DNA of 64,000 bases. Origin: Verrucomicrobiota bacterium (GTDB lineage Bacteria; Verrucomicrobiota; Verrucomicrobiia; Limisphaerales; PALSA-1396). The position numbers and the translations under genes were made by a program. The number at the start of each line of letters is the position of its first letter. Position 1 is the stretch's first letter. Of the stretch, positions 1 through 64,000 are shown piece after piece. The stretch lies in assembly GCA_016200005.1 (NCBI GenBank), contig JACQFP010000031.1, positions 1 through 64,000 of the forward strand. Direction: 5' to 3'. The notes under the pieces are model-generated. The model was not told where the DNA came from. It saw only the letters and a list, made by a program, of their open reading frames with translations, and searched no databases.

Positions 1-44
1 CGATTTTGCCTTTTTCCTTTTTCCTTTTGCCTTATCTTCACCGG

Positions 45-1121
45 GTGCGAAGCGAGTTGCTAAAAAATGTCACGCGAATTGTCGTCAAGCTCGGCACGGG
101 CGTTTTGACGGACAGCAGCAAGCAGCCTGACGCCGCGCAGATGGAACAGCTCGTCGCGCAAATCGCGGCGCAGCGGCAGGCGGGCAAGGAAATTTTAATC
201 GTCAGCTCCGGCGCGGTCGGCGCGGGAATGGGCGTGCTCGGTTTCGAAAAACGCCCGGCAAGCCTCGCGGAACTTCAAGCCTGCGCCGCCGTCGGGCAAT
301 CGCGGTTGATGGCGGCCTACGAAAAACTTTTTGCGAAATTCAATCTTCATGTCGCGCAGGTTTTGCTCACGCACGAAGACTTGGAGCACCACGAGCGTCA
401 CCTCAACGCGCGCAACACGCTCGTCGAATTGCTCGCGCGCGGCGTCGTGCCCATCATCAATGAAAACGACGCCGTGTCGTTCACCGAATTGAAGTTTGGC
501 GACAACGACAGACTTTCCGCGCTCGTCGCCGCGCTGTTGCCGGCGGATTTGCTCGTGATTTTGACGACGGTGGATGGTGTGATTGAAAATTTCGGCAAGG
601 CAAATCCACAAACCATCGCGACGATCGAGCGTGTTGACGAAGCAGTGGAAAAACTGGCGGGTGGAACGGATAGCGCCACAGCCGTCGGAGGGATGGCGTC
701 GAAAATCCAGGCGGCCAAAATGGTCACGCGCGCCGGGATTCCGCTGGTGATTGCATCGGGTAAAAAGAAAGAGGTTCTCGCGAATATCCTGGATGGACTC
801 GACGAGGGCACGCTCTTCATCCCGCAACCGATCAAACTTCAGGGGCGCAAGCGTTGGATTGCGTTTTTCCATCATCCCAAAGGCGCGCTGTTCGTGGATG
901 ACGGCGCCAAGGTCGCGTTGCGCGAGAAGGGGAAAAGTTTGTTGCCGCCGGGAATCGCGCGGTGCGAGGGCGACTTCACCGCGGGCGAAGTGGTGCGGAT
1001 TTGCGATCTCGACGGCACGGAGTTCGCCCGGGGCATTTCCGACTTCGATTCGAAGGCCGTTCAGGGGAGGCAGCTAAATCGTGTCGAAGTGGTGCACCGG
1101 GACAATCTCGTGATCCTGTAG
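45..1121 (+). CDS. proB: Glutamate 5-kinase
   Basis: Phosphorylates L-glutamate to gamma-glutamyl phosphate, the first step of proline synthesis in the cytoplasm. The amino-acid kinase fold fills about the first 255 residues, with the VVKLGTGVL nucleotide-binding strand at the N-terminus, SSGAVGAG, and the INENDAVSF and FGDNDRLSALVA substrate segments. A PUA-type domain follows (about residues 275-355, ending near FDSKAVQGRQ). The frame is open upstream to a TTG at 6, but those codons are a TTTTTCC low-complexity run; GTG at 45 or TTG at 57 fits the family start. No proA is adjacent. The product of 358 residues is a normal length for the PUA-bearing form. Function is confident, the exact start is not. 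Confidence 0.95.
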   Translation: MRSELLKNVTRIVVKLGTGVLTDSSKQPDAAQMEQLVAQIAAQRQAGKEILIVSSGAVGAGMGVLGFEKRPASLAELQACAAVGQSRLMAAYEKLFAKFNLHVAQVLLTHEDLEHHERHLNARNTLVELLARGVVPIINENDAVSFTELKFGDNDRLSALVAALLPADLLVILTTVDGVIENFGKANPQTIATIERVDEAVEKLAGGTDSATAVGGMASKIQAAKMVTRAGIPLVIASGKKKEVLANILDGLDEGTLFIPQPIKLQGRKRWIAFFHHPKGALFVDDGAKVALREKGKSLLPPGIARCEGDFTAGEVVRICDLDGTEFARGISDFDSKAVQGRQLNRVEVVHRDNLVIL

Positions 1122-1187
1122 CTGCGTTCGTGAGAACGCGGCTAAATCAAACCTTGGAGACGGCCGCGCTCTGACGAACGCAACTAC
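1118..1187. repeat. Paired-hairpin inverted repeat (REP/BIME-like) after proB
   Basis: The left arm (1118-1142) and right arm (1163-1187) are 25-nt inverted copies with three mismatches, separated by 20 nt. The left arm opens with GTAG and holds its own hairpin GCGTTC-GTGA-GAACGC. The right arm holds the mirror-image hairpin with one mispair and ends in CTAC. The left arm overlaps the proB stop codon. The architecture matches the elements at 10553, 11136 and 22049. It could also act as a transcript-stabilising or terminating hairpin, although no T-run follows. Confidence 0.75.
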
Positions 1188-1196
1188 GGGAACAAA

Positions 1197-1871
1197 ATGA
1201 AAAAGCATTCCGCCATGAAGGATCTACTGCGCGTCATGGCCCGGCTGCGTTCGCCCACCGGCTGTCCGTGGGACCGCGAACAGAATCACAAGTCGCTGCG
1301 TTGGCACGCCGTTGAGGAGGTTTATGAATTGCTCGACGCCATCGAGGCCGGCGACGACCAAGAAATGGTTGAGGAACTGGGTGACGTTCTGTTGCAAGTG
1401 GTTTTTCACTGTCAACTGGCGAAGGAGCGCGGCGCATTTGATTTTGAAAAAGTCTGCCGGCACATCGTGGACAAGTTGATCCGCCGCCATCCGCACGTCT
1501 TTGGCAACGTCAAGGTGAAGAACGTCGATCAGGTTTGGGCGAACTGGGAGAAGATCAAACATGCCGAGAAGCATGGGACGAAACACGCGCGTCCATCCGC
1601 GCTCGACGGAATTCCAAAACATCTGCCTGCCCTGTTGCGCGCGGAGAAGCTCGTGAAGAAAGCGCGCAAGGCCGGACTGGCGCGAGTGAAGCCTGGGCGT
1701 GGCCCGAAAAGATCCGAGATCGGCCCGACGTTTTTTGATATCGTAGCCTACGCGCAATTGCACGGCTGGTCGGTCGAAGAACTGCTGTCCACGGAGATCC
1801 GAAAACGTGAACGCAGGTTGCGCCAGATTGAAATGTCGCCGGCGCCTCGACAAAACAAAAATGTGAATTAG
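1197..1871 (+). CDS. mazG: Nucleoside triphosphate pyrophosphohydrolase MazG
   Basis: Hydrolyses (d)NTPs to NMP and pyrophosphate, a house-cleaning role for non-canonical nucleotides. The N-terminal MazG domain shows the typical GCPWDREQNH segment and the metal-binding EEVYE...EELGD pattern (about residues 40-65), followed by VFHCQLAKE. The second half (about 120-215) keeps GIPKHLPALLRAEKLVKKA and a weaker second MazG-like repeat. The length of 224 residues is slightly short for the two-repeat bacterial family. ATG 1215 (MKDLLRVMARLRSP) is an alternative start. It is co-directional with proB but separated from it by the inverted repeat. Confidence 0.93.
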   Translation: MKKHSAMKDLLRVMARLRSPTGCPWDREQNHKSLRWHAVEEVYELLDAIEAGDDQEMVEELGDVLLQVVFHCQLAKERGAFDFEKVCRHIVDKLIRRHPHVFGNVKVKNVDQVWANWEKIKHAEKHGTKHARPSALDGIPKHLPALLRAEKLVKKARKAGLARVKPGRGPKRSEIGPTFFDIVAYAQLHGWSVEELLSTEIRKRERRLRQIEMSPAPRQNKNVN

Positions 1872-1891
1872 CCTTTCCCCAGATTAATGTT

Positions 1892-2026
1892 ATGAGCGAT
1901 CCACGTTACACAAAACTGGCGAAACTTTTGGTGAACTACTCCACCGCGCTGAAGAAAGGAGACCGCGTCCTGCTGGACATGATCGACGTTCCGGATGAGT
2001 TTTCCATCGAGCTGATGCGCGCCGCA
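1892..2026 (+). pseudogene. N-terminal remnant of an M29-type aminopeptidase
   Basis: The first 45 codons look like the start of a peptidase family M29 (AmpS/PepS) aminopeptidase, with the recognisable stretch LLVNYSTALKKGDRVLLD. After ...ELMRAA the frame changes character abruptly to Pro/Arg-rich sequence, and none of the metal-ligand motifs of the approximately 370-residue enzyme follows. I read it as a gene cut off by a rearrangement about 135 bp into its coding sequence. The start codon context is intact, so a short peptide could still be made. The family call rests on remembered N-terminal similarity. Confidence 0.6.
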
Positions 2027-2421
2027 CCGGGCCACCCACCGGGAAAAACGCAGCGCGCTGCGCCCCACCCCGCGGGGCGGCCGGCGGCCTCATATCCGGA
2101 GTGTGCACATCGCCCTCAGAATCGGCCTGGACGGACGCGTGTCCATCGGCTCCAAACGGCTGCGCGTCGGCGTGGCCGCCGAAACACTCCTCAGCCACGG
2201 TCTCCAGCCCTATGGCGACATCAGCATCCCCCGATTACGAACCCAAGACCGGGGAATGCCCGGCCCGCGTTCTGCAACTCCGCGCCCAATGAATCTGTCC
2301 GCCTCTTGCTCGCACGCTTTTGTTCGCCTTGGAAATCCGCACGACCTACGGAGTGAATGCGCTTGCCGCTTGATTTGCCGGCGGCCAGACGTATTTTCAT
2401 CACCAGAAAATCCAATCAATT
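2027..2421. other. Decayed region without a convincing gene
   Basis: This is the sequence between the M29 remnant and the CDGSH gene. All frames carry short open stretches. The best looking starts at 2102 and reads RIGLDGRVSIGSKRLRVGVA and then, after a frame change, YGDISIPDYEPKTGECP, as if an old coding sequence had taken a small indel. I cannot name it. No RNA gene or repeat was recognised here. Confidence 0.45.
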
Positions 2422-2661
2422 ATGACTGAAGCAATCATCGCTCAAAAGTTCCCGTATGTTCAGGACACGAAGCCCGGCAGTTACTGGTGGTGCGCCTGCG
2501 GTCGTTCCAAAAGCCAGCCGTTTTGTGACGGCTCGCACAAAGGGACCGGATTCGCGCCGATGAAGGTGGACATTGGGGAGTCGAAGAAGGTCGCCTGGTG
2601 CGGTTGCAAACATTCGCAGAACAAACCGTTTTGCGACGGCAGCCACAGCCGGTTGCCTTGA
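2422..2661 (+). CDS. Double-CDGSH iron-sulfur protein
   Basis: A 79-residue protein with two CDGSH iron-sulfur motifs, CACGRSKSQPFCDGSH (about residues 24-39) and CGCKHSQNKPFCDGSH (about 59-74). Each has the three Cys and one His that bind a redox-active, pH-labile [2Fe-2S] cluster. Such small cytosolic proteins are linked to electron transfer or iron and redox homeostasis, but their partners are mostly unknown. There is no membrane segment, unlike eukaryotic mitoNEET. It lies alone, convergent with the roadblock gene, behind a decayed segment. Family assignment is firm, the role is open. Confidence 0.93.
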   Translation: MTEAIIAQKFPYVQDTKPGSYWWCACGRSKSQPFCDGSHKGTGFAPMKVDIGESKKVAWCGCKHSQNKPFCDGSHSRLP

Positions 2662-2703
2662 CCCTGTCGATCAACGGACTGCTCGCCGGCGCGGCGGCGG
2701 AAC

Positions 2704-3186
2704 TCAGGCGCTTTTCTTCCGGAACACGCTGCTGGTGTCGGTGAGGTTGAGGACGGAGAGGTCGAGGCTGGCGTTGGGATCGCGTTGATGCGCGAGCTTG
2801 AGTTGATCGGCCACGCGCGCGCCCGCCGAGATGGCGTAATATTTCACCGCGCCCACGCTGACGCTGGCTTTGAAGATGACCACCAGCAGACAATGTTCAT
2901 CAATGTTGCTGGCGAACATGCTGAAATTCTCGCCCTGTTGGTAAACGCTGTTGAAGTTGTTTTCGCGAACCAGATTGGCGATGGTCTGGTTGGCCATATA
3001 CGCGCCGGATGCCAGGGCGGCGATGGTCGTGAGATCAAATTCTTCCGATTCGCCTTTGTGCGTGATGAGGAAACCGCCTTTGTCGATGATGAGGGCGGTC
3101 GTGGCTTCGCTGCTGGCCAGCAATTCTTTTAGAATCTGGTCGAGTTGGCGGATGTCCTCCTCAATCAGTTGAGGCAGCGTGGGCAT
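2704..3186 (-). CDS. Roadblock/LC7 protein, MglB-like
   Basis: A 160-residue Roadblock/LC7-domain protein. The core fold covers about residues 10-125: a first helix EEDIRQLDQILKELLASSEA, the strand ALIIDKGGFLITHKG, then TIAALASGAYMANQTIANLV and FSMFASNIDEHCLLVVIF. MglB-type roadblock proteins dimerise and act as GTPase-activating partners of MglA-type small GTPases. This gene ends an operon whose preceding gene is such a GTPase, with only 1 bp between them, so a GAP or co-GEF role is the natural inference. A C-terminal tail of about 35 residues is not recognised. Confidence 0.88.
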   Translation of the reverse strand: MPTLPQLIEEDIRQLDQILKELLASSEATTALIIDKGGFLITHKGESEEFDLTTIAALASGAYMANQTIANLVRENNFNSVYQQGENFSMFASNIDEHCLLVVIFKASVSVGAVKYYAISAGARVADQLKLAHQRDPNASLDLSVLNLTDTSSVFRKKSA

Positions 3187-3187
3187 A

Positions 3188-3802
3188 TCACGCAGGTGTG
3201 CGGGTCCCCTGGCTGATGAATTTGTTCAGCAGGAGGCGGGTGATCATATTGAGGGTTTCGAAGACGCCTTCGCACTTGTGAGCGGTGGAGGAGAAGGTGG
3301 GGACTTGCACCTCGCGATTGTTGAGCAGATATTCCATGTATTCAACCGGGGCGACATTGGGCAGGTCGCGTTTGTTGAATTGGAGGACATAAGGGATGTC
3401 CGACAGATTAAGTTTCAGGGTCTTCAGGTTCTCTTCCAGGTTGGCAAAGCTCTCGACGTTTTCCGCCATCTTTTCGTATTGCGAATCGGCTACAAAGACG
3501 ATGCCGTCCACGCCGCGCAAGACCAGTTGCCGGGTGGTGTTGTAAATGACCTGGCCGGGCACGGTGTAAAGTTGGAACTTGGTTTTGAAGCCTTTGATCG
3601 ACATGGCTTCGATGGGCAAAAAATCGAAGAACAGTGTGCGGTCGGAGCTGGTGGCCAGCGAAACCAACTTGCCTTTGTTGCCCTGGGCGGTTTGCACGTG
3701 ATCGTGCACCTGCACCAAATTGGTGGTTTTGCCGCCCATGGCCGGCCCGTAATAGACAATCTTGACCTGAAGTTCTTTGGTTGCCTGGTTGATGATCGCC
3801 AT
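3188..3802 (-). CDS. MglA-like Ras-superfamily GTPase
   Basis: A small GTPase of the bacterial MglA/Arf-like group, 204 residues from the ATG at 3802, which begins MAIINQATKELQVKIVYYG. The P-loop is GPAMGGKTTN (about residues 18-27). The switch/Walker B part reads YTVPGQVIYNTTRQLVLRGV, and the guanine-specificity motif is NKRD in QFNKRDLP. As in other MglA proteins the usual DxxGQ aspartate is replaced (TVPGQ). These GTPases set cell polarity for gliding or pili in Myxococcus; other homologues have no known output. It sits between two roadblock genes in one minus-strand operon. Confidence 0.93.
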   Translation of the reverse strand: MAIINQATKELQVKIVYYGPAMGGKTTNLVQVHDHVQTAQGNKGKLVSLATSSDRTLFFDFLPIEAMSIKGFKTKFQLYTVPGQVIYNTTRQLVLRGVDGIVFVADSQYEKMAENVESFANLEENLKTLKLNLSDIPYVLQFNKRDLPNVAPVEYMEYLLNNREVQVPTFSSTAHKCEGVFETLNMITRLLLNKFISQGTRTPA

Positions 3803-3812
3803 AAGTTTTTGG

Positions 3813-5384
3813 TTACTTGGTTTTCCGATCCAGTTCGCCCACAATCGTGACCAGTTGGGCGGTCGGTAATGGCTCTCCCGCGCGACCAAAGGCCGCGAAA
3901 TACATGCCGCCGACCCGGAAGATTTTCCACGGAGTGTTCCCGACGGTAAAGTTGAGGTTGTTCAGCTCCCCCATTTTAAGCTCCCGCGCCGACTGGCTGG
4001 TGCGGCCGAAGATTTGCGGCAGAAAAGCGGCCAGCGTTTCGCCGTTCATGTCGGGCGGAAGTTCCTTGGCCACCAGCAGTCCATCCGCCAGAGCGATGAG
4101 CGTTCCCGCCACGCCTTCCAGAGCGGCGGCTTTGCGGACAATTTCATTGGGCGTCGGGAAACGCTTCAGAAAATCCGTGGCGGGTGGGGCGGGCGCCGCG
4201 GCGGGTTTGGAAACCGACGCCAAATCCACCGGCTTGTCGGCATCGTCGCCCCAAATATAATAATTTGTTTCTTCCTCGCGGCGGGTAGGTGCCGGCTTGG
4301 CCGGAATGAACTGCGGCGCGCTGGTCGCAGCCGGTTGCGCAAGTGAACTGGAAAACAAATCGGGGATATCTTGAGCAAGGGGAACCTTGACCGCGGACTT
4401 GCTGGCGCGTTGGCGGGCCAGGAAAAGCGGCGCAATGATTTTCAATGGCAAGTCCAAAACGATTCCGTCATGCACGGACGCGGCGGCGGCGACTGGCAGC
4501 GGCTTAATCATGGAACGAAGCAGCTTCCAGGTGAATGTCACCTTGCCATGCTTCAATTCATTTGCCAGCACGTCCATGGGCAACGCCACGATGGCACCGG
4601 ACAGATTGAGCTGGAGAATCTCCTGACGCACGCCCTCCGGCCAGGTTTGGCTCAACTCGCCGAGGACAACCATCAAATAGTCGGGTTCCCGGGCGACGGT
4701 CGGCGCGGCGACCGGGGCCGACGGCTCTCGCGGTGCTGCGGCCGGCGACACGGCCAGGTCGCGAAGCGCCGCCGGGGCGGGAATGGCAGCGGGCGCCTGG
4801 ACCGGCTCTGGCGCCGGTTGGAGGGCCGGCCGCGGGCGGGGTGCCGCCGGTGCCTGCGTGGGCGCGGTAAAAGGTTGGGAAGGCGGGGCGCCAATGACCA
4901 ACCCCTGGCCTTTGGCACCAAATGGGCCGGCGATTCCCGCCGGCGGTTCGACTTTTTTTTGCGGCGGGCGCCGCGCCAGCAGCGCGGGATCCAAGCGGGA
5001 AAGAATCTCGGACAAGGGCAACTCCACGAGGACCTGGTCCAGATCGTCTTGGTCGGAGAAAGTTCCTGGCGGCGCCGCCCGGCGCAGTTCACCAAAAGAG
5101 AGTTTCACCGAACCGCGGGCGAGTTGCGGAAGAATCTTTTCCGTGGCGAGGAGCACATCCACCTGGGTGGCGTAGGATTGATTGACGCGGGCCTGCAAAT
5201 CTCCCGGCAACTGGGCCAGGATGGCGTTCAACGGCAAAGCCAGCCGGGCCAGCGTGCGAACGGCAGGCGCCGGCAGGGGTTGACGTGTTCCGCTGGCGGC
5301 TGACGTAGCAGGGCTGGACATCGGCTGGACTTGAGCCGCGGCTTGCACCGGGCTGCCCAAAAGTTTTTTTATAAAGCGGAACAT
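3813..5384 (-). CDS. Large Pro/Ala-rich protein with C-terminal roadblock-like domain
   Basis: First gene of the GTPase operon, 523 residues from the ATG at 5384 (MFRFIKKLLGSP); the frame is open far upstream but that part is not protein-like. An N-terminal ordered part (about 40-130) precedes a Pro/Ala-rich linker. A middle domain with YLMVVLGELSQTWPEGVRQE follows, and then a second linker. The last 120 residues resemble a Roadblock/LC7 domain (ALEGVAGTLIALADGLLVA ... GGMYFAAFGRAGEPLP). It ends 10 bp before the GTPase gene. It may be a scaffold or an alternative GTPase partner; the N-terminal parts are unassigned. Confidence 0.75.
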   Translation of the reverse strand: MFRFIKKLLGSPVQAAAQVQPMSSPATSAASGTRQPLPAPAVRTLARLALPLNAILAQLPGDLQARVNQSYATQVDVLLATEKILPQLARGSVKLSFGELRRAAPPGTFSDQDDLDQVLVELPLSEILSRLDPALLARRPPQKKVEPPAGIAGPFGAKGQGLVIGAPPSQPFTAPTQAPAAPRPRPALQPAPEPVQAPAAIPAPAALRDLAVSPAAAPREPSAPVAAPTVAREPDYLMVVLGELSQTWPEGVRQEILQLNLSGAIVALPMDVLANELKHGKVTFTWKLLRSMIKPLPVAAAASVHDGIVLDLPLKIIAPLFLARQRASKSAVKVPLAQDIPDLFSSSLAQPAATSAPQFIPAKPAPTRREEETNYYIWGDDADKPVDLASVSKPAAAPAPPATDFLKRFPTPNEIVRKAAALEGVAGTLIALADGLLVAKELPPDMNGETLAAFLPQIFGRTSQSARELKMGELNNLNFTVGNTPWKIFRVGGMYFAAFGRAGEPLPTAQLVTIVGELDRKTK

Positions 5385-5785
5385 TTTTTGCCTTGTTCGC
5401 AATTTGGCAGAGCCAATGGGTTTCGTCGATATTTTATTACTTGACCGTGCTGTCAATTTCAAAAGTTTCAAAATGGGACAAGCTGACAACCCGGTCGTTA
5501 AAAAACAGGACATCAAACTTGGAAAGAGAGAACCCACTGTTCCCTCTCCCTGCGCGCGGAACGGATCTCGCCGACCACCCAGCACGATATAGCAAACCTG
5601 GGGCCGCCACCTGCAGCAACCTCGCGCGGCGGGCGCGCTCTTCGGCCTCCCCCGGCGCACCGGCCGCCGCACCTCGATACGCCGATTTTGAGTTCCGGAC
5701 AACTTTATTTTCCCCGGCTTGCTTTTTCCGGCGCGACGAGTCTTTATAGAGCCAGCGAGCGTATGTGCCGAACGTGACGATGGCC
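5385..5785. promoter_or_regulatory. Divergent intergenic region of the GTPase module
   Basis: About 400 bp lie between the minus-strand roadblock operon and the plus-strand response-regulator operon, so both outward promoters must be here. The part near 5384 is AT-richer (ATTTTTTG, TATTTTATTACTTGAC) and is the likelier promoter side. The middle is GC-rich, with no gene or strong repeat recognised. No specific operator could be assigned. Confidence 0.4.
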
Positions 5786-6865
5786 ATGAACCACAAAATT
5801 TTGTTGGTGGACGATGATCAAGACCTGCTGGTCATGTATCGCGAGATCCTGTCCAAGCTGCCCAGCCAACCGGAGATTCACACCGCCGCCAGCGGCGCGC
5901 GCGCGCTGGCGCTGCTGGAGGACGAGCCGTTCACCTTGCTGATTTGCGACCTCAAAATGCCCAAGATGGACGGCCTCCAGGTCTTGTCCATCGTCCGTCG
6001 CAAGCATCCGCAATTGCGGACCGTGGTGTTGACCGCCATCATGGATGAACAGTTCCGTTCGCGCGTTTACGCCCTCGGAGTGGACCAGTTCTGGCAAAAG
6101 CCGGGCACGGAACAAGAAATCAAACTCTTCCTGGATTGTCTGGAGTCGCTGCTGGGTCGCGAGGCGCAAAGCGGCTTTCGCGGCATGCAAAGCAAGAGCC
6201 TGGTCGATATCCTCCAGTTGGAGTGTCTTTCTCAAAGCTCCGCGGTGCTGAAAATCTCCAACGGCCCGCAAACGGCCAGGATCTGGATTCAAAACGGCGA
6301 GTTGATTGATGCGACGACGGACGACTTGACGGGCGAACCGGCTTTCCGGGCGATCCTTGCCTGGAAAACCGGCTTGTTTGAAACGCTGGCGGCCGAACCG
6401 GCCCGGCCCCGGACCATTTTCAATTCCTATCAGGCGTTGCTGCTCGAAACTGCGCAGGCGTTTGACGAGTCCAAAGCCCATGACACCGAAGTCATCACCT
6501 CTTCGGCCACGCCGGCCGGGCCGGACGCCACGCCCGTCTCGCCGCTGGCGGCGCTGATGCGTCGTCACGGTGTGGAATTCGCCCTGGAAACCAACCACAC
6601 CGACCCGAAACAGTTCGAAGCCCACGGTCTGGAGAACCCGCAGCCGATGGCGGATTGGGCGCGGCAAATGATGGACCGTTTAACGTCACTGGGGGATCGC
6701 CTGCGGGCGGGACAACTCAACCAGGTCGAATGCCTGGGGCCACAGCGCCACGTCGCGATTGTGCCGCGCGGCAACGCGGAGCTGTGCATCGGGTGGAATC
6801 ATAACATGTCCGGCGGAAAAATCCGGGAAACGATGAAAAAGATTCTCAATCAATGGGCTTCCTGA
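5786..6865 (+). CDS. Response regulator with DUF4388 (PATAN-like) domain
   Basis: About 359 residues from ATG 5786 (MNHKILLVDDDQDLL); GTG 5765 and ATG 5780 are alternatives. The receiver domain spans about 1-120, with acidic DDD, phospho-acceptor Asp in ICDLKMPKMDGL and the conserved Lys in WQKPG. A DUF4388/PATAN-type domain follows (about 130-230: GMQSKSLVDILQLE, ARIWIQNGELIDA). The C-terminal third (GVEFALETNHTDPK ... ELCIGWNHNMSGGK) may be a roadblock-like domain. DUF4388 proteins commonly occur with Mgl-type GTPases, and this gene is divergent from one. No DNA-binding domain is evident, so the output is probably protein-protein. Confidence 0.88.
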   Translation: MNHKILLVDDDQDLLVMYREILSKLPSQPEIHTAASGARALALLEDEPFTLLICDLKMPKMDGLQVLSIVRRKHPQLRTVVLTAIMDEQFRSRVYALGVDQFWQKPGTEQEIKLFLDCLESLLGREAQSGFRGMQSKSLVDILQLECLSQSSAVLKISNGPQTARIWIQNGELIDATTDDLTGEPAFRAILAWKTGLFETLAAEPARPRTIFNSYQALLLETAQAFDESKAHDTEVITSSATPAGPDATPVSPLAALMRRHGVEFALETNHTDPKQFEAHGLENPQPMADWARQMMDRLTSLGDRLRAGQLNQVECLGPQRHVAIVPRGNAELCIGWNHNMSGGKIRETMKKILNQWAS

Positions 6866-7158
6866 GTCAAATCTTCAAACCCCCCGCGGCGCCACTCTTA
6901 CGGCTTCCTTCCGGGAGCTTTACGCTGGATCGCGAAGGGCGGATTATTATCTCGACGGTGGCGCAGTCGTATCCGGTGTCGTTTCTGCAAGAAATCGGCG
7001 ACCAGGTGCTGGCCGCATTCAATTCGGCGCAAGCCGCGCAGTTGCCGCTGTCCGAACTCATCGTCCACTTTTCCAGTCTGACGGTGACTGCGCGCGAGTT
7101 GCGCGGCGGCGCGGTCGTATTCTTGTCGCCGCCCGAAGTGGCCGCTCCGCAAAACTGA
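6853..7158 (+). CDS. Small roadblock-like protein
   Basis: A 101-residue protein whose ATG lies 13 bp inside the end of the response-regulator gene, so the two are probably translationally coupled. The pattern SFTLDREGRIIISTVAQSYP, a central helix and a final hydrophobic strand GGAVVFLSPP resemble the roadblock/LC7 fold, but the match is weak. It is a plausible partner of the upstream regulator or the divergent GTPase. No signal peptide or membrane helix is present. Confidence 0.65.
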   Translation: MGFLSQIFKPPAAPLLRLPSGSFTLDREGRIIISTVAQSYPVSFLQEIGDQVLAAFNSAQAAQLPLSELIVHFSSLTVTARELRGGAVVFLSPPEVAAPQN

Positions 7159-7181
7159 ATCGAACTCCAAGCAACCTGCTT

Positions 7182-7580
7182 ATGCGCAATAAAAAATTGG
7201 ACCGGGTCATCCAGCAGATGGAAAATTATCTGGAGTGCTGGAAGCAATTCAATCACTTCGTCAATCTGGCCCGCGGCAAGAAGTTCGGCCCGGATGATGA
7301 AAACCAATTCTTGGAGATCAAGAGCATCATCACCCAGGAGCTGGAGGTGATTTTCGCCGCCATGGATGTCTTTTCCCCCACCCGCGAAGACGTGCTCTCG
7401 CTGATCTCCAGCGCCCCCTCGCTGCGCTACCTCAGCGAATTGCACGAAGGCAACCTGCGCAGCCTGGAAAGTCAGTGGCACCGGATTTACATCGGCTGGC
7501 ATTCCATCCTGGGCCAGCTCAAGGTCAAGCAGATGCAGTTGGGCGAAAAATCCCTCCGCTCCTCGATGTTTGGCGGATAG
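7182..7580 (+). CDS. Hypothetical helical protein of the GTPase module
   Basis: A 132-residue soluble, mostly helical protein (MRNKKLDRVIQQMENYLECW ...). I recognise no family. It follows the small roadblock-like gene by 23 bp and is probably the last gene of that operon, because the next gene (uppP) starts 90 bp later and is unrelated. It is rich in charged and aromatic residues, with predicted helices at about 4-30, 42-65 and 85-120. An adaptor role is only a guess from position. Confidence 0.65.
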   Translation: MRNKKLDRVIQQMENYLECWKQFNHFVNLARGKKFGPDDENQFLEIKSIITQELEVIFAAMDVFSPTREDVLSLISSAPSLRYLSELHEGNLRSLESQWHRIYIGWHSILGQLKVKQMQLGEKSLRSSMFGG

Positions 7581-7670
7581 GCAAAGCAGCAGCGACCTTG
7601 TACAGGTTGCTTCCTTACGGACCAGGATTTGCCGCTTGTCAACGGCGGCAATTTATCGTCTAAACGGCGC

Positions 7671-8459
7671 GTGCCAGACTGGATCGCTGTCATTTTGCTC
7701 GGGGTCATTGAAGGCGTGACCGAGTTCATTCCAGTTTCTTCGACCGGACATCTGCTGATTGCCGAACGCTGGCTGCCGCGTCAGACCGATTTGTTCAACG
7801 TGGTCATTCAATGCGGCGCGGTGCTGGCGGTGATTCCGCTCTTTTCCATCCGCTGCCAGCAAATCCTCTTCCGGTTGCAGGAATCGGAAACGCGCCGCTT
7901 CCTTCTGAAAATCCTGCTGGCATTTGGGTTGACGGGGGTCGTGGGATTTGTGCTCGAAAAAAAACATTTCAAGCTGCCGGAAACCTCCACCCCTGTCGCC
8001 TGGGCGTTGCTGGTCGGCGGCATTCTGTTCGTCGCGGTTGAGCGTTGGCTGCGCGGCAAACCGTTGCGCGAAGAAGTGACCTGGACGGTGGCGCTGGTCG
8101 TTGGGGTCGGTCAACTGATCGCCGCTGTGTTCCCCGGCACCTCGCGGTCTGGCGCGACGATCTTGCTGGCGCTGGCAATGGGCTTGAGCCGTCCGGCGGC
8201 CACGGAGTTTTCGTTTCTGGTCGGCATCCCAACAATGCTGGCGGCGGGCGGATTGAAAATCTTCAAAGCGCTGCATCACCCGCCACCGGACGCGGTCCCG
8301 GAACATTGGGGGATGGTTTGCCTGGGAACAATCGTCGCCGCCCTCGTTTCGTTCATCGCGGTGAAATGGCTGTTGCACTACATCCAGACGCACACCTTCA
8401 CGGCGTTCGGCTGGTATCGCATCGCGCTGGGGATTCTGCTGCTCGTTTTGTTTCGTTGA
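7671..8459 (+). CDS. uppP: Undecaprenyl-diphosphatase UppP/BacA
   Basis: An integral membrane enzyme that dephosphorylates undecaprenyl pyrophosphate to recycle the lipid carrier for peptidoglycan and O-antigen; overproduction of the family gives bacitracin resistance. Both signature segments are present: EGVTEFIPVSSTGHLLI near the N-terminus and PGTSRSGATI (about residues 155-164). Around seven hydrophobic helices follow the family pattern. GTG 7671 (VPDWIAVILLGVIEG) is preferred over TTG 7629 because the upstream 14 codons are hydrophilic and atypical. Length is 262 residues, normal for the family. Confidence 0.96.
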   Translation: MPDWIAVILLGVIEGVTEFIPVSSTGHLLIAERWLPRQTDLFNVVIQCGAVLAVIPLFSIRCQQILFRLQESETRRFLLKILLAFGLTGVVGFVLEKKHFKLPETSTPVAWALLVGGILFVAVERWLRGKPLREEVTWTVALVVGVGQLIAAVFPGTSRSGATILLALAMGLSRPAATEFSFLVGIPTMLAAGGLKIFKALHHPPPDAVPEHWGMVCLGTIVAALVSFIAVKWLLHYIQTHTFTAFGWYRIALGILLLVLFR

Positions 8460-8568
8460 CCACCGTGCGGGTCCCCCATTATTGCGGCGTAGTGGTTGCT
8501 CCACCAGGTTATTCGATGCGAACAATCTGCGGGTGGAAGTTGCGCGACCATTTCGTCAGCGAAAAGCC

Positions 8569-8943
8569 TTAACGCTGTTGTCCCAGCCACAGCAAAATCA
8601 TCGGCACGAGAATCCCCAGCGCCAGCGAGAGCCAGATTGGCCAGCGCTGCCGACTAGAGCGAAACGCCAGCACGATGCCCAACGCAATCGTCGTGATCAG
8701 CGCCACGCACATCACGACCACGAGATAACGAAACCACGCGGTGTGGTACGCTTGCGCCGAGCCGCTGGGAAAATGCTGCTCCACGTGCACCGTGCTCAAC
8801 CGCGTCACCAGCGTGTCAGCCTCGCTGCTGCCTTTCTTGCGGTCGGGATTCATCGTCTGGTACCAGCCCGTTCCCACGAAGAACAAAAGCAGCGGGGCAA
8901 AGAAACAGCCGAGGAACGTGTGAATGCGACGCAGGGATTTCAT
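8569..8943 (-). CDS. PepSY-associated-type membrane protein, hypothetical
   Basis: 124 residues with three hydrophobic helices, at about 8-26, 70-93 and 100-120. The opening RRIHTFLGCFFAPLLLFFVGTGWYQ resembles the first helix of PepSY-associated TM proteins. A short hydrophilic loop between helices one and two contains a His. There are no enzymatic motifs. It is convergent with uppP, stands alone, and starts about 90 bp from the end of the LysM gene. The family hint is weak. Confidence 0.6.
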   Translation of the reverse strand: MKSLRRIHTFLGCFFAPLLLFFVGTGWYQTMNPDRKKGSSEADTLVTRLSTVHVEQHFPSGSAQAYHTAWFRYLVVVMCVALITTIALGIVLAFRSSRQRWPIWLSLALGILVPMILLWLGQQR

Positions 8944-9036
8944 AACATTGGAAAGAGAAATCGGTCATCAGTAATCAGCAATCAGTTTGGCGCTTTTGAT
9001 TTCCGTCTTCCGACATCCGGTTTCCGCCTTCCGGTC

Positions 9037-9642
9037 TCAAGGTTTCTCCGGTGACGGAATCCAGATTTTCTGGCCGACCCGCAACTTCGTCGGCTCCAGC
9101 TTTGGATTTGCCTTGAGGATTTGGTCCACCGTCACTTTGATGCCTTTTTCCCGGTAAGCCTGCACAATGACCGATAACGTATCGCCCGACTGGACCTCGT
9201 ATTCGTAGCCCTTGCCTCGGTCGGCCGTTGCCGTCGGAGCGGTGTCGGTCACTGGCGCCTTCGAACGCGGTGGCGGAGCGGTTATTGCTTTCCCAAGCTT
9301 GCTGATTTCCTTCAAGATTAACTCCTTGTCATCCGCCCGTTTCCTGTCGATCTCCTGGATTTTTTCGGCAAGGTGTCGCAAATCTTCTTCGCTGGCATAA
9401 TTGGCGCGGGGACGCGACTGCTGTTCGCGCAAACTTTCAATTTCCTTCGCAAGCGCGGCGATGCGCTTTTGCTGCTCCGTCTGCGCGGCGAGCAAGTCGT
9501 CCACCGCGCTGCTGAGGCGTTTGTAACGTTCTTCCGCCGCGTCGCGGTCGGCCTTGGCGGCGGCAGCGGCGGCGTCCTGAGCCCGCAGGGCGGGTGTGAT
9601 TGAGAGGAGACTGGCAATGAGAAAAATGGAAATCCGTTTCAT
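9037..9642 (-). CDS. Secreted coiled-coil LysM-domain protein
   Basis: 201 residues from ATG 9642. A signal peptide (MKRISIFLIASLLSITPALRA, cut after AxA) is followed by a long coiled coil (about 25-110, rich in Ala, Glu, Lys and Gln) and a Pro/Thr linker. A C-terminal LysM domain (about 148-198) reads YEVQSGDTLSVIVQAY ... ILKANPKLEPTKLRVGQKIWIP. LysM binds glycan of peptidoglycan, so the protein probably sits in the periplasm on the cell wall. The open frame upstream of 9642 is not signal-like and is excluded. Precise role unknown. Confidence 0.85.
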   Translation of the reverse strand: MKRISIFLIASLLSITPALRAQDAAAAAAKADRDAAEERYKRLSSAVDDLLAAQTEQQKRIAALAKEIESLREQQSRPRANYASEEDLRHLAEKIQEIDRKRADDKELILKEISKLGKAITAPPPRSKAPVTDTAPTATADRGKGYEYEVQSGDTLSVIVQAYREKGIKVTVDQILKANPKLEPTKLRVGQKIWIPSPEKP

Positions 9643-9848
9643 AGGTGGAACATAGAAAGGTCGCGTTCCGAGTTCAAGGTTCAAAGTTCGGGAATCTGGC
9701 GCAGCAGTGATCCGATCTGGCAGCGTAGTCACCGGCTGTGGAATTCCTCTGGACGCGACACGTTCGCAAGCTCAAACTCGGAGCCATGAACCTTGATAGG
9801 ACCAACTTCGTTGAGTATTTATAGCTTTGGCATCAGTGGACAATATGT

Positions 9849-10118
9849 ATGACTAGAATCTCATGCTCAACTCAGAAATACGGCGCAGTATTCATTGTCT
9901 TGGGCACGTCTGCTATCGTCGCCCTTGGTTGTATCGGAATTTCTTTCAGACAGCTTCTAGCACAATTGCATACACGACCTATCACGCCGAAGGAGGGATT
10001 TCATATCTTGGAGGCCCTCGAAGCTTTATGGTTCTTTGCATGTCCCGGACTGTGCATTTTGCTTATCATCGCCGGCAGCCTTCTGGTCCGAAGTGCCAAA
10101 CCCCCTAAAGGAAATTAG
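9849..10118 (+). CDS. Small two-helix membrane protein, hypothetical
   Basis: 89 residues with two hydrophobic segments, at about 12-33 and 58-80 (CPGLCILLIIAGSLLV), and a short loop between them. No recognised family. The surrounding DNA is less GC-rich than its neighbours. Start ATG 9849 has no clear Shine-Dalgarno sequence. It may be real, but it could be chance coding in a 570-bp gap between the LysM gene and prmC. Confidence 0.4.
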   Translation: MTRISCSTQKYGAVFIVLGTSAIVALGCIGISFRQLLAQLHTRPITPKEGFHILEALEALWFFACPGLCILLIIAGSLLVRSAKPPKGN

Positions 10119-10211
10119 CCTCTAAGCAGGCGTCTAACCAGGAGGAGTGAAGTAAGCCCGTCCCTGCAACTTTGGACTTTTGGCTTCGCACTTTGGATTT
10201 AAGCTGGCCGC

Positions 10212-11120
10212 GTGACGGTTCTGGAAGTCATTCATCGCAGTTCGGAGTTCTTGACCAAAAAGGGTGTGGAATCGCCGCGACTACAAGTTGAACTACTGCT
10301 GGCGCATTTGCTCCGCCTTCCGCGTATGAAGTTGTATCTGAATTTCGAGCGCGTGCTGACGTCTGCCGAACTCGACAGGCTCCGCGAACTGGTCAGACGG
10401 CGCGGCCATCGTGAGCCGCTGCAACACATCGTTGGCACCACTTCGTTTTGCGGTCTGGAGCTGGCCGTGAATCGCCACGCGCTGATTCCGCGTCCGGAAA
10501 CCGAACTGCTCGCCGAACGCGCGTGGCAGTTTCTCCACCAACAGCCCACGGTGTTGGAGTCCACGCTTCAGCGTGCGCCGCTTTCCGAACAGCCTGAAGG
10601 CTGGACTCCAACGGCCTTGGACTTCGGCACGGGCAGCGGTTGTCTGGCCATCACGCTCGCGATCAAATGTCCGACGGCACAATTGTTCGCCATCGATATT
10701 TCGAGCGAAGCATTGGAACTAGCCCGCCAAAATGCAGTCCGACATGGCGTAGAAGCACGGATTCAGTTTCTTGCCAGCGATGGTTTTGCCGCCTTGCCGA
10801 ACGGGGTGCGCTTCAACCTCATCGTCGCCAATCCTCCTTACATTTCGAGCGCGACCATCGCCACTCTGGCTCCCGAAGTGCGCGATCATGATCCGCGGCT
10901 GGCGTTGGACGGCGGCACGGAAGGTTTGGATTTTTATCGGCGGCTCGCCAAGGAAGCCACGCCGTATTTGCGACCGGACGGACGAATCATGTTGGAACTG
11001 GGTGATGGGCAGTCCGACAAGGTGAGCGAAATCTTTCATCAACAAAAGTGGGTTGTCGAAGCGGTGCAGGAGGATTACAGTCGGCAACCGAGAATTTTAG
11101 TGGCGCGTCCGACAGGTTAG
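10212..11120 (+). CDS. prmC: Release factor glutamine N5-methyltransferase
   Basis: Methylates the GGQ glutamine of release factors RF1 and RF2 using S-adenosylmethionine. The N-terminal helical domain covers about 1-90. The catalytic domain has the SAM motif DFGTGSGCLAITLA and the diagnostic NPPY tetrapeptide in IVANPPYIS. Start is GTG 10212. It is 302 residues, about 20 longer than usual. The extra length lies at about 115-135, between the RPETELL segment and the SAM motif, and is encoded by the palindromic repeat at 10553-10612. The frame stays open and both domains are complete, so the enzyme is probably functional. Confidence 0.95.
   Translation: MTVLEVIHRSSEFLTKKGVESPRLQVELLLAHLLRLPRMKLYLNFERVLTSAELDRLRELVRRRGHREPLQHIVGTTSFCGLELAVNRHALIPRPETELLAERAWQFLHQQPTVLESTLQRAPLSEQPEGWTPTALDFGTGSGCLAITLAIKCPTAQLFAIDISSEALELARQNAVRHGVEARIQFLASDGFAALPNGVRFNLIVANPPYISSATIATLAPEVRDHDPRLALDGGTEGLDFYRRLAKEATPYLRPDGRIMLELGDGQSDKVSEIFHQQKWVVEAVQEDYSRQPRILVARPTG
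10553..10612. repeat. REP-like paired hairpin inside prmC
   Basis: Inverted arms 10553-10575 and 10590-10612 (23 nt each, 19 of 23 paired) inside the prmC reading frame. The outer 11 bp, GTTGGAGTCCA, pair perfectly. Each arm then folds on itself: CACGCT-TC-AGCGTG on the left and CAGCCT-GA-AGGCTG on the right. The four arm-to-arm mismatches are exactly the positions compensated within each small hairpin. It is the same layout as the perfect copy at 22049-22118. It encodes about 20 extra residues in a PrmC linker. Confidence 0.85.
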
Positions 11121-11135
11121 CCGCTCGTTAAAAAA

Positions 11136-11210
11136 GTAGCCGCCGAGGTAACGAGGCGGAAAATATCGGGGCATTACAGCCGGAGTCCGCCTCGTTACCT
11201 CGGCGGCTAC
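11136..11210. repeat. Perfect 25-bp inverted repeat between prmC and murA
   Basis: Arms 11136-11160 and 11186-11210 are exact reverse complements, 25 nt each, around a 25-nt spacer. The left arm starts GTAG and contains a sub-hairpin CCGCC...GGCGG; the right arm ends CTAC. It starts 15 bp after the prmC stop. It may terminate or stabilise the prmC transcript, but no T-run follows. It fits the same REP/BIME-like family as the arms at 1118. Confidence 0.88.
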
Positions 11211-11289
11211 GGGCGAATCGTCCGCATTCGACGGGCGGGTTGGTCAACGCGGGCGTCAATGTTGGTGTTGAATTCATTTTTGATTTTGC

Positions 11290-12552
11290 ATGGACAGCTT
11301 GATGATCAAAGGTGGCGTGCCGTTGCGCGGCGAGGTCACGATCAGCGGGGCGAAGAACGCCGTGCTGCCGATCATGGCCGCGACGTTGCTCACCGCTGAG
11401 CCGTGCGTCATCCGCCGCGTGCCGAAACTGACCGACGTGGAATTCATGGGGCAGATTCTGACGTCGCTCGGCGCGAAGGTAAACTTGGAGGGCGACACGC
11501 TGCGCGTGCAGGCGGAGAAGGTTCAAGGTGTGGGCGATTACGAGTTGATCCGTAAAATGCGCGGCTCGATCTGTATCATGGGACCGCTGTTGGGCCGGTT
11601 GAGGAAAGCGACGGTATCACTGCCCGGCGGCTGCGTCATCGGCGCGCGCCCGATTGATCTGCATTTGAAAGGGTTCGAAGCGCTCGGAGCAAAAATCAAG
11701 ATTGAAGGTGGCTACGTTCAGGCGCGGGCCAGGCGGCTGGCGGGCGCGGATTTGTTTCTCGGCGGGCGCGCCGGTTGCACGGTGCTGGGCACGGCCAACG
11801 TGATGATGGCGGCGGTGCTGGCGGACGGCGTGACGATGATTGAAAGCGCCGCGTGTGAGCCGGAAGTGGTGGACCTCGCAAATTTCCTCAATGCGATGGG
11901 AGCGAAAGTTCAGGGGGCGGGCAGTCCCACTGTGACCATCACCGGCGTGAAGAAGTTGCACGGCGCCGAGCACGAGGTGATTCCCGACCGCATCGAGGCG
12001 GCGACCTACGCCATCGCCGCTGCCGCGACGAGAGGGGAAGTCACTTTGCTGGGTGCGCGCGCTGATCACATGCACGCGGTGCTGGACAAATTGCGCGAGG
12101 CCGGCGTCAATGTGGAGCGCAATGGTTCGGCGTTGAAGGTGCGCCGCAATGGTCGCTTGAAACCGGTGGACATCACCACGCTGCCCTACGCGGGTTTCCC
12201 CACCGACGTGCAGGCGCAAATGATGGTGTTGATGGCGTTGACCCAGGGCATCAGCATCATCACGGAACGCATTTTTGAAGCGCGCTTCATGCATGTCAGC
12301 GAACTGGCGCGGTTGGGAGCGGACATCGCCATTGAAGGTCCGAGCGCCATCGTCAAGGGCGGCAAACCGTTGAGCGGCGCGCCGGTGATGGCCAGCGATT
12401 TGCGCGCGTCGGCGGCATTGGTGATTGCCGGTCTGGTGGCGCGTGGCCGGACCGAAGTGAAGCGCGTCTATCATCTGGACCGAGGTTACGAGAATATTGA
12501 TGGAAAACTGCGGCAACTGGGTGCCCGCGTCGAACGGATGGAAGAATCATGA
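11290..12552 (+). CDS. murA: UDP-N-acetylglucosamine 1-carboxyvinyltransferase
   Basis: Transfers enolpyruvyl from PEP to UDP-GlcNAc, the first committed step of peptidoglycan synthesis, in the cytoplasm. The N-terminus carries the substrate-binding GAKNAVLPIMAATLL. The catalytic Cys is at residue 115 in LPGGCVIGARPIDLHL, the fosfomycin-sensitive form. The rest shows the inside-out alpha/beta barrel repeats, for example TLPYAGFPTDVQAQMM. Length of 420 is typical. The stop overlaps the start of the next small gene by 4 bp, suggesting coupling. Confidence 0.97.
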   Translation: MDSLMIKGGVPLRGEVTISGAKNAVLPIMAATLLTAEPCVIRRVPKLTDVEFMGQILTSLGAKVNLEGDTLRVQAEKVQGVGDYELIRKMRGSICIMGPLLGRLRKATVSLPGGCVIGARPIDLHLKGFEALGAKIKIEGGYVQARARRLAGADLFLGGRAGCTVLGTANVMMAAVLADGVTMIESAACEPEVVDLANFLNAMGAKVQGAGSPTVTITGVKKLHGAEHEVIPDRIEAATYAIAAAATRGEVTLLGARADHMHAVLDKLREAGVNVERNGSALKVRRNGRLKPVDITTLPYAGFPTDVQAQMMVLMALTQGISIITERIFEARFMHVSELARLGADIAIEGPSAIVKGGKPLSGAPVMASDLRASAALVIAGLVARGRTEVKRVYHLDRGYENIDGKLRQLGARVERMEES

Positions 12553-12953
12553 CAAAAGTAATCAGCGTCTTCGTCATCGTCCTCGTCCTCTACGGTGGAT
12601 GGGAACTTTTTTTATACTGGGAAAAGGTCCGAGACGAAAAGGAATCGAGTCGAAAAGCGGCGACGGCGGCGCAAGTTGTCCCGGAACAATTGCCGGGCAT
12701 GCCCTACACCTTGGAGCCGACGTTGCAGGCGGCGCAAAAGGGCGGCGCCGCCGGTCTGAAGAACTGGTTGCGCCAGTACCGCAGCAAGGTCACCGACCCG
12801 CGACTCGCGTGGATCGAGTTGGATTACGTCGTCCTTGTCGCCCGTGATGACCCCGCAGAGGCGCGTCGGGTGTTCGCTGGCGTCAAGCAGCGGACGACGC
12901 CGGCGTCGCCGGTTTACGAGCGCGTGAAACAACTGGAAAAGACGTACGAATAA
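12549..12953 (+). CDS. Membrane-anchored hypothetical protein downstream of murA
   Basis: 134 residues with one N-terminal membrane helix (VISVFVIVLVLYGGWELFLY, about 4-23) and a soluble, helical C-terminal part. That part (GLKNWLRQYRSKVTDPRLAW, ARDDPAEARRVFAGV) resembles a single TPR-like helical hairpin. Its ATG overlaps the murA stop, so it is probably translated with murA. Topology would be a single helix with the bulk on one face of the inner membrane. Function unknown; a cell-wall accessory role would be guesswork. Confidence 0.75.
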   Translation: MTKVISVFVIVLVLYGGWELFLYWEKVRDEKESSRKAATAAQVVPEQLPGMPYTLEPTLQAAQKGGAAGLKNWLRQYRSKVTDPRLAWIELDYVVLVARDDPAEARRVFAGVKQRTTPASPVYERVKQLEKTYE

Positions 12954-13058
12954 GTCAGTTTCACAAAGAGCAATCCAGCGAGGAACTTTTTGCTGGCTAG
13001 ACTGACGGTGAAGACTTAGGGTGGCAACAGGCAAGCCATCAAACAACGCATTTGAATT

Positions 13059-13577
13059 ATGGACGTGATTTTTAATTGCCCGCACTGCGACCAGGAACTG
13101 GCAGTTGATAGCGGCGGGGCCGGCCAGTCAATCGAATGCCCTTCCTGCGGCGAGTCGATCGTCATTCCCGTGGCAACGGCCGCCAATCTCAAAGCCGCGC
13201 CCGCACCCGTAGCCACCCCGCGATCATCTGGTGGCCAGCCGGCCAGCGCCATCGCCGCTTCGGCGGCGGCGAAAGAAGACAAGCACTTCTCGGTGCCAGT
13301 GCGTAACAAGCCGACCGAGCAGTTGATTGAAAAACCGCTGGCACCGCTCGAAGTGGCGGCCAAGGAAAGCGACAAGGTGATGCGGGTAAAAACCATCCGG
13401 CACACGGATTGCGTTGAGGTCGGTCACGACCGCTTTGATGAAATCGTCACCAATTTTCTGGGCAAGATCGGCGAAACCAACATCGTCAGCATCAACACGC
13501 TTTCGTACACGCACCTGGACGTCGGCACGCAGAAGTTGATCACGGATTACGGCGTGATGATTGTTTACAAGGGTTGA
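13059..13577 (+). CDS. Zinc-ribbon protein, hypothetical
   Basis: 172 residues. A zinc ribbon at the N-terminus has two knuckles, CPHC (about 7-10) and CPSC (about 28-31), of the type in which a short CxxC pair senses or binds zinc. An Ala/Pro-rich linker follows (about 42-75). The C-terminal domain (about 105-172: VEVGHDRFDEIVTNFLGKIG ... LITDYGVMIVYKG) resembles small alpha/beta domains that recur behind zinc ribbons in Verrucomicrobiota, but I cannot name it. The gap of 105 bp before it includes a possible cruciform (12954-13006). Confidence 0.75.
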   Translation: MDVIFNCPHCDQELAVDSGGAGQSIECPSCGESIVIPVATAANLKAAPAPVATPRSSGGQPASAIAASAAAKEDKHFSVPVRNKPTEQLIEKPLAPLEVAAKESDKVMRVKTIRHTDCVEVGHDRFDEIVTNFLGKIGETNIVSINTLSYTHLDVGTQKLITDYGVMIVYKG

Positions 13578-13656
13578 GGCCAAGGAGCCTGGATTCGGAT
13601 TGCCATGGAGGTTCGCCCTTCTTGACTTGCCTCAGCCCGCTCATTACGCTTTCCCC

Positions 13657-14643
13657 ATGCAACGATGGTCTGTCCGTTTCTTGTTACTCGCGTTTTGCGT
13701 GATGGCCTTCCCACAGCGTTCGCCGGCGCCGCTCATCTTTCGGGCGGGCGAAGGCTGGACCTATGAGCCGGTGGGTGGTGAAGGTAAATGGCAACGCACC
13801 CGCGCCAAGGACCAGTTGGAGGTGGCCCAGACCGCCTTCGACAAAAAAGATTACAGCCTCGCTCGGAAAGCCGCGCGGCGCGTGGTGAAGCAATGGCCGC
13901 TTTCCGATTACGCGCCGCACGCGCAATATCTGGTCGGGCGCTGTTATGAAGCGCGGAAGCAGGATGAAAAGGCGTTCAAGGAATATCAACGCGTCCTCGA
14001 AAAATTTCCGAAGATCGAAAACTACCAGGAAATCCTCCAGCGCCAGTACGCGATCTGCAACCGATTCCTGGGCGGCCAATGGTTCAAGCTCTGGGGCTAC
14101 ATCCCGTTCTTCCCCTCCATGGAACGCACCGCCGGGATGTACGAGAAGGTTGTCAAGAACGGGCCGTACAGCGACGTGGCGCCGCAGGCGCAAATGAACA
14201 TCGGCGCCGCCCGCGAGAAACAATCGGACTTCCCCCAGGCCGTCAAGGCCTACGAACGCGCCGCCGACCGGTATCACGACCAGAAAAAAGTCGCCGCGGA
14301 TGCGCTCTACCGGGCGGGACTGGCGTACAACAAGCAAGCCAAGACCGCGGAATACGATCAGAACACCGCCGCGCAGGCCATCGCCACCTTCACCGATTTC
14401 ATGACGCTGTATCCGGACGACCCCCGCGTGTCGCAGGCGCAAAAAATTGTTGGCTCATTGAAAACCGAACAGGCGCGCGGCAGCTATCAGATCGCCCGGT
14501 TTTACGAGAAGAACAAACGCTTGAACGGCGCGTTGATTTATTACAACGACGTGCTGATTCAGGACCCGAAGTCCCAATACGCCACCGACGCCCGGCTACA
14601 CATCGACACACTCAAGAAACGGACGGTGTCTGCGGGCAAGTAA
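13657..14643 (+). CDS. BamD-like TPR outer-membrane assembly protein
   Basis: 328 residues from ATG 13657 (MQRWSVRFLLLAFCVMAFPQ), an exported protein with a signal peptide. TPR-like repeats run through the body: AQTAFDKKDYSLARKAARRV, then ...HAQYLVGRCYEARKQDEKAFKEY, and a late pair near ALIYYNDVLIQDPKSQYA. This is the layout of BamD/YfiO, which scaffolds beta-barrel insertion. No clear lipobox Cys follows the signal peptide, unlike classical BamD. The next gene is an LptE-like lipoprotein 1 bp away, which supports an outer-membrane role. Confidence 0.82.
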   Translation: MQRWSVRFLLLAFCVMAFPQRSPAPLIFRAGEGWTYEPVGGEGKWQRTRAKDQLEVAQTAFDKKDYSLARKAARRVVKQWPLSDYAPHAQYLVGRCYEARKQDEKAFKEYQRVLEKFPKIENYQEILQRQYAICNRFLGGQWFKLWGYIPFFPSMERTAGMYEKVVKNGPYSDVAPQAQMNIGAAREKQSDFPQAVKAYERAADRYHDQKKVAADALYRAGLAYNKQAKTAEYDQNTAAQAIATFTDFMTLYPDDPRVSQAQKIVGSLKTEQARGSYQIARFYEKNKRLNGALIYYNDVLIQDPKSQYATDARLHIDTLKKRTVSAGK

Positions 14644-14644
14644 C

Positions 14645-15157
14645 ATGCGATTGAGTTCACTGTTCCTGGGAAGTTTTGTCGCGCTCGGTCTGACCGGCTG
14701 CGCCGGTTACAAGCTCGGCCCCAGCAACGGCCTGGCCCCGGGCGCCAAATCAGTCCAGATCAATCCGTTCGCCAATCAAACACTGGAGCCGCGCCTCAGC
14801 GAAGCCGTCACTTACGCGATGCGCAAGAATTTGCAGCAGGACGGGACGTTCCGCCTCGATACCCACGGCGACGGCGACATCATCGTGACTGGTGTCATCA
14901 CTCACTACGCCCGCTCGCCGCTGAGTTTTCAACCCACGGACATTGTCACCGTGCGCGATTACCGGTTGCACATGACGGTGCAAATCAGCGCGCGCGAGCG
15001 GAGCAGTGGCAAGGTGATTCTGGACCGCGCCGTGTCCGGCTTCACCACTCTGCGTGTGGGCAATGATCTGACCAGCGAAGAGCGCCAGGCCATCCCGTTG
15101 CTGGCCGATAATCTCGCCAAGAACGCGACTTCATTGCTGGCCGATGGTTCGTGGTGA
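14645..15157 (+). CDS. lptE: LptE-like outer-membrane lipoprotein
   Basis: 170 residues. The lipoprotein signal peptide ends in the lipobox LTGC, followed by AGYKLGPS, the usual opening of LptE-type LPS-assembly lipoproteins. The body has the family pattern: VQINPFANQTLEPRLSEAVT, then an alternating strand region with VTGVITHYARSPLSF and a final helix. LptE plugs the LptD barrel that delivers LPS to the cell surface. It follows the BamD-like gene with no gap. lptD is not in this window. Confidence 0.82.
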   Translation: MRLSSLFLGSFVALGLTGCAGYKLGPSNGLAPGAKSVQINPFANQTLEPRLSEAVTYAMRKNLQQDGTFRLDTHGDGDIIVTGVITHYARSPLSFQPTDIVTVRDYRLHMTVQISARERSSGKVILDRAVSGFTTLRVGNDLTSEERQAIPLLADNLAKNATSLLADGSW

Positions 15158-15262
15158 GGCGACTTGTTGGCAGGAGCAAATCGCAACCTGACTGTTTTTC
15201 CTTTGGATTGGCGAGTAAGTCCGCTCAAATTGATTTCCTGGTTGGCAAAACAAATTGAAACG

Positions 15263-15745
15263 ATGAAAACCAAAGCGGAAGCAGCGCTCGAAATCTTCCA
15301 ACAGGCCGAAGGCAAGGAAGTAGGCGTGGGGCAATGGCAGGAGATCACGCAGGAACGGATCAACCAGTTTGCCGGGGCCACGCTCGATCACCAGTTCATC
15401 CACACCGACCCCGAAAAGGCCGCGCGGCTTTCGCCCTACAAGACCACCATCGCGCATGGTTTCCTAACGCTGTCCCTGATTCCGCATTTGAACCAGAGCG
15501 TTCCTCCACTCGATCCCAAAACGTCCGAAGGGTTGGTGATGGGAATCAATTATGGGTCAGACAAGGTGCGGTTTGCTGCGCCGGTCAAGGTCAACTCCCA
15601 CGTCCGTTCGCGGTTGGCCCTGATTTCGGCGGAGTTGAAGGCGCCGAACACAATCCAGCTTAAACACAAAGTCGTCGTCGAGATTAAGGGTGAAGACAAA
15701 CCGGCTTGCGTGGCGGAAACCCTCAGCCGTCTGGTTTACGAATAG
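15263..15745 (+). CDS. MaoC-like (R)-specific enoyl hydratase
   Basis: 160 residues from ATG 15263. A hotdog-fold MaoC domain with the conserved hydratase segment FAGATLDHQFIHTDPEKAA (Asp/His catalytic pair) and then TIAHGFLTLSLIP. Such single-domain proteins hydrate (R)-3-hydroxyacyl-CoA or ACP intermediates in fatty-acid or polyester metabolism. The open frame from 15164 adds 33 residues with no family likeness and is not used. The gene stands alone, about 100 bp after the LptE gene. Substrate is not determinable. Confidence 0.9.
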   Translation: MKTKAEAALEIFQQAEGKEVGVGQWQEITQERINQFAGATLDHQFIHTDPEKAARLSPYKTTIAHGFLTLSLIPHLNQSVPPLDPKTSEGLVMGINYGSDKVRFAAPVKVNSHVRSRLALISAELKAPNTIQLKHKVVVEIKGEDKPACVAETLSRLVYE

Positions 15746-15808
15746 ACGCATTTGCGGTTTGAGTTCGGACGGCCCGCAAGTCAGACTCTCGATTCAGCCA
15801 GCGCAGCC

Positions 15809-16756
15809 ATGAATGCACAAACTCTGACCCGCCGCGAATTTCTCGCTTCCTCCGCTCTGTTACTTTTGGCCGCGGCAACTCACGGTGCCGAACCCGCCGC
15901 CGAAAAGCCCGAACCAATCATCGACATTCATCAACACACCAACTACCACGGGCGGACGGACGAACAAATGATCGCCCATCAACGCGCGATGGGAATCACA
16001 CAAACGATTCTGTTGCCCGCCGGCCGTGTGGTTGACCGGCCGTCAACTCACGACGGCAACTCGAATGGCCTCGCCGCACAATGCGGCGGCAATGAAACCG
16101 CGCTGGCGATGCACAAACAATTGCCGAAGGAGTACGTTTTTGGCGCCAACGAAGTGACCGACCTGCCAGAAGCGCGGGCCGAGATTGAAAAATATTTGAA
16201 ACTGGGTGGCGTGATCATCGCTGAACAGAAATTCGGCATCGACTGTGATTCGCCGCCCATCGAAATGGTGGCGGAACTGGCGCAGGAATATCGCGTTCCG
16301 GTGTTGCTCCATTTTCAACACGAGACCTACAATCTCCACTTCGAACGCTTCCACAAAATCCTGGAGAAATTTCCGAAGGTGAACTTCATCGGCCACGCGC
16401 AAACCTGGTGGGGCAACATCGACAAGAACCACGACCAAAAAGTCCTTTATCCGAAAGGCAAGGTCACACCCGGCGGCATCACCGATCGTTGGCTGGCTGA
16501 ATATCCGAACATGTATGGCGATCTCTCCGCCGGTTCAGGACTCAATGCGTTGACGCGCGACGAGGAGTTCACGCACGGCTTTTTGGAACGTCATCAGAAC
16601 AAACTGCTTTATGGCAGCGACTGCGCCGACACCATTGGACGCGGTCCCGGTTGTCAGGGCGCGCAAACCATCGCCGCCATCCGGCGTTTGTCAGCCAGCA
16701 AGGCGATTGAGCGAAAACTGCTCTACGAAAACGCGAAGAAGATGTTCCGGCTTTGA
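15809..16756 (+). CDS. Exported amidohydrolase-2 family metal-dependent hydrolase
   Basis: 315 residues from ATG 15809. A Tat signal peptide (TRREFLASSALLLLAAA) leads to a TIM-barrel amidohydrolase of the amidohydrolase_2 group. Metal-site features are IIDIHQHTNYHG (HxH), a His in VLLHFQHET, NFIGHAQTWWG, and a final Asp in LLYGSDCADT. Related exported enzymes are common in Verrucomicrobiota and Planctomycetota and act on aromatic or sugar-derived compounds. The downstream esterase is convergent (15 bp apart). Substrate unknown. Confidence 0.88.
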   Translation: MNAQTLTRREFLASSALLLLAAATHGAEPAAEKPEPIIDIHQHTNYHGRTDEQMIAHQRAMGITQTILLPAGRVVDRPSTHDGNSNGLAAQCGGNETALAMHKQLPKEYVFGANEVTDLPEARAEIEKYLKLGGVIIAEQKFGIDCDSPPIEMVAELAQEYRVPVLLHFQHETYNLHFERFHKILEKFPKVNFIGHAQTWWGNIDKNHDQKVLYPKGKVTPGGITDRWLAEYPNMYGDLSAGSGLNALTRDEEFTHGFLERHQNKLLYGSDCADTIGRGPGCQGAQTIAAIRRLSASKAIERKLLYENAKKMFRL

Positions 16757-16771
16757 AGTGGGCAGCGCCGG

Positions 16772-17902
16772 TCATTTCAAATTCTCATCGAAGAGCTGGT
16801 AGGCGATCTGCCGCATCGCATCCGGGAAATCGTGACCGCAATCAGGATGTTCGACACGGAGATTTTTCGGCACACTATAAAGTTGATAAATCTGCGAAGC
16901 CGCCATGGCGACTTCATCCACGCTACGCCATCTGAAATTCGTGTCGCCCAACGGCGCATTGATGAAGACCGGCCGCGGCGCGAGTGCGCCGATCATTTCG
17001 TGAAAGTCGAACGGGATGTCCGCCAGCCGACCGCGATAGTCGGCGAGTTTGAGCATGTAACGGGTCTGGCACCAGCCGCGTTCGGGCTGCCAGTTTTTTG
17101 GATCGCCGTCGTAGTAATCGAGAAAAGAATCCAACCCGCAACTGGAGACGATCACCTTGATGCGTTGATCGAACACGGCCGTATAGACCGAGTTGTGCCC
17201 GCCGAGTGAATGGCCGATCGTGCCGAATTTTCCTTTCTTCACGAACGGCAGCGATTCGAGGAGGTCGAGTCCGCGGATATTGTCCCAGATCGCTTTCATC
17301 GTGCCGCTCTGATAACCAAGCGCTTTGAGGTCGGGCGCGTAGTTGGCCAGCAAGGGATACGGCGGGGCCAGGCAAACATAACCGCGCTGAACGAGTTCAA
17401 CGCCGTATTCGTCATGCGGACTCTTGCCCAGACCCACGACGACTTTCTGGCCGAGCGCATGGGTTTGGTGCAGGCAAAGAATGGCGGGAAATTTCCTCCG
17501 CACTTTCAAGGCTTCTTTGGGAATGAGCAGGTAAGCCGGGACTCGCGAATTTGGCTCGGACGAATATGTGATGAACCGTCGGATGTAATAACCGCAGTCC
17601 ACCTCCTCCTCAATTTTCACGTCGAGCGGGCAACGCTTTTCTTTGTCCGGCAGCGGCCCCATGACTTCCTGCATTGCCGCAACAATGGTAGCACGGCGTT
17701 TCTGCCAATCAGCCTTCGATTTAACCGGCAGGACTTCGCCCTTGCTGTTTCGGTAAATGAGCAGGTTCGTCCGCTCCAACCGTGGATAGGTTGGAGGCGT
17801 TTCATCGGTGACTGCTGTAGCATCGCTCGTCGCGACCCAGGCCACGATAAAACCCAAAAACCCAGTCACCCAGCGAAGCTGAAAGGAGTTGTCTGGTGTC
17901 AT
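16772..17902 (-). CDS. Exported acetyl-xylan-esterase-like alpha/beta hydrolase
   Basis: 376 residues from ATG 17902. N-terminal signal (WVTGFLGFIVAWVATSDATA) then an alpha/beta-hydrolase domain. The nucleophile elbow is GHSLGGHNS, and the C-terminal catalytic His is in HPDCGHDFP. An upstream PAYLLIPKEA and CLHQTHALGQK give the oxyanion-hole side. It resembles secreted acetyl-esterase/dienelactone-hydrolase-like proteins used in polysaccharide breakdown by this phylum. It faces the Tat-exported amidohydrolase, so both may serve a carbohydrate or plant-matter diet. Confidence 0.85.
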   Translation of the reverse strand: MTPDNSFQLRWVTGFLGFIVAWVATSDATAVTDETPPTYPRLERTNLLIYRNSKGEVLPVKSKADWQKRRATIVAAMQEVMGPLPDKEKRCPLDVKIEEEVDCGYYIRRFITYSSEPNSRVPAYLLIPKEALKVRRKFPAILCLHQTHALGQKVVVGLGKSPHDEYGVELVQRGYVCLAPPYPLLANYAPDLKALGYQSGTMKAIWDNIRGLDLLESLPFVKKGKFGTIGHSLGGHNSVYTAVFDQRIKVIVSSCGLDSFLDYYDGDPKNWQPERGWCQTRYMLKLADYRGRLADIPFDFHEMIGALAPRPVFINAPLGDTNFRWRSVDEVAMAASQIYQLYSVPKNLRVEHPDCGHDFPDAMRQIAYQLFDENLK

Positions 17903-18140
17903 CGCGGAATGATTGATGGCCGGTGGTGCGGCGTCAATCTTCGTTCCTGGATCACGCGGCCAGAGAAGGGAAAAGACTGGAGCGGGCGTTCCAATCCTGC
18001 CAATCGCGCGGGCGGGCGAATTGGTCTTTGACAGAAACCCGGTTGATTTGGCAAGGTCTCGCCTCAATTTTAGTGACACTTTGGTTTAACCCAGCAGGCG
18101 GCTGAAGTTGCAGCATCTGGCAGTATTTGGCTCAAAATTT

Positions 18141-19412
18141 ATGGCAGAATTAGTTGGCAATCTTTTGGTTGCTCAATCGGGCGGCCCTACCGCCGTCATC
18201 AACGCGAGTCTCGCCGGCGTGATTCAGGAAGCCGGCAGACACGAATGCATCGAGGAAATTTACGGCAGCTTGAACGGCATCCTCGGCCTCCTCAACGAGG
18301 ACTTGATGGACATCAACGAGGAAAAAGCGCGCACCATCGAAGGGCTGAAATTCACCCCTGCCGCGGCGCTCGGCACGTGCCGATACAAGATCGATTTTAA
18401 GAAAAAACCCGAACAGGCCGCGCGCGACATGGATCGCATGTTCGAAGTTTTCCAGGCGCATAACATCCGGTATTTCTTTTATATCGGCGGCAACGATTCC
18501 CAAGACACCGCGAACAAAATCCATGAGGAAACCGTCAAGCGCGGTTACGAGGTGCGGGTCATCGGCATCCCCAAAACCATCGACAATGACCTGCCGCACA
18601 CCGACCACTGTCCCGGTTACGGGTCGGTCATTAAATACAACGGCGCGACCGTGATGGAGATCGCCGCGGACGTGGGCAGCATGGCCACCGACGCCGGCAT
18701 GTGCTGCTTCATCGAAGTCATGGGGCGCGGAGCGGGTTGGATTGCGGCGGGCACGGTGCTCGCCAAACGCGCCGCCTTCGAAGCGCCGCACATCATTCTG
18801 GTGCCGGAGATTCTGTTTGATGAAGCCGCGTTTCTAAACCGCGTCAAAGAAACGATCGCCCAACTAAAATGCTGCGTCGTGGTCGTGGGCGAAGGATTGA
18901 AAAATGCCGCCGGCGAAGTCATCGCCGCTGACAAGTCGCGACTCGACGCCTTCGGCCACCCGGTGCTTTCCGGGGCCGCCGAACATCTGGGTGAGCTGGT
19001 AAAAAAGAAGCTGGATCTCAAGACCCGGACCCTGAAGCTGGGTTACGCGCAACGCGCCGCGGCGCATTTCGCCAGCGCCTTGGACGCCAACGAGGCGGCG
19101 GCCTGCGGCGAAGCGGCGGTGCGTGCCGCCATTAACGGCACCAGCGGCTTCATGGTCAAAATCGTCCGCCTGCAAAACAATCCGTACCGGTGGACAACTG
19201 ATTTGCAGGATTTGAAGGACATCGCCAACGTGGAGCACCTGATTCCACGCGACTGGATCAGCGCGGACGGTTTCATGCCGAACGAGAAATTCATCGAGTA
19301 CGCCCGCCCGCTCATCGAAGGGGAAGTCAAAGTGCCGATCGAGGGCGGCCTGCCCAAATTCGTGGCGTTGGAAAAAGTTCGCGCGGACAAGAAACTGCCT
19401 TCCCGTTCCTGA
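18141..19412 (+). CDS. pfp: 6-phosphofructokinase, probably pyrophosphate-dependent
   Basis: Interconverts fructose 6-phosphate and fructose 1,6-bisphosphate in glycolysis, using PPi. 423 residues from ATG 18141. Substrate features are SGGPTAVINASL at the N-terminus, YIGGNDSQDTANK, PKTIDNDLPHTDHCPGYGS and the EVMGRGAGW sugar-phosphate site. The Asn in GGNDS and the Lys in PKTIDND are the residues used to tell PPi-dependent enzymes from ATP enzymes (GGDGS and PGTIDND). Earlier in-frame TTG 18108 is not supported. Confident for the family, good for phosphoryl donor. Confidence 0.93.
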   Translation: MAELVGNLLVAQSGGPTAVINASLAGVIQEAGRHECIEEIYGSLNGILGLLNEDLMDINEEKARTIEGLKFTPAAALGTCRYKIDFKKKPEQAARDMDRMFEVFQAHNIRYFFYIGGNDSQDTANKIHEETVKRGYEVRVIGIPKTIDNDLPHTDHCPGYGSVIKYNGATVMEIAADVGSMATDAGMCCFIEVMGRGAGWIAAGTVLAKRAAFEAPHIILVPEILFDEAAFLNRVKETIAQLKCCVVVVGEGLKNAAGEVIAADKSRLDAFGHPVLSGAAEHLGELVKKKLDLKTRTLKLGYAQRAAAHFASALDANEAAACGEAAVRAAINGTSGFMVKIVRLQNNPYRWTTDLQDLKDIANVEHLIPRDWISADGFMPNEKFIEYARPLIEGEVKVPIEGGLPKFVALEKVRADKKLPSRS

Positions 19413-19465
19413 TTCGTGGTCAAGCAGCGTCTTTTCGGAGGAAGATCGCCTTCGTCATTAAAATC

Positions 19466-19621
19466 ATGAAAGGCGATGGCAACGAATACGTGGGATTGCC
19501 GCACGTCTGGGATGCGCAGCAAAATTTCGTGGACCCTAAAACCAGTCCGACACCGCTCGATCCTTGGGAGAAATACGCGCAAGGGCTGCTCCTGTCCAAC
19601 GAGTTTGTCTTTGTCGAGTGA
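19466..19621 (+). pseudogene. C-terminal remnant of a DUF1553-type protein
   Basis: A 51-codon open stretch starting at ATG 19466 (MKGDGNEYVGLPHVWDAQQN) and ending with WEKYAQGLLLSNEFVFVE. This ending is the typical C-terminus of the large DUF1549/DUF1553 (cytochrome-c-like) proteins of Planctomycetota and Verrucomicrobiota, which are about 700-1000 residues. Nothing else of such a gene precedes it, and pfp ends 53 bp earlier. It is probably a leftover after a deletion. A small independent gene cannot be excluded. Confidence 0.5.
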
Positions 19622-19763
19622 CGAGGCAAATCCGTCACCGAGGCGATCCGGCACTTCCGTCAGTCAACAATGACCTGCCAGACCGAAACTGAAATCCGCG
19701 CTTGGTGGAAGTGGCTGATTACTCTAAGGTGATTTTGGCATAGGCCCGACAAATCAAAAGCTT

Positions 19764-20099
19764 GTGGTTAAAGAAGGCCGCCGCGCCCGGCGTAAGGCGG
19801 CAGTCAATTTCCTGATCGATTCGGGTGCGGTTTACAGCCTGGTGCCCGGTTTAACGCTCAAGAAGCTGGGCATTCGTCCTTACCGCAAGGTGGATTTTAG
19901 CCTCGCCGATGGGAGGACCGTCACGCGTCAGTTAGGCGACGCCTACTTCGAGTTCGGAGGCGACGGCGGCGCCGCACCGGTCATCTTCGGCGAAAAAGGT
20001 GATGAGCCGCTTCTCGGCGCGACAACCCTCGAGAGCATTGGACTGGTGTTGGACCCGTTTAAGCGGCGACTGATTCCGATGCGCATGTCGCTGGCCTAA
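19764..20099 (+). CDS. Clan AA retropepsin-like aspartyl protease
   Basis: 111 residues. The catalytic motif is FLIDSGAVYSLVP (D-S-G in place of the common D-T-G), with a second conserved region LLGATTLESIGLVLDP, as in bacterial retropepsin-like aspartic proteases of about 110-130 residues. The GTG start leaves the first strand of the family short. The likely missing N-terminal piece VEVADYSKV can be read in another frame just upstream, so a frameshift or decay may have clipped it. Proteins of this family are often linked to toxin-like loci, but no partner is seen here. Confidence 0.7.
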   Translation: MVKEGRRARRKAAVNFLIDSGAVYSLVPGLTLKKLGIRPYRKVDFSLADGRTVTRQLGDAYFEFGGDGGAAPVIFGEKGDEPLLGATTLESIGLVLDPFKRRLIPMRMSLA

Positions 20100-20251
20100 G
20101 GCTGGCGGCGGGCCAGTCTAACGGAAGCCTACGGTACAATCTGTCTTCCTGCCGGTTGTGGTTCTACACCCTTCGATTGGTTTGCTTCGTTCCCTCTGCC
20201 ACTCAACACTCGACACCTGTCACCCTTTGCGGCTTACTTTGCGCCGTTTGA

Positions 20252-22048
20252 ATGAACACTGAACTCCTGACCAAAGCCAAATCGCTCGGATTTTCCGACC
20301 GGCAGATCGCGCATTTAACCGGCACGACCGAGGACGCGGTGCGGGCCGAGCGCAAGCAACTCGGCCTCGTGCCGAGCTACCGGCTCGTGGACACTTGCGC
20401 CGCCGAGTTCGAGGCTTACACGCCGTATTACTACTCCACTTACGACCGTGGCGATGACGAGGTCAAAGGCAATACGGCAAAGAAGGTGATGATTCTCGGT
20501 GGCGGTCCAAATCGCATCGGGCAGGGGATTGAATTCGATTACTGCTGCGTCCACGCCGCTTTCGCGCTCAAGGAGGACGGGTTTGAAACGATTATGGTGA
20601 ACTCGAATCCGGAAACCGTTTCCACGGATTATGACACGAGCGACAAACTTTTTTTTGAGCCGCTTACGTTGGAAGACGTGCTGCACATTTACGAACGGGA
20701 GAAATGCTGGGGCGCCATCGCGCAGTTCGGCGGCCAGACGCCGCTCAATCTCGCGCTGGGCCTGCAGAAGAACGGCGTCAACATCATCGGCACCTCGCCC
20801 CAGAGCATTGAGATTGCTGAAGATCGCAAGATGTTCGCCGCGATGCTGCGCAAGCTCGACATTCCCCAGCCCCCCAATGGCCTGGCCACCAATGAAGCGG
20901 AAGCGCTGACCGCCGCCAAACAATTGACCTATCCGGTGCTGGTGCGGCCTTCGTTCGTGCTCGGCGGCCGCGCGATGCAGATCGTGTATTCCGACGCGGA
21001 ATTGCAACACTATATGCGTTTTGCGGTGGAAGCGTCGCCGGAGCGGCCCGTGCTCGTGGACAAGTTTCTCGAAGACGCGACGGAGGTGGATGTGGATTGC
21101 ATTGCGGACGTGGGGCATTTTGAAAATCCGAAATCCGAACAAGGCATGATCGTCATCGGTGGGATGCTCGAACACATCGAATATGCCGGCGTCCATTCCG
21201 GCGACGCGGCAATGGTGCTGCCGCCGCACACGTTGTCGCAGAAAGTCATCGCCATCATTCGCGAATACACGCACGCGATGGCGCGCGAGTTGAAAGTGAT
21301 CGGGTTGATGAACGTCCAATACGCCGTCAAAGGCGATTCGGTCTTTGTGTTGGAAGTCAATCCCCGCGCCTCGCGCACCGTGCCGTTCGTCAGCAAAGCG
21401 ATTGGCTTTCCGCTCGCCAAACTCGCCGCCCGAGTGATGGCTGGAAAAACCTTGAAGGAACTCGGATTCACACAGGAAATCTGGCCGAAGTATTGGGCGG
21501 TGAAGGAATCGGTCTTTCCATTCAACCGCTTTCATGGTCAGGACATTCTGCTCTCACCGGAAATGCGTTCGACCGGGGAAGTCATGGGCTTGGACACGGA
21601 CCTGGGTGTCGCTTACGCCAAATCGCAGATGGCGGCCAACGCGCCGCTGCCGATGAGCGGCTGCGTGTTCATCAGCGTGAGCGATGCCCACAAAACTGAA
21701 GTAGCCGGCGTCGCCCGACAGTTTGCCGACCTTGGTTTTGAGATTGTCGCCACCAGCGGCACGGCGGCGGTTCTGGAAAAGGCAGGCCTCAAGGTGCAAC
21801 GGACGTTCAAACTCGCCGAAGGCCGGCCCAACGCGCTCGACCTGCTCAAGAACCGCGAGATTCAACTCGTCATCAACACACCCGCCGGGCAAACGCCGCG
21901 CGCTGACGAGGTAAAAATCCGCACGACCGCTGTCTATACCAACACGCCGATCATGACGACCTTAAGCGGCGCCAAGGCCGCCGCCTTGGGCATTGCCGCG
22001 CTGAAAAAGAGCGCCTACGAAGTGAAGACTTTACAGGAGTATCATTGA
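20252..22048 (+). CDS. carB: Carbamoyl-phosphate synthase large subunit, C-terminal half
   Basis: 598 residues that match only the second half of CarB (about 1070 residues). It holds the oligomerisation domain (1-75), the carbamate-phosphorylating ATP-grasp domain (about 80-460: GGGPNRIGQGIEFDYC, VNSNPETVSTDYDTSDKL, VLEVNPRASRTVPFVSKA) and the MGS-like allosteric domain (about 470-595: FEIVATSGTAAVLEKAG). The start codon ATG 20252 is preceded by stops in frame, and no N-terminal half lies upstream. Split carB genes are known in some bacteria and archaea. The first-half gene should be elsewhere if the pathway works. Confidence 0.95.
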   Translation: MNTELLTKAKSLGFSDRQIAHLTGTTEDAVRAERKQLGLVPSYRLVDTCAAEFEAYTPYYYSTYDRGDDEVKGNTAKKVMILGGGPNRIGQGIEFDYCCVHAAFALKEDGFETIMVNSNPETVSTDYDTSDKLFFEPLTLEDVLHIYEREKCWGAIAQFGGQTPLNLALGLQKNGVNIIGTSPQSIEIAEDRKMFAAMLRKLDIPQPPNGLATNEAEALTAAKQLTYPVLVRPSFVLGGRAMQIVYSDAELQHYMRFAVEASPERPVLVDKFLEDATEVDVDCIADVGHFENPKSEQGMIVIGGMLEHIEYAGVHSGDAAMVLPPHTLSQKVIAIIREYTHAMARELKVIGLMNVQYAVKGDSVFVLEVNPRASRTVPFVSKAIGFPLAKLAARVMAGKTLKELGFTQEIWPKYWAVKESVFPFNRFHGQDILLSPEMRSTGEVMGLDTDLGVAYAKSQMAANAPLPMSGCVFISVSDAHKTEVAGVARQFADLGFEIVATSGTAAVLEKAGLKVQRTFKLAEGRPNALDLLKNREIQLVINTPAGQTPRADEVKIRTTAVYTNTPIMTTLSGAKAAALGIAALKKSAYEVKTLQEYH

Positions 22049-22118
22049 GTTGGAGTTCAAGCTTCAGCTTGCCGGCCGTTGTCGCGCTCGCCGCACAAGC
22101 TGAAGCTTGAACTCCAAC
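22049..22118. repeat. Perfect paired-hairpin inverted repeat after carB
   Basis: Arms 22049-22071 and 22096-22118 are exact 23-nt reverse complements around a 24-nt GC-rich spacer. Each arm has the foot GGAG (or its complement CTCC) followed by a hairpin, CAAGCT-TC-AGCTTG on the left and CAAGCT-GA-AGCTTG on the right. It begins directly after the carB stop codon and ends 42 bp before the recQ start. Same layout as the copy inside prmC. Could also help separate carB and recQ transcripts. Confidence 0.9.
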
Positions 22119-22160
22119 TTTTTCTCCCAAATCACAACCGGCAGTGATAAGACTCCGCCC

Positions 22161-24464
22161 ATGAAAGCAGCCACCTCCGATTTGTTGCCACTACTGAAGC
22201 AATACTTCGGCTTCACTTCCTTTCGTCCCTTGCAGGAGGAGATCATTCGCGAATCGCTGGCAGGCAAGGACGTGTTCGCGCTGTTGCCAACCGGCGGCGG
22301 CAAATCGCTTTGCTTTCAGTTGCCCGCGATGGCGCAACCGGGCTTGACCGTCGTGGTTTCACCGTTGATTGCACTGATGAAAGATCAGGTGGACGGGCTG
22401 CAAGCCAGCGGTGTCCCGGCGACGTTCCTGAACTCCTCGCTCGCCGCGGGCGAATCGCGCCCGCGACTGCGCGGGTTGCATAATGGCGAGTTCCGGCTGC
22501 TCTATGTCGCGCCCGAACGGCTGATGTTGTCCGGCTTTCTCGACGACTTGCAACGTTGGAACGTGAAACTGATCGCTGTGGATGAGGCACATTGCATCAG
22601 CGAGTGGGGGCATGATTTTCGCCCGGAATATCGACAGCTCGCGAACTTGCGGGAGCGTTTCCCGAAAGTTCCGTTCATGGCGCTCACCGCGACGGCAACG
22701 GAGCGCGTCCGCGCCGACATCGTCACGCATTTGAAATTGCGCGAGCCGGGTTGCTACGTGGCGAGTTTCAATCGCCCGAACCTCACCTACCACGTCGTCG
22801 CCAAGAGCAAACCTTACGATCAACTGCTGGAATTCGTGCGCGCGCGGCCAAAGGAGAGCGGCATTGTTTACTGTCAATCGCGCAAGACCACCGAGCGCGT
22901 GGCGGCGAATCTGACCGAGGACGGCGTGAAGGCGCGACCGTATCACGCTGGACTCACGCCGAAGGAGCGTTCAGACCATCAGGAACTTTTTCTCCGGGAC
23001 GAAGTGCGCGTGATTTGCGCGACCATCGCCTTCGGCATGGGCATCAACAAGCCGAATGTGCGCTTCGTAGTGCACTACGACCTGCCGAAGAACATCGAGG
23101 GCTATTACCAGGAGACCGGTCGCGCGGGCCGCGATGGGTTGCCGAGCGAATGCGTGTTGCTTTTCAGCGCCGGCGACGTGGTGAAACAGACACAGTTCAT
23201 CAACGAGAAACCCGATCCGAAGGAACAGCAAATCGCTCGCGCACAGTTGCAGCAGATGGTGCACTACGCGGAGTGCGCGGGCTGCCGGCGGCGAGAATTA
23301 CTCGCCTATTTCGGCGAAGAGTTTGGTGGAGATTCCCCTCACCCGACCTTCGGCCACCCTCTCCCCATCGGATGGGGAGAGGGCCGGGGTGAGGGGCCGT
23401 CTTCACAAGGCAAACGATCAACATCCGAAGTCAACTGTGGTGCATGCGACAACTGTCTTTCACCGCGCGAGACGTTCGACGGCACCATTGCGGCGCAGAA
23501 ATTTCTTTCCTGCGTTTATCGCATCCATGAAAAGAATCGGTTCGACGTCGGCTTGAATCACGCAGTGGAGGTGCTGACCGGCGCGGACACGGAGAAGATA
23601 CGCAAGTGGGGGCACGAGCGGCTTTCCACCTACGGCATCGGCAAGGAACACAGCCGCTCGGAGTGGGCGGCAATTGGCCGCGAACTCATCCGGCTTGGCC
23701 TGTTGCGACAATCGACGGGAAAATTCACCGTGCTGGAACTCACGGACGCGGGAATGGCCGTCCTCAAAAAACGCCAACCTGTGACCCTCACCAAACCGGT
23801 CACCGCACCGGAAGCCAAAGTCCATCGTGTCGGCGAAATCGCTTGCGACGAAGTCTTGTTCGATCGTCTGCGCCAACTCCGCAAGCAACTGGCCGATGAA
23901 CGCGATGTGCCGGCATACATTGTTTTCTCGGACGTGGCGCTGCGCCAGATGGCGCGGGACTATCCGGCCACCGATCGCGAGTTTTCCCGCATCAGCGGTG
24001 TTGGCGAAAAGAAACTGCGCGAATTTGGCGAGATGTTCCTGGGCGAAATTGCTGTGCACTTGCGAATGAACCCGCGCCAGATTTTTGCGGAGGATTCGTT
24101 CGCCGCGCCCTCGCCGCCTCCTCCACGCCGCAGTCTGGGCGATTCGGCGCGCGAAACGTTGCGGCGTTTCCGTTCCGGGAAAACCGTCGAACAGATCGCG
24201 CGTGAACGGGAAGTCACGACGGGCACCATTTACGGACATCTCGCGGAAGCGATGGAGCGCGGCGAGCCGCTGGAGTTGGACCATTTTCTCACCGCGGAAG
24301 AGCAGGCCAAGATCGCGGCGGCGTTCGCCCGGACCGGGTTTGGGAATCTGGGCGGCGCGCGGGAATTTCTCTGTGGACAAGTTGATTACGGTCTGCTGCG
24401 AATCTATCGCGCCGCCCAGGCCCGCACGACGCGCGCCGTTGGCGGCCTGTCAGGACACGGTTGA
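22161..24464 (+). CDS. recQ: ATP-dependent DNA helicase RecQ with palindrome-derived insert
   Basis: 3'-5' DNA helicase of recombination and repair, 767 residues from ATG 22161. Order: DEAD-like domain (LLPTGGGKSLCF Walker A; VDEAHCISEWGHDFRPEY), helicase C domain (RAGRDG), zinc-binding domain (CAGCRRRELL ... CGACDNC), winged helix, HRDC domain (about 555-640) and a C-terminal HTH_40-like region (RSGKTVEQIAREREVTTGTI). Between the two Cys pairs of the zinc domain, about 21 residues (392-412) are encoded by the repeat at 23335-23396. The rest is complete, so activity is plausible. Confidence 0.95.
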   Translation: MKAATSDLLPLLKQYFGFTSFRPLQEEIIRESLAGKDVFALLPTGGGKSLCFQLPAMAQPGLTVVVSPLIALMKDQVDGLQASGVPATFLNSSLAAGESRPRLRGLHNGEFRLLYVAPERLMLSGFLDDLQRWNVKLIAVDEAHCISEWGHDFRPEYRQLANLRERFPKVPFMALTATATERVRADIVTHLKLREPGCYVASFNRPNLTYHVVAKSKPYDQLLEFVRARPKESGIVYCQSRKTTERVAANLTEDGVKARPYHAGLTPKERSDHQELFLRDEVRVICATIAFGMGINKPNVRFVVHYDLPKNIEGYYQETGRAGRDGLPSECVLLFSAGDVVKQTQFINEKPDPKEQQIARAQLQQMVHYAECAGCRRRELLAYFGEEFGGDSPHPTFGHPLPIGWGEGRGEGPSSQGKRSTSEVNCGACDNCLSPRETFDGTIAAQKFLSCVYRIHEKNRFDVGLNHAVEVLTGADTEKIRKWGHERLSTYGIGKEHSRSEWAAIGRELIRLGLLRQSTGKFTVLELTDAGMAVLKKRQPVTLTKPVTAPEAKVHRVGEIACDEVLFDRLRQLRKQLADERDVPAYIVFSDVALRQMARDYPATDREFSRISGVGEKKLREFGEMFLGEIAVHLRMNPRQIFAEDSFAAPSPPPPRRSLGDSARETLRRFRSGKTVEQIAREREVTTGTIYGHLAEAMERGEPLELDHFLTAEEQAKIAAAFARTGFGNLGGAREFLCGQVDYGLLRIYRAAQARTTRAVGGLSGHG
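23335..23396. repeat. 62-bp palindromic element inside recQ
   Basis: The central 13-bp arms CCCTCTCCCCATC (23357-23369) and its complement (23371-23383) flank one base. An outer arm CCCCTCACCC (23335-23344) pairs with GGGTGAGGGG at the other end (23387-23396). It lies in the recQ reading frame, in the zinc-binding domain. A second copy with the same length and about nine differences is at 50464-50525. Similar CTCTCCCC/GGGGAGAG palindromes are seen in many bacterial genomes. Confidence 0.85.
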
Positions 24465-24609
24465 TTTCCCGGCCGCGACCGCCAATTTTTTTCTGGCTTT
24501 CGTGCGGAGTAGAGCTTAATGACGGGGAAGTGGGCCGGGAAACTTCCCTCCGGTCGTTGTAATTTGTTTGAATTTAAACCCAGACTTATCGGCTGCGCGC
24601 CGCGAAGAA

Positions 24610-25062
24610 ATGACAATGATTGCAAATAAAACAGTTGATATTCTGCTGGTCGAAGATGATCCCGATGACGCAGAACTAACCTTGTCGGCGCTCAAGCAGC
24701 ACAATGTCGGAGGCAAAGTGGTGCACGTGATGGACGGGGATCAGGCGCTGGATTTCATTTTCTCCACCAGTCTTTACGGAAATTGGGAGGCCGAAAGCGT
24801 GCCCAAGGTCATCCTGCTGGACCTGGGTCTGAGCAAGGTTGGCGGCATGGAGGTGCTGCGGGAATTGAAAAGCGAGGAGCGCACCCGAACCATCCCGGTC
24901 GTCGTCATGACTTCGACGAAAGACGAATTGAAAATCGTGGAGAGCTACAAGCTGGGCGTGAACAGTTTTGTGGTCAAACCGAACGACGTCAAAGAATACA
25001 AGCAGGTGGTTGGCGATATCGGCAAGTATTGGTTGACTGTCAATCAGGCCCCGCATCACTGA
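24610..25062 (+). CDS. Single-domain response regulator (Rcp1-like)
   Basis: 150 residues from ATG 24610 (MTMIANKTVDILLVEDDPDD). One receiver domain, with acidic EDDPDDAEL, phospho-acceptor Asp in VILLDLGLSKVGG, Thr in VVVMTST and Lys in FVVKPND. The form with DPDDAEL is that of Rcp1-type regulators paired with sensor kinases, with no output domain. It lies about 195 bp upstream of a multi-PAS hybrid kinase on the same strand, so it is the likely soluble phosphate acceptor or partner of that kinase. Confidence 0.9.
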   Translation: MTMIANKTVDILLVEDDPDDAELTLSALKQHNVGGKVVHVMDGDQALDFIFSTSLYGNWEAESVPKVILLDLGLSKVGGMEVLRELKSEERTRTIPVVVMTSTKDELKIVESYKLGVNSFVVKPNDVKEYKQVVGDIGKYWLTVNQAPHH

Positions 25063-25256
25063 GCGACACAGCCGGTTGCTTCCCTCACCGTTTCGCCCGA
25101 CGCCTGCCTTCAGCCTGGCACCGGTGCCACCGAAAACAGCGAAGCGCAACTCCTGAAAAGGCAAGGTGTTGAACGCGAGCTGGCAGTCCACAGCATCCTT
25201 CCTTCTTGTCACTGTGCCGTGCCGGGCTATGATTTAGCCCGGTGTAACTTTAATCC

Positions 25257-28200
25257 ATGAACGAACCGGATCCAAAACCCCTTGAGAAGCTGGCCACCGG
25301 CGAGCCGATTCGCGTCCTGAACGTGGATGATTCGGCGGATTTTCGTGCGTTGGTGAAGGAGGTTTTGGAAAAGGAGCACCGCGGCTTCGAGGTCACTGAG
25401 GCGGCCAGTCGGGCGGAGTTTGAGTCGCGCCTGGCCGAGCGCGCCTACGACCTGGTTTTGACGGATTTCCACATGCAAAATTTTCTCGGCTTGCACGTGC
25501 TCGATGCCATCCAGGCCAAAGACCCGCGCGTGCCCGTGGTGATTTTCAGCGGCACCGGTTCGGAAGCCTCGGCGGTCGAATGCATGAAACGCGGGGCGAC
25601 CGACTACGTGCTCAAATCCCCGGAGCAAGTGCAGCAACTGGCGCAAACCATCCAGGCCGCCATTGAAAAGCAACGGCTGCTGGCGGAGCGCGCCCGGGCG
25701 GTGGAGGCCTTGCGCGAGAGTGAGGAGCGTTATCGCAGCCTGTTCGAAAACGCCCACGATCTGGTTTACACGCACGATCTGGACGGCAATTTCACCTCAT
25801 ACAACAAGACGGCTGAGCGCATCAGCGGATATCCGCGGGACCAAGCGTTGCAGATGAACATTGCCGACCTGGTGGCGGCGGAATCCCTGGCGAAGGTCCG
25901 CACCATGATTGACCGCAAGCTCGCCGACAGCGACGCGACGATTTACGAAGTGGAGATCATCACGCGAAACGGCAGCCGTGTCCCGCTGGAAGTCGCCACC
26001 AAGTTGATCTACCGGCAGGGCCAGCCGGTTGGCGTTCAAGGCATCGGCCGCGACATTACCGAGCGCAAGCGGGCGGCGGCGGCGTTGGCGGAAAGTGAAA
26101 ACCGTTTGCGCACGATCATCGAGACGCAGCCGGAGTGCGTGAAGCTGCTGGCGCGGGACGGCACGTTGCTGGAGATGAATCCCGCCGGGCTGGCCATGCT
26201 CGAGGCCACTTCGGTCGAGGATGTCGTGGGCCATTCAGTCTTTCCCATCATCGCGCCGGAGCATCAAAGGAATTTTCGCGCGCTGCTGGACGCCGTTTTT
26301 CGTGGTGAATCCTCCCGGCTAGAGTTCGAGGTGATCGGTTTGAAAGGCACCCGCCGCTGGCTGGAGACCCATGCAGTACCCCTTCGCGATCCCGCGGACC
26401 CCGGCAACATCAAGGCGCAGCTCTCCGTGACGCGCGACATCAGCGAACGCAAGCGGGCGGAAGAAACCCTGCGGCGAACAGAAGAACTGTATCGTCAGGC
26501 CATCATTGGCGCGGGTGCCGTGCCCTATCTGCACGACTATAAAACCGAAACCTTCACTTTTATCGGGGAGGGCATTCAGCAGATGACCGGTTACACGGCC
26601 CAGGAAATGACTCCGAAACTTTGGAATCAAATATCACTCCAGGTCGTCATGCGCGGCGAAGCCGCCGGCTTGACGCAGGAGGAGGCCCGCCGACGCACCC
26701 GCGCTGGTGAATTCCTGCATTGGCAGAGCGACGGTTTGATTCTGACTCGGGATGGAGAAAAGCGCTGGATCGCCGACAACTCCATCGAAATACTCGATGA
26801 ACACGGCACACCCACCGGCTCGATCGGCATTCTTCAGGATATTACCGAGCGCAAGCGCACCGAGCAGGAACTGTTGCGTCTGGCCACGGCCGTCGAACAA
26901 TCCACCGAAAGCATCATCATCATCGGCCTCAACGGGGCGATTGAATACGTCAACCCCGCCTGCGAGCGCATCACAGGCTTCCCGCGCCAAGAGTTGCTGG
27001 GCCGACCGTTTGATTTCATTTTGCAGGGCAAGGATGTGCCCTTTAACTTCAAAGAGATAACGGACAAGATCGCGGCGGCGGGTATTTGGATGGGACGGTT
27101 CAATTCACGAAAAAAGGACCTCACCCCGTTTGCGGAAGAAGCGTCCATCTCACCCATCCGCAATGCCGATGGCCAGATCATCAACTACATCGCCCTCAAC
27201 CGCGATGTGACGAAGGAGGCCGCGCTGGAGGAGCAAGTCCGCCTGGCCCAAAAAATGGAAGCCATCGGCCTGCTGGCCGGCGGCGTGGCGCATGACTTCA
27301 ACAACATCCTCCAGGTGATCCAGGGTTTCACGACCCTCGCCAAAGACGAGGCCAACACGCGCGAAGAGCGCGACAGCTATCTTGATCAAGTCACGCAGGC
27401 CGCCACGCGCGCGGGCCAGTTGACCCGCCAGTTGCTGGCCTTTGGCCGACGCCAACCGTTGCAACGCGTTGATACCGATCTCAATCAGGTTGTGAGCGAT
27501 CAATTGAGCATGCTTCAGCGTTTGATCGGTGAACACATCGAGGTGGAATTCATTCCCGGTCGCGAGCTCGACAATGTCCGCGCCGATCGGAGCCAGTTGG
27601 AACAGGTCCTGTTGAACCTTTGTGTCAACTCCCGCGATGCCATGCCCGGTGGCGGCCGCCTCATCATCCACTTGGAAAACGCACAGTTCACCGTTGACTT
27701 CCTGGCCCACAATGCCTGGGCCCGTCGCGGTCGGTTTGTGCTGTTACGGGTTACGGACACGGGTGAGGGCATTGATAAGGAAACGATCAATCGCATCTTT
27801 GAACCCTTCTTCACCACCAAGCCGAAAGACAAGGGCACCGGACTGGGGCTGGCGATGGTTTATGGCATCATCAAACAACACGAGGGCATGGTCCAGGTTG
27901 AGAGCGAACCGGGCGCCGGCACCACTTTTCGAATCTATCTGCCCGTCGCGGAGCGCGGGAAAACCAGCGAGGGCAGGAAGGGCGCCACCGGGCCTCCCAA
28001 AGTAACAGAAACCATCTTGCTCGCGGAAGATGAACCGCAAGTGCGGGCGCTGGCGATCAAAATTCTGGAGCGGGCCGGATACCGCGTCATCCCCGCCGTC
28101 AACGGCGAGGAAGCCGTCAACCTCTTCAAGGACAATCCCGGCGCAATTGATCTGCTGGTCTTCGACGTGGTCATGCCGAAGATGGGTGGACGCGAAGCGC

Positions 28201-28379
28201 ATGACCGGATCAAGGCGCTTAAGCCCGATGTGCCGGTGTTGTTTTGCAGTGGCTACAGCGGGACGGCGCTGATGGCGGGCTTTGAACTGGCGGCCGACGT
28301 GCAACTTCTGCAAAAACCGTATAGCGCCGAAGCGCTGCTGGGCCGGATCCGACAATTGCGCGACGGCGCGAAGTCGTGA
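25257..28379 (+). CDS. REC-PASx4-kinase-REC hybrid histidine kinase
   Basis: 1040 residues, no membrane helix, so a cytoplasmic sensor. Order: N-terminal receiver (about 17-135, VLNVDDSADFRALVKEVL; Asp in LVLTDFHMQ), four PAS/PAC units (about 155-275, 280-405, 410-545 and 545-660; each ends near DITERKR or RDVTKE), the phosphoacceptor domain with GGVAHDFNNILQ (about 690), the ATPase domain (SRDAMPGGG, DTGEGID, GTGLGLAMVYGIIKQH) and a C-terminal receiver (LLVFDVVMPKMGG). The HDFNN form is shared with PAS-rich hybrid kinases of delta-proteobacteria and this phylum. Signal not known. Confidence 0.95.
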   Translation: MNEPDPKPLEKLATGEPIRVLNVDDSADFRALVKEVLEKEHRGFEVTEAASRAEFESRLAERAYDLVLTDFHMQNFLGLHVLDAIQAKDPRVPVVIFSGTGSEASAVECMKRGATDYVLKSPEQVQQLAQTIQAAIEKQRLLAERARAVEALRESEERYRSLFENAHDLVYTHDLDGNFTSYNKTAERISGYPRDQALQMNIADLVAAESLAKVRTMIDRKLADSDATIYEVEIITRNGSRVPLEVATKLIYRQGQPVGVQGIGRDITERKRAAAALAESENRLRTIIETQPECVKLLARDGTLLEMNPAGLAMLEATSVEDVVGHSVFPIIAPEHQRNFRALLDAVFRGESSRLEFEVIGLKGTRRWLETHAVPLRDPADPGNIKAQLSVTRDISERKRAEETLRRTEELYRQAIIGAGAVPYLHDYKTETFTFIGEGIQQMTGYTAQEMTPKLWNQISLQVVMRGEAAGLTQEEARRRTRAGEFLHWQSDGLILTRDGEKRWIADNSIEILDEHGTPTGSIGILQDITERKRTEQELLRLATAVEQSTESIIIIGLNGAIEYVNPACERITGFPRQELLGRPFDFILQGKDVPFNFKEITDKIAAAGIWMGRFNSRKKDLTPFAEEASISPIRNADGQIINYIALNRDVTKEAALEEQVRLAQKMEAIGLLAGGVAHDFNNILQVIQGFTTLAKDEANTREERDSYLDQVTQAATRAGQLTRQLLAFGRRQPLQRVDTDLNQVVSDQLSMLQRLIGEHIEVEFIPGRELDNVRADRSQLEQVLLNLCVNSRDAMPGGGRLIIHLENAQFTVDFLAHNAWARRGRFVLLRVTDTGEGIDKETINRIFEPFFTTKPKDKGTGLGLAMVYGIIKQHEGMVQVESEPGAGTTFRIYLPVAERGKTSEGRKGATGPPKVTETILLAEDEPQVRALAIKILERAGYRVIPAVNGEEAVNLFKDNPGAIDLLVFDVVMPKMGGREAHDRIKALKPDVPVLFCSGYSGTALMAGFELAADVQLLQKPYSAEALLGRIRQLRDGAKS

Positions 28380-28723
28380 ACGGTGAGTTGGGCGCACTTG
28401 CAGGAATTCGCCATCCGATGGATTGAGGACGGCCCCTTTCGATTACGACGTGGACAAAAGCGGACAGGAGGTTGATCTCACCGTGGCGGTCAGCTACTCC
28501 GGTCGCAAATACCTCAAGCCGCCCGCCGGCGCAGAACAACCGTTTTGCGCCTGTCAGAGTGCCCGTGATTGTCCCAACAGCGTCGTCGCTCGAAAACAAA
28601 CTCACAGTGGCCTTGATTCCGAAAGTTTCGGCTACTCGAGGAATTCCGGTTTTGAACGCTCCACGACAATCCGGCAATTAAAGTTTGCGCTTGGTCGCGT
28701 GACCGTCTTAAATTGGCCGTTAA
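28380..28723. other. 344-bp gap without a recognised gene
   Basis: Between the hybrid kinase and the HydE-like gene. Short open frames exist on both strands, for example a plus-strand one from about 28423 reading DVDKSGQEVDLTVAVSYSGR, but none has a family likeness or a good start. The promoter for the radical SAM gene should be near its end. No repeat was found. Confidence 0.4.
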
Positions 28724-29770
28724 ATGACTGTTTCATTCATGCCAACCAGGGAGTTGCTTTGCTCAAAAGGCGACGTTCAAGGTGCGTTCCACGCGCGCGC
28801 AGCCGAGGTTGCCCATTCGCAGTTTGGCCGTCGGGTGTTCCTGCGCGGTGTAGTGGAAGTGTCCAATCACTGCCGCGAGAATTGTGTCTATTGCGGCATG
28901 AGGCGCGAGAACCGCGACCTCACCCGTTTCCGCGCGCGGCATGATGAACTGGCCGAATTGCTCGTGCATCACCGGCCCGCGAGCATCACCGACGTGAACA
29001 TCCAGTCGGGTGAAGACCCGGTGGTGGTGCGCGAAGTGGTGCTGCCGTTGATCAAAACGCTGCGAAGTGAGACGCCGCTTGGTGTCAGCGTCTGCCTCGG
29101 CACGTTGAATCCTGAAATGTACAGCGAACTGCAGGCCGCGGGAGCGAGCATTTACATCATCAAGTTTGAGATCGGCGACCCGCGGCATTATGCGCAGATG
29201 AAGGCGCCGGGAACCTATCAGGAGCGCGTTGAGCATATTCGTCATCTCTCGGCCAATGGTTGGCGCGTCAGTTCGGGCTTCATCAGCGGATTGCCGGGCC
29301 AGAGCGACGAGGAGTTGCTGGCGAATTTCGAGCTGGCTTGCGAATTGCCGCTGGATGGTTGCAGCGTCAGCCCGTTTATTCCCGGTGACGAAACGCCGCT
29401 GGCCGACGCGCTGGTGGGCGACATCGATCTGACGCTCAACTGCATGGCTGCGCTGCGGTTGATGCGACCGGACTGGGTGATTCCCGCCGTCAGCGCCTTG
29501 AACCTGGCCGGCGAACCGGAGACGGGTTACCGGCGCGGGCTGCGAACCGGCGCGAACCTCGTGACCATCAACCTGACGCCGGAAGAATTGCGGGAGGACT
29601 ACCTGCTTTACAAGCGGGACCGATTCATCATGACGGAGGAACGAATCCTCACTGCGATCGCGGCAGAAAGACTGACTCCCTCGCAACAAAGCCTGGCGGA
29701 CTTTTATCGCGACGAGACAACCGTCAACGGCAGACCGAAGATGGCAGCCGCCGAAGCAGCCACGGTTTAA
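28724..29770 (+). CDS. HydE-like radical SAM protein (BioB/HydE family)
   Basis: 348 residues. The radical-SAM cluster motif CRENCVYC has Cys 50, 54 and 57, followed by GMRRENRDLTRF, TDVNIQSGEDP, SGFISGLPGQSDEEL and VSPFIPGDETPLAD. These match HydE, the [FeFe]-hydrogenase H-cluster maturase, more than biotin synthase. A BATS-like C-terminal part is present. No HydF, HydG or hydrogenase is in the window, so it may serve another maturation or radical reaction; PylB and related enzymes share the fold. It ends 12 bp from the convergent CapK-like gene. Confidence 0.85.
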   Translation: MTVSFMPTRELLCSKGDVQGAFHARAAEVAHSQFGRRVFLRGVVEVSNHCRENCVYCGMRRENRDLTRFRARHDELAELLVHHRPASITDVNIQSGEDPVVVREVVLPLIKTLRSETPLGVSVCLGTLNPEMYSELQAAGASIYIIKFEIGDPRHYAQMKAPGTYQERVEHIRHLSANGWRVSSGFISGLPGQSDEELLANFELACELPLDGCSVSPFIPGDETPLADALVGDIDLTLNCMAALRLMRPDWVIPAVSALNLAGEPETGYRRGLRTGANLVTINLTPEELREDYLLYKRDRFIMTEERILTAIAAERLTPSQQSLADFYRDETTVNGRPKMAAAEAATV

Positions 29771-29782
29771 GAAACGCCTGGT

Positions 29783-31378
29783 TCAGGAACGACCGGACAG
29801 CTCGGCCTTCGGCTGCAATCCAGGTTCGCTGGCCAGAGCAGTGTGTGGTTGCACGGTGGAGGCATTTTCGACCGGCGGGCTATTCGATGCCGGTCGATGA
29901 CCATGTGAAGGTCGATGGTCAATGATCTTTTGCTCCTTGAGTTGGACGCCCACCCCCTGGAGACGGCTCAGTTCGTCGCCATCGTGAAACACGATGCGGT
30001 TGGGATGAATCTCCGTCCTCGCGATGAAGCGGTTGTTCAGATCGTGGATGAGTTTGGCCTCGTCGCCGCCATTCAGTTTCTGCACGTGAAGAATCAATTC
30101 GTCGAGTTCGAGCGGGTCGTCGTTCTTCTTTCGCAGCTCCAATTGCCAGGCGCCGATTTGGTCGGCATCGTCCAGGACGTGCTCCAGTTGGTTGAAATCA
30201 ACCAGCGTGCCCTTGAGTTTATCGAGTTTCATCTCCTTGACCTCGGAATTGCGGCCAATGTTGCCGACCAGCCGTGGAACACAACGACCGCAGTGAGGGC
30301 ACGGGTCATAGACGAGGCCGCCATCGATGAAATCGCCGGTGCGATAGCGCAAGACCACGGACCCGCGCGCATCCAGCGGCGTGAAAACAAGTTCGCCGGG
30401 ATGACCCGTGGGCACGATCTGGCCGGTTTTGGGGTCAATCACTTCAATGATGCCCGCGTCAGGATAAAGGTGATAGCCGTCCGGAATTTGATCGTGCCGA
30501 ACAGGGCACTCCGCCCAGGCCATCTTCGCTTCGGTGAAGCCATAAGTCGCCAGCACCGAAATCTCCTTCGCGCCCAACTCCGCGGTCAGATTGATGAGCT
30601 TGCGACGCATTCCATCGGGAACTTTCTCGCCTCCTAAAACGATCTGGCGCAAGTTTTCGCAACGAACGCCTTCTTCTGCGGCCAGCCGCAAGACGTGATA
30701 AATGAACGTCGGCATGCCGATGAGAACGTCGGGCTTGATTTTCTGAATCAGACGGAGGTTACCTTCGGTGCCCATCACCTTGCCGCCGCCGGTGCTGGCG
30801 CAAAAAACTCCGAAAGCCGTCGCGCCATAATGAGTCTGCCAAAAAGCTAGGTGTGGCGCGTAAGGAAACAGGTTCAGCAACCGCAATTCCGATTGCGCGC
30901 CGCAGATTTCGAAGAGGCGTTTGCCGGTGGAAGCCAGGTTCGCCAAATCATGTTGCGTGTATAAAAACGGAATCGGATCGGCGGAGCGGCCGGTGGTGCT
31001 CGTCATGAAAACGGGGCGGAACTCAGATTCAAAGGCCTGTTTCATGCGCTCCCGTCCGTGAAGCAAGGCGCCCAGAATTGTGGATGGACGCCGCGCCAGA
31101 ACTTGTTGATCCGGGATCAACACAAAATCCTTTGCCCGTTGCGGATTCTCCGGCGTGTTGAGCAGATCGGTCTTGGAAGTAAAAGGCAGCCTTTCCAAAT
31201 CTTCCAGCGAACGGATCGATTCGGCTGTCAGTCTTTCCCTGGCGAAAAGCTCCTTGTAATGCGCGGAGAAAGGCAAAACGGTGTGACCCACATATTGCCT
31301 CAGTTTTTCCGCTTGCAACCGGCGAATGACTTTTTCAGGCAACTGCGACCATTTCGTTTTGAGCAAGCTTGGGTTCAT
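29783..31378 (-). CDS. CapK/PaaK-type adenylate-forming ligase
   Basis: 531 residues from ATG 31378 (MNPSLLKTKWSQLPEK). Phenylacetate-CoA-ligase/CapK fold: PFTSKTDLLN, the phosphate-binding loop MTSTTGRSADPIPF, LGGEKVPDGMRRKL, ATYGFTEAKMAW, and late RYRTGDFIDGG. A CPHCGRCVPRL Cys motif, common in CapK homologues, is near residue 375. Such enzymes activate aryl or acyl acids for CoA or carrier-protein loading. The last 50 residues are low-complexity. It overlaps the patatin gene by 44 bp in another frame. A starter-activation role in the synthase cluster is inferred. Confidence 0.85.
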   Translation of the reverse strand: MNPSLLKTKWSQLPEKVIRRLQAEKLRQYVGHTVLPFSAHYKELFARERLTAESIRSLEDLERLPFTSKTDLLNTPENPQRAKDFVLIPDQQVLARRPSTILGALLHGRERMKQAFESEFRPVFMTSTTGRSADPIPFLYTQHDLANLASTGKRLFEICGAQSELRLLNLFPYAPHLAFWQTHYGATAFGVFCASTGGGKVMGTEGNLRLIQKIKPDVLIGMPTFIYHVLRLAAEEGVRCENLRQIVLGGEKVPDGMRRKLINLTAELGAKEISVLATYGFTEAKMAWAECPVRHDQIPDGYHLYPDAGIIEVIDPKTGQIVPTGHPGELVFTPLDARGSVVLRYRTGDFIDGGLVYDPCPHCGRCVPRLVGNIGRNSEVKEMKLDKLKGTLVDFNQLEHVLDDADQIGAWQLELRKKNDDPLELDELILHVQKLNGGDEAKLIHDLNNRFIARTEIHPNRIVFHDGDELSRLQGVGVQLKEQKIIDHRPSHGHRPASNSPPVENASTVQPHTALASEPGLQPKAELSGRS

Positions 31379-32315
31379 GAGATGTCTGGTTTTCGCTGAC
31401 GAGGGTTTTGCTCGCCTCCAGTTGAGCCAAGGCCGTTTGACGCCCCAGGGCAACGTATTTGCCGGGATGATGGAAATCGTGCCAGTGCGCATCAATGGCC
31501 AGCGGCCGCAGCACAACATCCGCCTGACGACAGGCCTCTTCGGCGACACGGATTTGCGTGCCGTGAAAAGCGCGCATGATGATGTCGAGAATGTTGCCGC
31601 GCGCGAAATAGTTCAGGCGACGGTTCAACATGGCCAGCACGCCGCGGCGTTTCCTGATGAACGCCGTCTGTTCCTGTTCCATCTCACGGCAGCAACGGAG
31701 GAAAGCTGGCGTGGGGATGGTGTTCACCGCGATGATTCGCTCGCACCCCATTTCCTTCAGCACATCCACCGGCAACGGATCCGCCACGCCGCCATCAATG
31801 TAAGTCTCGCCATCGATCTTAACGGGAACACAGACGCCGGGCATGGCGCTGCTGGCATGGACTGCCGCGGCCACTTCGCCGCTGGAGAAAACGACTCGTT
31901 CCAGAGTATCCAGATTGGTGGCGACGACCCGCAAAGGCCGGACCAAATCCGAGAACTGAGCGTCGCCAATTGATTTCTTCAGGCGATTTTTCATGGCGTC
32001 GCCCAGCATGAATCCCTTGCGGGGCGGAATGACCGGATCCATCAGCTTCCAAAGTCCCCAGCGCCCCTCCACTTCCCGCGCCAGCTTCTCCATTAATTTG
32101 CCGTCGTAACCGCAGGCCCAAACCGCCGCCACGTATGCCCCCATGCTGCAGCCCGCGACGGCATCCACTTGGATTCCGTTTTCCTCCAGAACCTGGATGA
32201 CGCCGATGTGGGAAAGACCTTTTGCCCCTCCGGAAGACAAAGCCAACCCGATCCGGTAACGCCCGGTTTTCTTTTCCACCGGCTCGGGCTTCACAAATTG
32301 GATTTGAGCGTTCAT
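31335..32315 (-). CDS. Patatin-like phospholipase (NTE/RssA type)
   Basis: 326 residues. Patatin domain with the oxyanion loop SSGGAKGLSHIGV, the nucleophile motif GCSMG (serine of the Ser-Asp dyad) and the catalytic DGGVADPLPVDVL. It has the form of bacterial RssA/YchK enzymes acting on phospholipids or acyl esters in the cytoplasm. Its 3' end overlaps the start of the CapK-like gene by 44 bp, so the two are co-transcribed. Possible roles in this cluster are acyl release or transfer from lipid, but that is only an inference. Confidence 0.9.
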   Translation of the reverse strand: MNAQIQFVKPEPVEKKTGRYRIGLALSSGGAKGLSHIGVIQVLEENGIQVDAVAGCSMGAYVAAVWACGYDGKLMEKLAREVEGRWGLWKLMDPVIPPRKGFMLGDAMKNRLKKSIGDAQFSDLVRPLRVVATNLDTLERVVFSSGEVAAAVHASSAMPGVCVPVKIDGETYIDGGVADPLPVDVLKEMGCERIIAVNTIPTPAFLRCCREMEQEQTAFIRKRRGVLAMLNRRLNYFARGNILDIIMRAFHGTQIRVAEEACRQADVVLRPLAIDAHWHDFHHPGKYVALGRQTALAQLEASKTLVSENQTSHEPKLAQNEMVAVA

Positions 32316-32606
32316 TTCCGTCGCGACCAGCGACGGAAGGCTGAATTACACTCCTACAATTAGAGGGAGACTGCCTCGTCTCTCAGCGGACCGCCACGGG
32401 ACACATTCTTTTTAGCTCGGCTGTAAGGCATTTTGCTGCGCGCTACTACTTCTGACTCAAGCTAAGGTGCAATATTCATGCCGTCAATTGGGCCGATTTC
32501 AGCTTTGCGAGGGAAACCGTCTGGTCCGAACCGAACAGGTGGGAACTCACTACCAATTGAACCATAGAAGCCGGCCGACCGCCACGAGCCGCCCCTCCGA
32601 TAAAGC

Positions 32607-34181
32607 TCAGGGCGGGCTTTGTACCGGCACGGTGCTGGCAAGGGATTGCGTCGGCGTTGGCGCGTTTTGTCCTGGCTGAAACCAAGATCGCCAACCCTCC
32701 CGCAACTCCAACCCGACCCAACCCAGGAGGGCCTTCACCAAAGGACCTACGTTGCTGCTGGCGAAAGTGTAGCCCTTGAACAAGAATCGGTGACCCTCGT
32801 TGCCGCGGCCCAGCGCGTGTCGTGCCCGCCGGGCGCGGGCGATCCGGGCAAACCGCCGGTTGTAAGTGCGCATCAAGTGATAAAATGGCCAGGAAGGTGG
32901 CGTGGAAAACACCGGCTCCGTCAACGCCTTGGCGCCGCGCTTGAATGGCTGCGAAGCAATGCCAAGGTAATACAAACCCAGGTCCAGCAGGAAGGCCAGC
33001 TTCATCAAATCGTATTCCCCCAAATAATCGTATTTGTCCCGATACACCGCATCGAACCAACGTTCATAACTCCGCGTAAAATCACGATTATGCCGCCGCA
33101 ACCACTCCTGGATTGGCTCGCCACGTTGTTGAGCCAGGATCAATTCCACCGTCGATGTAGCAGTGAAAGAAATCCAATCCATGCCGGGGCTGTAAAAGGG
33201 ATCGATGAAGGCCCCCGCATCCCCTACCAACGCAAAACCATCCCCCGCATACGTGGTGCTGGAGTATGGCAGATTCTTCCGCCAATGTACGTCTCCCTCG
33301 ACCCATTGCGCGCCGGCCATCATTTCCCGTGCGACCGGATGTTGGAACAAAAAATCCTTCAAACGCTGACCCAACAAACCGCCTTCCGGCCATGCCAGGA
33401 GCCGCTGATCGAAAACCACACCGATGCTGACGTCCCCGCCTTTGAGCGGAATGCACCAAGCCCACCAGCCATCGCCCACCAAATGGTTGGTCGCGGTCGC
33501 GCGGATGCCATGACATGCCTTCGCCCAATCAGGATATTTTTGCGCCAGTTCCAGTCCATCCCAATCCTTCACGCCCCGCCACCGCGACCAGACGGCGGTC
33601 GTCGGATGCGCGGCATTGGGTCGCCACCAACCTTCCTGTCGCGCCAGTAACGCGGCCACGCCGGAAGCGTCCACGACCCAGCGCGCCCGGATTTGGTACA
33701 GTCTGTCCTGAAAACGAACTTCAAGGGATTGTTCAGCGCCCTCGTTTAATTGGACTTTGCCAACGCTCGCCGGCCGCCAGAGCTCCGCGCCTGCCGAACA
33801 AGCTCGCCGCAAAACCTCTTCATCCAAAATGGCGCGGTCAACCTGATACGCCGGCACGCGCGCCAGATAACGTCCGCAAATCTCGCTGCAATCCGGCAGC
33901 GATTGCGTTTGCTGGTTAAAAAACCAAAACCGCATCCCTTGCTTGACGAGATGTGCTTCGTTCAAATGTTGAGTCAACCCCAGTTGCCGACTGAGAAACC
34001 ACGCGCTGACCTCCACCGTCGCTTCCCCAACCCGCCGCGTAAAGGTCGTGGATTTCTCGATGATGAGGACGCGCAATTGCGGTCGTTGTTGCAGCAGGAG
34101 GAGGGCAGTCGCCGCACCGGACAAAGCCCCACCGATGATCACCACATCGTAAGCGCGATCAGAAGTCGGCGGGGTATTCAC
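32607..34181 (-). CDS. FAD-dependent halogenase-like oxidoreductase A
   Basis: 524 residues. N-terminal FAD fold (VVIIGGALSGAATALL), GEAT at about 52, KQG at about 80-82 and WAWCIP at 240-245, which corresponds to the WxWxIP fingerprint of flavin-dependent halogenases. The FAD-binding GD motif reads LVGDAGAFIDPFYSPGMD. The last 150 residues are extended compared with typical halogenases. The combination of GExT, KxG and WxWxIP suggests a halogenase or a closely related oxygenase acting on a carrier-bound or lipid substrate. It leads the minus-strand side of the synthase cluster with the gene at 34191, 9 bp away. Confidence 0.8.
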   Translation of the reverse strand: MNTPPTSDRAYDVVIIGGALSGAATALLLLQQRPQLRVLIIEKSTTFTRRVGEATVEVSAWFLSRQLGLTQHLNEAHLVKQGMRFWFFNQQTQSLPDCSEICGRYLARVPAYQVDRAILDEEVLRRACSAGAELWRPASVGKVQLNEGAEQSLEVRFQDRLYQIRARWVVDASGVAALLARQEGWWRPNAAHPTTAVWSRWRGVKDWDGLELAQKYPDWAKACHGIRATATNHLVGDGWWAWCIPLKGGDVSIGVVFDQRLLAWPEGGLLGQRLKDFLFQHPVAREMMAGAQWVEGDVHWRKNLPYSSTTYAGDGFALVGDAGAFIDPFYSPGMDWISFTATSTVELILAQQRGEPIQEWLRRHNRDFTRSYERWFDAVYRDKYDYLGEYDLMKLAFLLDLGLYYLGIASQPFKRGAKALTEPVFSTPPSWPFYHLMRTYNRRFARIARARRARHALGRGNEGHRFLFKGYTFASSNVGPLVKALLGWVGLELREGWRSWFQPGQNAPTPTQSLASTVPVQSPP

Positions 34182-34190
34182 GTTGGGAGG

Positions 34191-34793
34191 TCAATCGACC
34201 CGGTCAATGTGCAAGTCGTTCTTGATCACTTTGCCGTCCTCAGCGGAGATATACAACTCACCAATATCCGCCGAATCTTTCGGGTGTCGCAACTTGGCCG
34301 CCCACAGGCGAATCCTCCAAATCGGCGTGTCATCGCTATGCCACGCCAGCCGCTCCAACCACAACTGCGTGGCCGTCAGCGTCAATTTGTCCAGCAGCGG
34401 CTCCTTTTTTGCGATCTCGATGGCTTTGTCCGAGTCAATTTTCATCTTCTCCCGGTTCAATTGCTTCTGCTGACCCGTGAACGGCTCGAGGAATCGCGGG
34501 GGGCGCTTGACCGCGAGTTTCTTGCCGGCACCGAATTTCACTTCCGTGGCCTTGGCCGTGGCGTCCGGATCATAATAGACCACATACCAGATGTTCGGTG
34601 TCAGCGTGGCGACGGATTTTTCCGAACGGATTTGCACGACCCGGTCTTTGGCCTCTTCGCCGACATGACGATTACCCTCCTTGATCAGTTCAAACGCCGT
34701 CGGTTCAGCCGCATTTAGAACAGAACCAAGCCCCCAGACGATCAACGCGGTCGTCAGAAGGTGCCGATTTCGAATAGTCGGTATTGTATTCAT
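34191..34793 (-). CDS. Secreted PepSY-like hypothetical protein
   Basis: 200 residues with a signal peptide (HLLTTALIVWGLGSVLNAAEP). The rest contains SDKAIEIAKKEP and ends GELYISAEDGKVIKNDLHID, reminiscent of PepSY-type inhibitory domains (alternating strand then a DG turn and a final strand). No catalytic motif. It is the first gene of the minus-strand operon and is divergent from the ketosynthase with a 117-bp gap. Role in the cluster not clear. Confidence 0.7.
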   Translation of the reverse strand: MNTIPTIRNRHLLTTALIVWGLGSVLNAAEPTAFELIKEGNRHVGEEAKDRVVQIRSEKSVATLTPNIWYVVYYDPDATAKATEVKFGAGKKLAVKRPPRFLEPFTGQQKQLNREKMKIDSDKAIEIAKKEPLLDKLTLTATQLWLERLAWHSDDTPIWRIRLWAAKLRHPKDSADIGELYISAEDGKVIKNDLHIDRVD

Positions 34794-34910
34794 GCGACAA
34801 ATTTATCCTCGACCATTCCGGCTGGCAACCTTGAAAACCAGCGGAACGTTTGACTTCTCCGCGATTTCTTCCGTAGGGTTCCCGCGTAATTCATGCTATA
34901 AAATAAAATC
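34794..34910. promoter_or_regulatory. Bidirectional promoter region of the synthase cluster
   Basis: 117 bp separates the divergent PepSY-like gene and the ketosynthase. TATAAA at 34897-34902 sits only 8 bp before the GTG start of the ketosynthase, and there is no purine-rich ribosome-binding site between them. If it is the -10 box, the message would begin at or next to the start codon (leaderless). A -35 box is not obvious. The minus-side promoter must also lie here. Confidence 0.45.
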
Positions 34911-36152
34911 GTGTTGTTTCCAGCCAAACAAATCTCCAATCCGCGTCCGCGCGTCGTCATCACCGGCGCGGGCATCGTGACCGCACTCGGTCTTGGCTGG
35001 AAAAGAAACTCCGACGGTTTTCGCGATGGCCGCGTCGCAATACGGCCCGTGACTGTTTTTGACGCTTCGCGGCAACGAGTGAAAAACGCCGGTGAAGTTG
35101 CGCTCCCCTCGGCTTTGCCGCCGAATCAACTTGGCAGGCGCCGCGCAGCGCGGTTGGATCGCGCGACCAAACTGCTCCTGTTGGCCGCGTCGGAGGCGTG
35201 GCAGCAATCGGGTTGGTCGCCTTCAAATGATCTGCCCATCGTGCTCGGCACCACCAGCGGCGGCATGAGTTTGGGCGAAGCGTATTACCGCCAGGCTCTC
35301 ACGTCACCCCAGGTTCATCGAGGGCAGGCCGTCCGGGTCATCGAGTATCAAGCCCAGTGTCAGACGCTCGATCTCGCCGACGCCTTTGGTTTCAGCGGCC
35401 CCATCACCATCATCGCCAACGCCTGCGCTTCCGGCGCCAATGCCGTCGGCCATGCCTGGGAGCTGTTGCGACGTGGTCACGCCGAACGTGTCTTGACGGG
35501 CGGCTACGATGCCCTCAGCCAGATGGTCTTCGCCGGCTTCGATTCGTTGCAAGCGCTCTCCCCCACCGAGTGCCGCCCCTTTGACGCGCACCGTGATGGA
35601 CTTGCCATCGGTGAAGGCGCTGCCGTGCTGACCCTGGAAACTTTGCAAAGCGCCGAGCGACGCAGCGCAACAATCCTTGGCGAAATTGTGGGTTACGGCG
35701 CAGTCACCGACAGTCATCACCTGACTCAACCGCATCCCCAGGGCGATGCCGCTTTCGCCTCCATGACCGCCGCTGCTCAAGTCGCAAAACTCACGCCTGA
35801 GCAAATCGATTATGTCAACGCGCACGGCACCGGGACGCCGCTTAACGACAGCGCCGAGGCCAACGCGATTCAGCGCTGGGCCGGTGACCGCGCCGCAACC
35901 TTGCCGCTCAGTTCCACCAAATCAAGCATCGGTCATCTCCTTGGCGCGGCCGGCGCCGTGGAGGCCGTCGTTTGTCTGATGGCGCTGCGCGGACAGTGGT
36001 TGCCGCCGACTTCCACGCTGCGAACTCCCGACCCTGCTTGTGTGTTTCCTGTCGTTCAAAAACCAACCACGGCAAAAGTGGATTACGCGTTGAGCAACTC
36101 ATTCGGGTTTGGCGGCGCCAACGCCACGCTCATCCTGCGGAGGTGGTCGTGA
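34911..36152 (+). CDS. Beta-ketoacyl-ACP synthase (KS, FabF type)
   Basis: 413 residues, start GTG 34911. The condensing-enzyme fold has a complete active site: nucleophile Cys 172 in NACASGANAVG, His 304 in NAHGTGTPLND, Lys 336 and His 341 in KSSIGHLLGAAGAVE, and a final SNSFGFGGANA. This is the elongation-type ketosynthase (KAS II/type II PKS KS-alpha). The next gene overlaps by 4 bp and encodes a ketosynthase-like partner, and a ketoreductase and ACP follow, so the set forms an iterative type II synthase core resembling aryl-polyene clusters. Confidence 0.93.
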   Translation: MLFPAKQISNPRPRVVITGAGIVTALGLGWKRNSDGFRDGRVAIRPVTVFDASRQRVKNAGEVALPSALPPNQLGRRRAARLDRATKLLLLAASEAWQQSGWSPSNDLPIVLGTTSGGMSLGEAYYRQALTSPQVHRGQAVRVIEYQAQCQTLDLADAFGFSGPITIIANACASGANAVGHAWELLRRGHAERVLTGGYDALSQMVFAGFDSLQALSPTECRPFDAHRDGLAIGEGAAVLTLETLQSAERRSATILGEIVGYGAVTDSHHLTQPHPQGDAAFASMTAAAQVAKLTPEQIDYVNAHGTGTPLNDSAEANAIQRWAGDRAATLPLSSTKSSIGHLLGAAGAVEAVVCLMALRGQWLPPTSTLRTPDPACVFPVVQKPTTAKVDYALSNSFGFGGANATLILRRWS

Positions 36153-37180
36153 ACCGGATTTATGTTCAAGGTTGCGGCGCGGTTTCGCCAGCAGGCTGGG
36201 GCATTGCGGCGTTGCGGGAAGCGCTGTTCAAAGCCCAGCCAATTCCGGCCAGGGAATTGCCGCGTCCCGGCTGGCACCAACCGTTGAAAGTCCGCGCCGT
36301 CCCGCCGCCGCAGCCGCGCCCTGCTTTTCTGACTCACGCACGGCTCCGCCGCACCAGCCCCATCACACAGTACGCCGTTGGCGCGGCACTCGAAGCGCTG
36401 GGTGACGACGCCAGGGGCGTCAGCAACGGAACGCTGCGCCTCGGCATCGTGCTCTGCGTCATGTCAGGTTGCGTAAATTATTCGCGACGTTTCTACGACG
36501 AAACCTTGCGCGACCCCGGCACCGCCAGTCCGCTGGTTTTTCCGGAAACCGTCTTCAACGCGCCGGCCAGCCACATTGGCGCCTTGCTCGGCACGACGGC
36601 GATCAACTACACCCTCGTCGGCGATCCCGGCACCTTATTGCAGGGCATCGCACTGGCCGCAGATTGGTTGTTGGACAATCGAGTGGATGGCTGTCTGGTC
36701 ATTGGCGCGGAAGAAATCGACTGGCTCACCGCGAACGCATTCCGTTTGTTCATCCGCCGTATTGTTTTGAGTGATGGCGCCGGTGCGCTCTATTTGAAAT
36801 GCAACACGTCAAGTCCACCGGTCGTTGAAATACGCGCCGTGACGGATTCGCATCCGTTTCGCCGCAACCAAAACCGCGGCCAGGCCGCAAAACAAATGCG
36901 GGCCGAGCTGCCTGTTCTTTCCGAAAAGCATCTGCTGTGTGATGGCCTCGATGACCTCCCGCGCCTGGACCGCGCCGAAGCGGAAGCTTGGCGGGATTGG
37001 CGGGGCGCGCGGCTTTCGCCGAAAACAGTTTTGGGCGAAGGCTTGATGGCCGCCGCCGCCTGGCAATGCGTGGTGGCCATCGACGCGCTCCAACAAAATC
37101 GTTACACTGCCGCCAGCGTAAGTGTCGTGGGCTGCAATCAACAGGCCATCGGCGCGCACTTTGTGCGGGTTGAAAACTGA
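36149..37180 (+). CDS. Ketosynthase-like partner without the catalytic Cys (CLF-like)
   Basis: 343 residues from GTG 36149, overlapping the KS stop (GTGA). It shares the thiolase-like fold (YVQGCGAVSPAGWG opening; RLRRTSPITQYAVGAALEAL; late VLGEGLMAAAAWQCVVAID) but is shorter than KS. At the nucleophile position it reads NYTLVGDPGTLLQG, with no Cys. The His and Lys of the active site are also not found. This is the pattern of chain-length factors and of inactive KS partners that pair with KS-alpha. Likely forms a heterodimer with the product of the preceding gene. Confidence 0.8.
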   Translation: MNRIYVQGCGAVSPAGWGIAALREALFKAQPIPARELPRPGWHQPLKVRAVPPPQPRPAFLTHARLRRTSPITQYAVGAALEALGDDARGVSNGTLRLGIVLCVMSGCVNYSRRFYDETLRDPGTASPLVFPETVFNAPASHIGALLGTTAINYTLVGDPGTLLQGIALAADWLLDNRVDGCLVIGAEEIDWLTANAFRLFIRRIVLSDGAGALYLKCNTSSPPVVEIRAVTDSHPFRRNQNRGQAAKQMRAELPVLSEKHLLCDGLDDLPRLDRAEAEAWRDWRGARLSPKTVLGEGLMAAAAWQCVVAIDALQQNRYTAASVSVVGCNQQAIGAHFVRVEN

Positions 37181-37216
37181 AATGAGACCCGGTTTGAGAT
37201 CCCAAACTTGATCACG

Positions 37217-37948
37217 ATGAGTTCGAGAATCATTTTAATCACGGGCGGCAACAGCGGTCTCGGTCTGGCCGCGGCGCGCACCTTTCTTTGTGAATCGCCT
37301 GATAATTTCGTCTGGCTCGGCGTCCGCACGCATCGGGACAAAGCCGATTCATTGGTGTTGGAATTTCCCGACCGTTGTCGTGGCATTGTTCTGGATGTGA
37401 CCCAATCCGCTGCCTGGCAAAGCGCGGTCAATCAGATTCTTTCAGCACAAAAACGCATTGACGTTCTGATCAACAACGCGGGCATTCATCAGGACGGCTT
37501 GCTGGCCAATCTGTCCGTCGGCGCCTGGCAACAGGTGATCGCAACCAATCTCGACGCAACTTTCCACGGCTGTCAGGCCGTATTGCCCACGATGATCGCG
37601 CAACGCAGCGGACGGATTGTGAATGTGGCCTCGCTCAGCGCTTTACTTGCGCCGCCGGGACAAACCAACTACGCCGCCGCCAAAGCGGGCGTCGTCGCCC
37701 TGACGCAATCGCTCGCCAAGGAAGTGGCGCGCATCGGCATCACTGTGAACGCGGTTTGCCCCGGTTACGTGGACACGGAGGCGCTGGGTGCGATGAGCGA
37801 GGAAGAACGCAAGATCGCGCAAGCCAGAATCCCGATGCGCCGCTTTGGACGGCCGGAGGAAGTCGCGGCGGCAATTCGATTTCTGGCTTGTCCGGAGGCG
37901 AGCTACATCACAGGCTCGATATTGAAAGTGGACGGCGGAATTTTTTAA
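37217..37948 (+). CDS. 3-oxoacyl-ACP reductase (SDR, FabG-like)
   Basis: 243 residues from ATG 37217; TTG 37208 is possible. A classical short-chain dehydrogenase: cofactor motif TGGNSGLGLAAA, NNAG in INNAGIHQD, catalytic Ser in NVASLSALL, Tyr/Lys in YAAAK, and the FabG-like end YITGSILKVDGGIF. It should reduce the beta-keto group formed by the KS/CLF pair using NADPH. It lies between the CLF-like gene and the ACP, 6 bp from the ACP, in the same operon. The Asn in GGNSG is a common variant. Confidence 0.92.
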   Translation: MSSRIILITGGNSGLGLAAARTFLCESPDNFVWLGVRTHRDKADSLVLEFPDRCRGIVLDVTQSAAWQSAVNQILSAQKRIDVLINNAGIHQDGLLANLSVGAWQQVIATNLDATFHGCQAVLPTMIAQRSGRIVNVASLSALLAPPGQTNYAAAKAGVVALTQSLAKEVARIGITVNAVCPGYVDTEALGAMSEEERKIAQARIPMRRFGRPEEVAAAIRFLACPEASYITGSILKVDGGIF

Positions 37949-37954
37949 CACAAA

Positions 37955-38233
37955 ATGGAAGACACGAACGCTTTGAAAGAACGCATCAAGACCATGATGG
38001 TGGACAACCTGATGTTGCAAGTCGGCGCTTCGGAAATTGGCGACGACCAATTGCTCTTCGGGCCGGGCAGCCTCGGCCTTGACTCCGTGGATGCGTTGCA
38101 ACTGGTGGTTGCGCTCGACAAAAATTTCGGCCTCAAGATTCCCGACCCTGCCGCCGCCAAGGAAATTCTGCAAAGCGTCAATACCATCGTTGCCGCTGTA
38201 CAGACAAAGATGAGCAACGCGACCGCTTCCTGA
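37955..38233 (+). CDS. Acyl carrier protein
   Basis: 92 residues. The phosphopantetheine attachment site is Ser 44 in GLDSVDALQLVVALD, with the usual helix I before it (IKTMMVDNLML) and IPDPAAAKEIL after it. Carries the growing acyl chain for the adjacent ketosynthase pair and ketoreductase. It is 6 bp after the reductase and appears to end the plus-strand operon. A dedicated carrier separate from the housekeeping AcpP is typical for aryl-polyene-like loci. Confidence 0.93.
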   Translation: MEDTNALKERIKTMMVDNLMLQVGASEIGDDQLLFGPGSLGLDSVDALQLVVALDKNFGLKIPDPAAAKEILQSVNTIVAAVQTKMSNATAS

Positions 38234-38270
38234 ACGGCTTCTCCCGGCTTTCTGATATTCCGCGACCGAA

Positions 38271-38657
38271 TCAACCACTTGATAATCTTTGGCGTCGCAG
38301 AATCACGGTCGCGCCACAGAGTAACGCGCACAGCAGCGCGGCCACAATGATCTCCCCGGACTTTGGTGAAAAAATCAGAACGAAACCTCTGTCCTTGACC
38401 AGCGCGGAGAAACTGGAAACGCAGAAGGGCATGAGATAAAGCCGGATGATCTGCCAGCGATCCAGCGTTACTTTGTTTTCGCCAGCGGCCGTGGTGCTGA
38501 TGAAGAGTGCGAAACCGATGATCAGACTCAAGCCCAGGGAGGTCAGCCAAAGTCGTGGACTCGGATCGAAGTAACGCGCCAACACCACGAGATACCAGAT
38601 AAAGTAACACCACAGAATCAGTCTGCCGTTGGAAAGGTTGGATAGGTAACGGATCAT
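38271..38657 (-). CDS. Conserved membrane protein of unknown function
   Basis: 128 residues from ATG 38657 (MIRYLSNLSNGRLILWCYFI); an in-frame ATG 18 bp earlier is also possible. Four hydrophobic helices (about 13-32, 42-62, 75-92 and 100-122) and the segment PFCVSSFSALVKDRGFVLIF. I have seen similar sequences as uncharacterised membrane proteins in proteobacteria, but I cannot name the family. It is convergent with the ACP gene (37 bp) and divergent from the second halogenase-like gene. Confidence 0.7.
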   Translation of the reverse strand: MIRYLSNLSNGRLILWCYFIWYLVVLARYFDPSPRLWLTSLGLSLIIGFALFISTTAAGENKVTLDRWQIIRLYLMPFCVSSFSALVKDRGFVLIFSPKSGEIIVAALLCALLCGATVILRRQRLSSG

Positions 38658-38785
38658 GGTTGCATCTTCCGGCACCGATCAGCTTCGATCAAAGGCAAAG
38701 TTACGAGAGGCGCGGGCCGTCGATTTGTTGCAACCTCATGCTTGTTTGAAACGGCGGTCTATTGTCAAATTGCACCGTGTCGGAA

Positions 38786-40033
38786 ATGATTTATGACGCA
38801 ATTGTGATTGGTGGCGGACCGGGCGGCAGCGCGGCGGCCACGTTTCTCGCGCGTGCCGGAAAGCGTGTGCTCGTCCTGGAGAAGGAACATTTTCCGCGCT
38901 TCCACATCGGTGAATCGCTCCTGCCCTACAATCATCGCTTGTTTGAGGAAATGGGCGTGATGCCGAAATTGCTGGCGGCGGGGTTCCCAAAAAAAACCGG
39001 CGCGCAATTTCATCTCGGCAACGGCGCGAAATCCCTCAAGCTGATTTTCCGCAATGGCTGCTTCACCCGCGAGCCGGAAGCGTTTCAGGTTGACCGCTCG
39101 GTGTTCGACCATCTGTTGTTGAATCATGCGCGCGACTCGGGTGCGGAAGTACGCGAAGGCTGGACCGTCACCAAATTCTCGACCCCGACAGGACAGGTGC
39201 AGGTTGATGCGCGCGACGACGACGGTTCAATCACCAGTTTTTCCGCGGCGTTTCTGGTCGATGCGAGCGGGCGCGGCAATTTCACCGGCAATCAGGAAGG
39301 ACTGCGCATCATTCATCCGAAACTCAAGAAACTGGCGGTCTTCGGCCACTTTGCCGGAGTGAAACTGGATGAGGGCGAAGCCGCCGGCGACACGGTTATT
39401 GTGCGCTTGGGCAACAAATGGTTTTGGATCATTCCCCTTTCAGCGGAGAAAATCAGCGTTGGTTGTGTGATGGATCAGGAAGAATTCGCGCAGGCGAAAC
39501 AACCGCCCACTGAAATCTTCAACCGCATTGTGCAATCCAGCCCGGTGCTGCGCGAGCGGATGAGGGACGCGCGATTGCTGGGCGCACTGCAGACCACGGG
39601 CGATTTTTCCTACTACAATCGCCGCCTCATTGGGCCGCGTTTGTTGCGCATCGGCGACGCCGCGGGTTTCATGGACCCGATTTTTTCAGCGGGCGTTTAT
39701 CTCGCCATGTATTCGGGAAAGCTCGCGGCCCAAACCGTCCAGCAATCCCTGGCGGCCGGAGACGACGGCGGTCGGCGATTGAGGGCCTATGAGAAAAGAG
39801 TGTTCCGGTCGATGAGCTTCTACTGGGAGATGGTGGAGGGCTTCTACACGACGCCGTTCATGGAGATTTTCATGGAGCCGCGCGAGAAGTTTCATCTGCC
39901 TGGCGCCATCACCGCTGTGCTGGCGGGCGAGTTGGAGGGAGGTTGGGCGATGGTCTGGCGGAGGCGACTCTTCTTCTGGTTGGTGAAGTTGCAAAGGCGC
40001 TGGCCGCTCGTGCCGCGCATTTCGTTTGATTAG
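38786..40033 (+). CDS. FAD-dependent halogenase-like oxidoreductase B
   Basis: 415 residues from ATG 38786; GTG 38777 is an alternative. Flavin halogenase-like: VIGGGPGGSAAATFLARAG dinucleotide fold, IGESLLPYN (about 41-49), PKKTGAQF with the Lys position of the halogenase tunnel (about 68-75), and WFWIIP at 212-217 (WxWxIP). The second FAD motif is IGDAAGFMDPIFSAGVYLA. Proteins with this set include phenol/pyrrole halogenases and related non-halogenating reductases, so the reaction is not settled. It closes the synthase cluster. Confidence 0.85.
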   Translation: MIYDAIVIGGGPGGSAAATFLARAGKRVLVLEKEHFPRFHIGESLLPYNHRLFEEMGVMPKLLAAGFPKKTGAQFHLGNGAKSLKLIFRNGCFTREPEAFQVDRSVFDHLLLNHARDSGAEVREGWTVTKFSTPTGQVQVDARDDDGSITSFSAAFLVDASGRGNFTGNQEGLRIIHPKLKKLAVFGHFAGVKLDEGEAAGDTVIVRLGNKWFWIIPLSAEKISVGCVMDQEEFAQAKQPPTEIFNRIVQSSPVLRERMRDARLLGALQTTGDFSYYNRRLIGPRLLRIGDAAGFMDPIFSAGVYLAMYSGKLAAQTVQQSLAAGDDGGRRLRAYEKRVFRSMSFYWEMVEGFYTTPFMEIFMEPREKFHLPGAITAVLAGELEGGWAMVWRRRLFFWLVKLQRRWPLVPRISFD

Positions 40034-40104
40034 AGTTTGGGGGTCAGCCGGTGGGGCGAGCGTACCCGCGAGCCGCGATTGTAGCGGGGCTCAGCATTTC
40101 AACA

Positions 40105-40189
40105 GCTCGCCGGAGCACTCCCAACGCAAGTAGAGGCTTGTGAAATCCATAAGCCATCCGCTAAAACCTCGCAGTCGGTGTTGGACTGC
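40105..40189. repeat. Two small hairpins before the antiporter gene (solo REP arms?)
   Basis: GCTC-GCCG-GAGC at 40105-40116 is followed by ACTCCCAAC. GCAGTC-N7-GACTGC at 40171-40189 is followed by CGACACTCC. The ACTCC tail resembles the right arms of the GGAG-foot repeats at 10590 and 22096. No partner arm is clear, so they may be solitary or decayed copies. Either could also sit in the leader of the antiporter gene, which begins at 40202. Confidence 0.35.
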
Positions 40190-40201
40190 CGACACTCCCT
40201 C

Positions 40202-42226
40202 ATGCACAGCGTGGCATTTTTACAGGACCTGGCGGTAGTGATGATTGTCGCCGGATGGGTGACGGTCATCTGCCACCGTTTCAAACAACCGGTCGTGCTC
40301 GGCTACATCATCGCCGGAGTCATCATCGGGCCGCACACGCCGCCGTTCCCGCTCATCAAAGACAAGGAGGCCATCGACACGCTCGCGGAACTTGGCCTGG
40401 TCTTTCTCATGTTCTCGCTCGGACTCGAGTTCAGTCTGCGCAAACTCCGCAAGGTCGGATTCACGGCGCTCATTGCAGCGGGGCTGGAAATCCTGCTCAT
40501 GGTCGCGGTCGGCTACGAAATCGGCCGGGCCTTCGGCTGGAAAACCATGGACTGCGTTTTCCTCGGCGCCATGCTCTCCATCTCCTCCACGACCATCATT
40601 GTGAAGGCGCTCAGTGACCTCGGCCGCAGCAAGGAGAAGTTCGCCGAACTCATCTTCGGCATTCTGATCGTCGAGGACATCCTGGCCATCGTGATGATTG
40701 CGTTGCTTTCGGGCATCGCCATGACGGGCAGCCTGGCCGTGGGCGACCTGCTCAATACAACGGCTCGGCTCGGCATTTTCCTCGTGGTCGCGCTGGTGCT
40801 CGGATTACTTGGGGTGCCGCGCCTGATCGGTTACGTCGCGCGGTTCAAAAGCAACGAAATGTTGCTGGTCACCGTATTGGGCCTGTGCTTTGGCGTGTCG
40901 CTGCTGGCCGTGAGACTCCACTACAGTGTGGCGCTCGGTGCATTCGTCATCGGGGCAGTCATTGCCGAGGCGCGCGAGATTCACCGGATTGAAATTCTCA
41001 CCGAACCCATCCGCGACATGTTCAGCGCGGTATTCTTTGTAGCCATTGGCCTGCTCATCGACCCAAAAATTCTGGCGCAACACTGGCTGCCTGTGGCGGT
41101 CGTCACGCTGGCCGTGGTGCTGGGCAAAGTGGTAACGTGTGCGTTCGGCGCGTTCGTCGCCGGCAACGACACCCGCACGTCGTTGCGGGTGGGCATGGGT
41201 CTGGCGCAAATTGGTGAGTTTTCCTTCATCATCGCGGCGTTGGGGCTCACGCTGCGTGTGACCAGCGAGTTCCTTTATCCAATTGCCGTGACCGTTTCCG
41301 TGATCACCACCGTGCTCACGCCTTATCTCATCAAGAATTCCGACCGGATGGTGAACTGGTTCGACCGCGTGGCGCCGCCGCGATTCGTGAACTACCTTGC
41401 GCTCTACACGCGTTGGGTCGGTCAATGGCGCGAGGGCAGGCACACCACCATGACCACCCGGTTGACTCGTCGCTGGACGCTGCAAATGGGGCTGAATCTC
41501 GCGTTGGTCGCCGGCATCTTCATCGCCGCCACGTTCGTGGCAACGAAACCACCGGCGTGGCTCCCTCCCATGCCCGGCGGGCGCGAAGGACTGAAGGCTT
41601 TGCTCTGGCTCGGGGCAGCGCTGCTGTCGCTGCCGTTGCTCGTGGCGACGTATCGAAAGCTGCAAGCGCTGGGGCTGCTGCTGGGCGAGATGGCCGCTCA
41701 GCGTCTCCAGAACGAACCCCGCGCCGCCGGTGTGCAAACCGTCATCGCCAACACCGTGCCGCTCGTTGGTGCGATCTGCCTGGGACTCTTGTTGCTCGTG
41801 CTCAGCACCGCGTTGTTGCCGTCGTGGAGGATTTTGATCGTTCTGCTGTTGTTCGTAACGGCGGTGACCGTGCTGCTCCGGCGCAATCTCGTAAGGGTTT
41901 ATTCGAAGGCGCAATTCGCATTGGAACAAACCTTTGCCCAGCCGCCGCCACAACGATCCGAAGCCGCGCCATTACCCGGCGTGCTCAAGGAGGCCCAGAT
42001 CGAAACCGTCGCCATCACCGCCAACTCACCGGCGAAAGGCAAACTCATCGGTGAACTGGCCTTGCGAACGCAGACCGGAGTTAGCATCGTGGCCATCGAA
42101 CGCACCGGGGGTAACATCATCAATCCCGGCCCGGACGAAGAGATTCAGGCGAACGACCAGTTGCTGCTGCTCGGCCGCCGCGAACAACTGGAGGCGGCTC
42201 GTCGCCGATTGCTTGCTTCGAGTTGA
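40202..42226 (+). CDS. CPA2 cation:proton antiporter with TrkA-C domain (KefB-like)
   Basis: 674 residues from ATG 40202. About 12 N-terminal helices of the Na+/H+ exchanger fold (GYIIAGVIIGPHTPP, LMFSLGLEFSLRKL, LSISSTTIIVKAL, LIVEDILAIVM, GMGLAQIGEFSFI). An extra set of hydrophobic segments follows (about 430-590), then a C-terminal TrkA-C-type regulatory domain (about 605-672: GKLIGELALRTQTGVSIVAI). It resembles KefB/YbaL transporters that exchange K+ or Na+ for H+, but has no N-terminal-type RCK nucleotide-binding domain. Ion unknown. Confidence 0.9.
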   Translation: MHSVAFLQDLAVVMIVAGWVTVICHRFKQPVVLGYIIAGVIIGPHTPPFPLIKDKEAIDTLAELGLVFLMFSLGLEFSLRKLRKVGFTALIAAGLEILLMVAVGYEIGRAFGWKTMDCVFLGAMLSISSTTIIVKALSDLGRSKEKFAELIFGILIVEDILAIVMIALLSGIAMTGSLAVGDLLNTTARLGIFLVVALVLGLLGVPRLIGYVARFKSNEMLLVTVLGLCFGVSLLAVRLHYSVALGAFVIGAVIAEAREIHRIEILTEPIRDMFSAVFFVAIGLLIDPKILAQHWLPVAVVTLAVVLGKVVTCAFGAFVAGNDTRTSLRVGMGLAQIGEFSFIIAALGLTLRVTSEFLYPIAVTVSVITTVLTPYLIKNSDRMVNWFDRVAPPRFVNYLALYTRWVGQWREGRHTTMTTRLTRRWTLQMGLNLALVAGIFIAATFVATKPPAWLPPMPGGREGLKALLWLGAALLSLPLLVATYRKLQALGLLLGEMAAQRLQNEPRAAGVQTVIANTVPLVGAICLGLLLLVLSTALLPSWRILIVLLLFVTAVTVLLRRNLVRVYSKAQFALEQTFAQPPPQRSEAAPLPGVLKEAQIETVAITANSPAKGKLIGELALRTQTGVSIVAIERTGGNIINPGPDEEIQANDQLLLLGRREQLEAARRRLLASS

Positions 42227-42318
42227 ATCATCCCGTTGAGGTTTCCGAAGGCTGACCTGGAAAAGACTGTTCTGCGTGGACTTGCGCGACAGTCGGAAAA
42301 GGCAAATATTCCGGGAAT

Positions 42319-43011
42319 ATGAAAACCACCACATTTACTCTGGCATCGGCCTTGATTTGCGCCACGGCGCTGGCCGCGGGCAGCAAGGAGAAATTCACCG
42401 ACACATTCACTGTGGATAAGGCGGAACTCGCGTCCGTCGGCACGAACCGTTTTTTTGTCCTCGCGCCGGGCTTTCAGTTGGTGCTCGAAGGCAAGGAAAA
42501 GGGCAAGCCCGCCATGCTCACCATCACCGTGCTCAACGACACCAAACTCGTTGATGGAGTCGAGACGCGCGTCGTTGAGGAGAAGGAGACGGTCAACGGT
42601 CAACCCGTGGAAACCAGCCGCAATTACTTCGCCATCTCCCGGCGCACGGGCGACGTGTTTTATTTCGGCGAAGATGTGGACATGTACAAAGGCGGCAAGG
42701 TGACGTCGCACGACGGAGCGTGGCTGTCCGGCGTGAACGACGCGCATTTCGGGCTGGCGATTCCGGGCACGCCGCGATTGGGAGCGCGCTATTATCAGGA
42801 ACTCGCGCCGAAAGTGGCGATGGACCGGGCCGAGATCGTGAGCTTGACCGAAACATTTACAACGCTGGCGGGGAAATTTGAAAATTGCCTGAAGACCGAG
42901 GAAACCTCAGCCCTCGAGAGCGCCCGCGAGAAGAAAATTTACGCGCCCGGCATCGGCCTGATTTACGATGGTGGCCTCAAACTGAGCAAATACGGCTACC
43001 CCAGCAAATGA
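42319..43011 (+). CDS. Secreted hypothetical protein
   Basis: 230 residues with a signal peptide (TTFTLASALICATALAAGS). The mature part is mostly beta-strand (FFVLAPGFQLVLEGKEKGKP, RNYFAISRRTGDVFYFGEDV, YAPGIGLIYDGGLKLSKYGY). I recognise no family with certainty, and no Cys pair, lipobox or enzyme motif is evident. It follows the antiporter gene by 92 bp in the same direction but may have its own promoter. Probably periplasmic or secreted. Confidence 0.65.
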   Translation: MKTTTFTLASALICATALAAGSKEKFTDTFTVDKAELASVGTNRFFVLAPGFQLVLEGKEKGKPAMLTITVLNDTKLVDGVETRVVEEKETVNGQPVETSRNYFAISRRTGDVFYFGEDVDMYKGGKVTSHDGAWLSGVNDAHFGLAIPGTPRLGARYYQELAPKVAMDRAEIVSLTETFTTLAGKFENCLKTEETSALESAREKKIYAPGIGLIYDGGLKLSKYGYPSK

Positions 43012-43118
43012 AATGACGTGCGCACAACCGCCGCGACTGGCACAGGTGGCTGGGCGCGCTGCTACAAACAGGAGGTTCATGGGTGGCCTCCAATTCCAGC
43101 TTGCCGTGCATCGTGGGC

Positions 43119-43170
43119 ATGAACCCGGCACTCCCAACTTTTGTCGCATATGCGACAAAGTTTGGGAGAC
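43119..43170. repeat. 52-nt repeat containing near-perfect palindrome, copy 1
   Basis: Identical for all 52 nt to 43335-43386. Its core is the near-palindrome CTCCCAA...TTGTCGCATATGCGACAA...TTGGGAG. The core centres on CGCATATGCG and has two mispaired positions. A third copy with a perfect core is at 63341. After the core, the downstream 15-25 nt (GAGAC then A/T-rich and GGCAAG) stay similar between copies, so the unit is longer than the palindrome. No coding potential. Confidence 0.85.
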
Positions 43171-43334
43171 AATTCCGGCAAGATTCCTGCCCAGTCTCCA
43201 CCTTCTCATAATCGCGCATCGGAACCATGAACCATGAAAGACAACCTTTTGTTGCAGACGCAACAAGAAGTTGCATGGGTGTTTGGGCCGGTCCATGGAA
43301 AGCGTCCACGGTGTCAATGTCGTACATCGTGACT

Positions 43335-43386
43335 ATGAACCCGGCACTCCCAACTTTTGTCGCATATGCGACAAAGTTTGGGAGAC
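43335..43386. repeat. 52-nt repeat containing near-perfect palindrome, copy 2
   Basis: Second direct copy of the unit at 43119-43170, 216 bp further on. The two copies begin ATGAACCCGGCA and carry the same two mispairs in the palindrome, suggesting a recent local duplication rather than two independent insertions. Flanks just outside diverge. It ends 89 bp before the stop codon of the convergent gene at 43476. Confidence 0.85.
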
Positions 43387-43475
43387 GATCTCGGGCAAAG
43401 TTCCTGGGGAGAGTGGCCGCTGGCCGGGAGCGGACAATTCATTTTCCTATTCGGAAATCTCTTCCGGCAATCACT

Positions 43476-46328
43476 CTAGTTTTGAGCATTGGCGAGGGTC
43501 GCGGTGGCTTTTGAACTGGTGCCGAGAAGATAAGAACTTGAAGATTGGACCGTGATCACTGCGGTTTCGCTTTTTTCATCCAAACCATCCCGGATCGGAG
43601 TGAGCTGCAGTGAAAGCGAACTGACACCCGCCGGAATCGTGACCTGGCTGGGCAAGGTCAGGTAATCCACGCCGTTGCGTGCAGTGCCACTGTAGCCGAG
43701 CTTCACGGTCAGCGGTGCGGCATTATCGCCCGTTCGGGAGAGGACGAACATCCCCGTGTTCGGCCCGGCCTCAGACGCGTCGGCGTCGGTCGCAACAACG
43801 CTGATCGTGATGGGCGTCGCATTCTGGATGGACACGGTGGCTTTGAAGTTCGTTCCGAGCAGGTAAGCACTCGAGGATTGAATTGTGACCACGGCGGTTT
43901 CGGTGGACTCGTTGAGGTTGTCCATGATTGGAACGAGCACCAGTGCGATTGAATTCGCCCCGGCGGGAATGGTGACCTGGGTTGGCAGCGCGCGATAATC
44001 CACGCCGTTGCGCGCGGTGCCGCCATAGCCAAGTTTCACCGTGAGCGGCTTGGAAAGAGCTCCCGTCCGCGAAATGACGTACGTGCCCGTGTCGAGTGGC
44101 GCTTCAGCAGCGTTTGCATCCATGGCCATGATCGATACAAACGTTGGCGGCGGGTTCTGGACGGTGACGGTCTGGCTGCACGTGCTGGCATTGCCGCACG
44201 GATCGGTGGCTTGCCAGGTGCAAGTGGCGGTGTACTCGCCGCCAGCGCCGAGGTTGGTCACGACGTTGAGAACCGTGACCTTCACGTTGCCGCCGGCGTC
44301 GCTGGCGGTGGGCGTGTCGAAGATCCAGGGCGCACCGAGGTAAACGGTTTTGCTCGACAGCATGGAAAGGGTTGGCGGAGTGGTGTCTCCAACGACCACA
44401 AGGTTGGTGGCGAAGCATGTGTTCCCAACTTCGTCGGTCGCCTGCCAGACGCGAACCGCGAAGAAGCTGTTGCCGCAGGTGGCGTTGGTGCTGGTCAACA
44501 GCGGAGAGACGCTGACATTGCCGCAACCCCCGCCGGCAGTGGGCGGTACGAAAGACCAAGCGGTGCCAAGTTCCAGTTTGAGATCGGGTGCGCTGATGAG
44601 AGACAGCGCCACCTGGGTGACGGTTGCGGTGGCAAACGCGCCCTGACTGGCGTTGTAGTAACTGCCGCTGGCCGAGGATTCCAGTTTTATCGCGCGTACC
44701 ATGTAAGTGTAAGTGCCGGCTCCCAGTCCCGTGTCGGTGAAGGCCGGGTCACTGACGAGCGCGTCCGTGACGCGCGTGAATGGTCCCAATTCGTTCGTGG
44801 AACGATAAACGAAATAGCCCAAAATTGTTTCCGTTGCGGGGCTCCAAGCCAACGCGACCTGGCCCGTGCTGGCGGTGGCGGCCAATGCAGAAGGTGGAGC
44901 CACCGGATGCAAGCGCAGGGTCGGATCGCCCATCAAGGCCACATGAACCTGGAGGCTGCCGGCGTTGACCTGTTTGTAAAGTCCGCCGTTGCCATTGTTT
45001 TGAGTCAGGCGCGCGCAGAAGCCGATGGTTTCGCCCAGTCCCATCTGATGAAGAAACCAATGCGGCCGGCCGGCCCAGCCGCACGTCAGACCATAGTCAG
45101 GCGTGGCCAGTGATGCGCGCATGAAATTGTCGGTCGAATCCCAATCGCCAAAATAGCTTCCGAACAGCAGGTTAAAAACTGCTTTCGGATTATTGGCCGC
45201 ATAGTCCGCCGTGCAACCCACGCCGTCCGCGCTGGTGAAAGTGCCGCCGCCACAACCGTAAGCCCACAGGTAACTGTCCGTGCTCAGCGTGGAAAACCAC
45301 GTTGCCGGCGCGATGGCGGTGATGTTGGACGCGCCAAAAAATGCGGCGAAGTTGCGCCAACCACTCGGCGCAAACGGCGAGCCGCTGGACGTGGCAAACG
45401 AATCTTGAATGAGGCCGCGGCGTTCGGCCGTGATCAGTTTGTGACGAAAGTTGTGGTCCTTGTTCAGGTATTGCCGCAACAACTCTTTCTCAGAAAGAGG
45501 GAAGGAGGGCAGATCGGACAAATCAACTCGCCCCACGGCCAGTTCCACGCCAGTGGCGACGATGGATTGATCGAACTTGCCGTCACCGGGAACGTTCCAG
45601 TTGCGCGCGTTGTAAGCGAACGTGTTGCTCACGCTGCTGTCGGTCCAGGTGCCGTTCATGTCGCCGTAAAAAACGTCCGCGGGCCAGGCCCCTTGGTGGT
45701 CGGGCACGTGGCCGTCGGGCACGATGTTGCCGGAGTAGGGTACCGGAACGTGGCCAAACAAAAACACGGATTTCACGCTGTTCGTATCCACGAAGTAATC
45801 CGCCTGAATCAACGTTTTCACGCTGATCACGCTGTCGTTGCGTAAAACATCGTGCCGCAAAACAATCCAACCATCACCCGCCAGGTCTTGTTGGAGCAAC
45901 GCCAGCTCGTTGGCGAGGTCCGCGGCGTAGGTGTTGTCCACGATCAAGATCACCTTGCCGCGAAATTCCGTCAGCGGCGCTTCGATGCCGGCGAGCACGC
46001 ACCCATATCCGCTGTAACCGACCGCGATCTTCTCGACCTGATATTCGTAGTCGGTTTGCGTCGTGACATTCGTGTCGATGAAACTGGTTTCGGTGCCAGG
46101 CAATGTAATGACGACATTCCAAGTCGTCGCCTCCGGCGCTTTGCGATAGACGGTGTAACTGGTGGGCACGCAGTACATGTCCTGCGGCCAACTGAGTTTG
46201 ATTTGCGCGGGTGAGTTTTGCGCCTCGGCGCTGACTTGCACGGTGTAATCCGCGGTCACGGCCAGCGCGGAAACAGTTCCGACTGCCAGCATCAACGTCG
46301 TCCGTATCGTCCACAATAAATTTTTCAT
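43476..46328 (-). CDS. Large secreted C25-peptidase-like protein with Calx-beta repeats
   Basis: 950 residues with a signal peptide. An FN3-like domain (about 30-110) precedes a gingipain/C25-type region (about 130-475). That region has LFGHVPVPYSGN, DGHVPDHQGAWPADVFYGD, ELAVGRVDLSDLP and a candidate nucleophile Cys in WAYGCGGGTF. Then come an FN3-like domain (about 480-575), two HYR-like modules (about 580-735) and two Calx-beta repeats (about 740-948, pattern TVKLGYGGTARNGVDY) that bind calcium. Probably extracellular or outer-surface. The catalytic His/Cys assignment is tentative, and no type IX-like sorting tail is seen. Confidence 0.75.
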   Translation of the reverse strand: MKNLLWTIRTTLMLAVGTVSALAVTADYTVQVSAEAQNSPAQIKLSWPQDMYCVPTSYTVYRKAPEATTWNVVITLPGTETSFIDTNVTTQTDYEYQVEKIAVGYSGYGCVLAGIEAPLTEFRGKVILIVDNTYAADLANELALLQQDLAGDGWIVLRHDVLRNDSVISVKTLIQADYFVDTNSVKSVFLFGHVPVPYSGNIVPDGHVPDHQGAWPADVFYGDMNGTWTDSSVSNTFAYNARNWNVPGDGKFDQSIVATGVELAVGRVDLSDLPSFPLSEKELLRQYLNKDHNFRHKLITAERRGLIQDSFATSSGSPFAPSGWRNFAAFFGASNITAIAPATWFSTLSTDSYLWAYGCGGGTFTSADGVGCTADYAANNPKAVFNLLFGSYFGDWDSTDNFMRASLATPDYGLTCGWAGRPHWFLHQMGLGETIGFCARLTQNNGNGGLYKQVNAGSLQVHVALMGDPTLRLHPVAPPSALAATASTGQVALAWSPATETILGYFVYRSTNELGPFTRVTDALVSDPAFTDTGLGAGTYTYMVRAIKLESSASGSYYNASQGAFATATVTQVALSLISAPDLKLELGTAWSFVPPTAGGGCGNVSVSPLLTSTNATCGNSFFAVRVWQATDEVGNTCFATNLVVVGDTTPPTLSMLSSKTVYLGAPWIFDTPTASDAGGNVKVTVLNVVTNLGAGGEYTATCTWQATDPCGNASTCSQTVTVQNPPPTFVSIMAMDANAAEAPLDTGTYVISRTGALSKPLTVKLGYGGTARNGVDYRALPTQVTIPAGANSIALVLVPIMDNLNESTETAVVTIQSSSAYLLGTNFKATVSIQNATPITISVVATDADASEAGPNTGMFVLSRTGDNAAPLTVKLGYSGTARNGVDYLTLPSQVTIPAGVSSLSLQLTPIRDGLDEKSETAVITVQSSSSYLLGTSSKATATLANAQN

Positions 46329-46512
46329 GTGGCCAGCATCGGTCGTTGAGCTTTTCCTGGGTATCGGGAGCGGTCTGAAATTTGTGTGAGATTTGGAGGC
46401 GAAGTTTCGTCGGAAAGCGCGACCGTGCGCGTCGGCTATTGGACTACACGCGCCGGCGGTGAACGCCGTGTTGACGGCCCGTTTTCCAACACATTGTTAC
46501 GGCAACGAAAAA

Positions 46513-46545
46513 ACAACCAGTTGCATTATGGCGGCAACTGGTTGT
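46513..46545. promoter_or_regulatory. 12-bp inverted repeat upstream of topB
   Basis: ACAACCAGTTGC (46513-46524) and GCAACTGGTTGT (46534-46545) pair perfectly over 12 bp with a 9-nt loop, 16 bp before the topB start. It could be an operator for a dimeric regulator, or a 5' leader hairpin. There is no T-run, so it is not an evident terminator. It does not resemble the REP-like repeats in the window. Confidence 0.6.
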
Positions 46546-46561
46546 AAAAGCCTCTGGCTAT

Positions 46562-49360
46562 ATGGGCAAAGCGCTGATCATTGCCGAGAAACCCTCCGTC
46601 GCAAGCGATGTCGCCAGGGTGCTGGGCGGGTTCAAAAAGGTGGACGATTTTTACGAGAGCGATCAATTCGTGCTCTCGTCCGCCGTCGGCCATCTGCTCG
46701 AACTGTGCCCCCCCGAAGGCGTCGAGGCCGTGCGCGGAAAGTGGACCTTCAAACATCTTCCGGTCATTCCACCACACTTCGATTTGCGGCCCATCGAGAA
46801 GAACGAGTCGCGCCTCAAGCTGCTCGCCCGGCTCATCAAACGAAAGGACGTGGACCTGCTTGTCAACGCTTGTGACGCCGGGCGCGAGGGCGAACTCATC
46901 TTTCGCAACATCGTCAAGTTCACGAAAGCGAAGCAGCCGATCAAACGGCTCTGGCTGCAATCCATGACCCCCGCCGCCATCCGCGACGGCTTTGCGCGAC
47001 TCCGCGAGGACAAGGATTTGCTGCCGCTGGCCGACGCCGCATTCAGCCGTTCGGAGGCCGACTGGCTCGTGGGTATCAACGGCACGCGGGCAATGACGGC
47101 CTTCAATTCCAAGTCCGGTGGTTTTCATCTCACCACGGTGGGCCGGGTGCAGACGCCGACGCTCGCGATCCTGGTCGAGCGGGAAGAGCGCATCAAAAAA
47201 TTTGTCGTGCGCGATTACTGGGAAATCCACGGCACCTTCGCGGCGCAAGCGGGTGAATACGTCGGCCGCTGGTTCGACGAAAAGTTTTCCCGAAAGGATG
47301 GTGACGACCAACTCAAGCCGGAGCGCGTTTGGGACCTCGCGTTCGCGGAAGCGATCCGCGCGAAGTGTCTCGGTAAGCCGGGCGTCGTTACGGAAGAAAG
47401 CAAACCCACCACGTCGCTCTCCCCGCTGCTTTACGATTTGACGAGTTTGCAGCGCGAGGCCAACGGGCGCTTCGGCTTTTCCGCCAAGAACACGCTCGGG
47501 CTGGCACAGACGCTTTACGAAAGACACAAAGTGCTGACGTATCCGCGAACGGACTCGCGCGCGTTGCCGGAGGATTACATCGAAACGGTGAAGTCCACGC
47601 TCGGAATGCTGGCGGGGACGCATTACGGCACTTTCGCGGAACAGATTTTGAAAAGCGGCTGGGTGCATCCCAATAAACGCATCTTCAACAACGCGAAAGT
47701 CTCAGATCACTTTGCCATCATCCCGACTTCGCTTGCGCCGAAACATCTCAGCGAGCCGGAGCAAAAACTTTACGACCTGGTGACGAAACGCTTTCTCGCG
47801 ATTTTTTATCCGGCAGCGGAATTTCTTGTCACCACGCGCATCACGCGTGTCGAAGCCGAGCCGTTCAAGAGTGAAGGCAAGGTGATGGTGAACGCCGGCT
47901 GGATGGCGGTTTATGGCAAGGAAGCGCAGACCGATGACACGCCGAGTCTTGTGCCCGTAAAACCTGACGAGATGGTGAAGACTGAGAAGATTGCGGTGGA
48001 GGCGAATCAGACGAAGCCGCCCGCGCGCTTCTCGGAAGCGACCTTGCTCGGCGCAATGGAAAGCGCCGGGAAACTGGTCGAGGACGAGGAATTGCGCGAG
48101 GCCATGATCGAGAAAGGTCTCGGCACGCCCGCGACGCGCGCGCAAATCATCGAGGGTTTGATCTGGGAAAAATACGTTTTGCGAAACGGGCGTGAATTGC
48201 AGCCGACCGCCAAGGCGTTTTCGCTCATCACGCTGCTGCGCGGACTGAATATTCCGGAGCTATCTTCGCCGGAACTGACGGGCGATTGGGAATTCAAATT
48301 GCGGTTGATGTCGCGCGGCAAATTAAAGCGCGAAGATTTCATGAAGGAAATCGCCGACGCAACGCGCGAGATTGTGGCGAAAGCAAAGCGGCACGAAAGC
48401 GACACCGTGCCCGGCGATTACGGCAAACTCAAAGTGCCATGTCCGAAATGCGGCGGCGAGATTCTCGAGAATTACAAAAAGTTCCAGTGCCAGAAATGCG
48501 ACTTCGCGCTCTGGAAAATCGTGGCGAGCCGGCAACTGGAGATTTCCGAAGTCGAGGAACTCATCAGCAAACGAACCGTTGGGCCGCTGCAAGGTTTTCG
48601 CAGCAAGATGGGCAAACCGTTCAGCGCGGTCATCAAGCTGTCGCCGGAATTCAAGCCGGAGTTTGATTTCGGCAACGACCAGCCGAAGGACGGCGAGACG
48701 GCCACGCCAGTGGATTTTACCGGCAAAGAGCCGCTCGGCAAATGTCCCAAGTGCGGCGCGCGGGTGTTCGATGCCGGGATGAATTATTTGTGCGAGAAGG
48801 CCACGGGGCCGGAAAAAACCTGCACGTTCCGCACGGGGAAGATTATTTTACAGCAGCAAATTGAACCAGCCCAGGTCGTCAAGCTGCTCAGCGAGGGCAG
48901 GACGGATTTGCTCAGAGGGTTCGTTTCCAACAAGACGCACCGCAAATTCGAGGCGTTCCTCGTGGTCAAGGATGGCGGCACGGCGTTTGAGTTCGCGCCA
49001 CGCGAGCGGAAGGGGAAGGCCAGGGACGGCACGCCCAAAGCACCGCAGCCGAAGGTGGATTTCACCGGACAGGAACCCCTTGGCAAGTGTCCCAGGTGTG
49101 GCGGAAAAGTTTTTGAGACGGACAGCAATTATGTGTGCGAACGATCGCAGGCGGATAAGAAACCGTGCAAGTTCAAGACCGGGAAAGTAATTCTGCAACA
49201 GCCGATTGACCGCGCGCAGGCCGTGAAGTTGCTGGCCGAGCATAAGACCGATTTGCTGAAAGATTTTATTTCCAAAGCGGGCCGGCCCTTCCCGGCGTAT
49301 CTCGTCATGGATGAAAACGGGAAAGTAACCTTCGAGTTTCCACCCCGGGACGGGGATTGA
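46562..49360 (+). CDS. topB: DNA topoisomerase III (type IA) with C-terminal zinc repeats
   Basis: Relaxes and decatenates DNA by passing single strands. 932 residues. Toprim domain at the N-terminus (LIIAEKPSVASDVARVLGG, NACDAGREGELIF), the nicking-closing domain with the catalytic Tyr in KVLTYPRTDSRALP, and the late MSRGKLKREDFM region. After about residue 620 comes a zinc ribbon (CPKCGG...CQKCDF), then Toprim_C-type repeats with CPKCGARVF and CPRCGGKVF, repeated DFTGKEPLG/DFTGQEPLG and ILQQ segments. The long tail exceeds E. coli TopB but is known in other phyla. topA is not in this window. Confidence 0.95.
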   Translation: MGKALIIAEKPSVASDVARVLGGFKKVDDFYESDQFVLSSAVGHLLELCPPEGVEAVRGKWTFKHLPVIPPHFDLRPIEKNESRLKLLARLIKRKDVDLLVNACDAGREGELIFRNIVKFTKAKQPIKRLWLQSMTPAAIRDGFARLREDKDLLPLADAAFSRSEADWLVGINGTRAMTAFNSKSGGFHLTTVGRVQTPTLAILVEREERIKKFVVRDYWEIHGTFAAQAGEYVGRWFDEKFSRKDGDDQLKPERVWDLAFAEAIRAKCLGKPGVVTEESKPTTSLSPLLYDLTSLQREANGRFGFSAKNTLGLAQTLYERHKVLTYPRTDSRALPEDYIETVKSTLGMLAGTHYGTFAEQILKSGWVHPNKRIFNNAKVSDHFAIIPTSLAPKHLSEPEQKLYDLVTKRFLAIFYPAAEFLVTTRITRVEAEPFKSEGKVMVNAGWMAVYGKEAQTDDTPSLVPVKPDEMVKTEKIAVEANQTKPPARFSEATLLGAMESAGKLVEDEELREAMIEKGLGTPATRAQIIEGLIWEKYVLRNGRELQPTAKAFSLITLLRGLNIPELSSPELTGDWEFKLRLMSRGKLKREDFMKEIADATREIVAKAKRHESDTVPGDYGKLKVPCPKCGGEILENYKKFQCQKCDFALWKIVASRQLEISEVEELISKRTVGPLQGFRSKMGKPFSAVIKLSPEFKPEFDFGNDQPKDGETATPVDFTGKEPLGKCPKCGARVFDAGMNYLCEKATGPEKTCTFRTGKIILQQQIEPAQVVKLLSEGRTDLLRGFVSNKTHRKFEAFLVVKDGGTAFEFAPRERKGKARDGTPKAPQPKVDFTGQEPLGKCPRCGGKVFETDSNYVCERSQADKKPCKFKTGKVILQQPIDRAQAVKLLAEHKTDLLKDFISKAGRPFPAYLVMDENGKVTFEFPPRDGD

Positions 49361-49421
49361 AAACAAAAGGTGAAATACTGAAAGCTGAAAGCTGAAATTC
49401 CTGCTTTCTGCTTTCTCATTT

Positions 49422-50351
49422 ATGGATCAATGGATCAAGAAATTCCTCGCCCACCTGGCGACGGATCGCGGCGCGTCGGTTTACACCCAGCGAAACTACA
49501 GACAGACGCTGACAGAATTCCACCGCTGGCATCAGCAAGAACGACAGCAACCGCCTCACTGGGAAACCTTGAAGCGGGACGACTTCCGAAGTTATCTCCG
49601 TTTTCTTGGTCGGGGCAATCTGGGTCGCGCCGCCATTCAACTCCGTTTCTCGGCCTTGCGTTCGTTCTACAAATTCCTGGTCCGGCAGGGGGTCTTGATG
49701 GCATCGCCCATCAAGAACCTTTCATTGCCAAAAATCGAAAAGCGATTGCCGAAATTCCTGACTGCGCAGCAGATGGTTGATCTGCTGCGGGCACCGTTGA
49801 AGGAGTTGACCGCTTTGAAAAAGAATTCCGAAACAAAGATTGACGAAACGGTCTTTCTCCGGGACGTCGCGATTCTTGAAACAATCTATTCCTGCGGTTT
49901 GCGCATCAGCGAACTCTGCGGGTTGCAGGTGCAGGACATTGATTGGCACAATCAGAGTATTCGCGTTCGCGGCAAGGGGAAAAAGGAGCGCCTGGTTCCC
50001 ATCGGAGCGCCAGCCTTGGAGGCGATTCGACATTACTGGAGCCAGTTGACTCACCCGCCGACCGATTCGATGCTGGTGTTTGTTGTGGATCAAGAAAAGC
50101 GATCGCCACTCTATCCGCGTCTGGTGCAACTTAGGTTGAAGCGCTATCTGGAAATTGCCGGTTTGGATCCCAAGTTGACGCCCCACAAACTGCGTCACAG
50201 TTACGCGACGCACATGCTCGACGCCGGCGCGGATTTGCGCAGCGTGCAGGAACTGCTCGGCCATGCTCATCTGGTCACCACACAGGTTTATACTCACTTG
50301 ACGACCGAACGCTTGAAACGGGCGTACGATGAGGCACATCCGCGGGCGTAG
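49422..50351 (+). CDS. Tyrosine recombinase XerC/XerD-like
   Basis: 309 residues. The N-terminal SAM-like DNA-binding domain (about 1-105) includes YTQRNYRQTLTEFHRW and ALRSFYKFLVRQGV. In the catalytic domain the Arg is in SCGLRISELCGL, Lys is in RGKGKKERLVPIG, HxLR is in HKLRHSYATHML, and the late HALLGH-like GHAHLVTTQVYTH supplies the nucleophile Tyr. Such enzymes resolve chromosome dimers at dif. It follows topB by 61 bp in the same direction. No integrase-type attachment site or mobile element is nearby, so a chromosomal Xer is preferred over an integrase. Confidence 0.9.
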   Translation: MDQWIKKFLAHLATDRGASVYTQRNYRQTLTEFHRWHQQERQQPPHWETLKRDDFRSYLRFLGRGNLGRAAIQLRFSALRSFYKFLVRQGVLMASPIKNLSLPKIEKRLPKFLTAQQMVDLLRAPLKELTALKKNSETKIDETVFLRDVAILETIYSCGLRISELCGLQVQDIDWHNQSIRVRGKGKKERLVPIGAPALEAIRHYWSQLTHPPTDSMLVFVVDQEKRSPLYPRLVQLRLKRYLEIAGLDPKLTPHKLRHSYATHMLDAGADLRSVQELLGHAHLVTTQVYTHLTTERLKRAYDEAHPRA

Positions 50352-50463
50352 TGATTTGGAAAATCGTCACAAATCAAGTTGGAGCGGGCTTGAGTCAGGC
50401 AGGCCACGGATTAACAGACATAGAGCGGTTGCCAAAATAAATTTCCGGATAGGAGCACACAGA

Positions 50464-50525
50464 CCCCTCGCCCGGTCTTCAACCACCCTCTCCCCATCGC
50501 ATGGGGAGAGCGAAGGGGTGAGGGG
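50464..50525. repeat. 62-bp palindromic element, intergenic copy
   Basis: Same length and layout as the copy inside recQ (23335-23396). The core CCCTCTCCCCAT (50486-50497) pairs with ATGGGGAGAG, and the outer arm CCCCTC pairs with GAGGGG. About nine of 62 positions differ from the recQ copy, several in the unpaired stretches. The site is about 112 bp after the recombinase stop. Unlike the recQ copy, it interrupts nothing. Confidence 0.85.
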
Positions 50526-50737
50526 AATTCGGAAACTGATTCTGGCAGACAGTATGGCTGGGTTGGGTTTCATGTCTGAAAACAGGTCAGTCGCGATGTA
50601 AATCAGGACACCTTGATGAGACACAAGTTAACAGCTCCAGAAAAAAGAGACTTGAATTTGTGATAGTGGAGGCGAAATTAGCTTTGGATCAGCAGCCAGG
50701 GGTGGAAGCGGATTTCATTTTAGCGACAGAATCCTGC

Positions 50738-50753
50738 TGGCACCCGGGTTGCT
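50738..50753 (+). promoter_or_regulatory. Sigma-54 (-24/-12) promoter for the pilin locus
   Basis: TGGCAC (50738-50743), five bases, then TTGCT (50749-50753). The GG to GC spacing matches the consensus TGGCAC-N5-TTGC exactly. The start site would be near 50764, about 98 bp before the pilin ATG at 50862. Pilin genes in many Gram-negatives are controlled by RpoN with a PilR-type activator, which makes this reading plausible. No activator gene is in the window. Confidence 0.75.
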
Positions 50754-50861
50754 ATTTCATCTTTCGCGGTTGTAACAGGCAATCAGTGAACAACCAGTCG
50801 TACTCATAATAACCCGCCTGTTGCTGAGTTCACGCCGCGAAACAGAAAGAAAAAAATAGTT

Positions 50862-51133
50862 ATGAAAATCAACAAGTCCCTCAAAGCGGGTTTCACCCTC
50901 GTGGAAATCATGATTGTGGTGGCCATCATCGGGCGCTGGAGAACAAGCAGCCCAGCGACGTTACACCGACGGCAGCCAACATCGATCCATACCTGGGTCG
51001 GAGTGGTTCGACGGCCAACATTGTGTGTCCTGCCGGCGGCACGGCTGCAACCTTTGCTACCAGCTACACCATTAATCCTCTGACCAACGCACCGGTTTGC
51101 CAGGTTGTTGCCGCGACCCACGTGTTGCCGTAA
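50862..51133 (+). pseudogene. Type IV pilin-like gene broken by an internal deletion
   Basis: The first codons read MKINKSLKAGFTLVEIMIVV and AIIG, the type IV pilin/pseudopilin signal with cleavage before Phe. After IIG the frame is lost. The other frame from about 50931 continues ALENKQPSDVTPTAANIDPY and CPAGGTAATFATSYTINPLT to a stop at 51131. That part matches the intact neighbour at 51348. Relative to the neighbour about 109 bp are missing (one plus 36 codons), with GG at both edges, so the frame is shifted. The piece removed covers most of the pilin helix and the LLAVIAIPNF stretch. Confidence 0.85.
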
Positions 51134-51157
51134 TCGGGAAAACCAAATCGTTTAGGC

Positions 51158-51190
51158 CAAGGCTTAGGATTCATTCCTAAGCCTTGTTTC
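51158..51190 (+). terminator. Rho-independent terminator after the broken pilin gene
   Basis: A 12-bp perfect stem, CAAGGCTTAGGA (51158-51169) with TCCTAAGCCTTG (51175-51186), loop TTCAT, followed by TTTC. It sits 25 bp after the pseudogene stop, so the two pilin genes are probably transcribed as separate units. Confidence 0.8.
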
Positions 51191-51347
51191 TCATAACGGT
51201 GTCAATCGCATACACCGGGCAGAATCCCTTCGCGGCAACAGAGCAAGTTGCTCTGGCAACACTGACGGTGATGTTGTAAGCTCGATTGATTAAGAGACAT
51301 TAGGACCGGCAGTCTCCGTGCTGATGGTGAATTAAAGGGCAACAGTT

Positions 51348-51737
51348 ATGAAAACCATAACATTCCGAAAATCAGGTTTCACGCTCGTGGAGATCATGAT
51401 CGTAGTGGCCATCATCGGTCTCCTGGCTGTCATTGCCATCCCCAACTTCGTAAGAGCGCGCACGACATCGCAGATGAATGCGTGCATCAACAACCTGCGC
51501 CAGATCGACTCGGCGAAGCAGCAATGGGCGCTCGAAACCAAGCAAACAACCACGGCCACGCCGACAACCGCAGATGTGCGAAGTTACCTTGTTCGCGGAA
51601 CTGTTGGACCTCTGCCGTTATGCCCGGCGGGCGGCACCAGCGCGACTTTTGCAACGTGCTACACGATCAACGAAATTGGCACTCCGCCAGTTTGCCTTAT
51701 TGTTCCAACCGATCCGGGAGCGCACAAGCTGCCTTAA
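51348..51737 (+). CDS. Type IV pilin-like/pseudopilin protein
   Basis: 129 residues. A short leader ends at SG before FTLVEIMIVVAIIGLLA, the prepilin peptidase site and the hydrophobic N-terminal helix, followed by NFVRARTTSQMNACINNLRQ. The C-terminal part has Cys residues and CPAGGTSATFATCYT. It is smaller than a typical major pilin and resembles the many GFTLVEIM pseudopilins of Verrucomicrobiota, possibly of a type II secretion system or type IV pilus. A paralogue upstream is a broken copy. No assembly ATPase or secretin genes are near. Confidence 0.88.
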   Translation: MKTITFRKSGFTLVEIMIVVAIIGLLAVIAIPNFVRARTTSQMNACINNLRQIDSAKQQWALETKQTTTATPTTADVRSYLVRGTVGPLPLCPAGGTSATFATCYTINEIGTPPVCLIVPTDPGAHKLP

Positions 51738-51763
51738 CGAACTTCGGCATCTGGTGGGAGAAG

Positions 51764-51796
51764 GGTTTGAGAATCAATTCTCAAACCTTTTTATTT
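51764..51796 (+). terminator. Rho-independent terminator after the pilin gene
   Basis: Stem GGTTTGAGAA (51764-51773) with TTCTCAAACC (51778-51787), a four-base loop, followed at once by TTTTTATTT. It begins 27 bp after the pilin stop. A textbook intrinsic terminator and the clearest in this window. Confidence 0.92.
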
Positions 51797-52123
51797 GTCC
51801 TCATCTCACTCCCGTCCGTCAACCCCCCGGTCAACTTTCACGAAATGAACTGGACCAATGAGGCGACGTAAGTGTTCCGTTTTGTGCAAAAATTCAGGTT
51901 TATTAGTGCGGACGCAATTTCGCATGAAGCAACGACCTGTTTTTGACCCCGGCCAGCCCACCCCTTCGGGATCATTTCGATCTGCGGCAACTCGCCGTGC
52001 AGACGGGTCGGCTTCAGTGCCCTGGCAGAGCACCGTGACTCACACGAAAGGTTGGTTTGGATTTCGTGCGCTGTAAATTTCGAGCTTTCATTCGCCGGGC
52101 GAAATTTGTAGTTCCAAGGGGAG
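51797..52123. other. 327-bp gap before the sugar transporter genes
   Basis: No gene is supported. The promoter of the transporter operon should be at its 3' part, where an AAATTTCG/CGAAATTT inverted repeat (52075-52107, 17-nt spacer) could be a regulator site. The ribosome-binding AAGGGGAG precedes the ATG at 52124. No pilin or RNA gene seen. Confidence 0.5.
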
Positions 52124-53629
52124 ATGATCACACCACGCCTTCGCATGGGCCAGGTGCAAAAGAGCTTTGGTGCCACGCGCGCCCTCAAAAATGTTTCCTT
52201 CGAGGTTGCACCTGGCGAGGTTCATGCGCTCATCGGTGAGAACGGCGCGGGCAAGAGCACGTTGATGAAAATTCTCAGCGGTGCGTACCGTCCCGACGCC
52301 GGCCAGATCGAACTCGATGGCCAGCCCTTCGTTCCCGCCAATCCGCTTCATGCCCGGCACGGCGGCATTGCGATGATTTACCAGGAACTCACCCTCGCGC
52401 CACACCTGAGCGTGGAGGAAAACATATTGCTGGGGGAAGAGCCGGCGACGCTCGGTTGGTTGAACCGCCCACGCCGTCACGAGCTTGCCCGCGCCGCGCT
52501 GGCCGAGCTTCATCACGAAAACATTCCGTTGAACGCGCCGGTGAACAGCCGCACCATCGCCGAACAGCAGGTCGTGGAAATCGCGCGGGCGCTCATCGGC
52601 GAGCCAAAGGTGCTCATCATGGACGAACCGACCAGCAGCCTCACGCAGGTTGATACCGAGAATCTGTTTGCGGTCATCGAGCGGCTGCGTCAACGCGGTG
52701 TGAGCATCGTCTATATCAGTCATTTCCTGGAGGAATGTAAGCGCGTTTGCAATCGTTACACCGTGCTGCGCGACGGCGAAAGCGTCGGTACCGGTGAGAT
52801 GGCGACCGCGGATTTGAACGAGATCATCCGACTCATGGTGGGCCGGGAAATCAGCGACATCTATCCGCGCACGCCGCACCGCCTCGGCAAACCAGTTCTG
52901 GAATTTCGCGCCTTGGCGGGACAGACCAAGCCGCGCTCGGTGAGTTTGACGTTGCACGAAGGCGAAATCCTAGGCATTGCCGGACTTGTCGGCGCGGGAC
53001 GCACGGAAACGGTGCGCGCCTGTTTCGGTTTGGACCGAATTAAAAGCGGAACGGTTTTGGTGGAATCAAGAGAAGAAACCCATCGCACTCCCGCGCAACG
53101 ACTGGCCGACGGAATTGGTTTGCTGAGCGAGAACCGCAAGGAGGAAGGGTTGATGCTCAATCGAAGCCTGGCGGATAATCTGACCATCACCCGGTACGAA
53201 CCGGTTTCCCGAATGGGTTTCATCAATGGCCGCTCGCAGCGACAGGCTGCGGGAGAGTGGATGCAACGGCTGGACGTTCGCGCTCAAAGCCCGGCGCAGA
53301 CGGTGGGTGAATTATCCGGCGGCAATCAACAGAAGATTGCCATTGGACGACTGCTGCATCACGATGCAAAAATCCTGCTGCTGGACGAGCCGACGCGCGG
53401 GATTGACGTCGGCAGCAAAGCGCAGGTCTATAAACTGATGGGCGAATTGGCGGCGCAAGGCAAAGCGATCCTCTTCGTCAGCTCGTATCTACCGGAACTG
53501 CTCGGCATTTGCGACACCATCGGCGTGATGTGCCGTGGTGTATTGTCGGCCGTTCGCCCGGTCGGCGAGTGGAGGGAGCACAGCATCATCGCCTCGGCCA
53601 TTGGTCGGACCGAAGCAGCAGCCAAATGA
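52124..53629 (+). CDS. Sugar ABC transporter ATP-binding protein (RbsA/XylG type)
   Basis: 501 residues with two ABC ATPase halves. The first has Walker A GENGAGKST, Walker B VLIMDEPTSS and a weak signature (SRTIAEQQVVEIARAL). The second has a degenerate P-loop (GLVGAGRTE), a good signature LSGGNQQKIAIGR and LLLDEPTRGID. This is the CUT2 pattern of ribose, xylose or galactose transporters. A clear ribosome-binding site (AAGGGGAG) precedes ATG 52124. The permease follows 7 bp later. No periplasmic sugar-binding protein, kinase or regulator gene is present, so the sugar is undetermined. Confidence 0.92.
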   Translation: MITPRLRMGQVQKSFGATRALKNVSFEVAPGEVHALIGENGAGKSTLMKILSGAYRPDAGQIELDGQPFVPANPLHARHGGIAMIYQELTLAPHLSVEENILLGEEPATLGWLNRPRRHELARAALAELHHENIPLNAPVNSRTIAEQQVVEIARALIGEPKVLIMDEPTSSLTQVDTENLFAVIERLRQRGVSIVYISHFLEECKRVCNRYTVLRDGESVGTGEMATADLNEIIRLMVGREISDIYPRTPHRLGKPVLEFRALAGQTKPRSVSLTLHEGEILGIAGLVGAGRTETVRACFGLDRIKSGTVLVESREETHRTPAQRLADGIGLLSENRKEEGLMLNRSLADNLTITRYEPVSRMGFINGRSQRQAAGEWMQRLDVRAQSPAQTVGELSGGNQQKIAIGRLLHHDAKILLLDEPTRGIDVGSKAQVYKLMGELAAQGKAILFVSSYLPELLGICDTIGVMCRGVLSAVRPVGEWREHSIIASAIGRTEAAAK

Positions 53630-53636
53630 TTCAAAC

Positions 53637-54623
53637 GTGAGCAACGATTCGAGACAAAACCGTTTCAATCTGGTTGCGTTGCTGAACGCCGTTGGGCCGT
53701 TCTTCGGACTGCTGCTGGTGGTCGGACTCTTTTCGCTCAGCTCGGAGGTGCGCCCGTATCTTTTCACCGGCGGAAATTTGAAGATCATTCTGATCCAGAC
53801 GGTGATTGTCGCCATCGGCGCATTGGGAATGACGATGATTATTGTCAGTGGTGGAATTGATTTGAGCGTGGGCTCGGTTGTGGCGCTGACGAGCGTGTTG
53901 GGCGCGACGTTGCTGGTGAGAGGCTATTCGCCGGCGGCGACCATCATCCTGACCATTCTCGCCGGTGGCATCGTGGGGTTGGGCAACGGCCTGGTCATCG
54001 CCGGTTTTCGCATGATGCCCTTCATCGTGACGCTGGGCATGATGGGCGTGGTGCGCGGCACGGCCAAATGGCTGGCCGGCAATCAAACCGTCAACAATCC
54101 GCCCGGCACGCCGATCAACGACATCATGGCGCGGTTGCAACCGACGGAATTGTTTCCGTTGCCACTCGGCGTGTGGATCGCCATTGGTCTTGCAATCATC
54201 ATGTCAGTGATGATGCGGCACACGATTTTTGGCCGGTACATTTTTGCCCTAGGGTCGAATGAAGCGACGGCGCGTTTGTGCGGTATCCGGGTGCAACTGC
54301 ACAAGGTGATCATCTACACGCTGGCGGGGTTGTTCTTCGGTCTGGCTGGGCTTATGCAACTTTCCCGACTGACTCAAGGAGACCCGACCGTAGCAGTTGG
54401 GTTGGAACTGGACATCATCGCGGCGGTGGTCATCGGTGGCGCGAGTCTGAACGGCGGCACCGGCAGCATCCTCGGCTCGATGATAGGCGCGCTGATCATG
54501 GCCGTGTTGCGGAATGGCTCGAACCAGATGGGCTGGCAGAACTTCACTCAGGAAATCATCATCGGCCTTGTGATCATCCTGGCGGTGGGCTTGGACAAGC
54601 TGCGGCAGTCACGCCACGCCTGA
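53637..54623 (+). CDS. Sugar ABC transporter permease (RbsC type)
   Basis: 328 residues from GTG 53637 (VSNDSRQNRF). An inner-membrane CUT2 permease with about 8-10 helices. Family features are GMTMIIVSGGIDLSVGSVVA, an EAA-like segment IFALGSNEATARLCGIRV and IIAAVVIGGASLNGGTGSIL. It partners the two-ATPase subunit 7 bp upstream. The frame open from 53535 only overlaps the upstream gene and is not used. A solute-binding protein must be encoded elsewhere. Confidence 0.92.
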   Translation: MSNDSRQNRFNLVALLNAVGPFFGLLLVVGLFSLSSEVRPYLFTGGNLKIILIQTVIVAIGALGMTMIIVSGGIDLSVGSVVALTSVLGATLLVRGYSPAATIILTILAGGIVGLGNGLVIAGFRMMPFIVTLGMMGVVRGTAKWLAGNQTVNNPPGTPINDIMARLQPTELFPLPLGVWIAIGLAIIMSVMMRHTIFGRYIFALGSNEATARLCGIRVQLHKVIIYTLAGLFFGLAGLMQLSRLTQGDPTVAVGLELDIIAAVVIGGASLNGGTGSILGSMIGALIMAVLRNGSNQMGWQNFTQEIIIGLVIILAVGLDKLRQSRHA

Positions 54624-54676
54624 TCAGCAAACCCTGTGTTCTTGACGGTGGCGGCGGCTGGATTTAGTTTGTCCGC

Positions 54677-55231
54677 ATGGCGCTGGCACAAACTCTATTG
54701 CTCACGGCGGAAGATTATCGCTTGATGCCCGAAACCGGGCCGCGCTATCAACTCATCGAGGGGGAACTTTTTATGGCGCCGGCACCGAATCGTTATCACC
54801 AGGACATTTCGGGAAACATCGAATTCATTTTGATGAAATACTTGGAAAAACATCGAGTCGGCAAACTCTATGACGCGCCGTTCGATGTTTATTTGGGCGA
54901 GCATAATGTTTTTCAGCCGGACAAGGCCTTTGTGTCCAATGAACGCCTTTCCATTCTGACCGACATGGGCGCGGAAGGCGCGCCCAATCTGGTCGTTGAA
55001 ATTTTGTCGGACAGCACGGCGCACTTGGATAAAAAAACCAAATTGAAGGTGTACGCGGCAAACGGGGTGGAGGAACTCTGGCTGGTCGATCCGGAAACGA
55101 AGTCCGTCAAATTATATCGTTTTCAGGACAGTGCGGAGGAACCTGCCGCCGTTTACCATCGGAACGAAAGTTTTACATCCCCTTGCTTTCCGGGCTTGAG
55201 CATCAGCCTGTCAGAAATCTTCAAGCGCTGA
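54677..55231 (+). CDS. Uma2 family (DUF820) endonuclease-like protein
   Basis: 184 residues. The PD-(D/E)XK-like Uma2 fold reads ALAQTLLLTAEDYRLM, YQLIEGELFMAPAPNRYHQD, then QPDKAFVSNERL, PNLVVEILSDSTAHLDKKTK (catalytic-like E and K) and EELWLVDPETKSVKLY. The family is abundant in cyanobacteria, planctomycetes and this phylum. A nuclease activity is predicted from the fold, but the targets are unknown. It follows the permease by 53 bp, with no functional link evident. Confidence 0.88.
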   Translation: MALAQTLLLTAEDYRLMPETGPRYQLIEGELFMAPAPNRYHQDISGNIEFILMKYLEKHRVGKLYDAPFDVYLGEHNVFQPDKAFVSNERLSILTDMGAEGAPNLVVEILSDSTAHLDKKTKLKVYAANGVEELWLVDPETKSVKLYRFQDSAEEPAAVYHRNESFTSPCFPGLSISLSEIFKR

Positions 55232-55312
55232 TTTGCAATCCAGGACTCAACTGACGGCGCGGAATCCACTTGCTGCCTGATTGAATTACTGCAATCCAAC
55301 GTCAGTCAGAAA

Positions 55313-56617
55313 TCAAATTCTCCAACCCCTGCGGTAGTGATGCTGGATGAACTGGTCGGCTTCCGGACAGTTTGTTGCCTTCAGAGTTTTGGCATCCCAT
55401 TGCAGTTTTTGTCCGACGCGGTAAGCCGCGTTGCCGAGCAACGCCGCTTCCGTCAGCGCGCCGGAATAATCGAAGTTGCAGGTGGTCGGCCCGCCGGTTT
55501 TGCAGGCCTCGACCCATTCCTTGTGATGCCCGATCGAGTTGGGAATGAACGGCTGGGGTGGCACGAAACCCGCGAAATCCTTTTCGGGCAGAAGCTGATG
55601 GCGGTTGTAATCGGAAAGCAACATGCCCTTGCTGCCGATAAAGAGAACCCCACTGTTCCATTTGGCCGTCACATCGGGCGCGAGCAGTTCGGGTTTTTTG
55701 CCGCCATGATACCAGGTCAGTTTCACCGGCGGTTTGCCACCGCGCGAAGGATATTCGTAGCGGACGATCAACCACGGTGGCGTGGATTCAGGATGCACCG
55801 GCGGGCCGTCCACCACTTCGACCGTGAGCGGATGACGCAATTCCAGCGCCCAATGCGGCAGGTCCATGTAATGACAACCGAAGTCCGCCAGCGCGCCGCC
55901 GCCGAACGCCCACCAGTTCCGCCACTTGAACGGCAGATACTCAGGACTGTATGGGCGATATGCAACCGGCCCGAGCCACAAATCGTAATGAACATTGGGC
56001 GGAACGGGCGGCGTTTCCTTGGGCCGCTCCATGCCGCCGTAAGTGGCGGCCACCCAGACGTGCACCTCGTTCACCGGGCCGATCGCATCGCGCTGAATCA
56101 ATTCCACCACCCGGCGGTAATTGGTGCCGGCGTGAATCTGGGTCCCGATCTGCGTGACGCGCTTGCGCTTTCTGGCCGCCTCGGCAACGATCCGGGCTTC
56201 TGACACGGTGTGCGTCAGCGGCTTCTCACAGTAAACATGGCGACCGCTCCGGAGTGCCGCGACGGTCGCCACCGCGTGCGTGTGATCCGGGGTGCCGACA
56301 ACGATGGCATCAAGGCCTTTGTGATCCAGCAACCGACGGAAGTCGTTGTAGGTTTTCGCGCCGGGGTATTTTGCCTTGGCCTTCGCCAGGAAGTTATCGT
56401 CGATGTCGCATAGCGCGGCGACGTTGACGCTGTCGATTTCCCGAGCCACCTCGTTAAGGTCATCTCCCGCGCGGTTGGCGACGCCGATAAATCCGATGTC
56501 GAGCTTTTCGTTGGGCGATCCTTTGGCGGAGAAAAACCGGCCTCCCGCGAGCCACAGACCCGCTGCGGTTAAAGAGGTATGTTTGATGAACTGACGACGG
56601 CCAATGCGCGCATTCAT
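55313..56617 (-). CDS. Exported Gfo/Idh/MocA family oxidoreductase
   Basis: 434 residues. A Tat-type signal peptide (GRRQFIKHTSLTAAGLWLAG) precedes an NAD(P)-binding Rossmann domain (GFIGVANRAGDDLNEVA) with the family EKP motif in YCEKPLTHTVSEARIV. A GFO/IDH alpha/beta domain follows (about 200-430, GALADFGCHYMDLPHW). Such exported homologues are greatly expanded in Verrucomicrobiota and Planctomycetota and may oxidise sugars or inositols. Next on the same strand is a DUF1080 gene with which it probably forms an operon (18-bp gap). Substrate unknown. Confidence 0.9.
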   Translation of the reverse strand: MNARIGRRQFIKHTSLTAAGLWLAGGRFFSAKGSPNEKLDIGFIGVANRAGDDLNEVAREIDSVNVAALCDIDDNFLAKAKAKYPGAKTYNDFRRLLDHKGLDAIVVGTPDHTHAVATVAALRSGRHVYCEKPLTHTVSEARIVAEAARKRKRVTQIGTQIHAGTNYRRVVELIQRDAIGPVNEVHVWVAATYGGMERPKETPPVPPNVHYDLWLGPVAYRPYSPEYLPFKWRNWWAFGGGALADFGCHYMDLPHWALELRHPLTVEVVDGPPVHPESTPPWLIVRYEYPSRGGKPPVKLTWYHGGKKPELLAPDVTAKWNSGVLFIGSKGMLLSDYNRHQLLPEKDFAGFVPPQPFIPNSIGHHKEWVEACKTGGPTTCNFDYSGALTEAALLGNAAYRVGQKLQWDAKTLKATNCPEADQFIQHHYRRGWRI

Positions 56618-56635
56618 AAGAATTAAGATTCAGTT

Positions 56636-57973
56636 TCAGTGACGCGGCAATTCGCGGATGTAAATGTTTTTGAAATAAAGATTGTTCCCGTGGTTTTGCA
56701 GTTCGATCTGGCCGGTTGGGAAAATCGGCCGGGTGCGGTCCCAGTAGTTTTCCAGAGTCACGTCATTGACCACCAACTCGCCGTTGAGGAAAACATGGAC
56801 CTTCTCGCCCACCATCAGAATGCGGAAACGATTCCAGTCGCCGATCCAATGGTCCGCGCGCTTGAGCGGCGTCGAAGGATTCTTCTGGTTGTTGTATAAA
56901 CCGCCCGAGCCAACTTCACTGCCGCTCTTGGCGTGAAACGGATCCCAAATCTGCACCTGCGGGCTGCCGCGTAAATAAATTCCACTGTCGCCGCCCTCCT
57001 TGATCTTCCAATCGACCAACATTTCAAAGTCGCCGTAGTCTTTGACGGTGCACAAGCTGTCGCCCCTGCCGTCGAATTCGAGCACGCCGTTGAGCGCTTT
57101 CCAGTGTTCCACCATCCGTTCGTTGGCCGTGGCTTGGGCGGCGGCGCTTTCAGCGGGCGAGAGTTTGGCCCGCTTGATGGGGTTGTCATTGGGCGGTGCG
57201 AGCAGCCCTTTCCAACCGGATAAATCTTTGCCGTTGAATAGCGCGGTGAATCCTTCCGGCGGAATGTTGTTCCGCGGAATCACGGGCAGTTGCTTCAGGC
57301 GGATGTTGCGAAATTCGACGTAATCGTTGTGGCCAAGAAATCCGATATGGCCGCGGTCGCGCAACAGCCCCGGATGCTTTCGCAAAACTTCCGCGTCGGT
57401 GACGTTGTTGAGATCCGCATTGACGATGACCTTGCCGTTCAAGGTGACTTTGATGTGGCGACCTTGCGCCAGAATCTCCTCCTGGTTCCATTCGCCGATT
57501 TTTTTGAGCGCACCGCGCTTGGCCGGCACGACGCAGTAGATCGAGCCGTGGAATTGCCAGGGCTTGAGGTTGGCGTATTGCGGAGCGGAATCCTCCAGCA
57601 CCTGGATCTCCATGCCCACATAAGCGCCGTCGCCTTCCAGCGGTGCGCGGATGCCGATGCCATTATTCGATCCCGGTTCGAGCTTGAATTCAAAGCGGAG
57701 GATGAAGTCGGAATATTCTTTTTCCGCGTACAAATTACCGCCGCCGCCCTTGGCGCAGTAAATGACGCCGTCCTTGACCCCGTAGCCTTCGCCATGTTTT
57801 CCAACGAGCGTCCAGCCTTTCAAGGACTGGCCGTCGAACAGACTGACAAAGCCCGCTTCCCGCGGCGTCGTGACGCAGGCCGTCAATGCGCAGCAGGCCG
57901 CCCCAATCAGAGCGCTGGTTTTCAAGGTGAGCAAATTGAACGAAGAGTTCGCCGGACGATGGTTCATTTTCAT
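56636..57973 (-). CDS. Two-domain DUF1080 (3-keto-disaccharide hydrolase-like) lipoprotein
   Basis: 445 residues from ATG 57973; ATG 57967 is possible. Lipoprotein signal with lipobox LTAC ([16 protein letters not shown]). Two DUF1080 domains of the concanavalin-like fold follow. The first (about 40-225) reads [33 protein letters not shown] and NGIGIRAP; the second (about 240-442) reads [36 protein letters not shown] and [15 protein letters not shown]. Members of this family cleave 3-keto-disaccharides. The upstream oxidoreductase could supply the 3-keto sugar, which makes a two-step sugar pathway plausible. Confidence 0.9.
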
Positions 57974-58079
57974 TTTGAGCGATGGTTTCCGGGAAAGAGA
58001 CTTTGGCATTCGCACGGCACTGTCAAGCCGGCTCTTGCACAGTGGAAGGAATGCGGAGGCGACGAGCGAGCCGGGAGAG

Positions 58080-58298
58080 CTATTTCAAACGGAACACAAT
58101 CCGGGCCTTGGTCAGATCGTAGGGGGACATCTCCATGCGCACGCGGTCGCCGACGGTGAGACGCACAAAATGTTTGCGCATCTTCCCGGAGATATGAGCC
58201 AGAACCTCGTGCTTGTTATCCAGCGCCACGCGAAACATCGTGCCCGGCAGGACGGTGATGATCCTGCCTTCCACTTCAATATTTCCTTCCGTGCTCAT
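58080..58298 (-). CDS. infA: Translation initiation factor IF-1
   Basis: 72 residues of the S1-like OB fold: [39 protein letters not shown] and [20 protein letters not shown], essentially the family consensus. IF-1 sits in the A site of the 30S subunit and cooperates with IF-2 and IF-3. It stands alone, divergent from the cyclophilin gene by about 150 bp; ribosomal-protein neighbours common in other bacteria are absent here. Confidence 0.97.
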
Positions 58299-58449
58299 GC
58301 AAAAAAGAAAATCGCACTTTCATCCGGGCTACCCGGTACACATTTTGATGGGCGGCAGTTTGTTTATTTTTCGAATGAAGTAAAGTTTTTTTGGATGTTG
58401 CATTCTGCGCGTGACTTCCCACCCATTTCATGGAAAGTTTTCGGCACTT

Positions 58450-59076
58450 ATGAAAACTTTGTCGTTAACTTGCGTCCTCGGTCTGATGTTCGGTGTGGTT
58501 CTCGCTCAAGCAGACGAACCCAAGAAAGAAGAAAAGAAAGCTGCCACGGTCACCAACGAAGTCGCCGTCATCAAAACCACGGCTGGCGAAATGGTGATCG
58601 AATTCTGGCCCGATGTGGCGCCTAAAACGGTCGAGAATTTCAAGACCCTGGCAAAAAAAGGTTTTTACGATGGCACGGCATTTCATCGCATCATCAAAGG
58701 CTTCATGATTCAGGGTGGCGATCCACTCACCAAGGATGAAAGCCAGAGTTCGAAGTGGGGCACGGGAGGCCCCGGATACAACATCAAAGGCGAAACCAAT
58801 AACCGGAATGACCGCAAACATGTTAGGGGTGTGATTTCGATGGCGCATTCAGGGCATCCGGACACCGCAGGCAGTCAGTTCTACATTTGCCTGGTTCCCA
58901 CGCCGCAACTGGATGGCGGCTACACGACATTTGGCAAGCTGATCAAGGGCGACGACGTGCTGACCAAGTTGGGCGACACGCCATGCGGCCCCGGAAATCG
59001 AGGTGAAAACAGCCGTCCGATCAATCGCGCTGGTGTTGAGAGCGTCAAGATCGTTCCTGCGGATTCCGTGAAGTAG
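58450..59076 (+). CDS. Exported cyclophilin-type peptidyl-prolyl isomerase
   Basis: 208 residues from ATG 58450. A signal peptide (LTCVLGLMFGVVLAQA) and a short Lys/Glu-rich linker precede a cyclophilin domain with the pattern GTAFHRIIKGFMIQGGDP, GGPGYNIKGE, ISMAHSGHPDTAGSQFYI and FGKLIKGDDVLTKLGD. It catalyses cis-trans isomerisation of proline peptide bonds, probably in the periplasm. A second cyclophilin without signal peptide follows 44 bp later. Together they look like an exported/cytosolic pair from a duplication. Confidence 0.93.
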   Translation: MKTLSLTCVLGLMFGVVLAQADEPKKEEKKAATVTNEVAVIKTTAGEMVIEFWPDVAPKTVENFKTLAKKGFYDGTAFHRIIKGFMIQGGDPLTKDESQSSKWGTGGPGYNIKGETNNRNDRKHVRGVISMAHSGHPDTAGSQFYICLVPTPQLDGGYTTFGKLIKGDDVLTKLGDTPCGPGNRGENSRPINRAGVESVKIVPADSVK

Positions 59077-59120
59077 TATTCCCACCAACCAAGTCCTCAA
59101 CTCGAAATCTCAAACAAATC

Positions 59121-59621
59121 ATGAGCGAAATAGCCATCATCAAAACATCCGAGGGCGAAATGACCGTTGAATTCTGGCCAGACGTCGCACCAGGCCACGT
59201 CGAAAATTTCATGAAGCTGGCGAAGCAAGGGTTTTACGACGGCACCTGTTTTCACCGTGTCATCAAAGGTTTCATGATTCAGGGTGGTGATCCGCTAACA
59301 AAGGATCAAGCCAACCAGAGCCGTTGGGGCACGGGTGGCCCAAGCTGGCAAATCAAAGCTGAGTTCAACGAAAAGCCACACGTGCGCGGCGTGCTCTCGA
59401 TGGCGCGCTCCAACGACCCGAATTCCGCTGGTTCGCAGTTTTTCATCTGCCACGGCGATCCGCGCTTTCTGGATCGCGAATACACGGCGTTCGGCAAGTT
59501 GATCAAAGGCGACGAGGTGCTGGAGAAAATCGCCACGACGCCCACGCAGGCCGGCGATCGGCCGGTCAAGCGCATGAACGTTGAAAGCGTCAAGATCGTT
59601 CCTGCCGCCTCGGTGAAGTGA
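59121..59621 (+). CDS. Cytosolic cyclophilin-type peptidyl-prolyl isomerase
   Basis: 166 residues, no signal peptide (MSEIAIIKTSEGEMTVEFWP). Cyclophilin domain with GTCFHRVIKGFMIQGGDP, LSMARSNDPNSAGSQFFI and FGKLIKGDEVLEKI, strongly alike to the protein 44 bp upstream but in the cytosolic form. Catalyses prolyl isomerisation during folding. The high similarity suggests a tandem duplication followed by gain or loss of a signal peptide. Confidence 0.95.
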   Translation: MSEIAIIKTSEGEMTVEFWPDVAPGHVENFMKLAKQGFYDGTCFHRVIKGFMIQGGDPLTKDQANQSRWGTGGPSWQIKAEFNEKPHVRGVLSMARSNDPNSAGSQFFICHGDPRFLDREYTAFGKLIKGDEVLEKIATTPTQAGDRPVKRMNVESVKIVPAASVK

Positions 59622-59730
59622 TGCCGCTGAATCGTCAACTCCTCCGTTTCCACGATTCCGGAAACAGACGTCCTTGTTTTTTCATCTTGCCTGACTCTGC
59701 GTTGAAGCTGAAAATGCGCCCGCGACCCTG

Positions 59731-61224
59731 ATGAAACAAAACGGCACGGATTCATTTTGCAACTGGCTTCAAACTCGACCTCCCACTTCTTCTCCGTCAA
59801 TTCAGTTGGGCCGGGCCTTGGCGTTGATGATGTCTCTCGCGTGCGTTGTGCCGTTTTCTTGCGGTGCCGCGCCCGCCAATGTCCCCAATTACCAGATCGG
59901 CGAGACTGCCCGGGTGGATGTCATTACTCCCTTCAAGCTGGTCGTCATTGATCCGGAGGCAACGGAGAAATTAAAACTGGAGGAAGCCCGGCGGGTGCGA
60001 ATCATTTACCGATTTGATCCCGGCGCGGTCGAAGAGGCGATTGATGGTCTGCACAACGCCTTTGCAGCGAACCGTGAAAAGTTTCTCGATAAAGTGGAAG
60101 CCGAATTTCAGAAGCGGCAACTGAGCGTTTCCCAGGTTGACTCGCCGCGTTTCCGCAAACTGGTCACGGCATTTCAGACGGAGAACACATCGCTTCCCGT
60201 CAACCTTGTCCTCGCCCGGCTTTGGGCGCAGGGGGACGCGGGGGAGGAAGTCCTCGGCCAGATGGCGGCCAGATTGCGCGGCGCGATGGAGCGTTACATC
60301 CGCCCCGTCGAAATGCCGCCAGAAGGCAAACTCGGGCAACCGATGGTGCGGATGTTTTCCATCTCCAAGGATGCCCCGACTCCGACGTTGGCGGAAGTGG
60401 AAGAACAGAGCCGGCCCGTTCACCGGACGAACATCGTTGTGCTGGCACGTGCCAGGAAAGATTTTCGTGACGGTCTGCCAATTTACGAACGGGCAATTGG
60501 AAGATTTCTGGAAACGCTGATCAGGACGAATTGTCAGGTGGACATCGAGTTGACCCGGCAGGCGCGCGCAATAAAGGCCGAACCCATCTATTCCGCCGAC
60601 CAGTATGAGCCGGGACAGACGATTGTCCATCGCGGTGAGCTCATCGACGTCAAGATCAAAGCCGCATTGGACCAACTCCGAACCCAGTCGGCCGCGAAAC
60701 AATTGGAGAAACAACTGGCCACTGCATCCGGAAGAGAGCGATGGACAACCGCCGTCTGGTGGTCGGGCGCAGTCGCGCTCCTGTTGCTGGCAGGTTTTGT
60801 TCTCTGGGGACTGAAGCGAAGGGCACGTGTTTCCCTGCTGCCGGTCCCCGTCGGCCCTTCGGCTCTGATGCAAACGGGAGGACCGGAAGCCCTATCCCAG
60901 ACCGCGGCCCAGTCGGGACTGATGTTATACCTGGCCCATCTGCTCCGCGACAAACTCGTGCAACGTTTATTCTCGCAACGAACGCATCTGCTGGCCGCCC
61001 AGGAAACGGCCACGTCCCAAGCGACGGAAATGGAAGAACAACTCACCAGGATTCAAGCTCAGATGCAGGATCGTTTCAAAGCCTACGAACAGCGGATCGC
61101 GGAACTGGAAAAAGAACTGGCCGTGACCGAGGGGGAGAAACGCGACCTCGTGCGCGCCAAGATTGTGCTGGCTCGCAAGGAGTACGACGAGGAGCGGGCC
61201 AAAAACCGCGTGTCGCTCAATTAG
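59731..61224 (+). CDS. Orphan 7TMR-HDED-like extracytoplasmic protein
   Basis: 497 residues. After a possible signal/membrane segment (about 25-45) the mature part (about 55-340) reads TPFKLVVIDPEATEKLKLEE, IIYRFDPGAVEEAIDGLH and, near its end, YEPGQTIVHRGELIDVKIK. This resembles the extracellular domain (7TMR-HDED) of PgpH/YqfF-type cyclic-di-AMP phosphodiesterases. One transmembrane helix follows (about 345-368), then a coiled coil (about 420-495). The seven-helix and HD domains are absent. It overlaps the convergent TPR gene by 8 bp. Confidence 0.7.
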   Translation: MKQNGTDSFCNWLQTRPPTSSPSIQLGRALALMMSLACVVPFSCGAAPANVPNYQIGETARVDVITPFKLVVIDPEATEKLKLEEARRVRIIYRFDPGAVEEAIDGLHNAFAANREKFLDKVEAEFQKRQLSVSQVDSPRFRKLVTAFQTENTSLPVNLVLARLWAQGDAGEEVLGQMAARLRGAMERYIRPVEMPPEGKLGQPMVRMFSISKDAPTPTLAEVEEQSRPVHRTNIVVLARARKDFRDGLPIYERAIGRFLETLIRTNCQVDIELTRQARAIKAEPIYSADQYEPGQTIVHRGELIDVKIKAALDQLRTQSAAKQLEKQLATASGRERWTTAVWWSGAVALLLLAGFVLWGLKRRARVSLLPVPVGPSALMQTGGPEALSQTAAQSGLMLYLAHLLRDKLVQRLFSQRTHLLAAQETATSQATEMEEQLTRIQAQMQDRFKAYEQRIAELEKELAVTEGEKRDLVRAKIVLARKEYDEERAKNRVSLN

Positions 61225-62278
61225 TCAGGGAGGATTTTTGTTGTGCGCGCAACGCCTCGTCGTAACACGCCAGCGCTTCGGGATAGCGTTTCAACCGGTT
61301 GAACACGCCACCTTTCAGCAGGTAGGCAGTGGTCTTGGAGTTATCCACGGCAATCGCGCGGTCATAAATCTCAATCGCTTCCTCCATTCGTTGCAGGCGT
61401 TCCAACACCGTGCCCTTTTTGAGCAACGCCTCGATGTTCGCCGGATCAATCGCGAGCGCCTCCTCGACGCACGCCAACGCTTCTTCGTGCTGCCCCAAAT
61501 TGAGCAGCGTCTGGCTCTTGCCGAGCATCAGGGAGACCTGCGCCGCCTGCTCAGAAACGCCGGCGGACTTCGCGTCAGTTGAAGAAGGCGCATCGGATCG
61601 TTGCGGAGTCTCCTTTGATTCGCCGTCCGGATGGCCGTTTTCACTGGCGGTCGCAAGCGGAGCGGTGGAATGTTCCAGTTCATAAATGCGTTTTTGCAGC
61701 CGCTCGATGGCCCCCAGATATTGCCGGTTGGATTGTTCCACCGGATCCAGAGCGACGCGCTGTGAATCGCCCGTTCCCAGGGCCGCAAATGGGTAGTCGT
61801 GAGACTGTCCGAGACGCAACGCGCTGGCCACCTCGGTGAGCCGGTTCATCGAGCGCATCTGAAACCACGCGGTGAACACCATCGCCAAAAAACCAATGCC
61901 GCCAAAGCTGCCCGCCACGATGAGCATCGTCCGGTTGGAGTCATGCATCGCCTCCAATTCGCGCTCCCGCTGTGTGGCGAGGTTCTGCGCGATAAGGTTG
62001 AGGCTGCCGGCGATGGCCTCTGCATTTCGTTGGGCAGCGGCTTCGGCGTCCTTGTGCGATTGCTCGATGTCGCGCTGGATCGCCCGGAGCTGTTCCTGCG
62101 CCAGCAGATAAGCCCGCAACGCCTGTTGCGCCACGGAAACCTCGTCGCTCGGCGGCTCGCTGGTGGCGGAGGTGGATGATTTGGTTCCTTGCGCCCTCAC
62201 CATGAGCGAGGATAAAAAGAGCGCAAGACTGATGGAGACGCTGACCACGAAAAGTCGATGAGATTGAAGTTTTTTCAT
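61217..62278 (-). CDS. Membrane-anchored TPR protein
   Basis: 353 residues from ATG 62278. A signal-like segment (LFVVSVSISLALFLSSLMV), a coiled coil (about 50-115), one transmembrane helix (MLIVAGSFGGIGFLAMVFTA, about 118-137), a linker and C-terminal TPR repeats (about 255-345). The repeats read LLNLGQHEEALACVEEALAI, LLKKGTVLERLQRMEEAI and LLKGGVFNRLKRYPEALACY. TPRs act as protein-interaction scaffolds. Partner unknown. It converges with and overlaps the HDED-like gene by 8 bp; both are coiled-coil, single-helix proteins. Confidence 0.85.
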   Translation of the reverse strand: MKKLQSHRLFVVSVSISLALFLSSLMVRAQGTKSSTSATSEPPSDEVSVAQQALRAYLLAQEQLRAIQRDIEQSHKDAEAAAQRNAEAIAGSLNLIAQNLATQRERELEAMHDSNRTMLIVAGSFGGIGFLAMVFTAWFQMRSMNRLTEVASALRLGQSHDYPFAALGTGDSQRVALDPVEQSNRQYLGAIERLQKRIYELEHSTAPLATASENGHPDGESKETPQRSDAPSSTDAKSAGVSEQAAQVSLMLGKSQTLLNLGQHEEALACVEEALAIDPANIEALLKKGTVLERLQRMEEAIEIYDRAIAVDNSKTTAYLLKGGVFNRLKRYPEALACYDEALRAQQKSSLTN

Positions 62279-62410
62279 AAGCGTGGGACGCTGTCCGCAC
62301 GTTAAGAAGCAGGTGCAAATTTGCAAGGTAAAAAGCGGCGACAAACTGGACAAGTTATTAACAATTTGAACCTGACGGGATCGCCCCAATCATGGGGTAA
62401 CAACGCAACG

Positions 62411-62605
62411 ATGAATACCCATGAACTGACCAAGGTGTTGCTTGAACTGGGTTGTCCGCCGGAAAAATCGGAGGAGATGGCCGCCCAACTGGACAAGCGC
62501 GCCCGCCAACTGGCCAGTCAGAAGGGCTGGACTTACGAGGAATCGCTGACCCACTTGCTTTCTTTAATGAAGCAGGGCTGGGCGGCGAAGGAGAAAGGAC
62601 TGTGA
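62411..62605 (+). CDS. Small conserved-looking helical protein
   Basis: 64 residues from ATG 62411 (MNTHELTKVLLELGCPPEKS); the open frame from 62321 overlaps the leader region of the TPR gene and is not used. All-helical, charged and with no membrane segment. I do not recognise a family. It stands between the divergent TPR gene and the Nudix gene, in the Nudix direction, 92 bp before it. Confidence 0.6.
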   Translation: MNTHELTKVLLELGCPPEKSEEMAAQLDKRARQLASQKGWTYEESLTHLLSLMKQGWAAKEKGL

Positions 62606-62697
62606 CATCACCGGATGAAATTCGAATCGTGGTTTTGCCTCGGCGGGGTTTTTACTCATCGCAGTTCACAACCTGAAACTCACAACTTGAAATTCGC

Positions 62698-63279
62698 ATG
62701 ATCAAACCCTGGCCCAGGATCGCTTCCAAACCAGCGGGAGATTTCCGCATCTTCACCATTCGCGATGAGCAGAAACGGTCTCCACGCACTGGCGAGCCGC
62801 ATGATTTTTACGTCATTGACTGCGTCAATTGGGTCAACGTCATCGCCACAACCTCCGACCAGCAGCTTGTGATGATCGAACAATATCGCCACGGCACGGA
62901 CACCGTGGAGTTGGAAATTCCCGGCGGCATGATGGACGCGCATGAGAACTCGCCGGTGGCCACCGGCTTGCGCGAGTTGCGCGAGGAGACCGGTTACGAG
63001 GGACAGAACGCCCGCCTCATCGGGGAAATCTTTCCCAACCCGGCCATCATGAGCAACACCTGTTACACCGTGCTGGTGGAGAATTGTGAATTGAAGCATC
63101 CAACAGAATTCGATCACGGCGAAGACATGATCAACCGGCTTATGCCCATCGCCGAGATCCCGCGGCTGATTGCGGATGGAAGAATCCGCCATGCGATGGT
63201 GGTGGTGGCGCTGTACCACTTCGAACTGTGGCGACGCGGTATCAAGTCTTCCGGGAAATTTTCCAGTTGCGAAACGTGA
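62698..63279 (+). CDS. Nudix hydrolase, ADP-ribose pyrophosphatase-like
   Basis: 193 residues. Nudix box GGMMDAHENSPVATGLRELR followed by EETGY, of the GG...REL.EETG type, with one residue more than the standard between the first Glu and REL, a form found in ADP-ribose/NDP-sugar pyrophosphatases. An upstream VMIEQYRHGTDTVELEIPGG segment also matches this subfamily. Hydrolyses nucleoside diphosphate-linked metabolites such as ADP-ribose in the cytoplasm. Ends about 60 bp before the palindromic repeat. Confidence 0.92.
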   Translation: MIKPWPRIASKPAGDFRIFTIRDEQKRSPRTGEPHDFYVIDCVNWVNVIATTSDQQLVMIEQYRHGTDTVELEIPGGMMDAHENSPVATGLRELREETGYEGQNARLIGEIFPNPAIMSNTCYTVLVENCELKHPTEFDHGEDMINRLMPIAEIPRLIADGRIRHAMVVVALYHFELWRRGIKSSGKFSSCET

Positions 63280-63340
63280 TTCGCGGCTAGAACGACGGCC
63301 CCTCACCCCGTCCTCTGCCATGAAGCTTGCCAGAATCGTC

Positions 63341-63376
63341 TCCCAAACTTTGTCGCATATGCGACAAAGTTTGGGA
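63341..63376. repeat. Perfect 36-bp palindrome (third copy of the CGCATATGCG family)
   Basis: TCCCAAACTTTGTCGCAT and its exact reverse complement meet at position 63358/63359. The unit shares its centre with the repeats at 43119 and 43335, but here the two mispaired positions are perfectly paired. Read on the minus strand, the sequence after the palindrome (GAGACGATTCTGGCAAG) also agrees with the other copies, so the repeat is longer than its core. A half-element like the CCCCTCACCCC palindrome arm lies just before it (63306-63316). Confidence 0.92.
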
Positions 63377-63525
63377 CGGCGAGATTGAAGGTCCCGATGC
63401 GTGTCCAAAGTTGGAGGTGGAAACTTTCCATGAACCTGCGGCCACCCACCCTTTGCCCCTCCCAGGAGGGGAACAATCCGCCATGCGCCGCTCCCCCTCC
63501 GGCTGTGAACGAAAGATTTCCGTTG

Positions 63526-64000
63526 TCAATGGCGGGAAAGGAATTCGAGCACCGTCTGGTTGAACTGCCGAGGGTTTTCCAAATGCAACCCGTGCGAAAC
63601 GTCCGGCAACGTGATGAGTTCTGAACTCGGCAGATCCGCTTGCAGTTCGCGGATGGTCTGGCGAAAAACCGCCGTGCTCAATTCGCCTTCGAGCAATAAG
63701 GTGGGCGCTTTTATTTTTCGCGCGTGCTCAGACTTGAAGGCCGTGGTGGAACTTGTTCCCAGTAACATCGGTTTCAACGTGTTGATGTTGTCCATCATCA
63801 CGGCGCGTACCGGCGCCGCAAGTTCGTCAAACGTCCACGGTGCGATTACCGCGTTGATGAAATGCCTTAACGCGGCTTCTGCGCCTTCTATCTGCCAGCG
63901 CGCCAGCACCTGCTCGGTGAGGGAAATCAGTTCCTGCACCAAGGGGCGGTTTTCAGGCTTCGGCGTGAGCAAAGAGAACAGCGTCGGTTCGGCCAACACG
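63526..64000 (-). CDS. Alpha/beta hydrolase, C-terminal part (runs off the window)
   Basis: At least 157 residues on the minus strand, continuing beyond the right edge. The sequence has APTLLLEGELSTAVFRQTI and the catalytic-His region ITLPDVSHGLHLENPRQFN, the usual C-terminal half of an alpha/beta-hydrolase-fold esterase or related enzyme; the nucleophile elbow lies outside. The stop codon is at 63526. A general hydrolase only; the substrate cannot be read from this part. Confidence 0.8.
   Translation of the reverse strand, partial: VLAEPTLFSLLTPKPENRPLVQELISLTEQVLARWQIEGAEAALRHFINAVIAPWTFDELAAPVRAVMMDNINTLKPMLLGTSSTTAFKSEHARKIKAPTLLLEGELSTAVFRQTIRELQADLPSSELITLPDVSHGLHLENPRQFNQTVLEFLSRH

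Follow-up and report, generated by a model that had tools for sequence, protein, structure and literature searches.

A locus of six genes was found between positions 2704 and 7580 of the window, by which we mean the whole 64,000-nucleotide stretch of Verrucomicrobiota DNA that was analysed. The genes and their features are listed in Table 1. As the first-pass annotation had placed them, the six ORFs are adjacent and form two divergent operons, and the distances it gave are correct: gaps of 1 bp (roadblock/MglA) and 10 bp (MglA/Big) on the minus strand, and an overlap of 13 bp on the plus strand. The minus-strand operon runs in the order Big, MglA, roadblock protein, and the plus-strand operon in the order receiver-PATAN (DUF4388) protein, 101-aa protein, 132-aa protein. 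Across the 6.5 Mb genome to which the window belongs, MglA and DUF4388 each occur once and Robl_LC7 gives two hits, and every one of these is within this locus. A UppP gene (7671-8459) is located downstream of h132.

Table 1. Genes, domains and other features of the six-gene locus
Feature	Coordinates	Strand	Evidence
MglB-like roadblock protein Rbl160, 160 aa	2704..3186	-	Robl_LC7 and MglB chain matches
MglA-type Ras-like GTPase, 204 aa, Group 1 motifs	3188..3802	-	M. xanthus MglA match
Big, 523 aa: duplicated N-terminal domain, Pro/Ala-rich linkers, C-terminal roadblock	3813..5384	-	AlphaFold, Foldseek, Robl_LC7
Big C-terminal roadblock, residues 412-522	3819..4151	-	AlphaFold and Foldseek
Big N-terminal domain copy 2, residues 232-335	4380..4691	-	hhalign; pLDDT about 90
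Big N-terminal domain copy 1, residues 45-140	4965..5252	-	hhalign, copy 1 versus copy 2
Intergenic region between the divergent operons, presumed promoters	5385..5785	.	Sequence
Response regulator, 359 aa: receiver, PATAN (DUF4388), C-terminal roadblock-like domain	5786..6865	+	Pfam matches
PATAN/DUF4388 domain	6197..6472	+	Domain match
Probable roadblock, response regulator C-terminus, residues 245-359	6518..6862	+	Profile evidence
s101, 101-aa minimal roadblock protein	6853..7158	+	Model of L014 homologue, Foldseek
13-bp overlap of response regulator and s101 genes	6853..6865	+	Kept in 60/62 loci
h132, 132-aa all-helical protein	7182..7580	+	Conserved family, helices in model

Comparison of the GTPase with MglA of M. 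xanthus revealed full-length homology (E 8.7e-62, residues 1-195). Its motifs include Arg55-Thr56, an intrinsic arginine finger beside the G2 threonine, a TVPGQ G3 motif with Gln84, and NKRD, and the motif residues checked were invariant in all 81 sequences. In the alignment, Arg55 and Gln84 correspond to Arg53 and Gln82 of M. xanthus MglA, residues whose roles have been described (PMC6876712). Group 1 MglA proteins are recognised by an arginine finger together with a TVPGQ G3 motif (Wuichet and Sogaard-Andersen 2014, PMC4316618); the same survey lists only Group 5 MglA for Verrucomicrobia. Judged by its sequence, the GTPase of this locus is an intact Group 1 MglA, and since TVPGQ is among the criteria of that group it is here the normal motif, not the variant that the first-pass annotation took it for. 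With these residues intact, MglA is predicted to cycle between GTP and GDP.

Several proteins of the locus carry roadblock domains. Rbl160, the gene of which lies next to mglA, matched Robl_LC7 (E 8.6e-10) and the MglB chains of Thermus and Myxococcus (E 4e-14 to 1e-12), the best match being MglB of T. thermophilus. It scored 73.9 bits on the NCBIfam MglB equivalog, a Thermus-type model with a cut-off of 200, and is therefore named MglB-like only. The C-terminus of Big was modelled by AlphaFold with the element order H-E-E-H-E-E-E-H at a pLDDT of about 95; its Foldseek matches were roadblock, Ragulator and MglB structures (best E 2.3e-8), and Robl_LC7 was detected in all 43 members of the Big family. 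For s101, a model of the homologue from locus L014 showed beta-beta-alpha-beta-beta-beta with a pLDDT above 90, that is, the roadblock core without its outer helices, and the Foldseek matches listed for it were filled by roadblock-containing structures (roadblock E 2.4e-5). A profile of s101 gave a single match in the PDB, again a roadblock (E 0.036), and none in Pfam. In that model s101 and h132 were folded together, an in-frame stop between them in L014 having been read as Trp, so that the fusion is artificial and implies no complex.

A fourth domain was found at the C-terminus of the response regulator, where the best PDB profile match was the Robl_LC7 protein 7f8f_A (E 0.0045, positions 9-91) and three of the 40 members gave a weak Robl_LC7 hit, the strongest with E 0.011. 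As it was recognised by profile and without a structure model, we grade it as a probable roadblock only. The locus thus probably encodes four roadblock domains, the fourth by profile only. The first-pass annotation had counted up to three roadblock-like partners for the GTPase; that there are several holds, and the one it probably missed is the C-terminus of the regulator. Its roadblock-like assignments of the 101-residue protein and of the end of the large protein were both borne out, for the former as the core in the L014 homologue. Pairwise hhalign of the domain alignments missed the kinship even of the two Pfam-positive roadblocks; its negative results therefore carry no weight, and it was used only for the duplication in Big.

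That duplication had escaped the earlier description of the large protein. The two N-terminal copies align with a probability of 99.2 (E 2e-19) and are joined by Pro/Ala-rich linkers that AlphaFold left disordered. No Pfam match was found for the duplicated domain; the matches listed in a Foldseek search of the Big model against the PDB were to the roadblock only, with none for the N-terminal domains, and a search against viral structures found nothing. The h132 protein, described earlier as helical, is a new all-helical family: it was helical in the model of the L014 homologue, its 25 members have a mean column identity of 67%, and no significant match was found in Pfam or the PDB. The N-terminus of s101 is short and hydrophobic/basic. 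The N-termini of s101 and Big have motifs suggestive of amphipathic membrane anchors (MGFLxxFxK, MFRFIKKLLG), but we do not claim such anchors: shuffle z-scores were about 1, and the MglA and roadblock proteins used as controls scored equally high.

The response regulator has both parts that define a PATAN response regulator, a receiver with its phospho-acceptor residues (Response_reg, E 2.4e-21) and a PATAN/DUF4388 domain (E 5e-14). The acidic pocket of the receiver is intact: D9, D55 and K105 are kept in 66 of 66 sequences and D10 in 65, which suggests that the receiver can be phosphorylated. The first-pass annotation had proposed a GTPase switch set by a kinase. The retained residues agree with this proposal on the side of the receiver; control by a kinase is putative, and no kinase is encoded in the locus.

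Scanning with MglA yielded 80 loci, nearly all from MAGs labelled Verrucomicrobia subdivision 3, Limisphaerales or Pedosphaera. Gene clustering of the 60 loci longer than 9 kb found each of the six families in 53 to 60 of them, while the next commonest neighbours were UppP (26), a LysM protein (18) and a PilT-like ATPase (9); the clustering is therefore not due to chance. All 57 loci with all six families share the same divergent order (four of them appeared misordered by stop-to-stop ORF ends and were correct by start-trimmed coordinates). The divergent spacing is also kept in relatives, with varying length, and the overlap between the regulator and s101 genes is exactly 13 bp in 60 of 62 loci. 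Evidently, the six genes are one conserved module. The proposal of a single syntenic Mgl-type system had been staked on a roadblock fold in the large or small proteins and on a conserved gene order in related genomes, and both were found.

The two halves of the module can nevertheless be separated. Among 54 loci with enough flanking DNA, four (L016, L023, L070 and L080) have MglA without the regulator half next to it. A count over 97 genomes of the order gave 51 with both h132 and MglA, nine with h132 only, four with MglA only and 33 with neither (Fisher p 4e-13, uncorrected for relatedness), and a search of 114 further genomes from the phylum found no h132. One genome (G125) carries the two halves at separate places (L148 and L149), so the co-occurrence is not a matter of linkage alone.

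In relatives, the genes around the module suggest a link to type IV pili. In 13 of the 68 loci that extend far enough, the gene immediately after the roadblock gene, on the same strand, encodes a PilT/PilU-family ATPase, and all three of the downstream ATPases tested passed the family cut-off. Because a single clade of 19 loci accounts for 12 of these 13 cases, and the neighbour is patchy within it, this neighbour probably arose once and was then retained unevenly. The PilT/PilU copies in L031 and L042 look frameshifted. In L143, from an out-group order of the same class, a tight operon encodes a TPR/MshEN protein, a PilB-like ATPase, Big, MglA and the roadblock protein, with 9 bp between the ATPase and Big genes and an overlap of Big and MglA; in L144, from another out-group of the phylum, an MshEN-receiver-PATAN gene lies beside Big, divergent from MglA-roadblock. 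No pilus gene is adjacent to the module in the window, and the window genome carries PilT-, PilB- and PilM-type genes. PilT was also tried as a phylogenetic profile and discarded: every one of the 97 genomes from the order has it, including those that lack the module, and co-occurrence therefore cannot test the link. Taken from these relatives, the clues suggest that the module may control where or when the cell uses type IV pili.

The same neighbourhoods could be read as pointing to a type II-like secretion or pseudopilus system instead of motility pili, as L143 has pseudopilin-like genes upstream and its ATPase (MshEN and T2SSE) scores almost equally as PilB (630 bits) and as GspE (618 bits), both below cut-off, and as the window genome carries many T2SSE ATPases. 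We consider this improbable, since the downstream ATPase in 13 loci belongs to the PilT/PilU retraction family and the precedents for both PATAN and MglA concern type IV pili. To our knowledge, secretion pseudopili are without PilT/PilU retraction ATPases.

We therefore favour, with a probability of roughly 60%, a self-contained Mgl-type polarity or activity switch that would act on type IV pilus motors and receive a phospho-input through the PATAN regulator. Homology and the neighbouring genes are the grounds on which we infer the interactions, the GAP/GEF roles, the phosphorylation and the output to pili. The first-pass annotation had seen the Mgl-type switch and had not proposed pilus motors as its likely output. 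In the mechanism envisaged, MglA would alternate between its GTP and GDP states with the MglB-like protein as its GAP core, and Big, s101 and the response regulator would add their roadblock domains to form a heteromeric MglA regulator together with it. A kinase encoded elsewhere would phosphorylate the receiver, and the phosphorylated regulator would alter its engagement of MglA, through the roadblock, and of the pilus extension ATPase, through PATAN. MglA-GTP, Big or both may then position or activate PilB/PilT-type motors. These steps have precedents: RomY is the partner of MglB in a roadblock-containing GAP complex (PMC9481161), MglA-GTP with SgmX recruits PilB (PMC7519303), and PATAN regulators of Synechocystis, the only ones for which this is known, bind PilB (Han 2022, cited in PMC10519157).

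A bolder version, which we regard as rather unlikely, would place all four roadblocks in one heteromeric complex on the single MglA, a Ragulator-like regulator with a phospho-gated subunit whose roadblock contacts the GTPase and whose PATAN domain contacts PilB. If true, the ways in which myxobacteria and cyanobacteria steer type IV pili would be joined in one molecule, the response regulator. In eukaryotic Ragulator (LAMTOR) several roadblock domains likewise serve a Ras-like GTPase, and Ragulator subunits are among the closest folds of Big and s101. The GTPases are different, however, no lipid-anchored p18-like wrapper was identified here, and the likeness is one of domains.

The module of M. 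xanthus (MglA, MglB, RomR/RomX, RomY and MglC, with the effector SgmX), the output of which is type IV pilus motors, is alike in its Group 1 MglA with an MglB-like partner, extra roadblock proteins and a receiver-domain protein (PMC9481161, PMC7519303). In M. xanthus, however, mglA is distant from response regulator genes such as that of RomR (PMC4316618), whereas here all lie in one conserved locus, the regulator carries PATAN and a roadblock, and Big and h132 are without an assigned counterpart. The cyanobacterial regulators PixE, PixG and LsiR share the receiver and PATAN; such PATAN regulators interact with PilB and set the direction of twitching (PMC10519157). The present protein differs from them in its additional C-terminal roadblock-like domain and its setting in an Mgl locus, and the literature covered mentions no MglA that works with the cyanobacterial regulators.

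Group 1 or Group 5 MglA, or MglB, has occasionally been noted near PATAN genes (Makarova 2006; Wuichet 2014, PMC4316618), so the pairing itself is not new, but the latter survey does not describe a fixed six-gene module. Our literature search found no publication containing both 'DUF4388' and 'MglA'. New here are the fixed module, the number of roadblocks and the links to pilus ATPases. Two routes to the steering of type IV pili that have been studied separately, through the GTPase MglA in Myxococcus and through PATAN regulators in cyanobacteria, meet in one compact conserved locus, a candidate motility or polarity switch for Verrucomicrobia subdivision 3, and the joining of phospho-signals to GTPase switches becomes directly testable with six proteins. 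The locus would also be an example from bacteria of a single Ras-like GTPase served by several roadblock domains.

Two further readings dispense with pili. MglA and its roadblocks could mark a pole for cell-wall work and envelope growth, tied to the undecaprenyl-diphosphatase UppP, the gene of which lies after h132 in the same orientation in 26 of 60 loci and also in the window. This is improbable: UppP is a housekeeping enzyme that is not beside the module in most loci, it remains with the h132 half in L149 after the module has split, and the core has no cell-wall regulator. Least probable is a signalling module that feeds gene expression or metabolism without a motility output, in the manner of the actinobacterial conservons (CvnA-D), which also encode a small GTPase and a roadblock protein with two-component parts (PMC4316618), for the locus has neither the CvnA kinase nor a CvnC-type protein, its MglA is of Group 1 and not of Group 2 as in conservons, a search of the six proteins detected neither a histidine kinase nor a DNA-binding domain, and in relatives the module is linked to pilus ATPases.

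The gene of an undecaprenyl-diphosphatase (UppP) follows that of the 132-residue all-helical protein (h132) on the same strand in 26 of the 60 loci longer than 9 kb, and the window has the same arrangement. UppP is probably a housekeeping neighbour of the module and may be co-transcribed. A homologue of h132 was found at locus L151 of genome G144; neither the regulator nor the 101-residue roadblock protein (s101) was found beside it, and MglA was undetected in that genome.

Near the roadblock end of the module, the twin CDGSH protein is shared with relatives: 14 of 80 related loci have a homologue; the ORF preceding it had no match in Pfam and may be a gene remnant.

Window genes flanking the module
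Feature	Position	Strand	Remark
ORF	1892-2356	+	beginning aminopeptidase-like by eye, similarity then lost
Twin CDGSH iron-sulfur protein	2422-2661	+	zf-CDGSH, E 1.6e-22
Undecaprenyl-diphosphatase (BacA/UppP)	7671-8459	+	after h132, same strand

Parts of the module are duplicated in relatives: the regulator and s101 genes in tandem at L079 (1621-4544), and Big-MglA-roadblock twice in Centralia_MAG_180 (L002 and L080), the second copy without the regulator half. In the out-group locus L144 (6843-8573) the Big homologue has a helix-hairpin-helix domain like that of ComEA (HHH_3, E 4e-19), which may hint at DNA binding or uptake.

Thirteen T2SSE-type ATPase matches were found in the window's genome, on contigs C13 (consecutive PilB-PilT-PilB), C87 (two PilT in tandem), C18, C47, C33, C41, C50, C49, C46 and C4. 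Related genomes of the order have 3-17 PilT-model matches each.
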